A DNA stretch of 64,000 nucleotides from Aequorivita sp. (GCA_024637015.1 JAGXGE010000009.1:1-64000); one strand, 5' to 3'. Numbered from the stretch's first letter, positions 1 through 64,000 are shown. A program made the numbers and translations. The notes: generated by a model from the letters alone, not told the origin.

Positions 1-2
1 CT

Positions 3-296
3 ATTATAGCTACCATATTCTGGCTTGCAGGTTCGCTGCTCTTTAGCCTTTTTGTAAATAACTTTGGTAGAATTGATGAAACTTATGGCAGCTTTGCTGC
101 AGTGATTATTCTTATGCTGTGGTTCTTTCTTACTGCATTCATTGTCCTCCTCGGTGCGGAAGTCAATTCTGAAATGGAACATCAAACGAGACGGGATACC
201 ACAACCGGTGAAGATAAACCCATGGGACAGCGTGGCGGCTATCATGCCGATCATGTTGCAAAAGGTGCCAAGGTAACCCTTGGCGATGATGGTTAG
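3..296 (+). CDS. YihY/BrkB family membrane protein, C-terminal part (truncated by window edge)
   Basis: Frame open from base 3: IIATIFWLAGSLLFSLFVNNFGRIDETYGSFAAVIILMLWFFLTAFIVLLGAEVNSE, typical YihY/BrkB C-terminal TM motif; hydrophilic tail follows. Confidence 0.8.
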   Translation: MIATIFWLAGSLLFSLFVNNFGRIDETYGSFAAVIILMLWFFLTAFIVLLGAEVNSEMEHQTRRDTTTGEDKPMGQRGGYHADHVAKGAKVTLGDDG

Positions 297-346
297 CAGT
301 TTGCTCTTGGCAGTATTTGTGTTTAAAGAACCCTTTAAACCTTCAT

Positions 347-570
347 GAGGCCACTTGCCGTCATGAATAGAACTACACCTGGGCAGGTTGCCGCAGTCGC
401 TCCTTGGGTCGCTCCTTCGCAATGACGTCAAACAATCATGAGCAAAACCGTCATTGCGAGCGAAGCGTGGCAATCTCTTGAGGCTACTTGCCGTCATGAA
501 TAGAACTACACCACAACAGATTGCCACAGTCGTGCCTCTTTCGCAATGACGTTAAACAATCATGAGCAAA
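347..570. repeat. Tandemly duplicated intergenic repeat with inverted arms
   Basis: gaggcYacttgccgtcatgaatagaactacac at 347-378 and 480-511; cgcaatgacgtYaaacaatcatgagcaaa at 418-446 and 542-570; arm gtcattgcgagcgaagcgtggcaatct (450-476) is roughly inverted relative to agattgccac...cgcaatgac (518-550). Confidence 0.8.
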
Positions 571-893
571 CTCCAAACGCAAGTAACATTCCAGCTCGTT
601 TTTATAGTGGTTTTGTGCGGTGGCTTGTTTTGCAGCTTTTAGATTGAAGGGGTGCAGTTAATCGAATACTTGTTGGAAAAGAGGAGGGAGGCTCAAATTT
701 TTTTATACATTTGGATTTAAGCTTTGTGCTTTATTCTCCCCACTTAATGAAAACCCGTGCGCAGGCTATGGCTTGTTATGGTTTGTTGTGCATAGGATTT
801 TTGAAAAATTAAAAATTAATTATTAGAAAGCGTAATGTTGAATAAGCACAATAGTTACTGTGTATATATCCATTTCGATAATTATATAAAACT

Positions 894-2282
894 ATGAGGT
901 TTTACTTTTTCATATTTTTTGTTTTTGCTTTTCGTATGCAGGTGTATTCACAATTTGGCCCACAACAAATTATATCTACTGCTGTACCTAGTTCATCATC
1001 CGTAATCACTGCAGACTTAGACGGGGACGGGGATATAGATGTTATTTCAAGATCGTATCAAGATCAAAAAATTGCTTGGTATGAGAATACTGATGGTCGA
1101 GGAAGTTTTGGAGCAATGCAAGTGATTGTACAAAATGCTGATGAGTATGCAACAGCAGTTTCTGCATCAGATTTAGATGGAGATGGAGCTATTGACCTAC
1201 TCTCGGCTTTTGATGGAGAATTCCCCGGAGTGAGTAAAATAGCATGGAATAAAAACCTTGATGGCCTCGGGAATTTTGGACCTCAACAAATCATCTCTTT
1301 TGACCACGTTTCGGTTTGGACTATTATTGGAACTGATATCGATAATGACTCAGACTTGGATATACTCATTATTGACAGAAATCAGAACCAAGTTGCTTGG
1401 TTCGAGAATCTTGATGGTTTAGGAAATTTTGGACCAGAAATAACAATATCAACCAATCTAGATTGGCCAATATTTGGGGTTGTAGGTGATATTGATAATG
1501 ATGGTGATATAGATATTCTTACTCATTCCTATGACGGCAATAACATAGGTTGGTTTGAAAACCTTAACGGTCAAGGCTCATTTAGCGATTTACAAATTAT
1601 TTCTACAGCCGTAGATCAACCATTTCAAGTTTTTCTTGCTGATATTGATATGGATAATGATTTAGATGTTATATCCACTTCTCTTAATGATAATAAAGTA
1701 GCATGGTATGAAAATACTGATGGTCAGGGTGCTTTTGGCCCACAATTGATTATTTCAACAGATATTATATATCCATACACACTATTTGTGCAAGACCTAG
1801 ATAATGATGATGATATGGATATTTTTTCTTCCTATTCAGATGATTTCATGTATGGTATTGTTTGGTTTGAAAATTTAGATGGTACCGGCACTTTTTCTGC
1901 TCCCAAATTAATCTCAGATGAGGTTTCATATCCAACTTCAGTTTTTGCTTCTGATTTAGATCAGGATCAAGATATTGATGTACTTTCTTCATCCTTCCAT
2001 GATTATAAAATTGCATGGTATGAAAATCAAACTATTTTAAATAGTCCTGATTTTAAAAAACCTAAAAGCATCTTTTATCCAAATCCTGTATCACAAACTT
2101 TATATATCAATTCCGAGGAGACAATTCAAACAATTAAAATATTCAACAATATTGGACAGCTGGTTAAGTTAAATTCAAATAGTAATAAAATTAGAACTGA
2201 GGACATTCAAAGCGGTTTTTACCTCGTATATGTATATTATGAAAATGGACTATTGGAAAAACATAAGCTTATAAAGGAATAA
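894..2282 (+). CDS. Secreted FG-GAP/VCBS-repeat protein with C-terminal T9SS sorting domain
   Basis: N-terminal signal-like segment; seven DxDxDxD-type repeats (DLDGDGDIDV etc.); C-term FYPNPVSQTLYI...GFYLVYVYYENGLLEKHKLIKE. Confidence 0.85.
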   Translation: MRFYFFIFFVFAFRMQVYSQFGPQQIISTAVPSSSSVITADLDGDGDIDVISRSYQDQKIAWYENTDGRGSFGAMQVIVQNADEYATAVSASDLDGDGAIDLLSAFDGEFPGVSKIAWNKNLDGLGNFGPQQIISFDHVSVWTIIGTDIDNDSDLDILIIDRNQNQVAWFENLDGLGNFGPEITISTNLDWPIFGVVGDIDNDGDIDILTHSYDGNNIGWFENLNGQGSFSDLQIISTAVDQPFQVFLADIDMDNDLDVISTSLNDNKVAWYENTDGQGAFGPQLIISTDIIYPYTLFVQDLDNDDDMDIFSSYSDDFMYGIVWFENLDGTGTFSAPKLISDEVSYPTSVFASDLDQDQDIDVLSSSFHDYKIAWYENQTILNSPDFKKPKSIFYPNPVSQTLYINSEETIQTIKIFNNIGQLVKLNSNSNKIRTEDIQSGFYLVYVYYENGLLEKHKLIKE

Positions 2283-2738
2283 ATACATGTGCGAAACAAG
2301 AACTAAGCTAAAAAACAACAATTTCCTTCATTGATTTTTTTGACAATATAATATTAAGCTGAAAACTTAGTCTTATAACTTTGATTTACAGTAGGAGTAC
2401 ACGGGCGAGACGCCCGCGCCAGTAGGGGGTTGACAATTTTAATCGGATAAACCCTCAACATCCTCTTCATCTCCTCCGCCAATACCCCCCCTCCCAAACC
2501 CCAGCAGCCCAATAACGCTATAATTTCAAATATTTCTTATATTAGCATATAGCAAATTCTCACCTTCACTTTAAAATTAATCCAAAATGTCAAAAAAACC
2601 TATCAATTATAGGTCTAAGGACCTACTATTGAAGGATGAACAAATTATGGAGCACCATCCTTAGAAACAAACTTAATAATTAATAAAAGGGAAGCTGAAA
2701 ACTGAGCAGAGTAAGCGAAAAAAAATAAATTTTAAAAA

Positions 2739-3269
2739 ATGAAACAAATCAAATTTTTAGGAGTCTTAGTTTTTTTCGCATCCATTTTATTTATCGGTTG
2801 TAAAAATTCGAGTGAACCTCAAGTAACTTCATCCGAAAAAACAGAAATGACAGCTGCCGAAAAGGAAACTGCAAAAACAGAAATTTCGAATACCAATACC
2901 CAAATCGTTTCAAATTTGAATGCCCTTGATGTTGAGGCTGCAATGCAGGGATATTCAAAGGATGTTACGAGTGTGGGTGTAGCGGGTGCGACTTCAGATT
3001 ATCAAACTTTGGAAAATGGCTTAAAAGAAGCATTTAGCGGACTAAATTCATTCTCTTTAACGAAAGTAAGTGAGGATTTCCTATTTATCTCTGATACTTT
3101 TGTGCTTTGTACTTGGATAGGAACTGTTGAAGTTGAGCTTAAAACAGGTGAACGCTTTAAGAATGACGTTCATACTGCAAGTTTACTTTATAGCAAAATA
3201 GACAATGAATGGAAAATTGTGTACGAACACGCTTCTGAAACCCCAGCAAAACATGTAGCTGTAGAGTAA
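2739..3269 (+). CDS. Lipoprotein with NTF2/SnoaL-like (DUF4440-type) domain
   Basis: Lipobox ILFIGCKNS; NTF2-like fold sequence (DVEAAMQGYSKDVTSVG...LYSKIDNEWKIVYEHAS). Confidence 0.7.
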   Translation: MKQIKFLGVLVFFASILFIGCKNSSEPQVTSSEKTEMTAAEKETAKTEISNTNTQIVSNLNALDVEAAMQGYSKDVTSVGVAGATSDYQTLENGLKEAFSGLNSFSLTKVSEDFLFISDTFVLCTWIGTVEVELKTGERFKNDVHTASLLYSKIDNEWKIVYEHASETPAKHVAVE

Positions 3270-3523
3270 AAAGCGCGAATAAAAAAACTACTGCCAACCA
3301 TGTATAAAAATAATGCGGCAGTATATTCTTAATCAAAGCTTAGTGCTGTTTTGTTACAGATGATTTTTCTTCTGAAAATCCTCGTATACAAAACGGCACT
3401 ATTCTTATATGCAAACGTCAGCAACAAGTTGAAATTAAAAATTATGCAAAATGATAAAAAACCACTTGTCAAAAACTAGGCGCTAACTACATGCAACGCC
3501 AGCAATTGGAAACAGCCCAAAGT
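3268..3523. repeat. 256-bp direct repeat, copy 1
   Basis: Aligns without gaps to 6976-7231 with about 6 mismatches by eye. Confidence 0.93.
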
Positions 3524-3671
3524 CCGACGCATATAGAGTGCCAAGAATAATACAAAAACAGACAAAAGCCATAGGCTAGGGGAGACCCACGGTTTTTGGC
3601 CAAACTAAAGACCATTAAACAGAATCTCAACTCAATAAAAATCACTACATTACAGTCTATAATGTGATGCT

Positions 3672-4763
3672 ATGCCAATATACATGGACCGCCATGATGT
3701 TTCAGATGAAGTAACCGCTGAGATTGTGGCACAATTACATCAAGCGGATTTAAAAATACAGGATAAATACAACTGTAAAGGCATAACCTATTGGTTTGAC
3801 GACGGTAGAAAAACGGCGTTTTGTTTAGTGGAAGCACCAAACAAGGAAGCCATTCAAAAAATGCACAACCATGCCCATGGACAAGTACCCCATAGAATAA
3901 TAGAAGTGGACGATGCCGTAGTGGAATCCTTTTTGGGTCGTATAGAAGACCCTGTAAAGGCGAAAAACACAGCCTTGAATATTATTAACGATCCAGCTTT
4001 TAGAACTATTATGGTTATAAGAACAAAGCCATTACATTTATTGGAACACAACAAATTCGTAAAGGCAAACTATCAAAAACTTACTGGCTCCATACATACA
4101 TCTTTAAACACTCATAAAGGCCGTATGGTGAAACAACAATTATATTATTGTTTGGCAGCCTTTGATTCGGTTACCCAAGCGGTACAATGCGCTCTGGATA
4201 TTCAAAATAGTACTGCAAATCAACAAAACCAATGGGCCTTAAGCATTGGGCTGAGTGCCGGAGTACCTGTAACGGAAAAGGATGGCATTTTTGAGGATAC
4301 CATAAAAATAGCCGAACGCTTATGTGAGTATGATAGTAGCCCTATTTCCATATCAACTGAAGTGAAGGACCTATACGAAAGTGAACATCTAAATGTCCCT
4401 ATTAATAGTAGTTTTGTGCATGCATTAAGCACCACCGACGAGAAATTTCTTAACAACCTTATGGATTATATAGAGCAAGTTTGGGATAAAACCACTTTAA
4501 ATGCAAGCGACTTTTGTAAAAATTTAGGATATAGCAAGTCGCAGTTTTATCGTAAAATGATGGCAGTCCTAGGAAAATCTCCCAATACATTTATAAAAGA
4601 TTACCGTTTAGAACAAGCTTTGCAGTTACTGCAGAAACAAACAGATAATATCTCTGAGGTTGCATTTAAAACTGGCTTTAATAGTGCTGCCTATTTCTCA
4701 AAATGCTTTGTGGATAAGTACGGCCTGCTACCTTCAAAATACACACGCAATTACATCGCTTAA
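3672..4763 (+). CDS. AraC-family regulator with N-terminal DUF4242 (nickel-binding-like) domain and central degenerate cyclase-homology-like region
   Basis: N-term MPIYMDRHDV...KGITYWFDDGRKTAFCLVEAPNKEAIQKMHNHAHG is DUF4242-like; C-term KNLGYSKSQFYRKMMAVLGKSPNTFIKDYRLEQALQLL...SEVAFKTGFNSAAYFSKCFVDKYGLLPSKY is an AraC HTH. Confidence 0.85.
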   Translation: MPIYMDRHDVSDEVTAEIVAQLHQADLKIQDKYNCKGITYWFDDGRKTAFCLVEAPNKEAIQKMHNHAHGQVPHRIIEVDDAVVESFLGRIEDPVKAKNTALNIINDPAFRTIMVIRTKPLHLLEHNKFVKANYQKLTGSIHTSLNTHKGRMVKQQLYYCLAAFDSVTQAVQCALDIQNSTANQQNQWALSIGLSAGVPVTEKDGIFEDTIKIAERLCEYDSSPISISTEVKDLYESEHLNVPINSSFVHALSTTDEKFLNNLMDYIEQVWDKTTLNASDFCKNLGYSKSQFYRKMMAVLGKSPNTFIKDYRLEQALQLLQKQTDNISEVAFKTGFNSAAYFSKCFVDKYGLLPSKYTRNYIA

Positions 4764-4878
4764 TATCAGCTTCTTATAATTCCCCCAATGGTCCAAAATT
4801 GTTATTTTTTGAATTAATTGTAGTGGTGTGTCCTATTTCATCTCTTTAGTTTTGGGTTATAACTAAAAACCAAATAAC

Positions 4879-5253
4879 ATGAGCAAAACACTTTACGAAC
4901 GTTTGGGGGGTAAAGAAGGCATTACAAAGATAGTAGATGATACTGTAGATGCGCATATGAATAACCCTGCTATAAATGCACGATTTCTACCTTTTAAAGA
5001 AAAACCAGAACAGTTAGCCATCATTAAAAAACACACTATAGATTTTTTCAGTGCTGGAAGTGGTGGCCCTGCCAATTATTCAGGAAAAGATATGGTAACA
5101 ACCCATACTGGCATGAATATAAGTCCTTCGGAATATATGCACGTAATGGATGATATTTTTGCCGCCTTAGACAAGAATTCCATTTCGGAAGATTCAAAAA
5201 AAGACGTTTTGGCCATATTGTGGTCGTTAAAAGATATGATTATTTCAAAATAA
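4879..5253 (+). CDS. Group 1 truncated hemoglobin
   Basis: MSKTLYERLGGKEGITKIVDDTVDAHMNNPAINARF...HTGMNISPSEYMHVMDDI, trHbN-type pattern. Confidence 0.9.
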   Translation: MSKTLYERLGGKEGITKIVDDTVDAHMNNPAINARFLPFKEKPEQLAIIKKHTIDFFSAGSGGPANYSGKDMVTTHTGMNISPSEYMHVMDDIFAALDKNSISEDSKKDVLAILWSLKDMIISK

Positions 5254-5272
5254 CAACAGAATAGAAAGCAAA

Positions 5273-6667
5273 ATGAAAAATTCAATAAAACAATTAGATC
5301 CTTCAAAAATAGAGGCTTTTGCTGCCCAATTGCGAGGAAGAGTGATATTGCCTTCTGATGCAGACTATAATGAAACCCGTAAAGTATATAATGGCATGAT
5401 TGACAAACACCCTGGGATATTTGCCATGTGTGTAGATGTTGCAGACGTTATGGCCTCAGTAAATTTTGGTCGGGAGCACAACCTACTTATTGCTGTAAGA
5501 GGTGGCGGACACAATGGTGGCGGACTGGGCTTGTGTAATGAGGGTTTGGTGATTGACTTATCGGGCCTTAAATATGTTAGGGTAGATACCGCTGATAACA
5601 CAGTCCGCGTGGGAGGAGGAAACCTTTGGGGCGAAGTTGATCACGCCACCCATCCTTTTGGACTGGCAGTTCCGGCTGGTATTATATCGTCTACGGGCGT
5701 TGGAGGATTGACCCTTGGAGGAGGAGTAGGGCATTTATCACGTAAATACGGATTGACTATAGACAACCTTCTTGAAGCCGATATGGTTTTGTCCGATGGC
5801 TCTTTTGTTACCGTAAATAAAGACCAGTATACCGACCTTTTTTGGGCAATTCGTGGTGGTGGTGGAAACTTTGGGATTGTAACCTCCTTTAAATTCCAAG
5901 CTCATAAAGTGAGCACGGTATTTGGAGGTCCAACTTTGTGGCCTATCGAAAAAACAGAAGAAATTATGGAATGGTACCATACTTTTATTAATAGCGCGCC
6001 AGAAGAGTTAAACGGATTTATTGCCACCATGATTATTCCAGGTCCACCATTTCCAGAGCATTTGCACAATAAACAATTTTGTGGCATTGTATGGTGCTAC
6101 ACGGGTGATATGGATAAAGCCCAAGAACTATTCAAGCCCATTTTAGCCAAAAATCCTTTATTCGAGCATGTTGGTGAAATGCCTTATCCGTCTATACAAA
6201 CGCTATTTGATGGATTAATGCCTCCAGGATTGCAATGGTATTGGAGAGCCGACTTTTTTAATGAATTAGGTTCAGAAGTTAGAGAGCAACACTTAAAATT
6301 TGGCTCAAACATTCCAACACCATTATCTCAGATGCATTTATATCCTATTAGTGGTGCCGCAAGTAGAGTAGGTTCAGAAGAAACTCCTTGGGCATATCGA
6401 GATGCAAATTATGCTGGTGTTATAGTTGGTGTTGATCCAGACCCGAAAAATGCTGATAAAATAACTAAATGGTGTAAAGATTATTGGGAAGCATTGCATC
6501 CGTATTCCGCTGGCGGGGCATATTCTAACTTTATGATGGATGAAGGTCAAGAACGAGTTCGGGCCAGTTATAAGCATAATTATAAACGCTTAGCCGAAAT
6601 CAAAAGGAAATACGACCCAAACAATATATTCAGGGTCAACCAAAATATACAACCCACAAAGCATTAA
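5273..6667 (+). CDS. FAD-binding oxidoreductase with BBE (berberine-bridge-like) C-terminus
   Basis: VRGGGHNGGGLGLCNEGLVIDLSGL, STGVGGLTLGGGVGHLSRKYGLTIDNLLEADMVLSDGS, and C-term NYKRLAEIKRKYDPNNIFRVNQNI. Confidence 0.9.
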   Translation: MKNSIKQLDPSKIEAFAAQLRGRVILPSDADYNETRKVYNGMIDKHPGIFAMCVDVADVMASVNFGREHNLLIAVRGGGHNGGGLGLCNEGLVIDLSGLKYVRVDTADNTVRVGGGNLWGEVDHATHPFGLAVPAGIISSTGVGGLTLGGGVGHLSRKYGLTIDNLLEADMVLSDGSFVTVNKDQYTDLFWAIRGGGGNFGIVTSFKFQAHKVSTVFGGPTLWPIEKTEEIMEWYHTFINSAPEELNGFIATMIIPGPPFPEHLHNKQFCGIVWCYTGDMDKAQELFKPILAKNPLFEHVGEMPYPSIQTLFDGLMPPGLQWYWRADFFNELGSEVREQHLKFGSNIPTPLSQMHLYPISGAASRVGSEETPWAYRDANYAGVIVGVDPDPKNADKITKWCKDYWEALHPYSAGGAYSNFMMDEGQERVRASYKHNYKRLAEIKRKYDPNNIFRVNQNIQPTKH

Positions 6668-6975
6668 TTTATTGTGACTATTTCAATGAACGTGATAAAT
6701 AATCCCAAATGAATTGTGATGTGATATTATTTTCTATAAAGCTCCTGAGAATCGCGTAAAATATTTTATCACGTATCATTCTTCAAATACAAGATTCCTG
6801 ACGATGTAGTTATGAAGACGATATAAGTCTGTATTATAATATTTGTCCTTTATATTTTTTTGGAAGTATATAGACTGCGAATAGGCCTTTACATGATTAT
6901 TCATAAGGATATAATAAATAGGAATTCGTGAATCCTTTAAAGGTCGATATATCTGAGTATCTGTGTAAATTATTG

Positions 6976-7231
6976 AAAAAGCGCTTATAAAAAAACTACT
7001 GCCAACCATGTATAAAAATAATGCGGCAGTATATTCTTAATCAAAGCTTAGTGCTGTTTTGTTACAGATGATTTTTCTTCTGAAAATCCTCGCATACAAA
7101 ACGGCACTATTCTTATATGCAAACGTCAGCAACAAGTTGAAATTAAAAATTATGCAAAATGATAAAAAACCACTTGTCAAAAACTAGGTACTAACTACAT
7201 GCAACGCCAGCAATTGAAAACAGCCCAAAGT
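6976..7231. repeat. 256-bp direct repeat, copy 2
   Basis: Constant offset of 3708 bp from copy 1 (3268-3523), no indels. Confidence 0.93.
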
Positions 7232-7298
7232 ATGAAGCATAGGGCAGGGGAGTGATGGATTATTTGATTTATAGATTTATGGATTTTTGGGTCGAATT

Positions 7299-7394
7299 TT
7301 AATTCAATAGCCTATCCAAAAGCGTTTTCGTTTTTTCAAAAGAAGGTTGTGGCGCTTCTGGATTAAATATCTCCGGCGCTTTTTTTATCTCTAA
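7299..7394 (-). pseudogene. Possible C-terminal coding remnant
   Basis: Reverse-strand frame reads *ILEIKKAPEIFNPEAPQPSFEKTKTLLDRLLN* with no start codon; composition is protein-like. Confidence 0.3.
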
Positions 7395-7415
7395 GATTCA
7401 AAATAAATAAAAACT

Positions 7416-7604
7416 CTATTTCTTCTTGTAGGGAGATTCCTTAACGTCCTCAGATTCACCATAGCCCGCAGGATCATTGGATTCTGGTACCTTTTTGGGA
7501 TCTTCTTTTTTAGGCTCTTTTACGGCCTCTGGTTTGGAATTTGGTTCTTTAGGACTATCCTGCTTTTCTATATTCTGTTCGTTTTTATTCTTTGGGTCTA
7601 ACAT
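7416..7604 (-). CDS. Small Lys/Glu/Pro-rich probably disordered protein
   Basis: ORF from internal Met: MLDPKNKNEQNIEKQDSPKEPNSKPEAVKEPKKEDPKKVPESNDPAGYGESEDVKESPYKKK. Confidence 0.55.
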   Translation of the reverse strand: MLDPKNKNEQNIEKQDSPKEPNSKPEAVKEPKKEDPKKVPESNDPAGYGESEDVKESPYKKK

Positions 7605-7661
7605 TGGTGTTTTTTTGTCGATAAAAGTATGTTTTAGCTGTTGTTTCAACCTGATTACTTT

Positions 7662-7802
7662 TTACTCCTCTTCCTGCTTTTCTTTTTTCGCACCTTTTCC
7701 ATCCGTTTGCGATTTTGGGTTTAGGTTATCGTCCTTAGCGATACCTTTTGCGTGGGGAATGGGGTGTTTTCCTTGTTTGTCTTCAAAATTTGGTGTTTTC
7801 AT
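7662..7802 (-). CDS. Small charged protein, 46 aa
   Basis: Read from reverse strand: MKTPNFEDKQGKHPIPHAKGIAKDDNLNPKSQTDGKGAKKEKQEEE*. Below the ORF-track cutoff. Confidence 0.5.
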   Translation of the reverse strand: MKTPNFEDKQGKHPIPHAKGIAKDDNLNPKSQTDGKGAKKEKQEEE

Positions 7803-8143
7803 AACTTTTTGTTTTTAAATTATTCAATGCTGTTTTAGCATTTCTGATACAAGCTATTAAATTGCTGGCTCTTTACCATACTTGCTAACATTATTTAACA
7901 AAGACATCCCTTATAAAAGTTAAAAAGGTTTAGTAAATAAATTGAATAATGTAACAATGAAGAGCTGTCCGCGTAAGATAAGATTGTCTTAGATCTAGGT
8001 GCGGGCAAAAATATAAAATATTTAAACCTCAAAGCGCGAGACTTTCACAATACCTAAAATACCACGCTAGCGTGCGTTTGCAACGCATGCCCACAAAGTT
8101 GCTTTAAGAAAACTATTTCACTACAATTTAGTATCTTCGAGGA

Positions 8144-8383
8144 ATGAACCAAACTACCTATAAACCAATTTGTTCTGTACAGGTGTTCCATTCCTATTTT
8201 GAGGATACCCTTATGCGTGCTATAGAATTTACACCCACTGGTCATTTTAAGGAAATTATTGGGCAAATGGGCATCGTGCTAAGGCTAACTATAAAACTAC
8301 CAAATGCAAGCGCAAACCAAATAGAAATTGCAAAACGCGATGGCGCGCAATGGGCAATTTCGAAGGTGTATATTTATATATAG
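8144..8383 (+). CDS. Hypothetical protein, possibly a truncated gene remnant
   Basis: 79-aa ORF MNQTTYKPICSVQVFHSYFEDTLMRAIEF...; N-terminal half protein-like, C-terminal half ends abruptly. Confidence 0.35.
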   Translation: MNQTTYKPICSVQVFHSYFEDTLMRAIEFTPTGHFKEIIGQMGIVLRLTIKLPNASANQIEIAKRDGAQWAISKVYIYI

Positions 8384-8490
8384 TTGAACTAAAAAATTAA
8401 AACTATGAAATGCCCATTAACAAATTATAAACCAACCGAAGATGTATATTGGGGCATTCCATCTTCCGCTTTATCAAATATTATATAGAG

Positions 8491-9204
8491 ATGAAAACCA
8501 TAAGGATAGTATTACTCTTATTTTTAGCGCAGCTCATAACAATATCCTGCTCCAAGGACAGCTTGCAGATGGAAGACAATCCACAACAGGAAACCCAATA
8601 TTTCAACTATCCCATAGGGGAGGGACCCTTCGTATATTTTGAGGATATGGTATTTAAGGAAATACTCCTGAACAGTTTTGAAATCAATACCAATAAGGAC
8701 AATGAAATAAGTTTTGCCGAAGCCACCGCATACCAAGGTACCATAGATGTGTCCTTTAAGGATATTGAAAGCCTGACCGGTATTGAAAAGTTTGTAAATA
8801 TAATAGCATTGAACTGTGCCAATAATAAGCTAAGAACACTGGATGTAAGTAACAATCTTAGTTTGGAAAGTCTTTACTGCGGCAACAATCCCTTTTCTGA
8901 AATAGATCTTAGCCCAAATACCAAATTGACAAACCTAGATATAAGAACCACCAATCTTGCCACACTGGACCTTTCCAAAAACTCAAATCTTGTGGCCATT
9001 AGAGCAATGTGTAATTATAGTTTGAAAACAGTGAATATAAACAATAACAATAATACTAAAATCTTGATATTCTTTTTTGGGCTTGCAAACACTGCGTTGG
9101 AATGTGTGCAGGTAGATAATGTAGCATATTCAAATACTGCGACCAACTGGTTTATACCAGAAAACGCAAGATATGCATTGAATTGTTTTGACGACATACT
9201 TTAG
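8491..9204 (+). CDS. Leucine-rich-repeat lipoprotein with EF-hand-like N-terminal segment
   Basis: Start chosen at internal Met: MKTIRIVLLLFLAQLITISCSKD (lipobox TISCS); NTNKDNEISFAEA; repeats LNCANNKLRTLDVSNNLSLESLYCGNNPFSEIDLSPNTKLTNLDI. Confidence 0.8.
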   Translation: MKTIRIVLLLFLAQLITISCSKDSLQMEDNPQQETQYFNYPIGEGPFVYFEDMVFKEILLNSFEINTNKDNEISFAEATAYQGTIDVSFKDIESLTGIEKFVNIIALNCANNKLRTLDVSNNLSLESLYCGNNPFSEIDLSPNTKLTNLDIRTTNLATLDLSKNSNLVAIRAMCNYSLKTVNINNNNNTKILIFFFGLANTALECVQVDNVAYSNTATNWFIPENARYALNCFDDIL

Positions 9205-9224
9205 TTATTATTTGTATATATAAA

Positions 9225-9380
9225 ATAGCGCAGAAAGAGCGCTATCCGCAAGTGTTATTATATGTTTTATAATGTCACGCAGCTATTTTATCCCGAATTT
9301 CTTTTAACATAATTGTAGATTATAGACCTAAAGGCGCTATATCTACAATTATGTGTAAATAGCCTGAAAAAAGGCTATAC
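9225..9380. repeat. Series of three inverted repeats (hairpins)
   Basis: ATAGCGC(9225-9231)/GCGCTAT(9239-9245); acataattgtagat(9307-9320)/atctacaattatgt(9341-9354), perfect 14 bp; tagcct/aggcta around 9360-9378. Confidence 0.7.
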
Positions 9381-9592
9381 AGAAATTACTGTATATTTGG
9401 TCTATAATTTATATTATGTAAAATATAATATTTATAAACCCTCCCATTTTGGTTTGTATTAATGTCTATTCCCAACAAAGTATTTGGTTATCCTTATATA
9501 CAATAGCTATTTTGGAAACCTACCCTCTGTTGAATAATAACGAATTCACCCAATATATTGAAATCACCCACCGTAATACTCTATACCAATAA

Positions 9593-11824
9593 CTATGTCA
9601 AAAAACTAGCCTTTAAAAATTTAATAAACGGATCTTCAGGATTGTCTGTTTGCATTAGGCTTATATACGCTTTATAAGCATTGGTATGAATGGAAATCTT
9701 TTCGCGCAAACCAGCCATTGAAGCAGCTTTTGCATAATTCGCTTTAGAATTTTCAAAGTCTCCTTTATAAAGAAAAGCTTCTCCAAGTGTCGCCAATTTC
9801 CACAAACTCGCAAATGGATCTTTCTCCGTGGCTTCAAACGCTTGGTCTGCATAGATTACCATTGCTGCTTTATCTTCTTGCTGCAAGCTTAAAAACGCCA
9901 GGTTTATGGCGTGAAAATAGATTTGTGAATGGTCTTTCTTCTTTTCAGCTATTTTTAAGGCTTCCGCATAGTGTTTAAAGGCCATTTTTAAGTCTTCAGT
10001 GGCAGAGGTATTCAAGTACTGTCTTTTGTAGCGTTCACCAATAATGCCCAACAGTTTGGAATTGCCCTTAGCCATAGGGTGCTCGCTTAGAATTTTAGTT
10101 GCTTCTTCTTCCCTACCCGCACCTTCCAAAGCGTACATTAAGCGCTCCAAACCTTTGGCGTCAAGGGTGTTCAGGTTTGGCAACAGCGAATTTATTACAG
10201 CATTGTATTCCCCCAAAGCAATATTAACCTCTTCCTTATTCGAAAACGTATTGAGAAAACTCTTGTTCATCAAGGTATTTAAAAGCAGTTGGTAACTATC
10301 ATCATTAGTATCATCAATCTGCACCAATGAAAAGTGGTCTGCTTCTATAATCTCCTGATATTGCTTCTGAAATGGCTCCAAGCTTGATGTTATGGGAACG
10401 TATTCATCTTCGGTTGCAGCAATGGTTTTAAAGGTAAATGGATACTTGTTTTGAAATTTGCCATCCCAGTCATTCCTAAGCGTTCGCATATACGGACTTC
10501 CTTCTTTCAGTTCTTTTTCTTCAGTTCCGTAAGTAAAAAAGTTTTTTAGCTGTATTTCTGGCAGCCCGTTGCTTGGAGTTCCAAAAAATAGCACGTGGCT
10601 GATTCTATCTAAATCGGTTTTATCCAACTGCAAAATAGCTTGTTGCGCCACAATTCCACCCAAGTCGTGCGCAACGATGGCAATACGCTTATACTTTGAA
10701 AATTTATTTCTTATTGAAGTATTTAAAAAGTCGGAATTGCGTTTTATATCACTCGCACATGCCCAAATATTCTTCCCCAATTCAGGCACTACATTACCGC
10801 TATAACCTAACGGAAACATATCCCAGCCATCCATTTCCTCATTGTCCATCAGCAGTTTTGGCGCTTCGGAAAAGGTGTTTTCCGCATCCCCGGAAAACCC
10901 GTGTACAAATAAAATGGCGCTATTACTATTTTCAGTTTCCCTAAATTTCGTAACTGGTTCTTTTTTAACGGTTTTGGATGCTTGTGCTAAAGCTTCAATT
11001 TCATCTTCATCAGCATTCTCATCTATCAAATTTGAAACAAAACTTACCACAAAATCCTCAAATACTTGAAGATTTGCATACGGATTTTGCTCGGGATATA
11101 TTTTTGGTACTTCCTTGAATATGTATTGTACAACCTCAAATATTCGCACAAATGGATCCTCCAAATGATGTTTAGCATCTCCCCGCAAAACCTCAATCAT
11201 ACATTTGGTGAAAAGGCTATTTTCATCACCCTCCAAAACAACACTTAACTGTTCTGCGCGACAGGCAGAAACTATTGTCATACCGCGACCGTCATCCAAG
11301 TTTTGGGCAAGACCGTCTGCATTGGTGTGTTTATGTTGTAGTCCTGAAACACCTGCAGTCATTCCTGCGGCATGGCAACAGTCTAAAAAGAAAATTAATC
11401 TTCGTGATTTTAATTGCGAGATTTTATATTTTATTTCTTCAGCCTTTATCCAAGTGGTTTTGTATTTTTTTGGCTCATAATCATTTGGACACAGATGGAA
11501 GTACTTTTGATTCTCTGCCTCTGGCTTCTTTTTGGCCTCGTCCTTTATAAAGGTGTTATCACTGTACATACCGCCGTGACCCGAGTAAAAAAGAAATACA
11601 GAGGAATTTTCATCAGTTCTTTCCAATAAATCATCAAAGGCATTTAGAATGCCTTTGCGGGTTGCTTTTTTGCCTGTAAGAATTTTTAGGTTTGATTTAT
11701 AATAACTACCCGTTTCCTTATTACCTAAAATCTCGTATAACGCTTTGGCGTCATTAATTGTTTCCGGTAAATCCTCACTACCTACCCCAATTAATAGTGC
11801 GTGAGCGTTTTTAAGCTTTGCCAT
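9593..11824 (-). CDS. Caspase (peptidase C14)-alpha/beta hydrolase-TPR/TRAF-binding-like fusion protein
   Basis: Caspase motifs HALLIGVG, VFLFYSGHGG (H83), LIFFLDCCHAAG (C150); hydrolase AILFVHGFSGD, IAIVAHDLGGIVAQQ, DHFSL; C-terminal TPR-like helices. Confidence 0.85.
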   Translation of the reverse strand: MAKLKNAHALLIGVGSEDLPETINDAKALYEILGNKETGSYYKSNLKILTGKKATRKGILNAFDDLLERTDENSSVFLFYSGHGGMYSDNTFIKDEAKKKPEAENQKYFHLCPNDYEPKKYKTTWIKAEEIKYKISQLKSRRLIFFLDCCHAAGMTAGVSGLQHKHTNADGLAQNLDDGRGMTIVSACRAEQLSVVLEGDENSLFTKCMIEVLRGDAKHHLEDPFVRIFEVVQYIFKEVPKIYPEQNPYANLQVFEDFVVSFVSNLIDENADEDEIEALAQASKTVKKEPVTKFRETENSNSAILFVHGFSGDAENTFSEAPKLLMDNEEMDGWDMFPLGYSGNVVPELGKNIWACASDIKRNSDFLNTSIRNKFSKYKRIAIVAHDLGGIVAQQAILQLDKTDLDRISHVLFFGTPSNGLPEIQLKNFFTYGTEEKELKEGSPYMRTLRNDWDGKFQNKYPFTFKTIAATEDEYVPITSSLEPFQKQYQEIIEADHFSLVQIDDTNDDSYQLLLNTLMNKSFLNTFSNKEEVNIALGEYNAVINSLLPNLNTLDAKGLERLMYALEGAGREEEATKILSEHPMAKGNSKLLGIIGERYKRQYLNTSATEDLKMAFKHYAEALKIAEKKKDHSQIYFHAINLAFLSLQQEDKAAMVIYADQAFEATEKDPFASLWKLATLGEAFLYKGDFENSKANYAKAASMAGLREKISIHTNAYKAYISLMQTDNPEDPFIKFLKASFLT

Positions 11825-11863
11825 TTTTTTGAATTTATTAAAGGATTGAAGAAATTATAAAAA

Positions 11864-13831
11864 TTATTGCCAAAAGTTCATGACTTCCTCAAACTCTTTC
11901 GAATTAGTATATGATTTAAATTGGGGATCATTTTTAAAATATTTCCAATTATATAAGTGTCCGTTAGCTACTGCCTTTAGGAGGTGTTTATATAATTCAT
12001 CTTGATTATCTGTTGCTGCATAATATTGTGCAAGAGCGTAATCCACTTCCCCAAACTGATAATCAGCCCTTAAATTTTCTAAGGTGCTTAGGTTTTTTTT
12101 AGCATCGGGCATATTTCCGAGTTTGAAATTGCTAATAGCTAATTTTGCTATAACTTCAATATTGTCAGGCTCCTCGATGTGAATTTCCGTTAAAATATTC
12201 TTTGCCTTTTCATATTCTTCTTTATAAAATAAAGCGTTAGCTAGCGTGTTAGGTGTCAATGTTTCTGGCGAAGTATTTATTATATTATTGAAATATTCAT
12301 TGGCGTTCAGTGTATCGCCTTTCAACAGGTATTCTTTTCCGGCTTGGAGGTATAATTCCTGTGTCTTCGCTGGAGTTGCGATTAAATTTATTTTTCGTAG
12401 AAATTGTTTCAAGGCCTCCTCTTTTTCTGCTCTAACGTAGGCAATTACCAAAGGGCGGTTCAGTAGTTCTGCTTCGGTTTCTTGCTGGGCACCTTCAATA
12501 GTTTTTATAGTAGTACTGTATTTTTTTAATTCAATATCCGCAAAACCCTTTACATACAATCGTTGTATGCAATACGAGCAATTTTGGATGTTTAGGCTGT
12601 CCATATTTATGGTTCTGTAAATCGGCTCCACATCTTCAGGTCGGTTAACAAATTGAAGCGCTACAACCATAGCTGTTTTATTCGTTATTAAATCTAAAGG
12701 CGCTATTTCATATTCATTCAAAATTGTTTTGTAAATAGTACGGTTGTCGCCTTTTAATAATGCTTTATGCATATTCAGCAAGTTCAATTGGCGCCTATTT
12801 GTATAGGAATCAGGCTTAATTGATTTAAGTAGCGAATCCGCTTTTTTGAATTCCTTTTGATTATAATAATGGGCTACACGCAATACCTTAGGCTCAAAAT
12901 ATGTAGAATCGGCTGCGATGGCTTTATTTAAAAGATTGATGTATTCCTGATTGTCATTACTGTATTTGGCTTCCAACAAATATTTGTAGGCTTCATATTT
13001 AGGAGGGTTTTCCTGTAACATCAGTTTTTTCTTGTCTTCCGTAATGAAATAGCCGGTTATGGATTCATTAAGGTCCTCAATACATTTTAATGGGTTTTCA
13101 GCTGCACACTCCGTGGGCTTGAAGGAAATGATGGTCTTGTTTGTTTTTCCGTCTATGAGCATTCCCTGAAAAAGAAGATTTCCATTTTTAAGGTAGAAAT
13201 TTCCCGAAATAATTTTATTGGGTTTTAAATATTCCCTTACGATGGTAGTTTCGTCTTCCTCAATATTTTTTCCTTTTAAAATTGTTTTGTATTCATCTAC
13301 AAGGTCCTGGGTTATTACTTGTGCCACGTTGTTTTCAGTAATTCCATGGATTATCCAGTCGGAAGCCATTTTACTTACGATATCATATTTTGGATCACCT
13401 GTATTATTTCCGAATTTTAGTACCGCAATTTTATCGCTTTTTACAAGCTTGGGAAGATTGTCAACAGCTGCTTGGGAAAAATTTCTATTTACTATAAAAA
13501 ACACGGCAATTACACATAGTGAAGTAATTACACCCAAAGCTGAAAAGTACATTTTCTGAAAAGCATTTCTTTTCTTTTCTTCCCTCTCATCATCCTCAAT
13601 TTCTACTTTCTGTAATGGTACAATTCGAAATTTCCATAGGAAGAATATATAAAGCGGAAAACAAAGCAGCAGTACTATAATCAAGAATGCAACAGATTTT
13701 TGGGGAAGGCCCAATGGCTGCCAAGTTATGGAGAGCACCTGCAGAATAACCCACGCAGATACTACATAAATAGACAACATTTTAAAGACTTCCTTCTCGT
13801 GGCATTGTTTAAAAAAAGACTTTAGCTTCAT
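11864..13831 (-). CDS. Membrane protein with TolB/FlgO-like domain and TPR repeats
   Basis: Several N-terminal TM segments; KSDKIAVLKFGNNTGDPKYDIVSKMASDWIIHGITENNVAQVITQDLV...; long C-terminal TPR-like region. Confidence 0.65.
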   Translation of the reverse strand: MKLKSFFKQCHEKEVFKMLSIYVVSAWVILQVLSITWQPLGLPQKSVAFLIIVLLLCFPLYIFFLWKFRIVPLQKVEIEDDEREEKKRNAFQKMYFSALGVITSLCVIAVFFIVNRNFSQAAVDNLPKLVKSDKIAVLKFGNNTGDPKYDIVSKMASDWIIHGITENNVAQVITQDLVDEYKTILKGKNIEEDETTIVREYLKPNKIISGNFYLKNGNLLFQGMLIDGKTNKTIISFKPTECAAENPLKCIEDLNESITGYFITEDKKKLMLQENPPKYEAYKYLLEAKYSNDNQEYINLLNKAIAADSTYFEPKVLRVAHYYNQKEFKKADSLLKSIKPDSYTNRRQLNLLNMHKALLKGDNRTIYKTILNEYEIAPLDLITNKTAMVVALQFVNRPEDVEPIYRTINMDSLNIQNCSYCIQRLYVKGFADIELKKYSTTIKTIEGAQQETEAELLNRPLVIAYVRAEKEEALKQFLRKINLIATPAKTQELYLQAGKEYLLKGDTLNANEYFNNIINTSPETLTPNTLANALFYKEEYEKAKNILTEIHIEEPDNIEVIAKLAISNFKLGNMPDAKKNLSTLENLRADYQFGEVDYALAQYYAATDNQDELYKHLLKAVANGHLYNWKYFKNDPQFKSYTNSKEFEEVMNFWQ

Positions 13832-13957
13832 ACTATTTGGTTAGTGTTGCTAAGTTACTCAAATTCAAAAAGTTTATACTATCATAAATAGCAATAAATT
13901 GAAAAGTATCGATTAAATGCTTATCTTTAAGCATTGTATAACTAAAATCTTTCAATT

Positions 13958-14107
13958 ATGCCAACACCACCAGATATGAAATCGATGCCGGATGACAAGC
14001 CAAAAAAGAAGCCGGAAGCTACTTCAAAACCAGCAAAAACGAAAGCAAAACCAAAAGCTAAACCAAAAGTTAAAACGAAACCAGGGGCCAATATTGACCC
14101 TACTTAA
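13958..14107 (+). CDS. Small Lys/Pro/Ala-rich protein, 49 aa
   Basis: MPTPPDMKSMPDDKPKKKPEATSKPAKTKAKPKAKPKVKTKPGANIDPT*; followed by a strong terminator. Confidence 0.6.
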   Translation: MPTPPDMKSMPDDKPKKKPEATSKPAKTKAKPKAKPKVKTKPGANIDPT

Positions 14108-14136
14108 GGTTTACTATCGCTAAAAAATGAAACAAG

Positions 14137-14165
14137 AATCCCTTTGAGTAAAGGGATTTTTTTTT
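14137..14165 (+). terminator. Rho-independent terminator
   Basis: AATCCCTTTgagtAAAGGGATTTTTTTT. Confidence 0.85.
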
Positions 14166-14197
14166 ATAATAAATTTTCATTCGAAAAGAACATATCA

Positions 14198-15055
14198 TCA
14201 CTTTACATCATAAACAAAGGCACGGTATTTAAGTAACGCCACAAATACAAACCCTCCAAGTGCATTTCCGAAAAGTGCCAAGCCAATAAAGGAGATATAA
14301 TCTAAAAATGATATAGCCGGAGAACTGATTAACCCAGCAAAAACTTCCACATTACCAACAATACTATGGTGAAGTCCCGCAAATGACAATACGGCGGTAA
14401 TCAAAAAAATAATTATTATTCGGCTCAATGTATCCTTCGAGGCGGCGACCAACCAGGAGAGCAACCCCATCAACCATCCAGCGAGTATACTACTTACCAA
14501 TATAACAATGTTGTCGTATTGGGTTACATGTGTCGCTATCTTTTCTATTGTTTTCAAGTCAAAGATTTCCAAACGGGGACCAATCCAGACCAATAAAAAA
14601 GCAATTAGATACCCGCCAATTAGGTTGCCGAGTATAACTAATCCCCATAGCTTTAAAAGGCTTACTAGACTTCTTTTTTTATTTAGAACCGGTAAAGTCA
14701 AAAGAGAAGTTTGCTCGGTAAAAAGTATAGACTGACCAAGTATTATCATAATAAACCCAACAGGATAAACTAATGCCAGTGCTTTGATTATAGTATCTTC
14801 CTCAACTTTTCCATTTAGGAAATAAAACATTGCACAGATCAATAAATAACTAAAACCTATCTCCAGTCCTGCTGTTAAAGAGCTTAAAAGAATACTGACT
14901 GGGTTTTTATCATAGGTTTCCTGCCCTTCTACAATCTGCTGTTTCAGAATTTCTCCGTGCGATTTTGGAATATCTGCCTCAGATGTTTTTGATTTTTTTA
15001 ATTCTTGGTCAATATTCTTTTGCTCTTCTATTTTATCTTGTTTTTCCTCTGCCAT
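14198..15055 (-). CDS. Formate/nitrite transporter (FNT) family protein
   Basis: LTAGLEIGFSYLL..., PVGFIMIILGQSILFTEQTSLLTLPVL, LWGLVILGNLIGGYLIAFL; highly charged N-terminus. Confidence 0.85.
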   Translation of the reverse strand: MAEEKQDKIEEQKNIDQELKKSKTSEADIPKSHGEILKQQIVEGQETYDKNPVSILLSSLTAGLEIGFSYLLICAMFYFLNGKVEEDTIIKALALVYPVGFIMIILGQSILFTEQTSLLTLPVLNKKRSLVSLLKLWGLVILGNLIGGYLIAFLLVWIGPRLEIFDLKTIEKIATHVTQYDNIVILVSSILAGWLMGLLSWLVAASKDTLSRIIIIFLITAVLSFAGLHHSIVGNVEVFAGLISSPAISFLDYISFIGLALFGNALGGFVFVALLKYRAFVYDVK

Positions 15056-15077
15056 ATAGTGTTTTGATACTAAAAAA

Positions 15078-15130
15078 AAGGTTTCGTTCTTCGAAGATAA
15101 AATTATTTATTTTATCAGAAACGAAACCTT
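15078..15130 (-). terminator. Long-loop inverted repeat, likely terminator
   Basis: aaggtttcgtt (15078-15088) / aacgaaacctt (15120-15130), followed by T-run on the minus strand. Confidence 0.6.
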
Positions 15131-15151
15131 AAGTTTTATAAAGTAATGATG

Positions 15152-15781
15152 CTACTTTTTAATCATTTCTTCTAAATGTTGTCTGTTAGTGGATTTTCCG
15201 TAAATCTTTTGATCAGGATCCATTATATGTGTGTTTTCAAGTCCGCCTAAATAAACTGCCTCAAAGCCAATATCCTCAATGAGTTGTTGGGTCACCTGTT
15301 TGCTATCTTCATCTTGGGCCGCAAATGGAATTGCCAATTTATCCGTATCTCTAAATGCTCTATCTTTCAAATGATCTGCATAAATTGTGTTGAAAGCTTT
15401 AGCCGTTTTGGCCGTTCCAAATTTCATCGCGGTATATTCCGAGGCATTTCGGTTACTGTCACGAACGTCCTGTGCCATTTGGCCATCCCTTTCAGGGTAT
15501 GGGTTAGTTGCATCAATTATAACCTTGTTGGCATATTCTCCTGCATAAAGTTCAGCGAGTTTATCAATGGCTTTAAAAGGGACTGCCAAAAGATAAACGT
15601 CTGCATTTTCTTCCCAGGCTTTATCTAGACTTACGGCTTTTGCCTTCCCTCCTGCTTCTTGCACTAATTGATTTAATTGTTCGGGATGTCTTGAGGTAAA
15701 TAAAACCTCGTGTCCTGCTTTTGCCCAATGTTTTCCAAGGTTTCCTCCTATGTTTCCACTTCCTATTACTCCTATTTTCAT
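15152..15781 (-). CDS. NADPH-dependent F420 reductase-like NAD(P)-binding protein
   Basis: MKIGVIGSGNIGGNLGKHWAKAGHEVLFTSRHPEQL; Rossmann fold. Confidence 0.8.
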   Translation of the reverse strand: MKIGVIGSGNIGGNLGKHWAKAGHEVLFTSRHPEQLNQLVQEAGGKAKAVSLDKAWEENADVYLLAVPFKAIDKLAELYAGEYANKVIIDATNPYPERDGQMAQDVRDSNRNASEYTAMKFGTAKTAKAFNTIYADHLKDRAFRDTDKLAIPFAAQDEDSKQVTQQLIEDIGFEAVYLGGLENTHIMDPDQKIYGKSTNRQHLEEMIKK

Positions 15782-15806
15782 AATTTTTTTGTTTTAAATA
15801 TTATTT

Positions 15807-16007
15807 CTATTCTTCTTCCGAATTGATTTTCTTAAGGGTGTCGGAAATCTTTTTTTGTTCCGATTTCGATTTCATTTCAGCATCTTTTTCAACCTTTAAC
15901 TCGCCGTCTCCCTTAATTTTGAAGTTTTCATTTGGCTGAGATTTTCCAAAATTTGATGATTTTCTGTATTCGTCCTGAAAATCGGCATGTTTTTTCTTAT
16001 CGCTCAT
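15807..16007 (-). CDS. Small charged hypothetical protein
   Basis: 66 aa, Lys/Glu/Asp-rich: MSDKKKHADFQDEYRKSSNFGKSQPNENFKIKGDGELKVEKDAEMKSKSEQKK. Confidence 0.6.
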   Translation of the reverse strand: MSDKKKHADFQDEYRKSSNFGKSQPNENFKIKGDGELKVEKDAEMKSKSEQKKISDTLKKINSEEE

Positions 16008-16019
16008 AATTATCTGATT

Positions 16020-16634
16020 TTATTGTTTTTTATCTTTAAAATTTCCGTTGAAAGCAAATTCTTCCTGTTGCTTCCTTTCTCGCATTTTCTTGAGTTCCTG
16101 CTTCGTTAAATCGTCGGGTAAATCTTCTGGATCACCACCAAAATAGCCAAAGGCCACAGCAGTTGTTACGTGATAGTCATCTGGAACGTGAAACTCTTTT
16201 TGGGCTTTTTTAAACTGAACTCCCGCCATTTGGTGCACCGCAATATCCATACTTTGAGCTTGATGAACCACATTGCCCATAAAAAGCCCTAGATCGTGCA
16301 GGGCATGAAAGTTTTCCTTTTCTTTTTTATTCATTGTTTTTTTGAAAGCGTTTATCCACAACATTTGCGCATTGCCTGCCCAAGTTTGGTTAAAATCATC
16401 CAAACAATCAAAAATACGGTCGTACATCTCGGTACCTTTAATCCCCCAAATAACACGCCACGGCTGAATGTTTGAAGCACTGGGAGCCCAGCGGCCTGCT
16501 TCCAATAATATCTTCACTTTTTCTTCGGTGATTGGAGTTTCCGCAAAGCTCCTCGGGCTCCATCTGTTTTTTATACTGTCTAAAACAGGGTGGTCTAAAG
16601 GAGTGATTTTCTTAATTGTAGTCAATTTTTCCAT
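16020..16634 (-). CDS. Nitroreductase family protein
   Basis: SIKNRWSPRSFAETPITEEKVKILLEAGRWAPSASNIQPWRVIWG. Confidence 0.9.
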   Translation of the reverse strand: MEKLTTIKKITPLDHPVLDSIKNRWSPRSFAETPITEEKVKILLEAGRWAPSASNIQPWRVIWGIKGTEMYDRIFDCLDDFNQTWAGNAQMLWINAFKKTMNKKEKENFHALHDLGLFMGNVVHQAQSMDIAVHQMAGVQFKKAQKEFHVPDDYHVTTAVAFGYFGGDPEDLPDDLTKQELKKMRERKQQEEFAFNGNFKDKKQ

Positions 16635-16773
16635 ATTTTTTATTTTAAATGTACCAAGTTTGTATTGGCTTAAAAAGTTTTTAAAAAAGATTTAACGCTC
16701 TGTTTCATTATTAACATTTTCCTATAATTTTATGACGGTATTTGCACTTATTTTTGCTTAAAAATTTTAATTA

Positions 16774-17733
16774 ATGATCGTCTGGGGAATTTTTATTGCT
16801 TTTATTATATTATTTCTTGCTTTGGACTTGGGTGTTTTTAACCGCAATCCACATGTAATCAAAACTAAAGAAGCTGCTATTTGGACCGCAATTTGGGTAA
16901 CTGTAGCGCTTGGTTTTTCAGGGGTTATCTACTGGCTCTTCAAAGATGGTTTGATCGAGAACCCTACAGATCTCACACCACAACTTGCTGTATTAAAATA
17001 TATAACGGGTTATTTAATAGAACTCTCGTTAAGCATTGACAACGTTTTTGTAATAGCCGTTATTTTTTCTTCTTTCGCAATTCCGAAGAAATACCAACAT
17101 GAGGTTTTGTTTTGGGGAATTCTGGGAGCGATTGTTTTTAGAGCGTTAATGATCTTCTTTGGCGTTGCTTTAATCAATAAGTTTGACTGGATAATTTATG
17201 TTTTTGGGGCCTTTCTGTTGTTTACGGCTTTCAGAATGTTGGTTCACAAAGAATCTGAATTTAACCCGAAAAAGTCTAAGATATTTCGTTTAATGAAAAA
17301 GATATTTCCCGTTAGTTACAAAATGGACGGCGATAAATTTTTTATCAAACGGATGGGCATTCGCGCGGCTACTCCCCTATTTGTTGCGTTAATTATTATT
17401 GAATTAACGGATATTCTTTTTGCGCTGGATAGTATTCCTGCCATTCTTGCCATCACGGCAGATCCTTTTATAGTTTTCAGTTCAAATATTTTAGCAATTT
17501 TAGGACTTCGTTCCATGTATTTTTTAATCTCGCGTATGTTGACCAAGTTTCGATATATCAATTATAGTTTGGTTGTAATACTCGCTTTTGTTGGCGTAAA
17601 AATGATTCTTTCCCACAATGTTGAAATCCCAGAATGGCTTTCTCTTGGTGTTATTGGTTTTTCACTTGCAGGAGGAATTATTGCTTCTCTACTTATCCCC
17701 GATCCAAACCCGCTGCCCTCTGAAGAAGATTAA
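16774..17733 (+). CDS. TerC/Alx family integral membrane protein
   Basis: ELSLSIDNVFVIAVIFSSFAIP, ELTDILFALDSIPAILAITADPFIVFSSNILAILGLRSMYFLI. Confidence 0.92.
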   Translation: MIVWGIFIAFIILFLALDLGVFNRNPHVIKTKEAAIWTAIWVTVALGFSGVIYWLFKDGLIENPTDLTPQLAVLKYITGYLIELSLSIDNVFVIAVIFSSFAIPKKYQHEVLFWGILGAIVFRALMIFFGVALINKFDWIIYVFGAFLLFTAFRMLVHKESEFNPKKSKIFRLMKKIFPVSYKMDGDKFFIKRMGIRAATPLFVALIIIELTDILFALDSIPAILAITADPFIVFSSNILAILGLRSMYFLISRMLTKFRYINYSLVVILAFVGVKMILSHNVEIPEWLSLGVIGFSLAGGIIASLLIPDPNPLPSEED

Positions 17734-17813
17734 TTTCACAAAATCCTATTAAAAGTTTGGAATGGATTTTCGGCTATTGTATCTTTAAAATTGATAAATA
17801 AAACCAACAAATT

Positions 17814-18116
17814 ATGAATATAAACTTTGAGTACCACGATGTGGCAGCGAGCCCTAGATTGGAAGCTTTTGTAGGTGAAAAACTAAATAAACTTGAAAAT
17901 AAATATGACTCAATTGTAGGTGCGGACGTTTATTTTAAAAAAGAAAACACTTCCAATCCAGAATTCGGAAAAATATGTAGTATTCGTTTGGCTATACCTG
18001 GCCCCACTATTTTTGCAGAAACATCCCTAGGCTCTTTTGAAGCTTCTGTTGCAAAAGTTATAACAGAACTTCGCTCACAACTTCAAAAAAGAAAAGAAAA
18101 ACTAAATTCACACTAA
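17814..18116 (+). CDS. HPF/RaiA family ribosome hibernation factor (short form)
   Basis: MNINFEYHDVAASPRLEAFVGEKLNKLENKYDSIVGADVYFKKENTS. Confidence 0.85.
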   Translation: MNINFEYHDVAASPRLEAFVGEKLNKLENKYDSIVGADVYFKKENTSNPEFGKICSIRLAIPGPTIFAETSLGSFEASVAKVITELRSQLQKRKEKLNSH

Positions 18117-18201
18117 ATATGAAATGTCAAATAACAAGTTATAAGCCATTTAGTCGATTATAATCGGACTTCATATTAATAAAACAAAAGACTAAATACA
18201 G

Positions 18202-18675
18202 ATGAATGATATGGGAGTAATAGCGAGAGACGAAAGACAGTTAACACTTATATATAGCAGTAATACCCGAGTTGGCAGACATACACTTAGCTATTTAACA
18301 GGTCTTGACGAAAAATATTTGGCAATAGATTTGGCTAAAACGAAAGTTTCCGACACACAATGGGCCGAAATTGCCAAGACTCTTGGTGTTAAAATTGGGG
18401 ATCTTGTGGATAAAAGAGAACTCGATTTGAGTGAGGAAAGTACTGCAGGATTTAGCTCAAATGACTGGCTTAAAATCATTCAGAAAAATGATTCCGTAAT
18501 TTCAAGGCCTATTGCCATTAAAGGAAAACGAACCAAACAAATAGTAAATCCACCGGAAATCATGGAATTTTTTGCTGTGGATTCAGCAGGTTTAGAACAA
18601 AGTCCAATGGATGGGGAAGACCCAGACATTGAGAGCACAACGGAAGGTGAAAATTTTATTGAAAAGGACGAATAA
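18202..18675 (+). CDS. ArsC/Spx-like thioredoxin-fold protein
   Basis: LTLIYSSNTRVGRHTLSYLTGLDEKYLAIDLAKTKVSDTQWAEIAKTLGVKIGDLVDKR...VISRPIAIKG; lacks the usual N-terminal Cys. Confidence 0.6.
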   Translation: MNDMGVIARDERQLTLIYSSNTRVGRHTLSYLTGLDEKYLAIDLAKTKVSDTQWAEIAKTLGVKIGDLVDKRELDLSEESTAGFSSNDWLKIIQKNDSVISRPIAIKGKRTKQIVNPPEIMEFFAVDSAGLEQSPMDGEDPDIESTTEGENFIEKDE

Positions 18676-19044
18676 TTATTCGTCTTTTTTTACTGTTTCC
18701 AATGGTTGAATTTTTGGTTTAACCTGTTTGTAAACTTTCCATTGCGGGCGTGTTATTATATCTTTCATTTCATCAGTTTCTTGCTGTTGAAGTTGGTAGA
18801 GCATGTTGAGTTTTTCCTTTCCTTCAAATTCTTCTTCTATTTTATAACTTCGGATTAAAAATTCTTCAACTTTTTGCTGAAACAAAAGCTGTTGTTTTCC
18901 TGTTAAAGCAAGTTCGGGAATATAACTATTGGTTATTTTCACAGCTTCCTCTTTAGCCTCAAGATTTGATTTTTGCAAAAATGGATCTTGGGAAAATGCG
19001 GAAATACTTATAAACAGTATTAGTAATGGAAATAGTTTTTTCAT
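18676..19044 (-). CDS. Secreted hypothetical protein
   Basis: Signal peptide MKKLFPLLILFISISAFSQ; charged helical remainder. Confidence 0.6.
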   Translation of the reverse strand: MKKLFPLLILFISISAFSQDPFLQKSNLEAKEEAVKITNSYIPELALTGKQQLLFQQKVEEFLIRSYKIEEEFEGKEKLNMLYQLQQQETDEMKDIITRPQWKVYKQVKPKIQPLETVKKDE

Positions 19045-19176
19045 GGCTTTTAAGTTTACTTAAAATTAATAAATCAAAAAGGCAAAGCAAATATTTTAAC
19101 CCTCTTTAACGGGATTATAAAGAGGAATTAACGAAATGATAAGAAAGAATTGTATATAAATATTTAAAAGATTTCT

Positions 19177-19455
19177 TTAAGCAGAAATCTTTTGCTGAAT
19201 TAGAGAAATAGCATCATTTACATTGCGAAGACTTTCCATATCTTCATTTTTAAATTCAATGTTGAACTCATCCTCAATATCTAAAATAATATCCACGAGA
19301 TGTGCCGAGTTTATATTCAGCTCTCGGGTCAAATCACTGTCTCGATTTATTTCTTTTGCGGAAACATCCTCGGGCAAATAAGTTTTTATAATAGGTTCAA
19401 GAAGCCTGTAAATTTCTTCCGAATTCATAGTTCTAAATTTTTTTAAAGATAGCAC
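19177..19455 (-). CDS. Acyl carrier protein
   Basis: Motif ELNINSAHLVDIILDIEDEFNIEF (NS attachment site). Confidence 0.85.
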   Translation of the reverse strand: MLSLKKFRTMNSEEIYRLLEPIIKTYLPEDVSAKEINRDSDLTRELNINSAHLVDIILDIEDEFNIEFKNEDMESLRNVNDAISLIQQKISA

Positions 19456-20704
19456 AAGCGTTCACATCACCAAAACCAAAACTGGCCTTGGCTATGGTGT
19501 GTAGCGAAGTTTTAAGTAATTTCATCGAAATTCTTTCTTGAGAAATGATTTCATCTATTTTTGGGTGCAAATTCTCACAATTTACATTGGGAAAAATAAA
19601 ACCTTCGTGAAGTTGAAGTATTGCCGAAACGATCTCAATACTTCCGCTTGCAGCCAAGCAATGGCCAACCATTCCTTTTAAGGAATTTATATAGGGAAAG
19701 TCATTCCCTTTTCGGTCCAGCGCAATGCTCCAGTTTTCAATCTCGTCCGGATCTTTAATTGTTGCGGTTAAGTGTCCATTGATATAATCAATCTCCGAAG
19801 CATAAATATTTGCGTCTTTTAATGCATCTTTTATACATTTTTGAATTGCTATACTATTGGGCGCGGTCATACTCCCTCCTCCTCTTTGGCCTCCATTATT
19901 TACAGAACCTCCCAAGATTTCTGCATAAATAGTTGCACCGCGCTTTTGCGCATTTTCCAAAGATTCAAGCAAATAAGCCCCTGCCCCACTTCCAGGAACA
20001 AATCCGCTAGCATCTGCGCTCATTGGACCTGCAACCTTTTCGGGAGAATCATTGTATTTATAGGTTGTAACCTTCATTGCATCAAAACCGCCCCAAATGT
20101 AAGGTCCTTGATCACTCGTACTGCCACAGAGCATATAGGTAGCTTTTCCATCGGCAATGTGCTCATAGCCCATCAAAAGTGCTTCTGCGCCAGTGGCGCA
20201 AGCAGAAGAATTGGCCGTAACCATATTTCCAGCGCCAATGAGTCCACCCAGATAGGCGCTCACCCCACTTGTCATAGTTTGTGCCACAGAATTGCTTCCC
20301 AAACGGCGTACGTTTTTATCGTCAATTTTATAAATGGCTTCGCGAAATTTTTCAACTCCACTAGTACCACTTCCAAAGATGATTCCCAAATCCCACAGCG
20401 GTTCTTCATCATTTTTTGCAGGTTCCAATTTGGCATCTTTGAATGCATCCATTCCTGCAATTATACCATATAAAATTCCGCTGCTATTGAAATTACGAAG
20501 TTGTAACTCTGAAAGATATTCCCTTTTTTTTTCTTCGGAAATAATTGGCATTGCTCCCAACTGACAAGAAAAATTAAGATCACGTAGTTCGGGGAGAAAC
20601 CGGATTCCAGAAACCCCATTTTTTATGGCTTCAGTAAATTTTGGAATTCCTACCCCATTTGGTGAAACAACTCCCAGACCAGTAATTACAACGCGTTTCT
20701 TCAT
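19433..20704 (-). CDS. Beta-ketoacyl-ACP synthase
   Basis: ANSSACATGAEAL (Cys), NGHLTATIKDPDE (His), LKGMVGHCLAASGSIE (His). Confidence 0.9.
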   Translation of the reverse strand: MKKRVVITGLGVVSPNGVGIPKFTEAIKNGVSGIRFLPELRDLNFSCQLGAMPIISEEKKREYLSELQLRNFNSSGILYGIIAGMDAFKDAKLEPAKNDEEPLWDLGIIFGSGTSGVEKFREAIYKIDDKNVRRLGSNSVAQTMTSGVSAYLGGLIGAGNMVTANSSACATGAEALLMGYEHIADGKATYMLCGSTSDQGPYIWGGFDAMKVTTYKYNDSPEKVAGPMSADASGFVPGSGAGAYLLESLENAQKRGATIYAEILGGSVNNGGQRGGGSMTAPNSIAIQKCIKDALKDANIYASEIDYINGHLTATIKDPDEIENWSIALDRKGNDFPYINSLKGMVGHCLAASGSIEIVSAILQLHEGFIFPNVNCENLHPKIDEIISQERISMKLLKTSLHTIAKASFGFGDVNACAIFKKI

Positions 20705-20710
20705 TTCGGC

Positions 20711-21151
20711 TTATTCTCTTTTCAAAATCATTCCACTAATAGTTCCTTTAGCGACAACTTCATCTTTTGCATTCAGCATTTTTACTTTACATTTTAATTT
20801 TTGAAACCTAAAATATATCTTTTCTGAAATAACGAAAACTTTTTCACCCGGATAAACAGGAAGATAAAAATCAATTTCGGTACTACTTAGCGCAAATGTC
20901 GATTTCTCTGAAATATTTTCTTCTTTTAAAATATAGACTCCAAAACATACCAAGCCAATTTGTGCCATACATTCCGTTAAAATCACACCCGGTGTGACAG
21001 GATTATTTTTGAAATGACCTTCATAAAAAAACAAGTCATTTTTGAATGTATAAGTTCCTGTTATACTTTCCTTTGAAACTGACAGCAACTCATCCACAAA
21101 TATAAAGGGTTCAGAGTATGGAAGTTGCTCTATTATTTTTTGGATGTTCAT
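20711..21151 (-). CDS. FabZ-like 3-hydroxyacyl-ACP dehydratase (hotdog fold)
   Basis: LPYSEPFIFVDELL..., GHFKNNPVTPGVILTECMAQIG. Confidence 0.85.
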   Translation of the reverse strand: MNIQKIIEQLPYSEPFIFVDELLSVSKESITGTYTFKNDLFFYEGHFKNNPVTPGVILTECMAQIGLVCFGVYILKEENISEKSTFALSSTEIDFYLPVYPGEKVFVISEKIYFRFQKLKCKVKMLNAKDEVVAKGTISGMILKRE

Positions 21152-21160
21152 ATATTCAAT

Positions 21161-21934
21161 CTATCTTAAACTTTCACCGCCATCTACTTTCAGAATCGTT
21201 CCATTTATCCAATCGGCTTCATTTTTACAAAGTAAATAAACTGCGCTAGCAACATCATCCGGACTTGTTAATCTGCTGAATGGATTGCGAAGCTTTGCCA
21301 TTTCAGCTAATTTGTCACTATCTGGAATTACTAAAAATGATGGTGTTTCTGTAGTTCCAGCTTGAATACAGTTGGTGGTAATATTCAAAGGTGCTAATTC
21401 TATAGCCATATTTCGCATTAAAGACTCCAGTACTGATTTTGCTGCTGAAACTGCTGCATAACCAGGCCAAACCCTTGAATTTCCTTCACTAGTAAATGCA
21501 ATGCTGCGTGCCTTCTTTGTAAAAATGCCGTTTTCTATCAAGGTTTGAACCCACTCATACCAGCTAATTGCCATTGCATGAATGGTTATTTCTAAATCCT
21601 GCTTAGATAATTTTTCGCTCATGACAGCATCCATACTTTTTAAACTGCCTTTAGCTATGCTGTGAAGCAATAGTTTTACGCTATTTTTTGGAAATTGTTT
21701 GATTATTTCATTTCTAACATCTTCATTTAAAGCATCTTTATTAAACGTCTTTACAGCTACTCCAAAAGTTTTCATCTTTATCACTTCCTCCTCAAATGCT
21801 GCCAGACTACTCTTTCGATCACGATGAACGATGCAGATATTCATTCCTTGGGAAGCTAGTTTTATAGCACTTGCAAGACCTAAACCGCTACTTCCGCCAA
21901 GTATGATTGCCCATTGATTTTTAAATTCGCTCAT
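21161..21934 (-). CDS. SDR-family oxidoreductase, enoyl-ACP-reductase-like
   Basis: AIILGGSSGLGLASAIKLASQG; YAAVSAAKS has Y-x6-K spacing as in FabI/FabL-type ERs. Confidence 0.8.
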   Translation of the reverse strand: MSEFKNQWAIILGGSSGLGLASAIKLASQGMNICIVHRDRKSSLAAFEEEVIKMKTFGVAVKTFNKDALNEDVRNEIIKQFPKNSVKLLLHSIAKGSLKSMDAVMSEKLSKQDLEITIHAMAISWYEWVQTLIENGIFTKKARSIAFTSEGNSRVWPGYAAVSAAKSVLESLMRNMAIELAPLNITTNCIQAGTTETPSFLVIPDSDKLAEMAKLRNPFSRLTSPDDVASAVYLLCKNEADWINGTILKVDGGESLR

Positions 21935-21936
21935 AA

Positions 21937-22989
21937 TTAAAATTTCAATAATACACGCTGTGCAGAAAAACCCGGACCGAAGCTAAGCATCAATCCCAAA
22001 TCTCCTTTTGCAGGTTTTTGATCCATAAATCTTTCCAAAACATAGAGTACCGTAGCACTACTCATATTTCCGTACAATTTAAGCACTTCTTTGGTATCAT
22101 CAATGTTTTTACCCAAGCTGCCAAACAAATCCTCAACTGTTTCTACAATTTTGCGTCCGCCGGGATGAAAAATAAGATGATCAATATCTTCAATTTTTAA
22201 GTTGCTTTTCTTTAAAAATGGATGGATGATAGCAGGAAAATGCTCGGCGATTTTCTCAGGAACCGATTTATCGAGAATCATCTGAAGTCCTGTATTTACT
22301 ACTTTAAAGCCCATCATACTTGTTGCTTCATAAAAATGATACATCTCTTCTGCAAGAATTTCGGGGCCATTGTCCTCTTCGTTTGACGACATCAATACAC
22401 AAGCCGCTCCATCACCAAAAATAGCAGCGCTTACAATATTTACCATCGAGAAATCTTCTAGTTGAAAAGTAGCCGTTGGAGCTTCTAGGGCAATTACTGC
22501 GGCCCGTTTTCCAGGATTTGCCTTTAAAAAATTATTTGCGTAGATAATACCTGATATTCCTGCAGCACAGCCCATTTCTGTGACTGGCAATCGAACAATA
22601 TCCTGCTTCATTTGCAATTCGTTAATTAAATAGGCATCTACAGATGGAATCATAATACCCGTACAGCTAACTGTGATAATAAAATCTATATCGGTAGGTT
22701 TCCAGTTTGCCTTATTAAGTGCTTTTTCAAGACATTGTTTACCAAGTTTTGTGATTTCACGGATGTAAATATCATTGCGTTCCTGAAAACTTGTATTTGT
22801 GAAAACCTCAATGGGGTCCATTATGGAATAACGCTTATCGACACCCGCGCCTTCAAAAATTTTAATCACTTTTCTTTGAAAACGACTATCTTGGCCTTGC
22901 ATCCATTGTTTTACAAACGGAATAACTTCTTCTGTGTTCCGGCTATGTTTGGGTAATTGTTTTGCAACTGTGGCTATTTTAACGCTCAT
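21937..22989 (-). CDS. Type III polyketide synthase (chalcone/stilbene synthase family)
   Basis: Start chosen at MSVKIATVAKQ (ATGA overlap with upstream gene); VTEMGCAAGISG (Cys), HLIFHPGGRKIVE (His), LYGNMSSATVLYVLE (Asn). Confidence 0.92.
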   Translation of the reverse strand: MSVKIATVAKQLPKHSRNTEEVIPFVKQWMQGQDSRFQRKVIKIFEGAGVDKRYSIMDPIEVFTNTSFQERNDIYIREITKLGKQCLEKALNKANWKPTDIDFIITVSCTGIMIPSVDAYLINELQMKQDIVRLPVTEMGCAAGISGIIYANNFLKANPGKRAAVIALEAPTATFQLEDFSMVNIVSAAIFGDGAACVLMSSNEEDNGPEILAEEMYHFYEATSMMGFKVVNTGLQMILDKSVPEKIAEHFPAIIHPFLKKSNLKIEDIDHLIFHPGGRKIVETVEDLFGSLGKNIDDTKEVLKLYGNMSSATVLYVLERFMDQKPAKGDLGLMLSFGPGFSAQRVLLKF

Positions 22990-23705
22990 AATTCTTTTTT
23001 GAGTATCCATTGGTAACGGTAGGCCCAGCTCCAATGGATTTCACTTTTTTGATTTGGGATTTTTATTGAAATTTCTTCCAGTTCATGTTTTTTAAAGCCT
23101 CTGGCTATGGAAACAAGACCATCATGTTTTGCTGTTTTGGTTTTCAAAAACAATTCACTTACTACTTTAAAAAGGCTGAAAGCCACTAAGCTTCTTTGTA
23201 AATCATTAATGACTAAGCCTTTTTTTGATTTGTTCAGAAGTATTCTCAATAATGCTTCAATATTTTCATTGTTGAAATGATGCATAAAAAGTGTACACAA
23301 TGCAATATCGCAATTCGGAATTAATTCTTCTTCTAAAAAAACATCAATTTTTTTAAATTTTATATTTGGATAATTGCAGCTCTTTTTTTTAGCGAATTCT
23401 AAAATATTTTGGTTGAAATCTATTCCGATGCATTCAAAATTGTAATTATTTTTTTTCCCGTAATCTGCACACTTTCGAAGCAATTCTCCGTCACCACAAC
23501 CGATGTCTAAAATTACAACCGAATCCTTTTTTGAGTGGCCGCTTAAAAGCTTTTCAATTCCATCAATAGAGATACTGTTCCCGCCTAGCCACTTATTTAC
23601 AGTTTTTAAATCGCCCAAAAGATTTTTCATTTCTTTTCCTTGGAAGTCCAAATCGTCCATTATTTCTATTTGTTCGGACCTGTATTTATTACTGAAAGTT
23701 ATCAT
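22986..23705 (-). CDS. SAM-dependent class I methyltransferase
   Basis: SVVILDIGCGDGELLRKCADYG; ICALCTLFMHHFNNE-type region. Confidence 0.85.
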   Translation of the reverse strand: MITFSNKYRSEQIEIMDDLDFQGKEMKNLLGDLKTVNKWLGGNSISIDGIEKLLSGHSKKDSVVILDIGCGDGELLRKCADYGKKNNYNFECIGIDFNQNILEFAKKKSCNYPNIKFKKIDVFLEEELIPNCDIALCTLFMHHFNNENIEALLRILLNKSKKGLVINDLQRSLVAFSLFKVVSELFLKTKTAKHDGLVSIARGFKKHELEEISIKIPNQKSEIHWSWAYRYQWILKKEL

Positions 23706-24829
23706 ACAGATTTGGTGCCATGGGTTTTTTCAATAATTTTTGGAACTATGGAAGGAACAGCCCTAGCAAAGGAAAACCCTACTTTGCAAGCAAACGGATT
23801 CAATAAAACCCGTTGTATGAATCTTCCTGTTTTTAAACGCTTTCCGAATTCATTTTGCCATTGGTTTGTGTATTTTTCTTCCAGTTTGTCTCTATCAAAA
23901 TTGTTGTTTTGAAAAGCCTCTAGAAATATTTCTGAAAAAATCTGGGCACTTTTAATTGCCATTGCCATCCCATTGCCACATAGCGGATGTATCAAGCCAG
24001 CACTGTCTCCAACCATAAAAATATGATTTTCAACAGGCTTCTTTTTATGAAACGAAATCTGGCTAATGGTCAATGGTTTTTTAAAGATTGGGTTTGCTTC
24101 ACTAAAAAATTTCTCTAAAAAAGGGTTTTTTGAAAGCTCCTTTTTTTGAAAATTTTCAATGTCCCCATATTTTTTGAAAGACTTGAAAGTAGTCAAATAG
24201 CAAGCATTCACAGCATTTGTTTCTGTTCTGCTCAACCCGCAGTAGCCACCTTTGAAATTATGAAGGGCAACCGTATCATCGGGGAAATCGTATTCAAAGT
24301 GATTTTTTACAGCAAGCCAAGAGGAATTTTGCTTCATAAAATCACGCTTCAAAAAAGAATCGATATTTGATCGTTTCCCAAAAGAACCTACTACAAAATC
24401 AGCATTATAAACATCTTTTCTTTGTGTTGAAACATTAAATTGGTTTTTGTCAAAATCAACTTTTTCAACAGTATCAAAAACAATCGTTGCTTTATTTTTA
24501 AGGGATTGGTAAAGTAGATTATCAAATGCATACCTACTCAATCCAAATCCACCCAAAGGCAGATTTACATTTATAGGCAAACCTTTTGCGTCCGTTATTT
24601 CAAATTTTGATATTTTTTTGGCTCCAACTGATAAAGGATCAATTCCTAGGGATTGTAAATAAGGCAATACTTCATTGCTTACATATTCACCACATACTTT
24701 GTGATGTGGATACTTGTTTTTTTCAATCAAACAGACTTTACAATTATTATTTGAAAGATGTAAAGCAGTGGTTAGCCCAGCCAGTCCACCTCCAATTATA
24801 ACGATATCCCATTTTTTATTGTTTGTCAT
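23702..24829 (-). CDS. FAD-dependent oxidoreductase (geranylgeranyl-reductase-like)
   Basis: WDIVIIGGGLAGLTTALHLSNNNCKVCLIEKNKYPHHKVCGEYVS; MVGDSAGLIHPLCGNGMAMAIKSA. Confidence 0.88.
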   Translation of the reverse strand: MTNNKKWDIVIIGGGLAGLTTALHLSNNNCKVCLIEKNKYPHHKVCGEYVSNEVLPYLQSLGIDPLSVGAKKISKFEITDAKGLPINVNLPLGGFGLSRYAFDNLLYQSLKNKATIVFDTVEKVDFDKNQFNVSTQRKDVYNADFVVGSFGKRSNIDSFLKRDFMKQNSSWLAVKNHFEYDFPDDTVALHNFKGGYCGLSRTETNAVNACYLTTFKSFKKYGDIENFQKKELSKNPFLEKFFSEANPIFKKPLTISQISFHKKKPVENHIFMVGDSAGLIHPLCGNGMAMAIKSAQIFSEIFLEAFQNNNFDRDKLEEKYTNQWQNEFGKRLKTGRFIQRVLLNPFACKVGFSFARAVPSIVPKIIEKTHGTKSV

Positions 24830-24848
24830 TTGTGCTTTAAAGCTAAAA

Positions 24849-24880
24849 AAAAATCCCGTCCTAAACTGGTACGGGATTTA
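24849..24880 (-). terminator. Rho-independent terminator (minus strand)
   Basis: atcccgt(24853-24859)...acgggat(24871-24877); T-run when read on minus strand. Confidence 0.7.
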
Positions 24881-24900
24881 AAATTTATTTTATTTTAAAA

Positions 24901-25608
24901 TTACTCGCCTGCTTGCTTTTTAGCTTCATTCTTCATTTTTTCATTCGGAAGGATTGCGAGGTTTACACGTCTGTTTTTTGCACGACCTTCGGCTGTAGAA
25001 TTGTCAGCTACTGGGGCTGTTTCACCATACCAGTTTGTAGTAAATCTTCCTGAGCTCAGACCTTTATTTTGAACAAAATAATTGGTAACAGCTTGTGCTC
25101 TGTTTTTTGAAAGTGTCATATTCATCTCCTCTGAACCAACGCTATCGGTATGGCCCACAACAAGTACATTTGTATCTGGATATTCTCTTAGAATATTTGA
25201 AAGTTTATCAAGACTAGCTTGAGATGCCACGTTAATGTTGTACTTAGCGGTATCAAAATAAACACCACTATTCTCATCAAAAGTTACAACTATTCCGTCA
25301 TCCACTCTTTCTACTTGAGCACCAGGAATTTCTTCTTCAATCTTTTGGGCTTGTTTGTCCATTTTAGCTCCGATAAGTACACCGGCACCACCACCAACAA
25401 CACCGCCAATTACAGCGCCTAATTCTCCGTTTCCACCTTTACCAGCGTTATTTCCAATAATGGCTCCAAGAATTGCTCCTCCAGTAGCACCAATTACGGC
25501 TCCTTTTTGTTTATTGTTAGCGTTTCGGGTAGCTTCACAACTTCCTAAACTAATTATAAGAGTTAAGGCTAAAGCTGCTATTGCGGTTTGTTTAAAAAAT
25601 GTCTTCAT
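24901..25608 (-). CDS. OmpA-family lipoprotein with glycine-zipper segment
   Basis: Lipobox ISLGSCEA; GGAILGAIIGNNAGKGGNGELGAVIGGVVGGGAGVLIG; OmpA motif VVGHTDSVGSEEMNMTLSKNRAQAV. Confidence 0.9.
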   Translation of the reverse strand: MKTFFKQTAIAALALTLIISLGSCEATRNANNKQKGAVIGATGGAILGAIIGNNAGKGGNGELGAVIGGVVGGGAGVLIGAKMDKQAQKIEEEIPGAQVERVDDGIVVTFDENSGVYFDTAKYNINVASQASLDKLSNILREYPDTNVLVVGHTDSVGSEEMNMTLSKNRAQAVTNYFVQNKGLSSGRFTTNWYGETAPVADNSTAEGRAKNRRVNLAILPNEKMKNEAKKQAGE

Positions 25609-25610
25609 AA

Positions 25611-26090
25611 TTATTCTTGAATTTTAGAAAAGTTCATATTTATTTTAAATGGTTTTCCATCTAAATTTACTGTTTGCTCCCAACGCATCGAGGATTCATT
25701 GAGTTGCGCCAGACGGAGTCTGAAGCCAACATTTGTGTCTGACTTTCCTTTAGCATTGGTTGGTTTTAAAAGGAAATCATACAGACCAGTAGCTGGATCG
25801 ATTTCTTGTATTGTAAAGATGAAATCACGTTGACCCGTAGGACAATTTGAGTTTTCAATAGTATAATTACCAGTATTATTGTTTGGGATAAATCTCCAGT
25901 TGCTTCCTTCGAAACATTCTACAGAGGTGTCGTTGAACAACGTAACGTTGTAATTTCCAGAGGAGTCATAAGATATACTGTTCAACGCCCAATATCCTTT
26001 TAAAATCTTTCGGGATTCTTGAACTGTCTTAGGTGTTCCGCACGAAATTGCTGTGACCACAATAAGGGCCAAAATGAGGATTTTTTTCAT
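25611..26090 (-). CDS. Lipocalin-like lipoprotein
   Basis: Lipobox VVTAISCGT; LKGYWALNSISYDSSGNYNVTLF pattern. Confidence 0.65.
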   Translation of the reverse strand: MKKILILALIVVTAISCGTPKTVQESRKILKGYWALNSISYDSSGNYNVTLFNDTSVECFEGSNWRFIPNNNTGNYTIENSNCPTGQRDFIFTIQEIDPATGLYDFLLKPTNAKGKSDTNVGFRLRLAQLNESSMRWEQTVNLDGKPFKINMNFSKIQE

Positions 26091-26131
26091 AAAAAAAATG
26101 TTTTTTTAAAAAGTTAAGTGTTTGATAAATT

Positions 26132-26293
26132 TTATTTTTTGAATAATCTAAAAAGTATTGATAGCACAAGAAGCACTAAGAAAATCCAGAAAATAATCAT
26201 GGCTATATCAGTTGCACCTTCAGCGATGCCTCCGAATCCAAAAATTGCTGCAATCAATGCAATAACTAAAAAAATAATAATCCAGCGTACCAT
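26132..26293 (-). CDS. DUF1328/YtjA-like small membrane protein
   Basis: 53 aa read from reverse strand: [53 protein letters not shown]; below the ORF-track cutoff. Confidence 0.85.
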
Positions 26294-26391
26294 AATATTG
26301 TGTTTTAATGATTAGTATTCCACTAAGGTAAACAACAATTTTAACATTTGGATTTCCTTTATCTTAAGTTTAACAGAGGACTGTTAAATTA

Positions 26392-28398
26392 TCAGTAAGA
26401 TAGCAAGTCAAATAGGATTTCTTTAAATTTTTGCTTAGGAAGATAAGCAGATTCTAGATTTGCTGCAAAGGGAATGGGTGTTTCCAAACTGGCGACTCTT
26501 TTAACAGGAGCGTCCAAATATTCAAAACGATTTTCCATTATTAATGCCGAAATATCCGAGGCTATACCACCAAACATAGAGTCTTCTTGCAGAATAATTA
26601 CTTTTCCTGTTTTCTCAACAGATTTGTATATTGCTTCAATATCTAAAGGAATAAGTGTTCGCAAATCAATTAAGTCTGCATTGACCTCCGTGTTTTGTTC
26701 TAAAGTTTCCAGAGCCCAATGAACGCCTGCGCCGTAAGTTATTATAGTAACATCCTTTCCTTCTTTTAAAAGAGATGCTTTCCCTAATGGAAGTGTATAA
26801 TAATCCGTTGGCACATCTTGACGAATGCTCCTGTATAATGCCTTGTGCTCAAAGAACATTACAGGATTTGGGTCTTCAATACTTGTAGCCAATAAACCTT
26901 TGGCATCATAAGGAAATGCTGGGTAAACAACTTTTAAACCAGGTGTGTGCGTAAACCAAGCTTCATTGGTCTGGCTGTGAAAAGGCCCAGCACCCACTCC
27001 TGCTCCACAAGGCATACGTATAACAATATCGGCTTTTTCACTCCATCGATAATGGCTCTTTGCAAGATAATTTATAATTGGATTGAAACCAGAAGTGACA
27101 AAATCTGCAAATTGCATTTCTACAACAGCTTTATAACCATTAATTGAAAGCCCCATTGCTGCAGAAACAATTGCTGATTCACAAATAGGTGTATTGCGCA
27201 CTCGATCTTTGCCGAATTGCTCTAAAAAACCTTCAGTTATTTTGAAAACACCGCCGTATTCCGCAACATCCTGTCCCATTATAATAAGGTTGCCATGACG
27301 CTCCATAGACTGTTTTAAGCCATGTGAAATTGCATCGATTAAACGAATATTCTCTGTTTCTGAATTTTCTTTAACTTCTTGATATTTAAATTGTTTATAA
27401 ACATCATTTAATTCATTAGCTTCGGTAGATTCTATTATTGGTTCGGCAAAGGCAATATCCAAATTCTTATCAATCTCGTGTTTAAACTCATTTTTAAACT
27501 CTTGGATTTTTTCTTCAGAAAGAATTCCTTCAGTTAACAAATAACTTTCAAAATTTAGAAGCGGATCACGCATGCCCCATTCATCAATCAAATCTGTTGG
27601 AACGTATTTGGTCCCGCTAGCTTCTTCGTGGCCGCGCATCCGGAAGGTTTTGAACTCCAACAGCACCGGACGTGGATTTGTCCTCATACTTTCCACCAGA
27701 CTTTTCAATTTTGTGTAAACTTCCAAAATATCATTCCCTTCAATAATATGTGACTCCATGCCGTAGCCTTTACCACGGTCTGCAAGATTTTCACAATTGT
27801 ATTGTTCATTGATGGGTGTTGAAAGGCCGTAGCCATTATTTTCAATGCAAAATAAAACTGGAAGCTGCCAAACTGAAGCAACATTCAATGCTTCGTGAAT
27901 ATCACCTTCGCTTGTTCCTCCTTCGCCCGTGAACACGGCGCAGACTTTATTATTATTTTTCAATTTGTTTGCCAAAGCAATTCCATCGGCCACACCAAAT
28001 TGAGGGCCTAAGTGAGATATCATACCAATGATATGGAATTCCTGTGTTCCAAAGTGAAAACTTCTATCGCGACCTTTTGTAAAACCATTTGCCTTTCCCT
28101 GCCATTGTGAAAACAATCTGTGGAGTGGAATATCGCGCATTGTGAATACTGCGAGATTTCGGTGCATCGGTAAAATGTATTCGTCTTTGTCCAAAACCGC
28201 GGTAATCCCTACGGAAATTGCTTCCTGCCCTATTCCACTAAACCATTTTGATACCTTTCCTTGACGCAGAAGAATGAGCATTTTCTCTTCTATCATCCGC
28301 GGCTTTAGCATTCCACGGTAAAGTTTCAGTAAGGTTTCATTGTCAATATCTTTTCGGTTATAATCGTAAAAAATATGTGGAGTTGTTTCAGGTTTCAT
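26392..28398 (-). CDS. 2-oxoacid (branched-chain type) dehydrogenase E1, alpha-beta fusion
   Basis: GIGQEAISVG..., FTGEGGTSEGDIHEALNVASVWQLPVLFCIENNGYG (TPP), beta part MGQDVAEYGGVFKITEGFLEQFGKDRVRNTPICESAIV. Confidence 0.9.
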   Translation of the reverse strand: MKPETTPHIFYDYNRKDIDNETLLKLYRGMLKPRMIEEKMLILLRQGKVSKWFSGIGQEAISVGITAVLDKDEYILPMHRNLAVFTMRDIPLHRLFSQWQGKANGFTKGRDRSFHFGTQEFHIIGMISHLGPQFGVADGIALANKLKNNNKVCAVFTGEGGTSEGDIHEALNVASVWQLPVLFCIENNGYGLSTPINEQYNCENLADRGKGYGMESHIIEGNDILEVYTKLKSLVESMRTNPRPVLLEFKTFRMRGHEEASGTKYVPTDLIDEWGMRDPLLNFESYLLTEGILSEEKIQEFKNEFKHEIDKNLDIAFAEPIIESTEANELNDVYKQFKYQEVKENSETENIRLIDAISHGLKQSMERHGNLIIMGQDVAEYGGVFKITEGFLEQFGKDRVRNTPICESAIVSAAMGLSINGYKAVVEMQFADFVTSGFNPIINYLAKSHYRWSEKADIVIRMPCGAGVGAGPFHSQTNEAWFTHTPGLKVVYPAFPYDAKGLLATSIEDPNPVMFFEHKALYRSIRQDVPTDYYTLPLGKASLLKEGKDVTIITYGAGVHWALETLEQNTEVNADLIDLRTLIPLDIEAIYKSVEKTGKVIILQEDSMFGGIASDISALIMENRFEYLDAPVKRVASLETPIPFAANLESAYLPKQKFKEILFDLLSY

Positions 28399-28492
28399 CT
28401 TTAGTAGTTAGAAGATTCAAAAGTAGAAAAAAACCCATTGTAATAAGGAATATAAAGCAAATTTTATCTTCGGAAAAACTTTTACAATTTGG

Positions 28493-28500
28493 TATCTTTG
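28493..28500 (+). promoter_or_regulatory. Bacteroidota-type -7 element TATCTTTG
   Basis: TANNTTTG match 20 bp upstream of the 28520 start. Confidence 0.5.
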
Positions 28501-28519
28501 TAAGATAAATTCAATTGCT

Positions 28520-29470
28520 ATGAATAATATACCCAGTGTAAATTTGGCCGATTTCCTTTCCGAAGACCCAAAAAGGAAGCAAAAATTTGTAAATGAAATT
28601 GGTTCGGCTTATGAAGATATAGGCTTTGTTTCACTTAAAAACCATTTCCTAAGTGATGATTTGGTCGATGAGCTTTATAAAGAAGTGAAAAGCTTTTTTG
28701 GACTTTCGCTAGAAGTAAAGAAAAAATATGAAATTGAAGGCCTTGGTGGGCAACGAGGTTATATTTCCTTTGGAAAAGAGCACGCTAAAGGCAAGAAGGA
28801 AGGTGATTTGAAAGAGTTTTGGCACTTTGGACAAGAACCTTCTGCTGATGCAAATCTTTCGGGAGAATACCCAGAAAACGTACATGTTGAAGAATTGCCA
28901 GATTTCAATCACACTGGTATGGAAGCATACCGAATGCTTGAAAAAACTGGGATTTATGTGCTTCGAGCTTTAGCGCTATATATAGGTTTGGATGAGTTTT
29001 ATTTTGACCATTGGGCAACGAATGGCAACAGCATCCTTCGTCCAATCCACTATCCACCTATTACTGAAGAGCCCAAAGGCGCAGTACGTGCTGGAGCGCA
29101 CGGAGATATAAATTTAATAACTTTGTTAATGGGCGCCTCCACAGGTGGTTTACAAGTTTTACGAAAAGATGGCGAATGGATTGATGCAATCCCCAAAGAG
29201 GACGAATTGGTCATCAATGTCGGCGATATGCTTGAACGACACACCAATAATAAGTTGCGATCTACAATCCATAGAGTCGTAAACCCACCCCGCGAAGAAT
29301 GGGCCAACCCTAGATATTCAATTCCATTCTTTATGCACCCTCGCAGCGATATGAAGCTGAATTGTTTGGAAGAATGTATTGATGCTGAACATCCAAAAAC
29401 ATACGAAGACATTACTGCTGGTGAGTTTTTACACCAACGTTTGGTAGAAATTGGATTAATAAAAAAGTAA
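28520..29470 (+). CDS. Isopenicillin N synthase family 2OG/Fe(II) oxygenase
   Basis: GAHGDINLITLLMGASTGGLQVLRKDGEWIDAIP...LRSTIHRVVNP: HxD...H and RxS-like motifs. Confidence 0.9.
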   Translation: MNNIPSVNLADFLSEDPKRKQKFVNEIGSAYEDIGFVSLKNHFLSDDLVDELYKEVKSFFGLSLEVKKKYEIEGLGGQRGYISFGKEHAKGKKEGDLKEFWHFGQEPSADANLSGEYPENVHVEELPDFNHTGMEAYRMLEKTGIYVLRALALYIGLDEFYFDHWATNGNSILRPIHYPPITEEPKGAVRAGAHGDINLITLLMGASTGGLQVLRKDGEWIDAIPKEDELVINVGDMLERHTNNKLRSTIHRVVNPPREEWANPRYSIPFFMHPRSDMKLNCLEECIDAEHPKTYEDITAGEFLHQRLVEIGLIKK

Positions 29471-29494
29471 GCACCTGCCGGAGGCAGTTTGTAG

Positions 29495-29845
29495 TTGAAC
29501 CTGAAATCTAAAACATTGAAATCCTTAGAAGACCAATTAAAAAACCTTTTCCCAGACCACGAACCAAAAGATGTTCCTGAAACGAATGAAGAACCGACAG
29601 TTTGGATGCAGGACGATCCTTTGATTTGCAAATATGAAAAGCGAAAAGGAAAACCGATTACAATTATTGAAGGTTATAATGGCGCCGATAGTGATTTCAA
29701 AATTCTTGCGAAGGAATTGAAACAACTTTTAAGCGTTGGTGGAAGTTTTAAAAATGAACAAATTATTATTCAAGGGGATTATCGCGATAAGATTATGCAG
29801 TTTTTAAAAGATAAAGGGTTTAGGGTGAAAAGAGTTGGAGGATAA
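29495..29845 (+). CDS. SUI1/YciH-like translation initiation factor homologue
   Basis: KRKGKPITIIEGYNGADSDFKILAKELKQLLSVGGSFKNEQIIIQGDYRDKIMQFLKDKGF. Confidence 0.88.
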   Translation: MNLKSKTLKSLEDQLKNLFPDHEPKDVPETNEEPTVWMQDDPLICKYEKRKGKPITIIEGYNGADSDFKILAKELKQLLSVGGSFKNEQIIIQGDYRDKIMQFLKDKGFRVKRVGG

Positions 29846-29855
29846 AATTGAAAAG

Positions 29856-30728
29856 ATGAGAATAGATGAATCTGAATTAATATTGACCCCAGAAGGTAAA
29901 ATATACCATTTGGATCTTGCACCTTCACAGCTTGCTCCAACCATAATTACCGTAGGCGATCCTGACCGTGTGAAAATGGTTTCAAAATATTTTGATAGTA
30001 TTGAAACCACAGTCCAGCATAGAGAATTCAATACACATACTGGAACTTATAAAGGAAAGCGTATAAGCGTGATTTCAACAGGAATTGGCCCAGATAATAT
30101 TGACATTGTTTTTAATGAGCTGGATGCCTTGGTAAACATAGATTTTGAAAAACGGGAACCAAAAAAAAAACTGACATCACTCGATATTATTAGAATTGGG
30201 ACTTCCGGAGGCTTGACGCCCGACATTGAATTAGATAGTTTTTTGATCAGTAGTTTAGGAATTGGTTTGGACAACGTAATGCATTATTACGACAAAACAG
30301 ATAAAATTTTCAATCGTGAATTTTCCCAAGCTTTTATTGAACACACGAAATGGAATCCCGATAATTCAGTGCCATACGTTGTGGAAGCTGATAAAAACTT
30401 ATTAAAAAAATTATCTTCGGAAAAGACAAATTCTGGTATAACTATTACCAACGTTGGCTTTTATGGGCCACAAGGTCGCGTACTTCGTGCAAAATTGAAG
30501 GATGCAAATCTCAATGAAAAACTGACCTCCTTTCGCTATAAAAAGAAAAAAATTACTAACCTAGAAATGGAAACCGCCACAATGTATGGAATGGCTAAAT
30601 TACTGGGGCATCGCGCTGTATCAATGAATGCAATAATTGCAAACCGTGCCTCGGGAAGTTTTAGCAAAGACGCATCAAAAACAATAGACGCTCTTATTCA
30701 ATACACTTTGGGAAAAATTACAGAATGA
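29856..30728 (+). CDS. Nucleoside phosphorylase (uridine-phosphorylase-like)
   Basis: TIITVGDPDRVKMVSKYFD, ISTGIGPDNIDIV, RIGTSGGL, LEMETATMYGMAKLLGH. Start taken at internal Met MRIDES. Confidence 0.88.
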   Translation: MRIDESELILTPEGKIYHLDLAPSQLAPTIITVGDPDRVKMVSKYFDSIETTVQHREFNTHTGTYKGKRISVISTGIGPDNIDIVFNELDALVNIDFEKREPKKKLTSLDIIRIGTSGGLTPDIELDSFLISSLGIGLDNVMHYYDKTDKIFNREFSQAFIEHTKWNPDNSVPYVVEADKNLLKKLSSEKTNSGITITNVGFYGPQGRVLRAKLKDANLNEKLTSFRYKKKKITNLEMETATMYGMAKLLGHRAVSMNAIIANRASGSFSKDASKTIDALIQYTLGKITE

Positions 30729-31579
30729 AAAACTTTTTAATAGGCGGTGTACCAGAACACTTCAACCTACCTTGGTACATTGCCCTTCGCGACAAGAAAT
30801 TTAATGAACAAGGAATCAATCTGCGTTGGAGGGACTATCCGGGAGGAACTGGCCAAATGTGCCGCGCTCTTCGGGAAAAGGAAATTGATATGGCCGTAAT
30901 CCTCACTGAAGGAATGGTACGCGATATTATTAATGGCAACGAAAGCAAAATTATTCAGGTTTTTGTAAAATCTCCTCTGCTATGGGGAATTCACGTAGCT
31001 GCTAATTCAGATTATAAAACTGTTTCGGATTTAAAAGGAACAGAAGCCGCAATAAGTAGGTATGGCTCCGGTTCACATTTAATGGCTTTCGTAAATGCTG
31101 AAAATCTAGAATGGAATTTAAAAAACGATTTGAATTTTAAAGTAATAAAAGATTTAGATGGAGCTTTAGAAGGTCTTCCCAAAGGAAACGGTGACTATTT
31201 TATGTGGGAAAAGTTTATGACCAAACCACACGTTGACAATGGCACCTTCCGTTTGATCGGCGAATCTCCTTCTCCGTGGCCAAGTTTTGTAATTGCCGTC
31301 AGGAATGATGTTTTGGAAAACGAAGCCGAAAGTGTGAAATCTATTTTAGAAACCATAAACTCAGTAACTGAAAATTTTAATACACTACCAAGTATTGATG
31401 AAATGATAGCCAAACGTTACGGTCAAAAAATTGAAGATGTGCGTGAATGGCTTTCTTTGACCGAATGGAGCAACCGCCAATTAACTTCAGAAGAGCTTGA
31501 AAATATTCAACAAAAACTGTTAGAATTGGATTTGATTGAAGATAAAATTCAGGAAAACAACATCTTACAAAATTTCTAA
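30725..31579 (+). CDS. Periplasmic-binding-protein-fold protein, no evident signal peptide (NMT1/SsuA-like)
   Basis: MKNFLIGGVPEHFNLPWYIALRDKKFNEQGINLRWRDYPGGTGQMCRALREKEIDMAVILTEG. Confidence 0.75.
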   Translation: MKNFLIGGVPEHFNLPWYIALRDKKFNEQGINLRWRDYPGGTGQMCRALREKEIDMAVILTEGMVRDIINGNESKIIQVFVKSPLLWGIHVAANSDYKTVSDLKGTEAAISRYGSGSHLMAFVNAENLEWNLKNDLNFKVIKDLDGALEGLPKGNGDYFMWEKFMTKPHVDNGTFRLIGESPSPWPSFVIAVRNDVLENEAESVKSILETINSVTENFNTLPSIDEMIAKRYGQKIEDVREWLSLTEWSNRQLTSEELENIQQKLLELDLIEDKIQENNILQNF

Positions 31580-31646
31580 AAAAAATCTTAAAATTTACGC
31601 AACCCGAAAGTAGAACTTGCATCTTATTAATATAAAATCAATTAAT

Positions 31647-31754
31647 ATGACTACTTTTTTAATCGTTTTGGGGGCGTTGTTAGTCACAAACTTCTTGCTA
31701 TTGCAATTTAGCTGCAATGACGCTACAGAACCCGAAGTACCAGAAGAAGAATAA
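31647..31754 (+). CDS. Tiny single-TM protein, 35 aa
   Basis: MTTFLIVLGALLVTNFLLLQFSCNDATEPEVPEEE*. Confidence 0.5.
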   Translation: MTTFLIVLGALLVTNFLLLQFSCNDATEPEVPEEE

Positions 31755-31791
31755 GAAAATTCTCCCCGTTTCTTTTCTTTATAAAAACCAA

Positions 31792-32457
31792 TTACCAATC
31801 AATTGGCTTTTTACCATTTATTTTTAAATATTCATTTGTTTTACTGAAGTGTTTGTTTCCAAACCAATAGCCTCTATTTGCTGCCAATGGCGAAGGGTGG
31901 CCGCTTGTTAACACCAAATGTTTTGAAGTATCCACCTTTGCACCTTTCTTTTTTGCGGGTCCTCCCCAGAGCATAAAAACCAATCCCTCTCTTTCTTTTG
32001 AAAGCTTTTCAATCACGGCATCCGTAAATTTTTCCCAACCTTTATTTTGATGGCTTCCAGCTTGATGAGCGCGAACAGTTAGCGTTGCATTCAAAAGTAA
32101 AACACCTTGATCCGCCCAACGTTCCAAGTTTCCATTAGGGGGCAATGGCGTACTAATATCAGTTCTTATTTCTTCGAAAATATTTTTCAGCGAAGGTGGA
32201 ACAGCAACATTTTCCCCAACAGAAAAACAAAGGCCGTGTGCCTGTCCAGGTCCGTGATATGGGTCCTGCCCTATTATTACAACTTTCACTTCGTCAAAAG
32301 GCGTATGGTTGAAAGCTGAAAAAATCTCCTTTCCAGATGGAAAACATTTTGAGGAAGCATACTCATTTTTTACGAATTCCGTTAAATTTTTAAAATAGGG
32401 TTTCTCAAATTCATCCTTTAAAATCGCCTTCCATCTGGGCTCGATTGTTACCTGCAT
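31792..32457 (-). CDS. ung: Uracil-DNA glycosylase
   Basis: VKVVIIGQDPYHGPGQAHGLCFSV; LTSGHPSPLAANRGYWFGNKHFS. Confidence 0.96.
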   Translation of the reverse strand: MQVTIEPRWKAILKDEFEKPYFKNLTEFVKNEYASSKCFPSGKEIFSAFNHTPFDEVKVVIIGQDPYHGPGQAHGLCFSVGENVAVPPSLKNIFEEIRTDISTPLPPNGNLERWADQGVLLLNATLTVRAHQAGSHQNKGWEKFTDAVIEKLSKEREGLVFMLWGGPAKKKGAKVDTSKHLVLTSGHPSPLAANRGYWFGNKHFSKTNEYLKINGKKPIDW

Positions 32458-32496
32458 TATTCTTACTTTTGTATGATTGCTGAAAAAGTAAAATTA

Positions 32497-34671
32497 ATGG
32501 AAATAAAACGGAAAGCCCGTATAGACAGTAAAACTTTAGAAGATCTTGAATTCCCTTCTGTGCTGCGTCAAGTCTCGGAATTTTGTGTAACTGAACCAGG
32601 GCGTGAACAGGTACTTGAAATAGTGCCCTTTCAGGATTTTAACGAAATTGAACCCGAACTGCAACGCGTAAAGGAATTCACGGCTTCGTTCGATGGGGAC
32701 AATAGAATACCAAATCACGGTTTCGATACGATTTTTAGGGAGTTACGATTGCTGGAAATTGAAAACAGCTCGCTTGAAGTTTCAGGCTTTCGAAAAATTC
32801 TTTCCATTTCTGAAACCACTCGGATACTTTTAAAATTCTTTAAAAAATTTGAGGAATTCTATATCCATTTGAATTCCTTTTCGGAAGAAGTATCCTACAC
32901 ATCAATCATTTCCGAAGAAATAAACAAACGTGTTGACAAATACGGCGAAATAAAAGACGAAGCTTCTTCTGAGCTCGGTACGATTCGCAAAAGATTGAAT
33001 GTGGTGAAAGGAAAAATTAACTCCTCTTTCACAAAAGCACTTTCGCAATACATTCAAAACGATTATTTGGATGAAATCCGCGAATCTGTTGTTGAAAATC
33101 GCCGTGTTTTGGCAGTAAAAGCAATGCACCGAAAAAAAGTGAAGGGCGCCGTTTTAGGCAGCTCAAAAACAGGAAGCATCGTTTACATTGAACCACAGGA
33201 AACGCTTGAATATGCTAATGAACTTAGTAATTTGTTATATGAAGAGGATGAAGAAGTAAAACGAATATTAAAAGCTTTAACCGAATTTGTCCGACCTTAT
33301 GCATCCCTTTTGTCGAGCTATCAGGAGTACTTAATAACAATGGACGTGCTTTTCGCCAAGGCGAAATACGCATTGAAAATAAACGGAGTTTTGCCAATTC
33401 TTACTTTAGAAAAAAAGATTTCACTTCTAAAGGCATTTCATCCACTATTGCTGGTCTCAAACAATAAAAGGAAAGAAAAAACATTTCCCCAAAGCATTGA
33501 ACTGGTTCCCGATAAAAGGATTATTGTAATCTCAGGACCAAACGCTGGCGGAAAAAGTATAACACTGAAAACCGTAGGACTTTTGCAGGTAATGTTGCAA
33601 AGCGGTATGTTGATTTCCGCTGAGCCACAAAGCGAAATGTGTTTTTTCAAAAGAATTTTGACAGACATCGGAGACAATCAATCCATCGAAAACCATCTAA
33701 GTACCTATAGCTATCGGTTAAAAAAGATGAATCAATTTCTAAAAAAATGTAACAATAAAACACTTTTTTTAATTGATGAATTTGGAACGGGAAGCGACCC
33801 CGAACTTGGTGGTGCATTGGCAGAAACATTTTTGGAGGTTTTTTACGAACGTGAAGCTTTTGGGATAATAACTACACATTACACCAATTTAAAGTTATTA
33901 GCAAACGAACTGCCAGACGCCATAAACGCTAATATGCAGTTCGATAATAAATCTTTGGAACCTTTGTACCATCTGCATTTGGGCGAAGCAGGAAGTAGCT
34001 ATACGTTTGAAGTTGCTCAGAAAAACGGTATTCCCTACAGTCTTATAAATAGGGCAAAGAAAAAGATTGAGCGCGGTAAAGTACGTTTTGATAAAACGAT
34101 TGCCAATCTTCAAAAAGAGCGCTCAAATCTTCGGAAAACTTCTGAATCTTTAAAAAATGAAGAGCAAAAAGCTCGCATTGAAGGAAAGCAACTGGAAGAA
34201 GTGAACGTCCGTGTGCAGGAAAAACTTGAAAGCTATCAGGAATTGTTTGATGCCAACCAAAAGCTAATCAGTTTGGGGAAAAAGCTGGATGTTCTCTCGG
34301 AAAAATATTTCAACAATAAGCAGAAAAAACAATTGATTGATGAGCTGATGAAGCTTGTAATGATAGAAAATAGCAAGAGGAAAAAAGTTTCACCAAAAAT
34401 AAAAAAAGCTGTAAAAGCTAAAGAGCAAAAGGTTATAAAAGAAGTTGAGAAGAAGGTTGAAGTAATTCGCGAGCGAAAGAAAGAAGAAAAAGAACAAGCA
34501 AAAAAATTACCTCCCCCAAAACCGAAAGTTGCACTCAAAATTGGCGACAGGGTGCGAATGATTGACGGTAAAGCAATTGGAACGATTGATACTATTGAAA
34601 AAAACAAAGCAATCGTTAATTATGGAATGTTCACTACCAACGTAAGTTTGGAGGAATTGGAAAAAGTTTAA
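32497..34671 (+). CDS. mutS2: Endonuclease MutS2
   Basis: ISGPNAGGKSITLKTVGLLQVMLQSGMLI (Walker A), TLFLIDEFGTGSDPELGGALAETFLE, ITTHYTNLK; no obvious full Smr domain. Confidence 0.88.
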   Translation: MEIKRKARIDSKTLEDLEFPSVLRQVSEFCVTEPGREQVLEIVPFQDFNEIEPELQRVKEFTASFDGDNRIPNHGFDTIFRELRLLEIENSSLEVSGFRKILSISETTRILLKFFKKFEEFYIHLNSFSEEVSYTSIISEEINKRVDKYGEIKDEASSELGTIRKRLNVVKGKINSSFTKALSQYIQNDYLDEIRESVVENRRVLAVKAMHRKKVKGAVLGSSKTGSIVYIEPQETLEYANELSNLLYEEDEEVKRILKALTEFVRPYASLLSSYQEYLITMDVLFAKAKYALKINGVLPILTLEKKISLLKAFHPLLLVSNNKRKEKTFPQSIELVPDKRIIVISGPNAGGKSITLKTVGLLQVMLQSGMLISAEPQSEMCFFKRILTDIGDNQSIENHLSTYSYRLKKMNQFLKKCNNKTLFLIDEFGTGSDPELGGALAETFLEVFYEREAFGIITTHYTNLKLLANELPDAINANMQFDNKSLEPLYHLHLGEAGSSYTFEVAQKNGIPYSLINRAKKKIERGKVRFDKTIANLQKERSNLRKTSESLKNEEQKARIEGKQLEEVNVRVQEKLESYQELFDANQKLISLGKKLDVLSEKYFNNKQKKQLIDELMKLVMIENSKRKKVSPKIKKAVKAKEQKVIKEVEKKVEVIRERKKEEKEQAKKLPPPKPKVALKIGDRVRMIDGKAIGTIDTIEKNKAIVNYGMFTTNVSLEELEKV

Positions 34672-34676
34672 TTAGG

Positions 34677-34724
34677 TCTCAACTGCGCTCGACCGGACAT
34701 TTGTCTCCTCGAACGCAGTCGAGA
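34677..34724. repeat. Intergenic inverted repeat
   Basis: tctcaactgcgctcga (34677-34692) vs tcgaacgcagtcgaga (34709-34724): 14/16 complementary. Confidence 0.75.
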
Positions 34725-34731
34725 GGTTATT

Positions 34732-35133
34732 ATGAATGAAAAACAGAAAATAATATTGTTCGACGGCGTTTGCAACCTATGCAATGGCGCGGTTACATAT
34801 ATCATTAAACGAGATAAAAAGAACGTCTTCAAATTCGCCACACTTCAAAGTGAAACTGGACAGGAACTTGTGTCAAAATTTAAAATAGATACTTTAAAAG
34901 TAGACTCCATTATTTTGATTGATGGCGATAAGCACTACGAAAAATCTACCGCTGCACTTCATATTGCCAAACAGCTTTCAGGTGCCTACCCCCTACTTTT
35001 TGGGTTTATGATTGTTCCAAAATTCCTTCGGAATGCGGTTTATGATTATGTTGCCCGTAATCGTTACAAATGGTTTGGAAAAAAGGAAAGCTGCATGATT
35101 CCCACACCAGAGTTGAAATCTAAATTTATTTAA
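34732..35133 (+). CDS. DCC-family thiol-disulfide oxidoreductase (DUF393)
   Basis: ILFDGVCNLCNGAVTYIIKRDKKNVFKFATLQSETG. Confidence 0.93.
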   Translation: MNEKQKIILFDGVCNLCNGAVTYIIKRDKKNVFKFATLQSETGQELVSKFKIDTLKVDSIILIDGDKHYEKSTAALHIAKQLSGAYPLLFGFMIVPKFLRNAVYDYVARNRYKWFGKKESCMIPTPELKSKFI

Positions 35134-35172
35134 AAGGACTTATCCTTTATAAAACTATTTAGTCTTTGGGTA

Positions 35173-35967
35173 CTAATTTATATTTTGCCCAGCATTCAAA
35201 TCTCCCGGCGAATCTTCAGCGGGATCGTTCCAAATAAAATCTGCGTAAGTGTTGCCTGTTCCGGTGAGTTGTAATGAAAGTCCAGATAAATCACCCCCAC
35301 CTTCAGAAACACCGATATCGGTAGAAGCAATTCCATTTGCAGAACCGTTTGTTGCTATAAAAGTTCCTTCGTAACTGAGAAATTGTATAACTATACCAGA
35401 CCTTACAATTGCAATTCCGTCCGGTCCATTTTGTATATTCCCGGCTGGTAAAAAGGAAAGTGTTCCCACTCCATTTGATTGATTGGGAATTAACCCGTTT
35501 AATGCTATAGTTCTATAATTTGTACCTGTAGAGCCACTATATAATTCAAGTGAATAGAGAGATAAATCTGTTCCAGCTGGTCCTGCAATCTCGATAAATT
35601 CCCCCACATCTACTCCTGAATTATCGTAATGAAATTCATTAATCCAGATTTCAGGTGATGGAATCGTTACGCAATAAATATCGTTCCAGACTCCTCCATC
35701 CCATATTTGCAGGCAGCTTTCTCCATTTCCATTGTTCATTACAAAAACTAACAATCCCGCTTCCGATATATTAGGTGTTATGCCATTTCGGGCAGGAATA
35801 TTTGGTACCCGGGGAGGCATAAAACCTTTGTAAGTGAGCCCATCATCAGAGGTACTACTCACTTCAAGCATTGAAGAACTACTGGGATTTACTGTTCCAA
35901 TCCCCACCTGGCCGAATACATTTCCTATTGTAAAGCCAGCACAAAATAATAAGACAATTTTTTTCAT
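35173..35967 (-). CDS. Secreted lamin-tail-like domain protein
   Basis: Signal peptide; QVGIGTVNPSSSSMLEVSS; WINEFHYDNSGVDVGEFIEIAGPAGTDLSLYSLELYSGSTGTNY. Confidence 0.7.
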   Translation of the reverse strand: MKKIVLLFCAGFTIGNVFGQVGIGTVNPSSSSMLEVSSTSDDGLTYKGFMPPRVPNIPARNGITPNISEAGLLVFVMNNGNGESCLQIWDGGVWNDIYCVTIPSPEIWINEFHYDNSGVDVGEFIEIAGPAGTDLSLYSLELYSGSTGTNYRTIALNGLIPNQSNGVGTLSFLPAGNIQNGPDGIAIVRSGIVIQFLSYEGTFIATNGSANGIASTDIGVSEGGGDLSGLSLQLTGTGNTYADFIWNDPAEDSPGDLNAGQNIN

Positions 35968-36194
35968 TACTATGATATTTAGTCATAGCTAAGAAGGTAA
36001 ATTCAAAAAAAAGATTAGATCGGGCATTTGTTCCCGGGGAGAAGTAATAATCTAAACTAATAAAAATTATTCTTTTTTCAAAAAGTTAAAGTGTTAAAAT
36101 TTAATAACTTAAGTAATTTGAAGCCTCAGTTAGCTCATAGTTCATTTTTGAAAAAGATTAAATAATCAAAAACAGTAATCAATTTTTAAATGTA

Positions 36195-37640
36195 TTAAGA
36201 GTCCAAATCGAAGGTTTCAGAAGGGTTTTCCTTCGGATCATAATTGAGCATCCCTTCGCCTTTAGCAATAATGGTACATACCGTGGCATCACCAGTAACA
36301 TTTACCACTGTTCGGAACATATCCAAAATTCTGTCCACTGGAAAAATAATTGCTATCCAAGCGGGGTTTAGACCTACAGATTCCAAAACAATAATAAGCA
36401 TCACCAATCCAGCACTTGGCACTGCAGCGGAACCAATGGATGCCAAAGTAGCAGTCAAAACAATAGTCAATTGTTGCCCAAAAGTAAGGTCTATCATGTG
36501 TAACTGTGCAAGAAACACAACTGCAATAGCTTGATAAAGACAAGTTCCATCCATATTTACAGTAGCACCAATAGGTAAAACGAAACTGGTTATTTTTTTG
36601 TCCACCCCTAGATTTTCTTCAACACATTCCATAGTGACGGGCAGTGTCGCTGCACTACTTGAGGTTGAAAAAGCCAAAGTCTGCGCGGGCGCCATTGCTT
36701 TAAAAAATCCTTTATAGGGTATTTTTTTTACAAAAAGCTTCATAAATAATGGATACACAATAAAAATCATCAACATCAACCCTAAAAATACGGTGAGTGA
36801 ATACCAGCTGAGGCCTTTAAAAATTTCATATACTTTTCCAATATCGTCTCCAGCCATTTTGCTAACAACTCCTGCCAAAAGTGCAAATACGAAGAAAGGT
36901 GCAGCCTGCATCACCAAATCAACCATTTTTAGGAAAACCTCCATGGCGCTATCCATAAAGGCAGTTACGGGATGTGATTTTTCATTCGGAATAAGCAAGA
37001 GACAAACCCCGAAAAATATTCCAAAGAAAATAATTTGAAGCATCAACCCATTATTAGTCAATGAATAGAAAAAGTTTTCGGGAACTAAATCTACTAAAGG
37101 CTGTAATGGCGTGGATTCTTTAGTTTTTTTTGCAGTTTGCATCTTTTCGGTCACAGACGCATCCCTTAGTTCGCCTTTTGTAAGATCTGTAATTTTCTGT
37201 GCACGTTCAAAAAAAGCAGGGTCTTGCAAATAATTGATGCCGTCTTTTATTTGATGGCCCTCTGAAGACGCCCAGACTTCATAACTTATACGGTTATCAA
37301 TTCTGCTTTGTTCATCAATCAACTTTCCTGGTTGTATTACATTAACCAGTAAAAGACCCAAACTTACCGCAAACAAAGTGGTAATTAAATATGCTAAAAG
37401 CGTCTTCCCTCCCATTCTTCCGAGGCTTGAAGGATCTCCAATATTTGCCACACCAGTGATTATAGAAACCAGTACCAAAGGCACAGCTATTAATTTTAAA
37501 AGATTGATAAAAATTGTACCAAACGGCGCTATCCAGTTAATGGTGAATTCACTCCATCCCAATTGACTGGAAAGCAATGCCCAAATTATACCTAAAACAA
37601 GTCCGATGATTATTTTCCAGTGTAGCGCTAGTTTTTTCAT
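36195..37640 (-). CDS. Dicarboxylate/amino acid:cation symporter (DAACS family)
   Basis: AFSTSSSAATLPVTMECVEENLGVDKKITSFVLPIGATVNMDGTCLYQAIAVVFLAQ. Confidence 0.93.
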   Translation of the reverse strand: MKKLALHWKIIIGLVLGIIWALLSSQLGWSEFTINWIAPFGTIFINLLKLIAVPLVLVSIITGVANIGDPSSLGRMGGKTLLAYLITTLFAVSLGLLLVNVIQPGKLIDEQSRIDNRISYEVWASSEGHQIKDGINYLQDPAFFERAQKITDLTKGELRDASVTEKMQTAKKTKESTPLQPLVDLVPENFFYSLTNNGLMLQIIFFGIFFGVCLLLIPNEKSHPVTAFMDSAMEVFLKMVDLVMQAAPFFVFALLAGVVSKMAGDDIGKVYEIFKGLSWYSLTVFLGLMLMIFIVYPLFMKLFVKKIPYKGFFKAMAPAQTLAFSTSSSAATLPVTMECVEENLGVDKKITSFVLPIGATVNMDGTCLYQAIAVVFLAQLHMIDLTFGQQLTIVLTATLASIGSAAVPSAGLVMLIIVLESVGLNPAWIAIIFPVDRILDMFRTVVNVTGDATVCTIIAKGEGMLNYDPKENPSETFDLDS

Positions 37641-37656
37641 AAAAATATTAAATTGT

Positions 37657-38721
37657 TCAGTATTTTGAAATTTTGTTCAGTAAATAAAAGTCGGCCAAAA
37701 CTAATGCTGCCATAGCTTCAACTATCGGTACGGCACGGGGCACCACACAAGGGTCATGCCTTCCTTTTCCTTTAGCTTCAGCTTTGTTTCCTTTGCTATC
37801 AATGGTTTCCTGTTTTTGCATTATGGTAGCAACGGGCTTAAAAGCAATATTGAAATAAATGTCTTCACCATTGCTAATTCCGCCTTGGATTCCTCCGCTA
37901 TGGTTGCTTTTCGTACTTCCTTCTTCATTAAACGCATCATTGTGAGTACTTCCTTTCATTGCTGTTCCCGCAAAACCGCTTCCATATTCAAAGCCTTTTA
38001 CAGCATTTATGGAAAGCATTGCTTTACCCAATTCAGCGTGCAATTTGTCAAAGACCGGTTCGCCTAACCCAATAGGCACGTTTTGGATGACACAGGTAAT
38101 TATTCCGCCAACGGTGTCGCCTTCCTTTCGAATGGATTTTATATAATCTTCCATTTTTGAAGCCATTTCTGCATCAGCACAACGAACAGGGTTTTTTTCG
38201 ATTTCAAAAAAGTCCAGTTCGGAATAGTTTTTTTTCAGTTTCAATTCACCCACAGAAGAAACGTAGGCGGTGATTTTTATATCCTTCAGTAATTGTTTTG
38301 CAATAGCTCCGGCAACAACCCTGCAAGCAGTTTCACGAGCGGAAGAACGGCCACCACCCCGATAATCACGGATACCGTATTTCTTATCATATGTGAAATC
38401 GGCATGTGAGGGACGATAGATGTCTTTGATATGACTGTAATCTTTGCTTTTTTGGTCAGTATTTTCAATTAAGAAACCAATTGGTGTACCGGTTGTTTTT
38501 CCTTCAAAAATCCCTGAAAGAAACTTTACCTCATCTTCTTCTTTTCGTTGGGTAACAATAGCAGACTGGCCGGGTTTTCTCCGTTGCATGTCAGTATTTA
38601 TAGCCTCAAAATCTATTAAAATACCTGCTGGACACCCATCTATAATCCCACCGATAGCAGGGCCGTGCGATTCGCCAAATGTTGTAAGTTTAAAAATTGT
38701 TCCGAAGGAATTGCCCGCCAT
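37657..38721 (-). CDS. aroC: Chorismate synthase
   Basis: [58 protein letters not shown]. Confidence 0.97.
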
Positions 38722-38893
38722 AGAATGGTTTTCAACAAATGTAAACGATAGGGACGAATAATGAAAATAAACACTATTCTTAATCTTTTAGAAACATACT
38801 ACTAACCAAATAACCCTAAAGTACAACAAACGTAACATTGGCGTAAAATAATTGCTCGTTAATTTTTAGAAATTTGTAGTATAAATATTTTGA

Positions 38894-39730
38894 TTGAAAA
38901 GAAAAGTTGAGCTAGTTGTTATATCTGATGTCCACCTTGGGACTTACGGCTGCCACGCTAAAGAATTACTGAAATATTTAAATTCCATAAAGCCAAAGAA
39001 AATAATTTTAAACGGTGATATTATTGATATCTGGCAATTTCGAAAGCGTTATTTTCCAAAAGCACATCTTCTGATAATCAAAAAGTTACTATCATTTGCC
39101 ACAAAAGGTACCAAGGTGTATTACATAACTGGTAACCACGATGAAAAGTTGCGCAGATTTAGTGACACCAAGATGGGAAACATTCAAATCGTGGATAAAC
39201 TTTTGCTCAATTTGGATGGTAAAAAAGCTTGGTTTTTTCACGGTGATGTCTTTGATGCTTCCATTCAGCACGCAAAATGGATTGCAAAACTGGGGGGTTG
39301 GGGTTTTGACCTTTTAATTGTTTTTAACAGATTTATAAACTATTTTCTTGAAAAGGCTGGTCGAGAAAAATATTCTCTTTCCAAAAAAATAAAGAATAGT
39401 GTGAAAAGTGCCTTGAAGTTTATTGATGATTTTGAAACTACTGCGACAGATTTAGCGATAGACAACGAATTTGATTACGTTGTTTGCGGTCACATTCACC
39501 AGCCTTGCATAAAAAAAGTAGAAACCGTTAAGGGAAGTTGTGAATACTTGAATAGTGGTGATTGGATTGAAAACCTTACAGCTCTGGAATATAATAACGA
39601 GCGCTGGACATTATATTCCTATCAAGATCGCCAACACCTTTTGGCAACAGAAGAACCTTTAATTGAAGAAGAAAACGGAGGATTGGAAATAATGATGGCT
39701 GCAATGAAAGCATTTAAAACAACAATTTAA
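38894..39730 (+). CDS. UDP-2,3-diacylglucosamine diphosphatase-like metallophosphoesterase (TTG start)
   Basis: VISDVHLGTYG, LNGDIIDIW, ITGNHDEKLR, CGHIHQP. Confidence 0.85.
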   Translation: MKRKVELVVISDVHLGTYGCHAKELLKYLNSIKPKKIILNGDIIDIWQFRKRYFPKAHLLIIKKLLSFATKGTKVYYITGNHDEKLRRFSDTKMGNIQIVDKLLLNLDGKKAWFFHGDVFDASIQHAKWIAKLGGWGFDLLIVFNRFINYFLEKAGREKYSLSKKIKNSVKSALKFIDDFETTATDLAIDNEFDYVVCGHIHQPCIKKVETVKGSCEYLNSGDWIENLTALEYNNERWTLYSYQDRQHLLATEEPLIEEENGGLEIMMAAMKAFKTTI

Positions 39731-39731
39731 T

Positions 39732-42665
39732 TTATTTTTTTAATGCATTTTTCAATACAGTAACAGGATGCAAAGCTTTCCTTCCGGTTCCATCCAAAAT
39801 TTGATGTCTGCAACTTGTTCCATTAGCAGCAATGATGGTTTCTTCGGGAGATTTTCTAATTGAAGGAAACAGTTTTAACTCCCCTATTTCCATACTTACT
39901 TCGTAATGTTCCTTTTCATAACCAAAACTTCCGGCCATTCCGCAACAGCCAGAAGCTATGATGGTTGGTTTATAATTTTTGGGTAAATTTAAAATATCAA
40001 AAGTCACTTTTTGGTTGCTCAATGATTTTTGGTGGCAATGTGAATGGATTTTAATACTTTTTGCTTCAGAAGTGAACTGTGCTGCAGAAATAGCTCCTTT
40101 TTGAATTTCAGACGCCAAAAATTCCTCAACCAGAAATGCATTCTTTGAAATAGCATCGGCGGCCAATTTATCATCCGCCAATCGCAAATATTCATCGCGA
40201 AAAGAAAGAATTGCGGAGGGTTCAATACCCACCAATGGAATCGTTTCTGAAACTTTATTTTTCAAATAAGAAATGTTTTTATTTGCTTCCTCTTTTGCTT
40301 CCTTCAAAAAACCTTTTGAAATCAATGCCCGACCGCTGTCCAAAGTATCAATAACGGTCACTTTATATCCTAAACCCATAAAAAGCAAAAAAGAGTCCAA
40401 CGCAATTTCAGCATCCAAATAGTTACTGAATTCATCTACAAATAGTAATACATTTTTTTGAAATTTCTCTTCAAATAAATTTTCTTTATTATATTGATTT
40501 TTAAAGCTTTGAGTTGTTTTACTGAAACTTTTTATTGAAATTTTTGGCAACGACCTATTTTGATGGATTCCGCCAATATTTTTAATAATATTTGAAGTAA
40601 AACCATTTGAGAAAAACCAATTTGACAGCTTCGGAATGCTCGATGCCATTTTATTCAGTTTTGTATTTTTTCCGAATAATTTATTGGAAAATGAAACCCC
40701 ATTCGATTTGTTGTACTGATATAAAAATTCAACTTTTGCAGTACTAATATCCACGTTGCTAGGGCATTCACTGGCGCAGGCCTTACAGCTAATACACAGA
40801 TCAAAAACTTCTTTTAATTCTTTGGAGTTGAATTTATTAATAGCTTCATTATTTGTTAAAACTTCCCGCAGAGCATTTGCTCTTGCCCGGGTTGTATCTT
40901 TTTCATTTTTTGTGGCGTGATAGCTGGGGCACATTGCTCCTGCTGCGTTTTCGGTTTTTCGGCAATCGCCACTACCATTGCATTTTTCAGCTAACCGTAA
41001 AATTCCCTCGGAATCGCTGAAATCAAGCAAGGTTTCAATTGTTGGCTCTTTTCTTTCAACCTCATACCGAAGTGATTCATCCATTTTGAAAGCATCTACA
41101 ATCTTTCCCGGATTAAAGATGTTTTTTGGATCGAACGCGGATTTAATTCGCTTTAAAAGTTCATAATTCTTTTCCCCAATCATTAAAGGAATAAACTCCG
41201 CGCGAACAATGCCATCACCGTGTTCACCACTAAAAGAACCATTATATTTTTTACAAAGCTTTGCAACATCAGTCGTGATCTTTCGGAAATATGCAACGCC
41301 CTCCGCTTCTTTCAGATTTAGAATTGGGCGCAAGTGCAGCTCCCCTGCCCCAGCGTGTGCGTAATAAACCGCTTGCTGATCGTACTTTTTCATCAAAGCG
41401 GAAAATTCCTTTATGTAAGCAGATAAATCCTCTAAAGCAACTGCTGTGTCTTCAATGCAAGCAACTGCTTTTTTATCACCAACCATATTTCCCAAAAGGC
41501 CCAAGCCAGCTTTTCGAAGTTCGAGCGCCATATCAATTTCTTCGCCTCTCAAGATGGGGCTGTGATAGCTATACGCTGAAATTTTTAAAGATTCCAATAA
41601 GGTTTCTGTCTGCCTTTGTAAATCTTCTTCTGAATGGCTTTTCAATTCTAAAAGCAAAATTGCCTTCGGATTTTCTTTTACAAAAAAGCGATACGGCTCA
41701 TAGGTTTTGTTTTTTTTGGTGCAGTCCAAAATCACATTATCCATCATTTCGCAGGTATGCAGATTGTGCTGCATAGCAATCACAACATCGTTTAAACAAT
41801 CTTCCAAAGTGTGGTAATGAGTAGCCACCATTGCGGTATATTTTGGTGGCAATGGATCTAATTGCAAGGTGATTTCTGTTGTAAATGCAAGGGTTCCTTC
41901 GCTACCGCACAATAAGGAACAAATGTTTATTTCATTCTTAAATTCTCCAAAAACAGAAGTATTCAATAGACTATCAACCGCGTAACCTGTATTTCTTCGA
42001 TGTATTTCGGGTTTTGGAAATTCTTTCCAGATTTCCTGTTGCACTTCTTTAGAAATTAATTCATTGTATATCGTTTTATAAATTTTTCCTTCCAAAGTAT
42101 TCAATTCCGTCTTTTTCAAAAAAGCTTCTTTTGAGAGGGGCTCAAAAACAGCTTCACTTCCATCAGAAAGAACAGTTTTCAGCTTTAAAACTTTATCGCG
42201 TGTTACACCATATTGAATAGAGGTTGTACCACTACTGTTGTTTCCCACCATTCCGCCAATCATACAACGATTGCTGGTGGAAGTGTTTGGGCCAAAGAAA
42301 AGTTCGAGAGGTATTAAATATGCATTCAATTCATCCCGAATCACTCCAGGCTGCAGCGTAACAGTTCTCTTTTCAATATCTACGGAAAAAATTTTCGTGA
42401 AATATTTTGATACATCCACCACAATTCCGTTGCCCACACACTGCCCTGCCAACGATGTACCTGCAGTTCGTGGAATAAGCGAGGTATTGTTATTGGAGGC
42501 AAATAAAATTAACTTCTTAATATCCGCTTCATTTTTTGGGTATGCTACGGCGAAGGGAATTTTTCGATACACGGATGCATCCGTTGCATAGATGCTTTTG
42601 TGGAGTGAATCTGTAAAGAATTCACCCTCAAAAGTATTAAGAAAATCTTGAAGCTCTTTTTTCAT
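39732..42665 (-). CDS. FAD-linked oxidase/4Fe-4S/CCG-domain fusion (D-lactate dehydrogenase or glycolate-oxidase-like)
   Basis: PRTAGTSLAGQCVGNGIVVDVSKY, CISCKACASECPSNVDI, HCHQKSL...SGCCGMAGSFGYE. Confidence 0.9.
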   Translation of the reverse strand: MKKELQDFLNTFEGEFFTDSLHKSIYATDASVYRKIPFAVAYPKNEADIKKLILFASNNNTSLIPRTAGTSLAGQCVGNGIVVDVSKYFTKIFSVDIEKRTVTLQPGVIRDELNAYLIPLELFFGPNTSTSNRCMIGGMVGNNSSGTTSIQYGVTRDKVLKLKTVLSDGSEAVFEPLSKEAFLKKTELNTLEGKIYKTIYNELISKEVQQEIWKEFPKPEIHRRNTGYAVDSLLNTSVFGEFKNEINICSLLCGSEGTLAFTTEITLQLDPLPPKYTAMVATHYHTLEDCLNDVVIAMQHNLHTCEMMDNVILDCTKKNKTYEPYRFFVKENPKAILLLELKSHSEEDLQRQTETLLESLKISAYSYHSPILRGEEIDMALELRKAGLGLLGNMVGDKKAVACIEDTAVALEDLSAYIKEFSALMKKYDQQAVYYAHAGAGELHLRPILNLKEAEGVAYFRKITTDVAKLCKKYNGSFSGEHGDGIVRAEFIPLMIGEKNYELLKRIKSAFDPKNIFNPGKIVDAFKMDESLRYEVERKEPTIETLLDFSDSEGILRLAEKCNGSGDCRKTENAAGAMCPSYHATKNEKDTTRARANALREVLTNNEAINKFNSKELKEVFDLCISCKACASECPSNVDISTAKVEFLYQYNKSNGVSFSNKLFGKNTKLNKMASSIPKLSNWFFSNGFTSNIIKNIGGIHQNRSLPKISIKSFSKTTQSFKNQYNKENLFEEKFQKNVLLFVDEFSNYLDAEIALDSFLLFMGLGYKVTVIDTLDSGRALISKGFLKEAKEEANKNISYLKNKVSETIPLVGIEPSAILSFRDEYLRLADDKLAADAISKNAFLVEEFLASEIQKGAISAAQFTSEAKSIKIHSHCHQKSLSNQKVTFDILNLPKNYKPTIIASGCCGMAGSFGYEKEHYEVSMEIGELKLFPSIRKSPEETIIAANGTSCRHQILDGTGRKALHPVTVLKNALKK

Positions 42666-42796
42666 GGCACAGACTGTAAATGTAGAAAATTCCTTAACAA
42701 AACTTTGTGGATTTTCAATTAAGGATTGGCACGCTATTAACTATTGCCACTTATGAATAGACTTATTTTTACATCTTATTAACTAAAAGAAAAATT

Positions 42797-43297
42797 ATGA
42801 AAAAAGCAATTTTTTTAATGTTTATGGTTTCTGCATTTGGATGGCAGGCTAATGCTCAGGAAATATCAAAAAATGCCATTGGGATTCGCCTTAGTGAAAG
42901 TGATGGCTTTGGGCCGGAAGTTAACTATCAACGGGCAGTTGGCGACGATAACCGGCTGGAACTTGGGTTGGCATTTCACAGTAAGCGTTATTGGGATGCC
43001 GTAAAGCTTACTGGAATATATCAATGGGTTTGGAATATTGATGGTGGTTTCAATTGGTATGCTGGTCCTGGGTTGGGTGCAGGTGTTGTAAGTTATGATC
43101 GTAATAATAACGATTACCCTTATGACGACAGGTATAATGATTCTGAAGCATTCGCCTTTTTAACTGGCGATATTGGGATAGAATACAATTTTGATTTCCC
43201 GTTGCTTATTTCATTTGATTTTAGACCACAAGCAAACTTGGGTTACAGAGATGACGTTAGTTTTGATGTAGGATTGAGTGCTCGTTATCAGTTTTAA
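42797..43297 (+). CDS. Outer-membrane beta-barrel protein
   Basis: Signal peptide MKKAIFLMFMVSAFGWQANAQE; alternating beta pattern; C-term LSARYQF. Confidence 0.75.
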   Translation: MKKAIFLMFMVSAFGWQANAQEISKNAIGIRLSESDGFGPEVNYQRAVGDDNRLELGLAFHSKRYWDAVKLTGIYQWVWNIDGGFNWYAGPGLGAGVVSYDRNNNDYPYDDRYNDSEAFAFLTGDIGIEYNFDFPLLISFDFRPQANLGYRDDVSFDVGLSARYQF

Positions 43298-43323
43298 AAA
43301 CCATTTCAATATATTTTTATAAG

Positions 43324-43350
43324 AAATGCCCCTCTAAAAAGGGGCATTTT
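43324..43350 (+). terminator. Rho-independent terminator
   Basis: AAATGCCCCtctaaaaaGGGGCATTTT. Confidence 0.85.
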
Positions 43351-43430
43351 CCTTTTAAAAAATAGGAAAAATCCTGTTTCGTAACTCCAGATTTTATTGC
43401 AATTTTAAAATTTCGATAAAATAAAGGATT

Positions 43431-44885
43431 ATGAAAAAGAATTATGTTGATATTCATTGCCACCCTTCATTAAAGCCCTACAGTAAAAGCTTTAAGTATA
43501 ATCCCACCAAACAAAACGCGCTGGATCCAAACCTAAAAAACTCCATTTGGCATTATAGCCCTCCAAATTTTCTGGAGAAATTCCTCAACAGATTAGTTAC
43601 GCTTACAAAATTTACCCAAACAGATCTTACAGCTCTTGCCAAAGCTAAATCTAAAGTAGTTGTTGTTTCGCTTTACCCTTTTGAAAAGCATTTTTTTGGA
43701 AAAGAAATATTAGGAATAAAAGGTGTTACCGACGTTTTAGTAAACTTAGCAGCAAGTATCAGTCAATCGCGAATGGATTACATACGCAGTAATAACGACT
43801 ATTTTGTTGATTTGATAGATGAATACAACTATTACCAACAACTTCACAATCAAGTTGAAAATATCGACGGAAAAATTTATACCTATAGATTGGTTCGGAG
43901 TTTTAAGGATATTGAGAACAATTTCGCGCAAGAAACCGATTCAAAAAAAATTATAAATATCATAATTACTATTGAAGGCGGGCATAGTTTCAATACAGGT
44001 ATAGCTATAGCAAAAGATATGGCAAGCCGCACGGAAGTAATTGGAAATATAAAAACCATTAAAGATTGGGAACATCGCCCTATGTTTCTTACGTTAGCAC
44101 ATCATTTTTACAACGAGCTTTGTGGACATGCTCGCAGCATCACTATTGGTATGCTGAAAAAAAACCAAGACCGAGGCTTAAATAGCGGTATTACGGAACT
44201 TGGCTTTGAGGTGATTGACCTATTACTTGATAATACTGATGGAAAAAGAATCCCGATAGATGTAAAACATTTGAGCACTGCTTCGCGAAAAGTGTATTAT
44301 AATTTATTGGATACAAAATATGTTTCCGAAAAAATACCAATAATTGCAAGTCACGGAGCGTGCAACGGAAAGCATTCCATCGTGCAATGGAACAAAACCG
44401 ATTTTCCAGAGCACGAAAAATGGTTTTGTGATATTGACATTAATTTTTATGATGATGAATTGATACGAATTGCCCGAAGTAATGGAATCTTCGGAATACA
44501 GTTGGACGAAAGGCGTATTGGCAGTAGTAAAGCTATTTCAGAAAGTAAAATGATTTTCCCAAACAAACGTAAGCAACTCAACAAAAAAGCACTATTGGTT
44601 TGGCGGCAAATACAACATATTGCAGAAGTTCTAGATAAAGAAGGTTTATTTTGTTGGGGAATACAAAGTATAGGCAGTGATTTTGATGGGATTGTAAACC
44701 CGATCAATGGATTGTGGACCGCGGAAAATATGAAGGATTTATCAGAAGAATTACTTAATCATGCTGAAGACTATCTTTTAAAAAAATTAATAATGCTCAA
44801 CGACTTCAACCGAATCAACGCTGAAACTATTGTAGAGCGCGTGATGCAGGATAATGCAATGGAATTTATTAAAAGAAATTATTAA
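43431..44885 (+). CDS. Membrane-dipeptidase-like (peptidase M19) amidohydrolase
   Basis: YVDIHCHPSLKPYS, ITIEGGHSF, LTLAHHFYNELCGHA, IDVKHLS, IIASHGACNGKHS, GSDFDGIVNPINGL. Confidence 0.75.
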   Translation: MKKNYVDIHCHPSLKPYSKSFKYNPTKQNALDPNLKNSIWHYSPPNFLEKFLNRLVTLTKFTQTDLTALAKAKSKVVVVSLYPFEKHFFGKEILGIKGVTDVLVNLAASISQSRMDYIRSNNDYFVDLIDEYNYYQQLHNQVENIDGKIYTYRLVRSFKDIENNFAQETDSKKIINIIITIEGGHSFNTGIAIAKDMASRTEVIGNIKTIKDWEHRPMFLTLAHHFYNELCGHARSITIGMLKKNQDRGLNSGITELGFEVIDLLLDNTDGKRIPIDVKHLSTASRKVYYNLLDTKYVSEKIPIIASHGACNGKHSIVQWNKTDFPEHEKWFCDIDINFYDDELIRIARSNGIFGIQLDERRIGSSKAISESKMIFPNKRKQLNKKALLVWRQIQHIAEVLDKEGLFCWGIQSIGSDFDGIVNPINGLWTAENMKDLSEELLNHAEDYLLKKLIMLNDFNRINAETIVERVMQDNAMEFIKRNY

Positions 44886-44894
44886 AAATTAACG

Positions 44895-46025
44895 TCACTT
44901 CATTTTTAGAATAGCCTCTTCGTATAGTTTTTCATACAAAGGCACAATTTTCTTGGTGTCATAAATCGTTGCTGCTTCGATCGCCTGTTTTTTAAATTTA
45001 TTCAATGATTCATCTGTAGCCAATATCTTCAAAGCATTTTCAGCCATTTCCTCAACATTCCCAACATCGCTTAAAAATCCACTAACACCTTGAATATTTA
45101 CTTCAGGAAGACCGCCGGTGTTGCTGGAAATAACTGGAACGCCACAAGCCATTGCTTCCAGAGCAGCGAGACCGAAACTTTCTTTTTCAGAAGGAAGAAT
45201 AAATAAATCTGTGAAACATAAAATCTTATCAACTTCATTACTATTTCCTACAAACAATACTTTTTCCTCTATACCTTTCTTTTCACAAAGCATTTCGCAA
45301 GCCTCACGGTCAGGTCCCTCGCCAACAATTATCAATTTTGATGGAATTTTTTTCTGAATGCGATCAAAGATTTCAATTACATCTTTTACTCGTTTCACTT
45401 TTCGAAGATTACTAACGTGTGATATTATCCGTTCGTCTCTATTGGCCATCATATCGCGCTGGCAATCCGTATATGGATTGATTTTGTTTGGAATATCAAT
45501 AAAGTTTGGGACTACATGAATTTCCTTTCTTATATCAAAAAGACTTAAAGTATCTTCCTTCAAACTTTTTGAGACCGAAGTAACAACATCACTATTATTA
45601 ATACTGAATGTTACTGCTGGTTTATAAAACGGATGGTTTCCAACCAAAGTAATATCCGTTCCGTGAAGCGTGGTTACCATAGGGATATAGATGTTTTCTT
45701 CCTCTAGCATTTTTTTCGCCATATAGCCTGCATATGCATGCGGAATGGCATAATGCACATGCAATACTTCTATTTTATGAAGCTTTACCATATCTACCAA
45801 CTTGCTGGAAAGCGCAAGTTCATATGGCTGATAATGAAACAGCGGATAAACAGGCACGGAAACCTCGTGAAAATGAATATTTTTAGAAAGTAGTTCTAGT
45901 CTAACGGGTTGTTTGTAGGTAATAAAATGAACCTCGTGTCCATGCTCGGCTAATGCTAAGCCCAGTTCCGTGGCAACTACCCCACTTCCTCCGAAGGTTG
46001 GGTAACATACTATTGCTATTTTCAT
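44895..46025 (-). CDS. bshA: N-acetyl-alpha-D-glucosaminyl L-malate synthase (bacillithiol pathway)
   Basis: MKIAIVCYPTFGGSGVVATELGLALAEHGHEVHFITYKQPVRL...HVHYAIPHAYAGYMAK. Confidence 0.93.
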   Translation of the reverse strand: MKIAIVCYPTFGGSGVVATELGLALAEHGHEVHFITYKQPVRLELLSKNIHFHEVSVPVYPLFHYQPYELALSSKLVDMVKLHKIEVLHVHYAIPHAYAGYMAKKMLEEENIYIPMVTTLHGTDITLVGNHPFYKPAVTFSINNSDVVTSVSKSLKEDTLSLFDIRKEIHVVPNFIDIPNKINPYTDCQRDMMANRDERIISHVSNLRKVKRVKDVIEIFDRIQKKIPSKLIIVGEGPDREACEMLCEKKGIEEKVLFVGNSNEVDKILCFTDLFILPSEKESFGLAALEAMACGVPVISSNTGGLPEVNIQGVSGFLSDVGNVEEMAENALKILATDESLNKFKKQAIEAATIYDTKKIVPLYEKLYEEAILKMK

Positions 46026-46156
46026 ATTTTTTCTTTTTTAAACCAAGGCCCAAGACTAAAGGTAAACAGGACAGTTCATTGTTTAATCTATATTAGTTCA
46101 ATTAATCTAAATTTGTCTTGGGTCATCAGCGAAGCAATCTTGTTTCCTGTTTCCCT

Positions 46157-49075
46157 TTAATAATCAATTGCGTCATAAATAGCTTCCTGGATTTTACTTC
46201 GCAAATCACTTTTTATCAACTTTCGGTTTTCCGGATCAGGAAAGGTTCTGTTTGATAAAAATACATAAACAATTTCCTGTTCAGGGTCTGCCCATCCAAA
46301 TGTTCCCGTAAAACCACTATGGCCATAACTGGTCATAGAAACACAACCGCAGGTTGGCCCCGAAGTTCCCAATTGTGGTTTATCAAAACCAACACCACGC
46401 CTTACGTTTTTATCGCAATAATAGCAAGTGTTGAAAAGATCCATCGTTTCGGGTTTAAAATAACGTATACCCCCATAAAAACCCTTCCATAGATACATTT
46501 GCATTATTTTGGCTACATCATTAGAATTGCTAAACAATCCAGCGTGGCCACTAACGCCACCTAACATCGCTGCGCCTTGGTCGTTCACATAGCCCTGAAC
46601 TTTCTGTTTTCTGAAAATATCATCCTGTTCCGTGGGCGGAATATTATCTATTGAAAACTTATCTAAAGGATGGTACATAGTATAATTAGCTCCCAAAGAC
46701 TCATATATATTTTCCTGAACAATTATTTCCAAGGGTTTACCGAATTTTTGTTCCAAGTATTTTTTCAAAATATAATACGGTAGATCGCTGTACTTATATT
46801 CCAATTTTGGGTTGAGACCGCTCTCACGAATGTCCTTGAATATGGTATCCATATAGTCCCTTCGCATATAGAGATTTTCAGCAACTTCTACATTAAAATC
46901 CTTCCCAGGAATATCTGAATAGTATTTTGAGGAAACCCCAGTTTTTTCATCGTTAAGAGTGTGTCTATAAAAAGGAATCCAAGCCTTGAAACGGGCATAA
47001 TGTGAAAGCATCTGCTTTAGGCTTACATTTGCTTTGTTTGAGTTTTTATACTCAGGAAGCATTTCTGATAATTTGGTATCTAGACTTAATTCCCCTTTAT
47101 CCACTAACTGCATCACTATTGGTAGTGTTGCCAATATTTTTGTCATCGAAGCGAGGTCGTATACATTGGTATCGCGGACTTCTAGGTTTTTATCGTATTC
47201 GTGGTATCCGAAATTTTTCTGATAAATAATTTTTCCTTTACGCGCCACCAATATTTGAGCTCCAGGAAACATTCCTTCGCGAATTCCAAAATTTGCAAGG
47301 GAATCAATTTTTCTCAGCTTATAGCTGTTAACACCCACACTTTCGGGAGTTCCGTATTGAAGTCTTTTGAGTGATTTCGTTTTCAAACTACTGTTTAAAG
47401 GAAAATCCTCACCCAATGAAACGGGCAATTTTCCTTTGGCCTCACGGGCGCCAAAAATTAACTGCGCAGATAATTGCTGTGATACTTTGCTGTTTTGGTA
47501 AGACATAACAACACCTTCAAAGTTTGCAGTTGTTTTCAAATCCAGCATAGCATACGGTCTAGCAAAAACATCAAGAATCACGGTATTGGTTCGGGCAATT
47601 TCATAAAGCCAAACAAGTTCGTTTTCAGAAAAATCAAATTTTTTCCACGGATTGTCGTTCGATTTGTGAAAACCGATGATTACGTAATTGTATTCCTTTA
47701 ATTTTTGCACATAATCATCAAGACTTATAGCCTTTACCCAATCTACGTTCCCATATTTTTTTAGCTCATTCAAAAACTCTTCACCAGAATCATCGCCAAA
47801 GTTTACATATGCAATCTTTTTCTTCTGAAGGTCTTTTATAGGAAGAATAGCACGGTTATTTTTAATTACCGTAAGTGCGTTATCCATTGCTTCTTCATAA
47901 AGCGCATCATCGTTCACGGAGTTTAAATCTTCAACCAAATAATAAAGATTTACTGGCGTGTAACGGTTTAGGCCAATTTTGTATTTTGCGTAAAGAATTT
48001 TCTTGACCGAATAGGCCAAACGCTTTTCAGTAATAATATTTTCATTATAGGAATTTATAAGAAATTCCATTGCCTTCGGAACATCCTCAGAAATTAGCAA
48101 TACATCATTGCCCGCCAAAAATGCCGCAAGTTCTATTTCACCTGGTTTTTTAAAATCGGAGGCACCTTTCATATTTAAAGCATCCGTAAAAATAAGACCG
48201 TTAAAGCCCAATTCCCTCTTCAAAAGATCCGTAACCACATTTGATGAAAGCGAGGAAGGGTAATTCATTTGTGGTTCCAAAGCAGGAACATTCAAATGTG
48301 CCACCATCACGCTATTCAGACCTTGGCTTATCAGTTTTTTATAAGGATATAACTCCAATGTATCTAATCGCTCTCTTGAAAAATCAACCGTGGGCAATGT
48401 CTTATGACTGTCCACCTCCGTATCTCCGTGACCTGGAAAATGTTTTGCATTTCCCATAACTCCTGCACTCTGCATTCCTTTCATAAAAGCGAGCGCTTTT
48501 TCCGTAACGTTGTCTCTATCCTCTCCAAAAGAGCGGTTTCCGATAATTGGGTTTTTGGGATTTGTATTTATATCAACAACTGGCGCAAAGTTGATGTGAA
48601 CGCCCAAACGTTTGGATTGCTCACCAATTCGTCTACCTATTTTCTCAACAATTTTATTGTCTGTAATTGCGCCCAAAGTCATATTCCAAGGAAAAGCGTA
48701 AGTTGAGTCTAGACGCATTGCCAATCCCCATTCAGCATCCATCCCCACCATTAAAGGCACTTTGGCTAGTGATTGAAATTCGTTGTTCAGTTTGGCTTGG
48801 CGCACAGGGCCACCTTTTGAAAAAATAACACCACCTAAATGATAATTAGTAATTAAGTCTTTTATTTTATCTGTTTTTTCTTTGGGGTCGCTAGAAAAAA
48901 TATCCGCCATAAAAAGTTGGCCCATTTTTTCCTCCAAAGACATATTGTCGTAAATACTATCAACCCATTTCTTTTGGTTTTGAAAGTCGTTTTTAACAAT
49001 TAATGGATTGGTTTCCTGAGCTAATGCTGGGAAATATATAAATAGGATAATACAAGCGAGCAAAAATTTCTTCAT
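46157..49075 (-). CDS. Glycoside hydrolase family 3-serine hydrolase (beta-lactamase-like) fusion
   Basis: Start taken at MKKFLLACII; GH3: NAKHFPGHGDTEVDSHKTLP, LIFTDALNMKGA; beta-lactamase-like: YDLASMTKILATLP (SxxK). Confidence 0.9.
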   Translation of the reverse strand: MKKFLLACIILFIYFPALAQETNPLIVKNDFQNQKKWVDSIYDNMSLEEKMGQLFMADIFSSDPKEKTDKIKDLITNYHLGGVIFSKGGPVRQAKLNNEFQSLAKVPLMVGMDAEWGLAMRLDSTYAFPWNMTLGAITDNKIVEKIGRRIGEQSKRLGVHINFAPVVDINTNPKNPIIGNRSFGEDRDNVTEKALAFMKGMQSAGVMGNAKHFPGHGDTEVDSHKTLPTVDFSRERLDTLELYPYKKLISQGLNSVMVAHLNVPALEPQMNYPSSLSSNVVTDLLKRELGFNGLIFTDALNMKGASDFKKPGEIELAAFLAGNDVLLISEDVPKAMEFLINSYNENIITEKRLAYSVKKILYAKYKIGLNRYTPVNLYYLVEDLNSVNDDALYEEAMDNALTVIKNNRAILPIKDLQKKKIAYVNFGDDSGEEFLNELKKYGNVDWVKAISLDDYVQKLKEYNYVIIGFHKSNDNPWKKFDFSENELVWLYEIARTNTVILDVFARPYAMLDLKTTANFEGVVMSYQNSKVSQQLSAQLIFGAREAKGKLPVSLGEDFPLNSSLKTKSLKRLQYGTPESVGVNSYKLRKIDSLANFGIREGMFPGAQILVARKGKIIYQKNFGYHEYDKNLEVRDTNVYDLASMTKILATLPIVMQLVDKGELSLDTKLSEMLPEYKNSNKANVSLKQMLSHYARFKAWIPFYRHTLNDEKTGVSSKYYSDIPGKDFNVEVAENLYMRRDYMDTIFKDIRESGLNPKLEYKYSDLPYYILKKYLEQKFGKPLEIIVQENIYESLGANYTMYHPLDKFSIDNIPPTEQDDIFRKQKVQGYVNDQGAAMLGGVSGHAGLFSNSNDVAKIMQMYLWKGFYGGIRYFKPETMDLFNTCYYCDKNVRRGVGFDKPQLGTSGPTCGCVSMTSYGHSGFTGTFGWADPEQEIVYVFLSNRTFPDPENRKLIKSDLRSKIQEAIYDAIDY

Positions 49076-49092
49076 AGCAATGAAAACTGTGA

Positions 49093-49578
49093 TTAGGATA
49101 AAAAGCGATTGTGCCAGCTTTCCGCGGCGGGAACTTCCCAATTTTCAAGATATTCTGCTTTTGTATTTATAAGATTATTAAAAACAATGGTGTTTTTTGA
49201 AACGGATTTATCTTTTGCCATTTTCCTGAAATCTGCCAGAGGTTTGTAAGCAATATATTCACCCGAATAGAACGTAACGTTCATTTTATCAAGCAAGTCC
49301 ACGTCAAATTTTTCTTGAAGCGATTGAATAAAATGTACCGAAGCATCAATACTACAACCCGACGCTGAAGCATTTGCTTGATTTAGCCCTAAAACAATAA
49401 AGCGATTATACTTAAGTTCTAAACCAGCTTCAAGCTCAGCACCGTGAGCTGTCCATTTTGTTAAGAAATCTTCTGTTAATTCAGTAATTTCAGCAACTTC
49501 ATCATCGCTTAATTTTCTATTGGCCTGATATATCCATACTCTGGAATCATCGGGCAGGTTTTTAAAATCTATCAACAT
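49093..49578 (-). CDS. Conserved hypothetical protein
   Basis: MLIDFKNLPDDSRVWIYQANRKLSDDEVAEI; no ATPase motifs visible. Confidence 0.75.
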   Translation of the reverse strand: MLIDFKNLPDDSRVWIYQANRKLSDDEVAEITELTEDFLTKWTAHGAELEAGLELKYNRFIVLGLNQANASASGCSIDASVHFIQSLQEKFDVDLLDKMNVTFYSGEYIAYKPLADFRKMAKDKSVSKNTIVFNNLINTKAEYLENWEVPAAESWHNRFLS

Positions 49579-49581
49579 TAT

Positions 49582-50382
49582 TTATAAATCTTCAGCATTT
49601 GCAATCATCTCTGCAACGTCCAAAACTTGAACATCATCTTCGGCGTGTTTAGCCTTAACGCCATCGGTCATCATAGTATTGCAGAACGGACAGGCTGCAG
49701 CAATAATTTTTGGTGCAGTCTCTAAAGCTTCTTCGGTACGTTCCACGTTAATATCTTTATTTCCAGCTTCGGGTTCTTTAAACATTTGTGCACCACCAGC
49801 GCCACAACAAAGACCTCTTGATTTACAACGTTTCATTTCTACCAATTCCACTTCCAGTTTTTTAAGTAGTTCACGTGGAGCTTCATATTCACCATTTGCT
49901 CTTCCCAAATAACAAGGGTCGTGAAAAGTAATTCGCTTTCCTTTAAATTTTCCGCCTTCCACTTTCAATCGTCCTTCTTCCATCAAGGATTTTAGAAATT
50001 GGGTATGGTGCATTATTTCATAATTACCACCAAGACTAGGGTATTCGTTTTTTATTGTGTTGAAGCAATGCGGACACGCGGTAACTATTTTCTTTATTTC
50101 ATAACCGTTCAGCACTTCAATATTTGTCATTGCCTGCATTTGGAAAAGAAACTCGTTCCCAGCCCTTTTTGCAGGATCGCCGGTACAGCTTTCCTCAGTT
50201 CCCAGAACGGCGAAATCTATATTTGCTTTGTTGAGTAATCTCACAAAGGCTTTTGTTATTTTTTTTGCACGGTCGTCAAAACTCCCTGCGCAACCTACCC
50301 AAAATAATACCTCGGGTTTCTTGCCTTGGGCCATATATTCGGCCATTGTTGGGACTTTTATTTGTTCAGTCATATTAATCAA
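49582..50382 (-). CDS. CCG-domain (HdrD/GlcF-like) Fe-S-binding protein
   Basis: VTACPHCFNTIKNEYPSLGG, FHDPCYLGRANGEYEAPRELL, KSRGLCCGAGGAQMF. Confidence 0.88.
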   Translation of the reverse strand: MINMTEQIKVPTMAEYMAQGKKPEVLFWVGCAGSFDDRAKKITKAFVRLLNKANIDFAVLGTEESCTGDPAKRAGNEFLFQMQAMTNIEVLNGYEIKKIVTACPHCFNTIKNEYPSLGGNYEIMHHTQFLKSLMEEGRLKVEGGKFKGKRITFHDPCYLGRANGEYEAPRELLKKLEVELVEMKRCKSRGLCCGAGGAQMFKEPEAGNKDINVERTEEALETAPKIIAAACPFCNTMMTDGVKAKHAEDDVQVLDVAEMIANAEDL

Positions 50383-50485
50383 ATTTGTATGAAAGGGATA
50401 TAAAATAATTCTAACTTCTATTCAAGAACATCCCCCTTGCCCCCCTTTGAAGGGGGAATCGATTCGTTTTTATTTTAAGTCCGAT

Positions 50486-50920
50486 TTAATCTTTAAACAC
50501 TTCAATAGTCACTTCTTTTTCTACCAAATCGGTAAATTTTCCTTTGTAACGGGTTGCTTTTACCAAATGGTTATCCACCCAATGATAGTTGCCACCCCGT
50601 GGTTTTCCCATCAACATACTGTGGTATTTAAAACCGTGTTTTTTAAGCCAAGTTTCGGTTACTTCACGATGGGCTTCTGTACGAGAGGTGAAAAAACAAA
50701 TTATGTGACCTTCATCATACCATTTATTCAATGTTTTCAACGCATCAGGAAATGGTTCGCAAGTTCCCATTCTTTCAGGCTCTTCGTTAGGAATATCATC
50801 GGTAATGGTTCCGTCAATGTCAATCAAGTAGTTTTTTGTTCCTTCGGGAAGAATCGGGCTCACGTGTTCCCCCTTTTCTACTTTCTTGTGCAGTATTTTA
50901 TTTACTTCCTCTTTCTTCAT
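50486..50920 (-). CDS. HAD-like phosphatase family protein
   Basis: NYLIDIDGTITDDIPNEEPERMG...ICFFTSRTEAHREVTETWLKKHG. Confidence 0.75.
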   Translation of the reverse strand: MKKEEVNKILHKKVEKGEHVSPILPEGTKNYLIDIDGTITDDIPNEEPERMGTCEPFPDALKTLNKWYDEGHIICFFTSRTEAHREVTETWLKKHGFKYHSMLMGKPRGGNYHWVDNHLVKATRYKGKFTDLVEKEVTIEVFKD

Positions 50921-50958
50921 TATATTTCGTTTTTAATTCAAAAAAAATGAATTAATTA

Positions 50959-52290
50959 CTAATTCTCATCTTTCCAGTTTAAACGATCCATTTGGTTATA
51001 TGGCCAAGGGGCGCCATTGTTTTCGATATTTGTCATTGAAACGTTTAACTCAGTTGGGGCGGCAGACTGTTCCATAACCAAATACTGGCGCATATCCATA
51101 ATAATGCTCAATGGATCTATGCTTACGGGGCAAGCTTCTACACATGCGTTACAAGTGGTACAAGCCCAAAGTTCCTCCCTGGTAATGTAATCGTCCAACA
51201 ACTGTTTTCCATCTGGTTTAAACTCTCCATTTTTATTGATGTTCTCCCCTATTTCTTCCAAACGGTCGCGGGTGTCCATCATTATTTTTCGGGGCGAAAG
51301 TTTTTTTCCTGTAATGTTTGCGGGACATTCACTAGTGCATCGGCCGCATTCTGTACAAGTATATGCGTTTAATAATTGTATTCTACTTAAATCCATTACA
51401 TCGCTTGCGCCGAATTTTGCAGGGGCTTCTGTTGCTCCCTCAGCTGGCGCAGCAAATGGATCTACATTTGGATCCATCATCATTTTCACTTCGTTGGTAA
51501 CGGAATCAAGGTTTTTAAATTTTCCTTTAGGAACCACTTTTCCGAAGTAAACATTTGGGAAGGCCAATATAATATGAAGGTGTTTTGAAAAGTACAGATA
51601 ATTCAAAAACACAAGTATTCCCAAAATATGCAGCCACCAAGCGCCTCGCTCTATGATGATTAGTGTTCCTTCGGAAAGTCCGTTAAAAAGTGGTGCAATA
51701 AACTGGCTTATAGGAAACCATCCTGCCTCAACGTAATGTGCAGCACCTAATGATTGAAGTGATAGATCGGCAGCGTTCATAGTTAGAAACAATGCCATCA
51801 GTACCATTTCAAAATAAAGGATATAGTTCCCGTCGTTTTTTGGCCAGCCTTTCATTTCGTTTGCCCAAAACCGTTTCAGTTTTTGAACGTTTCTTCGGGT
51901 CCAAAAAAGAATAACACCAACTAAAACGAGGAAAGCCAGTATTTCAAAAGAAGCAATCAAAAAGTTGTATAAACCAGTAGGAAGAATTGAAAAAAGAACT
52001 CTGTGTGTGCCAAAAATACCGTCAATAATTATTTCGAGTACTTCAATATTGATAATGACAAAACCAACGTAAACAAAGATGTGAAGCAACCCAGGAATTG
52101 GGCGAACAACCATTTTTGATTGCCCGAGCGCAATGCGAACTACATTGCTCCATCTTTGGGCTGTATTATCTGAAGCGTCCACCTCGTGTCCCAATTTTAT
52201 GTTTCGGATTATTTTACGAATGTTGATTGTAAAATAACCGATACCCGCTGCAAGGGCGATGGTAAAAAGTATATTTGGAATGTAATGCAT
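50959..52290 (-). CDS. Membrane-bound 4Fe-4S dicluster (HdrC/NarI-like) protein
   Basis: N-terminal TM helices; CTECGRCTSECPANITG and CTTCNACVEACPVSIDP. Confidence 0.9.
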   Translation of the reverse strand: MHYIPNILFTIALAAGIGYFTINIRKIIRNIKLGHEVDASDNTAQRWSNVVRIALGQSKMVVRPIPGLLHIFVYVGFVIINIEVLEIIIDGIFGTHRVLFSILPTGLYNFLIASFEILAFLVLVGVILFWTRRNVQKLKRFWANEMKGWPKNDGNYILYFEMVLMALFLTMNAADLSLQSLGAAHYVEAGWFPISQFIAPLFNGLSEGTLIIIERGAWWLHILGILVFLNYLYFSKHLHIILAFPNVYFGKVVPKGKFKNLDSVTNEVKMMMDPNVDPFAAPAEGATEAPAKFGASDVMDLSRIQLLNAYTCTECGRCTSECPANITGKKLSPRKIMMDTRDRLEEIGENINKNGEFKPDGKQLLDDYITREELWACTTCNACVEACPVSIDPLSIIMDMRQYLVMEQSAAPTELNVSMTNIENNGAPWPYNQMDRLNWKDEN

Positions 52291-52293
52291 GGT

Positions 52294-53244
52294 TTATTCT
52301 TCTGGGTTGGCTGGCGGTTCGTATTCTTTGCTCTTTTTCCCGAAAACCGAAATATGCACATAACGTTTCGGGTTCAGTTTTATGTCTTGAAGAAGTTCTT
52401 CCAGCTGTCTTGAAGCGCCTTCTAAATTTTCGTACAGTTTGTCGTCTTTTAAAAGTTTTCCAATGGAACCTTCACCATTATCTACACCTGCTACAATTTT
52501 ATCCATTTTATCCACCACGTTTTGCAGATCTCTTGCCAATTTACCAGTTTCCAATTGCGACAAGGAATCTGTCAGTTGGGAAAGATTGCTTGCGGTTTTG
52601 TCAAGATTGGTAAATGTATTGTCTAGTTTTCCAGTATTATTGGAAAGAATTTGATTTAGGTTTTCAGAAACTCCGGAAAATGAATTCAGGGTATTGTTTA
52701 GATTTTCAATTGCTTCTTTTAAGTTTTGACGCGTTTTCTCGTCAACAATCGCATTCACATTTAACAATAATGTATCCACCGTTGCCAAGGTATTATTCAC
52801 TTTTTTCTCTAATGGTCCCAGCGCCTTTGAAACAGCGGTTAACATACCGTCTTCTATATCGCCACTAAGTGTGTCGCCACTTTTAGCGATATTGTTTATG
52901 TCATATTCAGGGAAAATTCCCAAGTTTTTTCCGCCAATAAGACCAGAGCTATATATTCTAACAACGCTATTTTTCGAAAAATCGAAATCTTTTTCTACTG
53001 TAAATTTAACAATCAAACCACCTTTGGAATTGGCAAAGGAAATATCCTGAACCTTACCTACGGTAAGGCCATTAATAGTAACAGGTGCTGCTTGAGCCAA
53101 ACCTTCTACGTTGTCATATTTTACATAAAATTCACGGTTTTTGTCTAGAAGGTTGGTGCCTTTCAAAAAACTGTATCCAAAAATCAATAATAATATGGCC
53201 CCAATGGCAAGAATTCCGGTTTTAACTTCTTTCGATAGTCTCAA
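52294..53244 (-). CDS. MCE/MlaD family protein
   Basis: KVKTGILAIGAILLLIFGYSFLKG-type TM, YDNVEGLAQAAPVTINGLTVGKVQDI. Confidence 0.92.
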   Translation of the reverse strand: MRLSKEVKTGILAIGAILLLIFGYSFLKGTNLLDKNREFYVKYDNVEGLAQAAPVTINGLTVGKVQDISFANSKGGLIVKFTVEKDFDFSKNSVVRIYSSGLIGGKNLGIFPEYDINNIAKSGDTLSGDIEDGMLTAVSKALGPLEKKVNNTLATVDTLLLNVNAIVDEKTRQNLKEAIENLNNTLNSFSGVSENLNQILSNNTGKLDNTFTNLDKTASNLSQLTDSLSQLETGKLARDLQNVVDKMDKIVAGVDNGEGSIGKLLKDDKLYENLEGASRQLEELLQDIKLNPKRYVHISVFGKKSKEYEPPANPEE

Positions 53245-53298
53245 GATTGTAATTTTAGGTTTTCAACAAATTTAAGTGATAAATATAAAGAAAGCCTA

Positions 53299-54420
53299 TT
53301 AATTGGCTTTGGATTTTAACACTTCTGATACATTAACTTTTTTTCCTTTTTTAAATGCCACAATGTATGCAGAGGGATATCCTTTTTGCTGCGCAAAGGT
53401 TTTCATAACCTGAATTTTGTTATAGTCAGAGGTTTCACCATAGTAATATTTATAAAGACCATCTTCCTTCTCGCGAGCTATATCTTTCATTCCCTTAAAA
53501 TTATTGGGTTTAGGATCTAGTTTTCTATTGGTAGCTGCCAATTGTACTTTAAAAATTACGCCCTCATAAACATCTTCTTTTGTGCTTTCGATGGTTTTCT
53601 CAACTTGTATTTGCTCTATCTCTGGATCTTTTATTTTTTCAGTGGAAACTGAAAGACTGCTTATATACGTTTTGATGGCATTGCCTATCTCACGGGCCAT
53701 ATCAGTCTGGCCTTTTGTAGAATTTAAATATGCCCCTTCATTTTTATTGGTAAGAAAGCCTGTTTCAATCAAAACACTGGGCATATAAGTATTATGCAAA
53801 ACCCAAAAACCGGCTTGTTTGACGCTTCTGTCATTTTGCTTTAAATTGTTGACGATATTGTTTTGCACCAAACTTGCCAAAAGGATGCTTTGGTCCAAAT
53901 ATTCTTCTTGCATCAATACCATTCCTATCAATGATTCTGGAGCGTTAGGGTCGAAACCGCCATATTTTTCCTTGTAATTATCTTCCAGATAGATTACTTC
54001 GTTTTCCTTTTTGGCAACCTCAAAGTTGGCTTGGCTTTTATGAAGCCCAAGTACAAAGGTTTCAGTTCCATACGCTTGGCTTTTGTGGGCGTTGCAGTGC
54101 ACGGAAACAAAAAGATCTGCATCTGCTCTATTGGCAATCCCAGCACGTTCGCGCAGCTCAATAAAAACGTTGGTTTTGCGGGTATAAATTACTTTTACGT
54201 TGGGAAGCTTTTCCAGTTCTGCTCCCACTTTCAAAACAATATTCAGCGCTATTTCAGATTCTTTATAGCCATTACCTACGTTTCCCGTGTCGTGACCTCC
54301 ATGGCCCGCATCCAGAACAACAACAAATGTTTTTATGGGGTTTTTAGCCGCAGAAACAGTAAAATTGATTATTGAAAAAATTATTATTAATACGAAAGAT
54401 GAGAGTATTTTCGTTTGCAT
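53299..54420 (-). CDS. N-acetylmuramoyl-L-alanine amidase (Amidase_3)
   Basis: VVLDAGHGGHDTGNVGNGYKESEIALNIVLKVGAEL; SVHCNAHKSQAYGTETFVLG; SVLIETGFLTNKNEG. Confidence 0.94.
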   Translation of the reverse strand: MQTKILSSFVLIIIFSIINFTVSAAKNPIKTFVVVLDAGHGGHDTGNVGNGYKESEIALNIVLKVGAELEKLPNVKVIYTRKTNVFIELRERAGIANRADADLFVSVHCNAHKSQAYGTETFVLGLHKSQANFEVAKKENEVIYLEDNYKEKYGGFDPNAPESLIGMVLMQEEYLDQSILLASLVQNNIVNNLKQNDRSVKQAGFWVLHNTYMPSVLIETGFLTNKNEGAYLNSTKGQTDMAREIGNAIKTYISSLSVSTEKIKDPEIEQIQVEKTIESTKEDVYEGVIFKVQLAATNRKLDPKPNNFKGMKDIAREKEDGLYKYYYGETSDYNKIQVMKTFAQQKGYPSAYIVAFKKGKKVNVSEVLKSKAN

Positions 54421-54671
54421 ATACCTGATAACGATTGTTAATATTTATTATTATTTTAAAAAATGACGGTTTGAATCACGACTGCTTTGCTACACGATTC
54501 ACGACAGATTTTATTTTATATGAAAATCTAGACCAAAAAATTAAAGATTGTACAGTATTTTTAATTTTTCGTTTTTCCCTTTAGTCGTGGTTTGTGGTTC
54601 AATTTCAGCCACATTTTCTTTTTGCCAAAAAATTCATTTAAAAAAACGTACCCGAAAAAATATGTTTATTT

Positions 54672-57437
54672 TTGACCGTTTCAAATACTGAGCCAAAACT
54701 ACAAAATAATAGCATCGTAGCATTGCAGACCAACAGGCATTACTTAACAATCTTCTTAACATTCCTGCTTCTTTGCAGCGTTGTTATGCATGCGCAGGAT
54801 ATTCCTCCGAAGAGCGAAGCGAATATTCCAAAAACCACTAAAGACGATACACTTTCGGTAAACCTAAGACCTGTTATTGATGAAATCAACGAGCAGGATC
54901 AAGACACTGTAAAGACGGATTCCATAAAACCTCCCAAGGAAACCTTGACCGATGTTGTGGAATATTACGGCGAAGATTACGTATTTCTAAATAGAAAGGA
55001 AAACAAAGTATATATGTACAACAAAGCCTTCATAATTTATGGAGACATGCGCATAGATGCTGGCTTAATCATTCTTGACTACAATAAAAACGAAGTTTAT
55101 GCCAAAGGAATTGATAGCGCTGGCGTTTACAGTCAACGGCCTATTTTTGTACAGGCAAACAATAAAGTAGAACCTGATTCCATTCGGTATAATTTTAATA
55201 GTGAAAAAGCACTTGTCTATAACAGTCGAACGGAGCAAAACGGTTTCAAGGTGATTGCCGAAGTGACCAAAAAAGTTAACGATTCCGTAGTCTATCTTAG
55301 GAATGTGAAGTTTACCACTTCAAAAAATATTGACGATCCCGAATATTATTTCTATACACGAAAGGCAAAGTTTGTTCCAAAGAAAAAAATTGTAACAGGC
55401 CTTACCAATATGTACATTGCAGATGTGCCAACGCCAATTGGGCTTCCTTTTGCCTACTTCCCCCTAACAGAAGATCGTACTTCGGGGTTTATTATTCCAT
55501 CTTTTGGGGAAAATAACAACCGTGGTTTCTTCTTACAAAACGGTGGGTATTATTTTGCAATTAATGATTATCTGGATTTTAGTTTGCTGGGCGATTATTA
55601 TACCAACGGAAGCTATGCATTACGAGGAGAAACCACTTATGCCATTCGGTATAAATTTAAAGGAAATTTAAGTGCCCGTTTTGAAAGTCTCGTTAATAGT
55701 GAGCGCGGTTTCCCTGACTTTAGCGAAAGTAGTATTTACAACATTCGTTGGACACACTCACAGGATACTAAAAGTAGCCCAAGCTCTCGTTTTTCGGCTT
55801 CGGTGAATATTGGGAGTAGTAAATATTTTACACAATCCATCAACCAAACAAACAATGCGAGCGCGCTTGTAAACACTCTGAGTTCCTCCATTTCCTATTC
55901 AAAAACATTTGAAGGTGAACCACAGGTAAATTTATCGGTGGCAGCTACACATTCACAAAACACGCAAACACAGCAAATATCCATGTCTTTGCCAAATTTG
56001 AACACCAGTGTTTCAAGGATTTATCCTTTCGCACCAAAAGACGGTACCAAAAAGGGCATTATTCAGAATATAAACTTTCAGTATGATCTTACTGCTGAAA
56101 ACCGAATCCTGACCACCGATTCGCTTTTCTTTAAACCAGAGATGTTCAATACTGCACAGATTGGCGCACAACACAATATTCCTATTACGACCAACTTCAA
56201 GGTTCTTAAATATTTAAGTGCTTCTGCAGGAACCAATTATCGGGAAACCTGGGTGCTAAAAAGTACACGCAAACGCTATGACGAAACCGTAAACAATGGT
56301 TTGGGGGGCATTGTGCAGGATACTCTTTCAGGCTTTGAGAGCTACCGAACCTATAATTTTTCGACCAGTTTGGGAACCACACTATACGGTATTTTCAACT
56401 TTGGAACAGCTAGTAAAATACAGGCCATCCGTCACGTGGTTCGCCCTTCTATTAGTTACAACATCAATCCAGCTTTTGACAGGTATTACGATGAATTTCA
56501 GATTCCTTTAACAGCGAATGAGGCAGCTGGAGAAACAGTTCAATACTCACGTTTTGAAAATACACTCTACGGTCCGCCGAGTAAAATATATTCAAGCAAT
56601 ATAGGTATGTCTCTCAGCAACACTTTTGAAGCAAAAGTTCGAGATCGTGATACTACCGCTTTGGAACCAAAAAAAGTTACTTTGCTGAACAACCTGAATT
56701 TCTCAACGGCATATAATCTTGCAGGCGATTCTTTGCAATGGAGTCCGCTGCAATTCACTGGGAGCATTCCTATTGTACCAAAATTAGACTTCAACTTTAG
56801 TGGAACATTAGACCCTTATGCCCTTGATAGCAATAATAAAAAGATTGATGTTTTCAATATAGACAATGGAGGAAGCCTTTTTAGACTTACCAATGCCAAT
56901 GTTAGTATAAACTATTCCTTCTCCAGTAAAGATTTTGAGACCAAAACCAAGGATACGGATCGAATAGATAACGAAACCTTCCGCAATGGTGGACGGCCCG
57001 ACGACCTTTTTGGCGAAGCCTCAAACATTTATGACGGGCAAATCTATAAGAATGATGAAAACGAAGATGAAGATAAAACCAATATTGAATGGTACAATTA
57101 CAGCATTCCGTGGGACGTGCGTTTTGCTTACACCATAACCTACGGCAACAACCAGCGGCAAAACGAAATTTCCAGCCAATCGTTTATGATGAGTACCAAT
57201 ATGGAACTCGCACCACGATGGACCGTAGGCGTTTCCTCAGGTTATGATTTTAAGAACAAAGGCGTTACACTTACGCAATTCCGTTTCCAGCGCGATTTGG
57301 AAAGTTGGCAGATGAGTTTTAACTGGACCCCTATTGGCAGCATAAACACAGCTTGGTTTTTCTTTGTAGGAATAAAATCTTCGATGCTTAGTGATATTAA
57401 GTATGACAAGCGCAGGGAGAGTGACAAGCGATTGTAG
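54672..57437 (+). CDS. LPS-assembly outer-membrane protein LptD homologue (start uncertain)
   Basis: YYGEDYVFLNRKENKVYMYNKAFIIYGDMRIDAGLIILDY; VPTPIGLPFAYFPLTEDRTSGFIIPSFGENNNRGFFLQNGGYYFAINDYLD. Confidence 0.88.
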   Translation: MTVSNTEPKLQNNSIVALQTNRHYLTIFLTFLLLCSVVMHAQDIPPKSEANIPKTTKDDTLSVNLRPVIDEINEQDQDTVKTDSIKPPKETLTDVVEYYGEDYVFLNRKENKVYMYNKAFIIYGDMRIDAGLIILDYNKNEVYAKGIDSAGVYSQRPIFVQANNKVEPDSIRYNFNSEKALVYNSRTEQNGFKVIAEVTKKVNDSVVYLRNVKFTTSKNIDDPEYYFYTRKAKFVPKKKIVTGLTNMYIADVPTPIGLPFAYFPLTEDRTSGFIIPSFGENNNRGFFLQNGGYYFAINDYLDFSLLGDYYTNGSYALRGETTYAIRYKFKGNLSARFESLVNSERGFPDFSESSIYNIRWTHSQDTKSSPSSRFSASVNIGSSKYFTQSINQTNNASALVNTLSSSISYSKTFEGEPQVNLSVAATHSQNTQTQQISMSLPNLNTSVSRIYPFAPKDGTKKGIIQNINFQYDLTAENRILTTDSLFFKPEMFNTAQIGAQHNIPITTNFKVLKYLSASAGTNYRETWVLKSTRKRYDETVNNGLGGIVQDTLSGFESYRTYNFSTSLGTTLYGIFNFGTASKIQAIRHVVRPSISYNINPAFDRYYDEFQIPLTANEAAGETVQYSRFENTLYGPPSKIYSSNIGMSLSNTFEAKVRDRDTTALEPKKVTLLNNLNFSTAYNLAGDSLQWSPLQFTGSIPIVPKLDFNFSGTLDPYALDSNNKKIDVFNIDNGGSLFRLTNANVSINYSFSSKDFETKTKDTDRIDNETFRNGGRPDDLFGEASNIYDGQIYKNDENEDEDKTNIEWYNYSIPWDVRFAYTITYGNNQRQNEISSQSFMMSTNMELAPRWTVGVSSGYDFKNKGVTLTQFRFQRDLESWQMSFNWTPIGSINTAWFFFVGIKSSMLSDIKYDKRRESDKRL

Positions 57438-57521
57438 TTGATGGAAGATGGTTGATGGTTGATGGTTGATGGTTGATGGTTGATGGTTGATGGTTGATGG
57501 TTGATGGTTGATGGTTGATGG
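57438..57521. repeat. Heptamer tandem array (TTGATGG)12
   Basis: TTGATGG, one variant AAGATGG, then ten perfect TTGATGG; 84 bp total. Confidence 0.97.
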
Positions 57522-57562
57522 AAAAATAAATTATATTCACATACTCACAAATTCACCTTTCA

Positions 57563-57943
57563 ATGAAAACAATAATAACCACCCCCAACGCTCCTGCTCC
57601 AATTGGCCCATACAACCAAGCTGTTCTTAAAGGCAATATGCTCTACACTTCCGGGCAAATAGCGATTGACCCCAAAACGGGAAAATTGTTTACGGATGAT
57701 ATTAAAATCGAAACCAAATTGGTTATGGAAAATCTAAAAGCCATTCTTACCGAAGCCGGAATGACGTTTGAAAATGTGCTGAAAACAAGCATCTTCATTA
57801 GCGATATGCAAAATTTTGCATCCATAAATGAAGTGTATGCTACGTACTTTAACGAAGCCACTGCCCCAGCTCGCGAGACTGTGGAAGTTGCAAACCTGCC
57901 CAAGTTTGTAAATGTGGAAATTTCGGTGATTGCTTCATTATAA
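57563..57943 (+). CDS. RidA family reactive-intermediate deaminase
   Basis: TTPNAPAPIGPYNQAVLKGNMLYTSGQIAIDPKTG; VEVANLPKFVNVEISVIA. Confidence 0.94.
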   Translation: MKTIITTPNAPAPIGPYNQAVLKGNMLYTSGQIAIDPKTGKLFTDDIKIETKLVMENLKAILTEAGMTFENVLKTSIFISDMQNFASINEVYATYFNEATAPARETVEVANLPKFVNVEISVIASL

Positions 57944-57961
57944 GCGAGTTTAATAAAATAG

Positions 57962-57996
57962 AAAAAATCCTCAAATTTAAACTTGGGGATTTTTTT
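57962..57996 (+). terminator. Likely rho-independent terminator
   Basis: aaaaatcctcaaatttaaacttggggattttttta. Confidence 0.65.
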
Positions 57997-58111
57997 ATTA
58001 AAAATCTCTAATGTAACCTGATATATTTTAAAAAAATAAAACCTTTTGTAACAAAGGCTACAAAACAAATCATTTTTAACAATTAATTTTGATTGAATTT
58101 TAAACTTAAAG

Positions 58112-59719
58112 ATGATACAAAGAATTATACTACTAGTAGCAGCAACATTAATTTCATATTTCAGTTTTTCACAAACAGCTCCTTTTGAAATTAGTATAGA
58201 GCCAATGAATATTAATGGTTTAGGTGGAATTCAATCTTATGCAGTTGGCCAAGATAATGGTAAATGGCTTATTGTTGGTGGACGCTTAGACGGATTACAT
58301 CGAAGACAACCTTGGGCCGCTTTTGATATTGCGGGAAATAACAATCAATTAATTGTTGTAGATCCACTCACAGAACAAAAATGGTCAGCACCACTTACTT
58401 CATTGTCAATAGCAATCCAAGAACAATTAAGCTCTACCAATATGGAGTTTTTTCAAGAAGGAGATTATTTATACTGTTTTGGCGGTTATGGTTATAGTGC
58501 AACAGTAGGTGATCATACAACATATGCAAATCTTACTGCTATTAAAGTTTCTGATGTAATTAATGCCATTGTAACAAATTCAAGCTTTTCAAGTTATTTT
58601 AGGCAAATTACTGACCCTCAATTTCAAGTTACTGGTGGTGGATTAAATAAAATTTATGATGTCTATTATTTACTTGGAGGGCAAAAATTTATTGGAAGAT
58701 ATAATCCAAATAACGGACCAACATTTGTACAGGAATATTCCAATCAAATTAGAAGATTTACAATTGCAGACAATGGAACTTCTATAACAATTAATCATTT
58801 GCCTTCTTATACAGATATTGAGAATTTACATCGAAGAGATTATAATGCTGAAGCCCAAATACTACCAAATGGAACAGAAGGTATTACTATGTTTTCAGGA
58901 GTTTTTCAACAAACTTTAGATTTACCTTTTTTAAACTCTGTTACTGTAGCTTCCGATGGATATGCCGTAAATAATACATTTCAACAATATTACAATCATT
59001 ATCATTGTCCCGTATTGCCATTATATTCCACCACAGAAAATGAAATGCACTCTGTATTTTTTGGAGGCATTGCTCAATTTTATGATGACAATGGTATCTT
59101 AGTTCAAGATGATAATGTGCCTTTTGTAGATACAATAGCAAGAGTTACAAGAGATGCCAATGGCGTAATGTCTGAGCATAAATTACCAATAGAAATGCCC
59201 GCATTACTTGGATCTGGCGCAGAGTTTATTCCAAATTTAAATTTCCCGCATTTTGACAATATGGTTTTTAAACTAGATAACATTACAAATGAAAATACTT
59301 TAATAGGTTATATATTTGGTGGAATTAGTAGTTCTCAACCAAACATTTTTTTTATTAATGATGGAACTCAAAGCACGGCAAACAACCAGATATTTAAAGT
59401 ATTTATAAAAGCAGCTTCCCCACTATCAATTGATGACTTTAACACCGCAAGTACAGATGCACTTAATTTAAAAATTTATCCAAATCCAAATGATGGAATT
59501 TTAAATCTACAGTTTAATTTAACCCAAAAAGATGATGTAAAAATTTCTGTTTTCGACGTTAAAGGGGTGCTGGTAGATAAAGTTGTTTTGAAAAATTTAA
59601 AAGCAGGTAAAAACAATTATTCAAAGGAAATTAAAAATCTTTCCAAAGGAAGTATGTATCTAATTTCACTTGAAACTTCAATCGGAAAAGTAACGCATAA
59701 ATTAATTATAGAGAATTAA
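58112..59719 (+). CDS. Secreted kelch-like protein with T9SS sorting domain
   Basis: Signal peptide; GGRLDGLHRR, YCFGGYGYSA, YYLLGGQKF, GYIFGGISS repeats; C-term LNLKIYPNPNDGILNLQFN...KVTHKLIIEN. Confidence 0.82.
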   Translation: MIQRIILLVAATLISYFSFSQTAPFEISIEPMNINGLGGIQSYAVGQDNGKWLIVGGRLDGLHRRQPWAAFDIAGNNNQLIVVDPLTEQKWSAPLTSLSIAIQEQLSSTNMEFFQEGDYLYCFGGYGYSATVGDHTTYANLTAIKVSDVINAIVTNSSFSSYFRQITDPQFQVTGGGLNKIYDVYYLLGGQKFIGRYNPNNGPTFVQEYSNQIRRFTIADNGTSITINHLPSYTDIENLHRRDYNAEAQILPNGTEGITMFSGVFQQTLDLPFLNSVTVASDGYAVNNTFQQYYNHYHCPVLPLYSTTENEMHSVFFGGIAQFYDDNGILVQDDNVPFVDTIARVTRDANGVMSEHKLPIEMPALLGSGAEFIPNLNFPHFDNMVFKLDNITNENTLIGYIFGGISSSQPNIFFINDGTQSTANNQIFKVFIKAASPLSIDDFNTASTDALNLKIYPNPNDGILNLQFNLTQKDDVKISVFDVKGVLVDKVVLKNLKAGKNNYSKEIKNLSKGSMYLISLETSIGKVTHKLIIEN

Positions 59720-59763
59720 ATGGAGATAGATTAAAATTTATCTTATTGTAAAAAATATCAATT

Positions 59764-59794
59764 AAGGTTTACGTTAATACGTAAACCTTTTTTT
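59764..59794 (+). terminator. Rho-independent terminator
   Basis: AAGGTTTACGttaataCGTAAACCTTTTTTT. Confidence 0.88.
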
Positions 59795-60006
59795 ATTGAA
59801 TCTTTAACGCTGGCCTTTGGGAGAGAAAATTGGCATTAGGATAAAGAGATATACAAGAAGATAGTACTACGGCTAGAAATTATAATACTGGGTATCTCAA
59901 AAATGACTTATATGCACTTTTAGGAAATGAAACCTTTCGATTAACTCTAAATAGATAACTTTTGCTAACATAGACCTGAGTTTAAAAACAAGTCGCGGCA
60001 AAACCA

Positions 60007-63000
60007 CTACTCTCCTTCCTCATCCGTTTTTGTGCCTTGTGGCTTAAAACCCACAGGATAGGTATCGTCATCTGGTGTTACTGGCAGTTCAGATTCTAAG
60101 GTCATTTTTTTGTTAAAGAGTTTTTGGTAAAGTTCCCTGAAAGTATTGAAATCTACAGAATACGAAATTCCCGTACCCTGTTCAAAAATTTGGTCTTCAC
60201 CAATAAACTGCAAATCTGCCTGGCGGTTAAAGAATTTCATTCGCAGACTTCCGTCATCGTTTATGAGCCATTGCACTTCCACATCGCCCGCCACTGCAGT
60301 TTCGTTGGCCCCGCCCACTGGTACGCCCACTTTTCCGTTGATAAGAATACGTTCGTTTATCTGTGTGGAAACTGTAATACCAAAGCGATCTGCCGTTTCT
60401 TGATTTGGCGTTCTGTTACCAACTGAGTAATCCAAACCAACTCGGAACTTGCCGTCTTGGTCTGCAAAAAGGTTGTTTACCAGCCCAGAAACCCTATCGG
60501 CGACTGTTCCAGCAAAAGCGTTGGAACCCGCGTAATTATCGTTTACAAAGGAGTTTGAAGCCAATAAGAAAAGGGCTTGATTCTGCATCTGCTCCTCATT
60601 TTGCAGTTTGTATTGCAGCTCACTTTTTAATGTGGAACTTACTCTTGGAAAATCAATTCTAAAAGACAATTCTGGTTTTGCAAGCTCGCCTTCCAAACCT
60701 ACGTAAACCTCCACTGGTATTTTAGTATTTACGGAAGGATTGTCTAAAAGAACTGATGGGTTAGCCTGAGTTTTATAAACAGCGCTTAGGCTCAGATTGG
60801 CGCGTTCTGGGGCACCGTCCCATGTTATATTTCCTCCAGGTACTACCTCAATTGTTCTTTGGATTATTCCGCCATACCTAAAATCGTACGACCCTTCATA
60901 CACCTGAAAATCGCCGTACATCTGGAATTTCCCGTTGGTGTTTATTTCTATAAGAAGAATTCCCGCCCCGCGACCTTTTAAAGTGGAATTATTCACTTTA
61001 TCTACCACAACTTCCACTTCGGCATTTTTGTTAATATCAAGTTCAAAATTTAGGGTAAGACCTTTTACATCTTCGGAAACTATCGTTTCTCCATTAATTC
61101 GCGCTTCTTTTTCCGCAGGAGAAAGAAAATGTACAAACGAGTCATCACTAATGGATTCTGTGTCGCTAATTGGTATTTTAAAAGTTGTTCCCTCTTCTGT
61201 AGTGGCGTTCACATCAATCACAAGCTCATCAATTGGGCCTTTAATTTTGGCATCACCACTTATAAAAGCTGTTCCATAGTAAAGTGCATCTTCTTCGGGA
61301 GGGGTGTCCAGTACAAGCAAGCGCTCTGGTGCTTCAATATTCAAATTCAGTTCCCAATTGCTGAAATTCGTATGTGTAGCATTCCCCGATAGTAGTCCTT
61401 CAGTTTTGTATTTGGTATCGGTAATATTTGTATAGCCTATTTGAAATTTATTTTTGGTAACAACAATCTGCGCATTATTTTCAATATCGAAATCTGTATT
61501 CAAATAAGGAATTTTTAATCCACTATTTTCCAAAGTAAACCGCCCTAAAATATCTGGAGATTTGTAACTGCCGGAAACCCGTGCATTTCCAGAAATAAGT
61601 CCGCGAATGTTGGTAATTACATCACGTCCAAATGGACTAAAAGCCTGCAAATTGAACTGATTTAAATCAACATTGAGCTGTATTTGGGGGTTTGTGGAAG
61701 AAACATCAATTTCTCCGACGGCGTTTATTGACTTCACATTATTGTTTGTTAGCGAAGTATTTATCCTGTATTTGGTTAGGTCTTCATTCCCGTCAATTTT
61801 TAAACTCAAGTCTCCAAATGGAATTTCATTAATGTTAACGTTATCGATCATTACGGTACTATTTGGGTAATACGCACCATTTTTTTGAAGAAAATCAAAC
61901 TTTCCGTTCATGTTTCCATTAAGGCGCAAACTATCTATTTCTGGCGTTATCTCTCCAATATTTACGTCCTTAAATCGCACTTTTAAATCTTTATAAGTGG
62001 AATCCCGCAACACGCCCGCCATTTGAATCAGCTGCTCATTACGGCTTAAAACCAAGGAATCAATTCGGATTTCGGTGAAATTATCATCAAAAACAACTTT
62101 GTTCAAGCGGTTGTTATTTTCATTCAGATACCAAACATTGCCCTTATAGGTAATGTCAGATTTTTTTACGCCAATAACCGATTTTCCTGCAGGGTTAATG
62201 GTATGATAAAGCGAAAGATTAAAAAGATCTTCTTTTTTTTCTCCCCCTTTAAATTCTGAACGCACATACATTGTATCGTTCAAAGTTTTATTAATGATGT
62301 TTACATCCTTAAAATTATAAAATCCAGTATAAACAGAATCAGCAGATATATATGTATTATACAATGGGTTATCGTTATCTACTTGAATGTTCAATTTACC
62401 TATGTAATTATCAAACAGAAGTACTTCCGGAGAACGGAAGTCGAGCTTAAATTTTGATTCATCCGAAGAAACAGAGCCTTTTAAACGTGTGTTGTCTCCC
62501 AGTTTTAACTGTGGCACAAAAATGTCTACAATTTTATTATAAATAACAAACTCATAGTCAATATATTGATTGGTGGTAACCTCTTGTGGAATGTAGTTCG
62601 CATAAATACTTGCTATCCCATTCTGAAAGAGGTTGGGGATATCTGCGATTAAAAACTCTCCAGAAATGTTTCCGTTTAAAATATCCGGTGAATTTATTTC
62701 AATGGTTCGCATAGGGCCATCAAATGATGAAGTAATAGTGAAATCATCAAAATAGTAATTATCACGTTCGTTTTGGTAAAAAGTTTGGTTGAAGTTGATA
62801 GTCCCAACAACGTCGTCAATGGTTTTTCCTTCCATATCAACCACCATTTTCCCTGTAAAGACCGAAATACTATCACGTTTTATAAGGTTTAGTTGATTCA
62901 ATTCCGCATATTCAACATCTGCCTCAAAGTCAAGTTGGTTGGTTTTCTTTGAAGCATCTATCAAACCTTTAAATTGAAGTTTTAAGTTTGGATCGTCAAT

Positions 63001-64000
63001 GGATAGTTCGCCATTAAAAAGAGGATTTTTAAGATTTCCCGAAACCACAATATTTTGATAATTATACCCTTCAAAACTAAAGGAAGTTACCTTTCCGGAA
63101 ATCTCTGTATTTACAGTGTTTTTGCTGAAACCGCGACCGTCAAAATCTAAATTGGCAGTCATTTTACCCAAAGAAGTCATTTTGGTAATTTTGCCTAAGT
63201 TAAAATTCTTCAACACAATATTCCCCTTGTAATAGGCATTCTCAATATCATTGATATTGCCCATTTTTAAATCTACAACAGCTTGCCCTATTGTACTTTG
63301 CAAATTGCTTTTTGTGTTTAACTCGCTACCAATTAATGAAGTATTTCCACTGAGATTAAATGTTCCCAACTCTTTCAATTCAACAGGTACTACATCACCC
63401 AAAACACGTGGCATAAAGCGTCTAAGATCAAAATAATTGGTGGAAATATTGTGATTGGAGGCGGTAATAGCGTATTCTTTTTCTGAATCCAAAATATTTT
63501 CAAAAGCGTAATCGCCTTCAATATTTGTGGCTCCGGTTTGAAATTTCAGGTTGTTTGCGGTAAAATTGTTCAAGGTTCCTTTTAGCTCCGTATCCAATAA
63601 AATCAACTGGTCCGGACCAAATTCGTTATAAAAACCATTTAAATCGTTTGTTGCAACTTTGGAATCCTTGAAGTTTGCCGTAATAACTACATCGTTCACA
63701 AAATCAGCCATTCCATTTTTGGAATAATCCAAATCAATACCTCCCACAATTTTAGATTCCGTGGTTTCAAGATTTAAATCTTTAAGTGTAATATGTGTAG
63801 CGGTATAGGAGAAATCTGCTTGTAAGTCATTAATAGTAATTCCACGTGCAGCAATCAATGACAGTTTTTTAATATTGGCACTAACGTCTGTGCCGTTAAT
63901 TTTAAAATTATCGGCAACTACGTTTACATTGTCTAAAATAAAAACGTCAGGATTTTCAAGGTTTTCGTTAGTAATCTTAATCTTGCTATTTGTTAAGCTT
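60007..64000 (-). CDS. TamB-like translocation/assembly module protein (DUF490), N-terminus beyond window edge
   Basis: C-term VVPGGNITWDGAPERANLSLSAVYKTQANPSVLL...ERANLS; FGITVSTQINERILINGKVGVPVGG; frame stays open from 63858 to 64000 (SLTNSKIKITNENLENPDVFILDNVNVVADNFKINGTDVSANIKKLSLIAARG). Confidence 0.88.
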   Translation of the reverse strand, partial: SLTNSKIKITNENLENPDVFILDNVNVVADNFKINGTDVSANIKKLSLIAARGITINDLQADFSYTATHITLKDLNLETTESKIVGGIDLDYSKNGMADFVNDVVITANFKDSKVATNDLNGFYNEFGPDQLILLDTELKGTLNNFTANNLKFQTGATNIEGDYAFENILDSEKEYAITASNHNISTNYFDLRRFMPRVLGDVVPVELKELGTFNLSGNTSLIGSELNTKSNLQSTIGQAVVDLKMGNINDIENAYYKGNIVLKNFNLGKITKMTSLGKMTANLDFDGRGFSKNTVNTEISGKVTSFSFEGYNYQNIVVSGNLKNPLFNGELSIDDPNLKLQFKGLIDASKKTNQLDFEADVEYAELNQLNLIKRDSISVFTGKMVVDMEGKTIDDVVGTINFNQTFYQNERDNYYFDDFTITSSFDGPMRTIEINSPDILNGNISGEFLIADIPNLFQNGIASIYANYIPQEVTTNQYIDYEFVIYNKIVDIFVPQLKLGDNTRLKGSVSSDESKFKLDFRSPEVLLFDNYIGKLNIQVDNDNPLYNTYISADSVYTGFYNFKDVNIINKTLNDTMYVRSEFKGGEKKEDLFNLSLYHTINPAGKSVIGVKKSDITYKGNVWYLNENNNRLNKVVFDDNFTEIRIDSLVLSRNEQLIQMAGVLRDSTYKDLKVRFKDVNIGEITPEIDSLRLNGNMNGKFDFLQKNGAYYPNSTVMIDNVNINEIPFGDLSLKIDGNEDLTKYRINTSLTNNNVKSINAVGEIDVSSTNPQIQLNVDLNQFNLQAFSPFGRDVITNIRGLISGNARVSGSYKSPDILGRFTLENSGLKIPYLNTDFDIENNAQIVVTKNKFQIGYTNITDTKYKTEGLLSGNATHTNFSNWELNLNIEAPERLLVLDTPPEEDALYYGTAFISGDAKIKGPIDELVIDVNATTEEGTTFKIPISDTESISDDSFVHFLSPAEKEARINGETIVSEDVKGLTLNFELDINKNAEVEVVVDKVNNSTLKGRGAGILLIEINTNGKFQMYGDFQVYEGSYDFRYGGIIQRTIEVVPGGNITWDGAPERANLSLSAVYKTQANPSVLLDNPSVNTKIPVEVYVGLEGELAKPELSFRIDFPRVSSTLKSELQYKLQNEEQMQNQALFLLASNSFVNDNYAGSNAFAGTVADRVSGLVNNLFADQDGKFRVGLDYSVGNRTPNQETADRFGITVSTQINERILINGKVGVPVGGANETAVAGDVEVQWLINDDGSLRMKFFNRQADLQFIGEDQIFEQGTGISYSVDFNTFRELYQKLFNKKMTLESELPVTPDDDTYPVGFKPQGTKTDEEGE

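Follow-up and report, generated by a model that had tools for sequence, protein, structure and literature searches.

A membrane-linked caspase and TPR-S gene pair of Aequorivita as a candidate TIR-caspase-like conflict system

In type IV Thoeris (Rousset et al. 2025, as summarised in PMC12847820), a TIR protein produces N7-cADPR, which activates a caspase-like protease. The EACC1-caspase system is a two-gene membrane system, the 3′ gene of which encodes an N-terminal caspase (Kaur et al. 2020, PMC7159879). The gene pair described here lies in a window of 64,000 nucleotides, the whole stretch of DNA that was analyzed, from Aequorivita sp. (GCA_024637015.1 JAGXGE010000009.1:1-64000), and likewise consists of two membrane-associated genes with an N-terminal caspase in the 3′ gene and swapped C-terminal domains. 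In contrast, its 5′ gene encodes a 655-aa TPR protein with three transmembrane (TM) helices and not the EACC1 protein, which has one TM helix and short extensions. Membership of the EACC1-caspase system was rejected, as the window caspase scored 66 bits against a model cutoff of 140 and the partner is not EACC1. The pair is proposed, with about even credence, to be a membrane-linked, caspase-executed conflict or programmed-death system in which TIR-caspase signalling of the type IV Thoeris kind takes a variant form.

Both ORFs are intact and lie on the minus strand, that of the membrane partner (11864..13831, 655 aa) preceding that of a 743-aa caspase, α/β-hydrolase and TPR-S protein (9593..11824), a putative effector. 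The 39-bp gap between them (11825..11863, minus strand), an operon-like spacing that the preliminary description had already given correctly, often houses a gene for a single-TM protein of 160-240 aa in other genera. Downstream of the caspase gene is a stretch with no recognizable gene (9205..9592), the position of the PGDYG-like and TIR genes in relatives, and the adjoining plus-strand gene at 8449-9204 is predicted to encode a lipoprotein that has a lipobox-like LITISCSK sequence and leucine-rich repeats (LRR_4 match). On the other side, a terminator-like hairpin (14137..14158, minus strand), of a kind equally frequent in shuffled sequences, is located between the pair and a formate/nitrite transporter gene and weakly suggests that the two genes are transcribed as a separate unit. 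Scans for the flavobacterial -7 motif and for sigma-70 promoters gave matches not above chance.

The N-terminal part of the 743-aa protein (aa 8-243; 11096..11803, minus strand) matched the Pfam model Peptidase_C14 with 71 bits against a cutoff of 21.4, which places it in peptidase family C14, and His83 of the SGHGG motif (codon 11576-11578) and Cys150 of the DCCH motif (codon 11375-11377) are both in place, as had been read from the sequence. This His/Cys dyad is invariant in the homologue alignment (73/73). The α/β-hydrolase assigned to the middle part (10265..10927, minus strand) was borne out by a match to DUF676 at aa 305-412 that barely exceeds the Pfam cutoff (22.3 versus 20.3 bits) and by an AlphaFold model (20 sequences, mean pLDDT 78), in which fold comparison likened the caspase part to the MALT1 paracaspase and GSU0716 and the middle part to lipases of the α/β-hydrolase fold. 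The earlier reading had overlooked that Asp387 (codon 10664-10666), in the sequence AHDLGG shared by the window protein and its congeners, replaces the nucleophilic Ser; the Ser of the GxSxG-like elbow of serine α/β-hydrolases is thus missing from the window protein, and a divergent genome, G002, has Gly instead. Among the 68 homologues with a residue at this position, 44 carry Ser, 11 Gly and 13 Asp, all Asp-bearing ones being Aequorivita or near kin, and in seven further rows the entire hydrolase domain is gone while caspase and TPR-S are kept (two confirmed by Pfam). Since the caspase dyad is never lost and the hydrolase Ser is replaced or its domain missing, execution likely falls to the caspase, and the hydrolase segment of the window protein probably has no catalytic function. 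Of the caspase-hydrolase effector suggested earlier, the caspase half is therefore retained and the hydrolase half, a dispensable domain, is probably to be dropped. The reverse assignment, in which the hydrolase would be the effector as a lipase or esterase and the caspase would merely process it, could draw on the homologues with an intact Ser and on the existence of stand-alone hydrolase-TPR-S proteins, but the prevalence of Asp in nearly all Aequorivita, the Gly-bearing and domain-less forms and the unbroken dyad make it very improbable. Asp387 is fixed across Aequorivita under strong purifying selection, which is odd for a decayed domain; it is possible that Asp serves as a hydrolase nucleophile with other chemistry.

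The C-terminal region matched the TPR-S (tetratricopeptide repeat sensor) model PF20308 at aa 540-645 (9890..10207, minus strand; 51.7 bits versus a cutoff of 27.6) and is therefore a TPR-S domain, after which more TPR helices follow to the C terminus. Burroughs and Aravind (J Bacteriol 2020) are reported to have put TPR-S forward as a domain that senses NAD+-derived signals. No TM segment was found in the caspase protein, which is the sole caspase and the sole TPR-S protein of the 3.2-Mb genome. In a PADLOC copy dating from 2023, it was matched only by the generic "caspase" model, and neither the partner nor the single-TM protein of relatives had a match.

The partner carries TM helices at about aa 15-33, 47-65 and 96-114, and its structural model (pLDDT 73, with low values across the TM segment) matches TPR proteins, so that the N-terminal TM helices and many TPRs noted in the preliminary description hold. 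The TolB/FlgO-like domain of that description was not recovered, with no such Pfam match in 19/19 partner orthologues; the model instead places an α/β domain at about aa 135-264, and a CadC periplasmic domain appears at rank 31 of the fold matches. Lys/Arg-rich segments of membrane proteins stay cytoplasmic according to the positive-inside rule, and the N terminus and second loop of the partner are Lys/Arg-rich; from this, an N-in/C-out topology is predicted, with the α/β domain and the TPR superhelix outside the cytoplasm. Cys242 and Cys250 are invariant (65/65) and Cys418 and Cys421 near-invariant, as expected of extracytoplasmic disulfides. The membrane TPR protein had also been considered as a scaffold for the caspase; because its TPRs are predicted to be extracytoplasmic and the caspase cytosolic, direct scaffolding would not occur. 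Elsewhere in the same genome (contig C17, L122:6641-10170), a tandem pair of proteins of ~590 aa shares a partner-like TM hairpin and a TolB-like start at 22-24% identity.

The pairing recurs widely. In a sample of 57 whole genomes of close relatives, the window's own included, the caspase (called at ≥45% identity) was found in 20, and the partner lay upstream on the same strand, adjacent or one gene off, in 20/20. A scan of genomes from 85,462 species, restricted to the best 80 matches and thus under-sampling distant forms, yielded at least 75 loci, almost all in Flavobacteriaceae, many of them from metagenome-assembled genomes and with genes called mechanically by script; among the matches listed, the partner stands beside the caspase in 63/66 loci with enough upstream DNA. 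The recurrence check proposed for the pair in the preliminary description thus came out in favor of a linked unit. The caspase gene shows dN/dS of 0.03-0.10, and, inside a clade of loci devoid of TIR that includes the window, 0.07-0.10 for pairs with dS <1, other pairs being near synonymous saturation. The pair is therefore kept not by chance, with caspase and partner under strong purifying selection even where TIR is absent. Within Aequorivita it is present in 18/28 genomes, mostly by the same TerC/formate-transporter region, and a mobile-island reading was rejected because the locus is syntenic at this fixed chromosomal site. Viral contigs contained no relative of the locus, and plasmids no full-length match.

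Most relatives carry a longer operon, in which the commonest gene order is the three-TM TPR partner, the single-TM protein (160-240 aa), the caspase-hydrolase-TPR-S protein, a PGDYG-like protein of ~75 aa and a protein with a TIR domain, a TM helix and a variable tail. Among the matches listed, the single-TM gene occurs in 31/66 loci, the PGDYG-like gene in 47/65 and a TIR gene downstream of the caspase on the same strand in 45/65, the remaining loci including some with TIR genes of another type on the opposite strand; two or more TIRs are present in 9/65. The PGDYG-like protein scored 26.4 bits against PF14083, just below the curated cutoff of 27.0. The operon TIRs score ~100 bits against TIR_2, resemble the TIRs of short Argonaute, Thoeris and SAVED systems and retain the motif bearing the presumed catalytic Glu in 54/57 cases. 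The background of TIR_2 is roughly one to two genes per 3-Mb genome, which gives a rough chance of well under 1% for a TIR in any given 4 kb. In the TIR protein, the N-terminal TIR is followed by one TM helix and a tail such as Fib_succ_major; the post-TM tails vary, with Fib_succ_major and SH3-like-looking ends (e.g., L060:5156-6529 and L064:11961-12974), and this variation suggests variable sensing outside the cell. The two-gene system of the preliminary description is therefore not one by origin and is better seen as the remnant of a four- to five-gene operon that usually includes TIR.

The window clade (seven rows, 99% support) is devoid of TIR, and the tree is most simply read as a single loss. 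No TIR_2 protein is present anywhere in the window's genome, and a compensating TIR of this type elsewhere was thus ruled out. In the empty 3′ flank (9205..9592), no PGDYG or TIR remnant was found, nor is it a repeated element or present as a second genome copy; a deletion scar or repeat element was accordingly rejected. Conversely, PGDYG and TIR genes occupy the same TerC site without partner and caspase in three congeners, G008 (L115), G020 (L114) and G026 (L116). At L120 (G021), only PGDYG is retained. The occurrence of the pair without TIR and of PGDYG and TIR without the pair makes the modules separable, and this speaks most strongly against a single obligatory pathway. It would suit an arrangement of two self-sufficient modules, partner plus caspase and PGDYG plus TIR, that merely share a preferred site, the more so as the former also lacks the TIR in a Maribacter/Robiginitalea clade. 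Such an arrangement is nevertheless rather improbable, because many genera preserve the linkage and gene order despite differing flanks, and TPR-S proteins are again found next to unrelated TIRs.

A resident protease switch for envelope stress or the life cycle, in which the periplasm-sensing TPR partner would trigger proteolysis by the caspase and TIR would be an optional modulator, is a serious alternative, given that the locus keeps one chromosomal position across Aequorivita and that no close relatives turned up among viruses or plasmids. The strong purifying selection without TIR and the extracytoplasmic topology predicted for the partner would also agree with it. It is held to be unlikely on balance, in view of frequent lineage loss, the pair being absent from 10/28 congeners, and of the TIR, nSTAND1, SLATT and patatin genes found repeatedly nearby.

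This genomic company, which consists of known conflict genes, includes an nSTAND1 NTPase and a different TIR, tail to tail beside the operon in L154, L175, L183 and L184 (nSTAND1 318 bits in L183), the four loci of the Maribacter/Robiginitalea clade without the downstream TIR. An apparent cluster of 15 STAND loci was reduced to these four by direct search, and single-linkage clustering of the flanks was uninformative because clusters merged. Further neighbors are SLATT_1 proteins and a patatin matching CBASS phospholipase effectors; in L164:10775-13154, a CBASS-effector-like patatin and a 417-aa peptidoglycan-binding-domain protein directly follow the PGDYG gene and replace TIR, and in L162:10530-16937, the operon is met tail to tail by a metacaspase gene and an adjacent gene for an 1859-aa hydrolase-CHAT-TPR-S protein. 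The earlier conflict-system reading gains from these surroundings, while its two-gene form does not survive. In other families of the phylum (L108:7756-12407 and L111:3625-11012), the same hydrolase-TPR-S module (about 270-290 bits) is likewise found beside a TIR gene (and nSTAND1); in contrast to the present locus, these clusters have no caspase, their hydrolase Ser nucleophile is intact and they encode a further TPR-S protein whose head is deoxyribosyltransferase-like. This sister protein matched MAP3K_TRAF_bd in Pfam (152.9 bits) and MAP3K5/ASK1 structures, and for this reason the "TRAF-binding-like" label first given to the C-terminal region of the caspase protein was a good call. The recurrence of different TIRs beside TPR-S proteins was counted in favor of a pathway from TIR to TPR-S.

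In the favored explanation, a conflict or death system executed by the caspase, the extracytoplasmic TPR partner, together with the tailed TIR protein in most relatives, would detect an envelope signal such as damage or an attacking phage. An NAD+-derived messenger could then be made by the cytosolic TIR domain and would be bound by the C-terminal TPR-S of the caspase protein, and the released caspase may cleave cellular proteins and lead to arrest or death. This division between sensing at the envelope and execution in the cytosol is suggested by the predicted topology of the partner and TIR proteins and by the TM-free caspase. The hydrolase-fold segment of Aequorivita may act as a structural or regulatory spacer. 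In the window clade, where TIR and PGDYG appear to have been lost, the caspase is presumably triggered via the membrane partner or by a messenger of other origin. The missing TIR_2 in the window's genome, the separable modules, the fixed site, the lack of viral relatives and of full-length plasmid matches, and the lack of PADLOC matches to the partner and the single-TM protein were counted against this explanation. More tentatively, with the odds leaning against it, the operons may constitute an undescribed family of immune operons for envelope surveillance in Flavobacteriaceae, in which TPR-S would be a receptor of TIR-made NAD+ messengers that directly gates the caspase, and TIR-free descendants would have been rewired to membrane sensing alone; the kinship of TPR-S, as a prokaryotic domain, to the regulatory repeats of ASK1 is an equally tentative part of that reading. 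If the favored explanation is right, a membrane-sensing branch would join bacterial TIR-caspase immunity, the locus would provide a test case for TPR-S reading TIR-made NAD+ messengers, the point of contact with the ASK1 signalosome of animals, and the natural TIR-free and hydrolase-free variants would help to tell apart what sensor, messenger and protease each contribute.

Among other known systems, the VMAP/MoxR-vWA ternary system was rejected as a candidate because the full operon consists of partner, single-TM, caspase, PGDYG and TIR genes, with no MoxR or vWA genes. The paracaspases and metacaspases (MALT1, GSU0716 and orthocaspases) share the fold and the His/Cys dyad with the window caspase and differ in domain architecture and operon context. 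With type IV Thoeris, the likeness lies in a caspase-like protease encoded in one operon with TIR, here in most relatives, and in its presumed gating by a messenger. In contrast, the TIR gene found in 45/65 related loci is missing from the window, the TIR of relatives has a membrane anchor, membrane TPR, single-TM and PGDYG-like proteins come in addition, and the caspase is fused to a hydrolase and TPR-S, the two proteases being likened by description and not by sequence. Because the window is without TIR and the protease likeness is one of description only, the locus is not to be filed under type IV Thoeris; the best-supported placement is that of a system that would work like TIR-caspase signalling.
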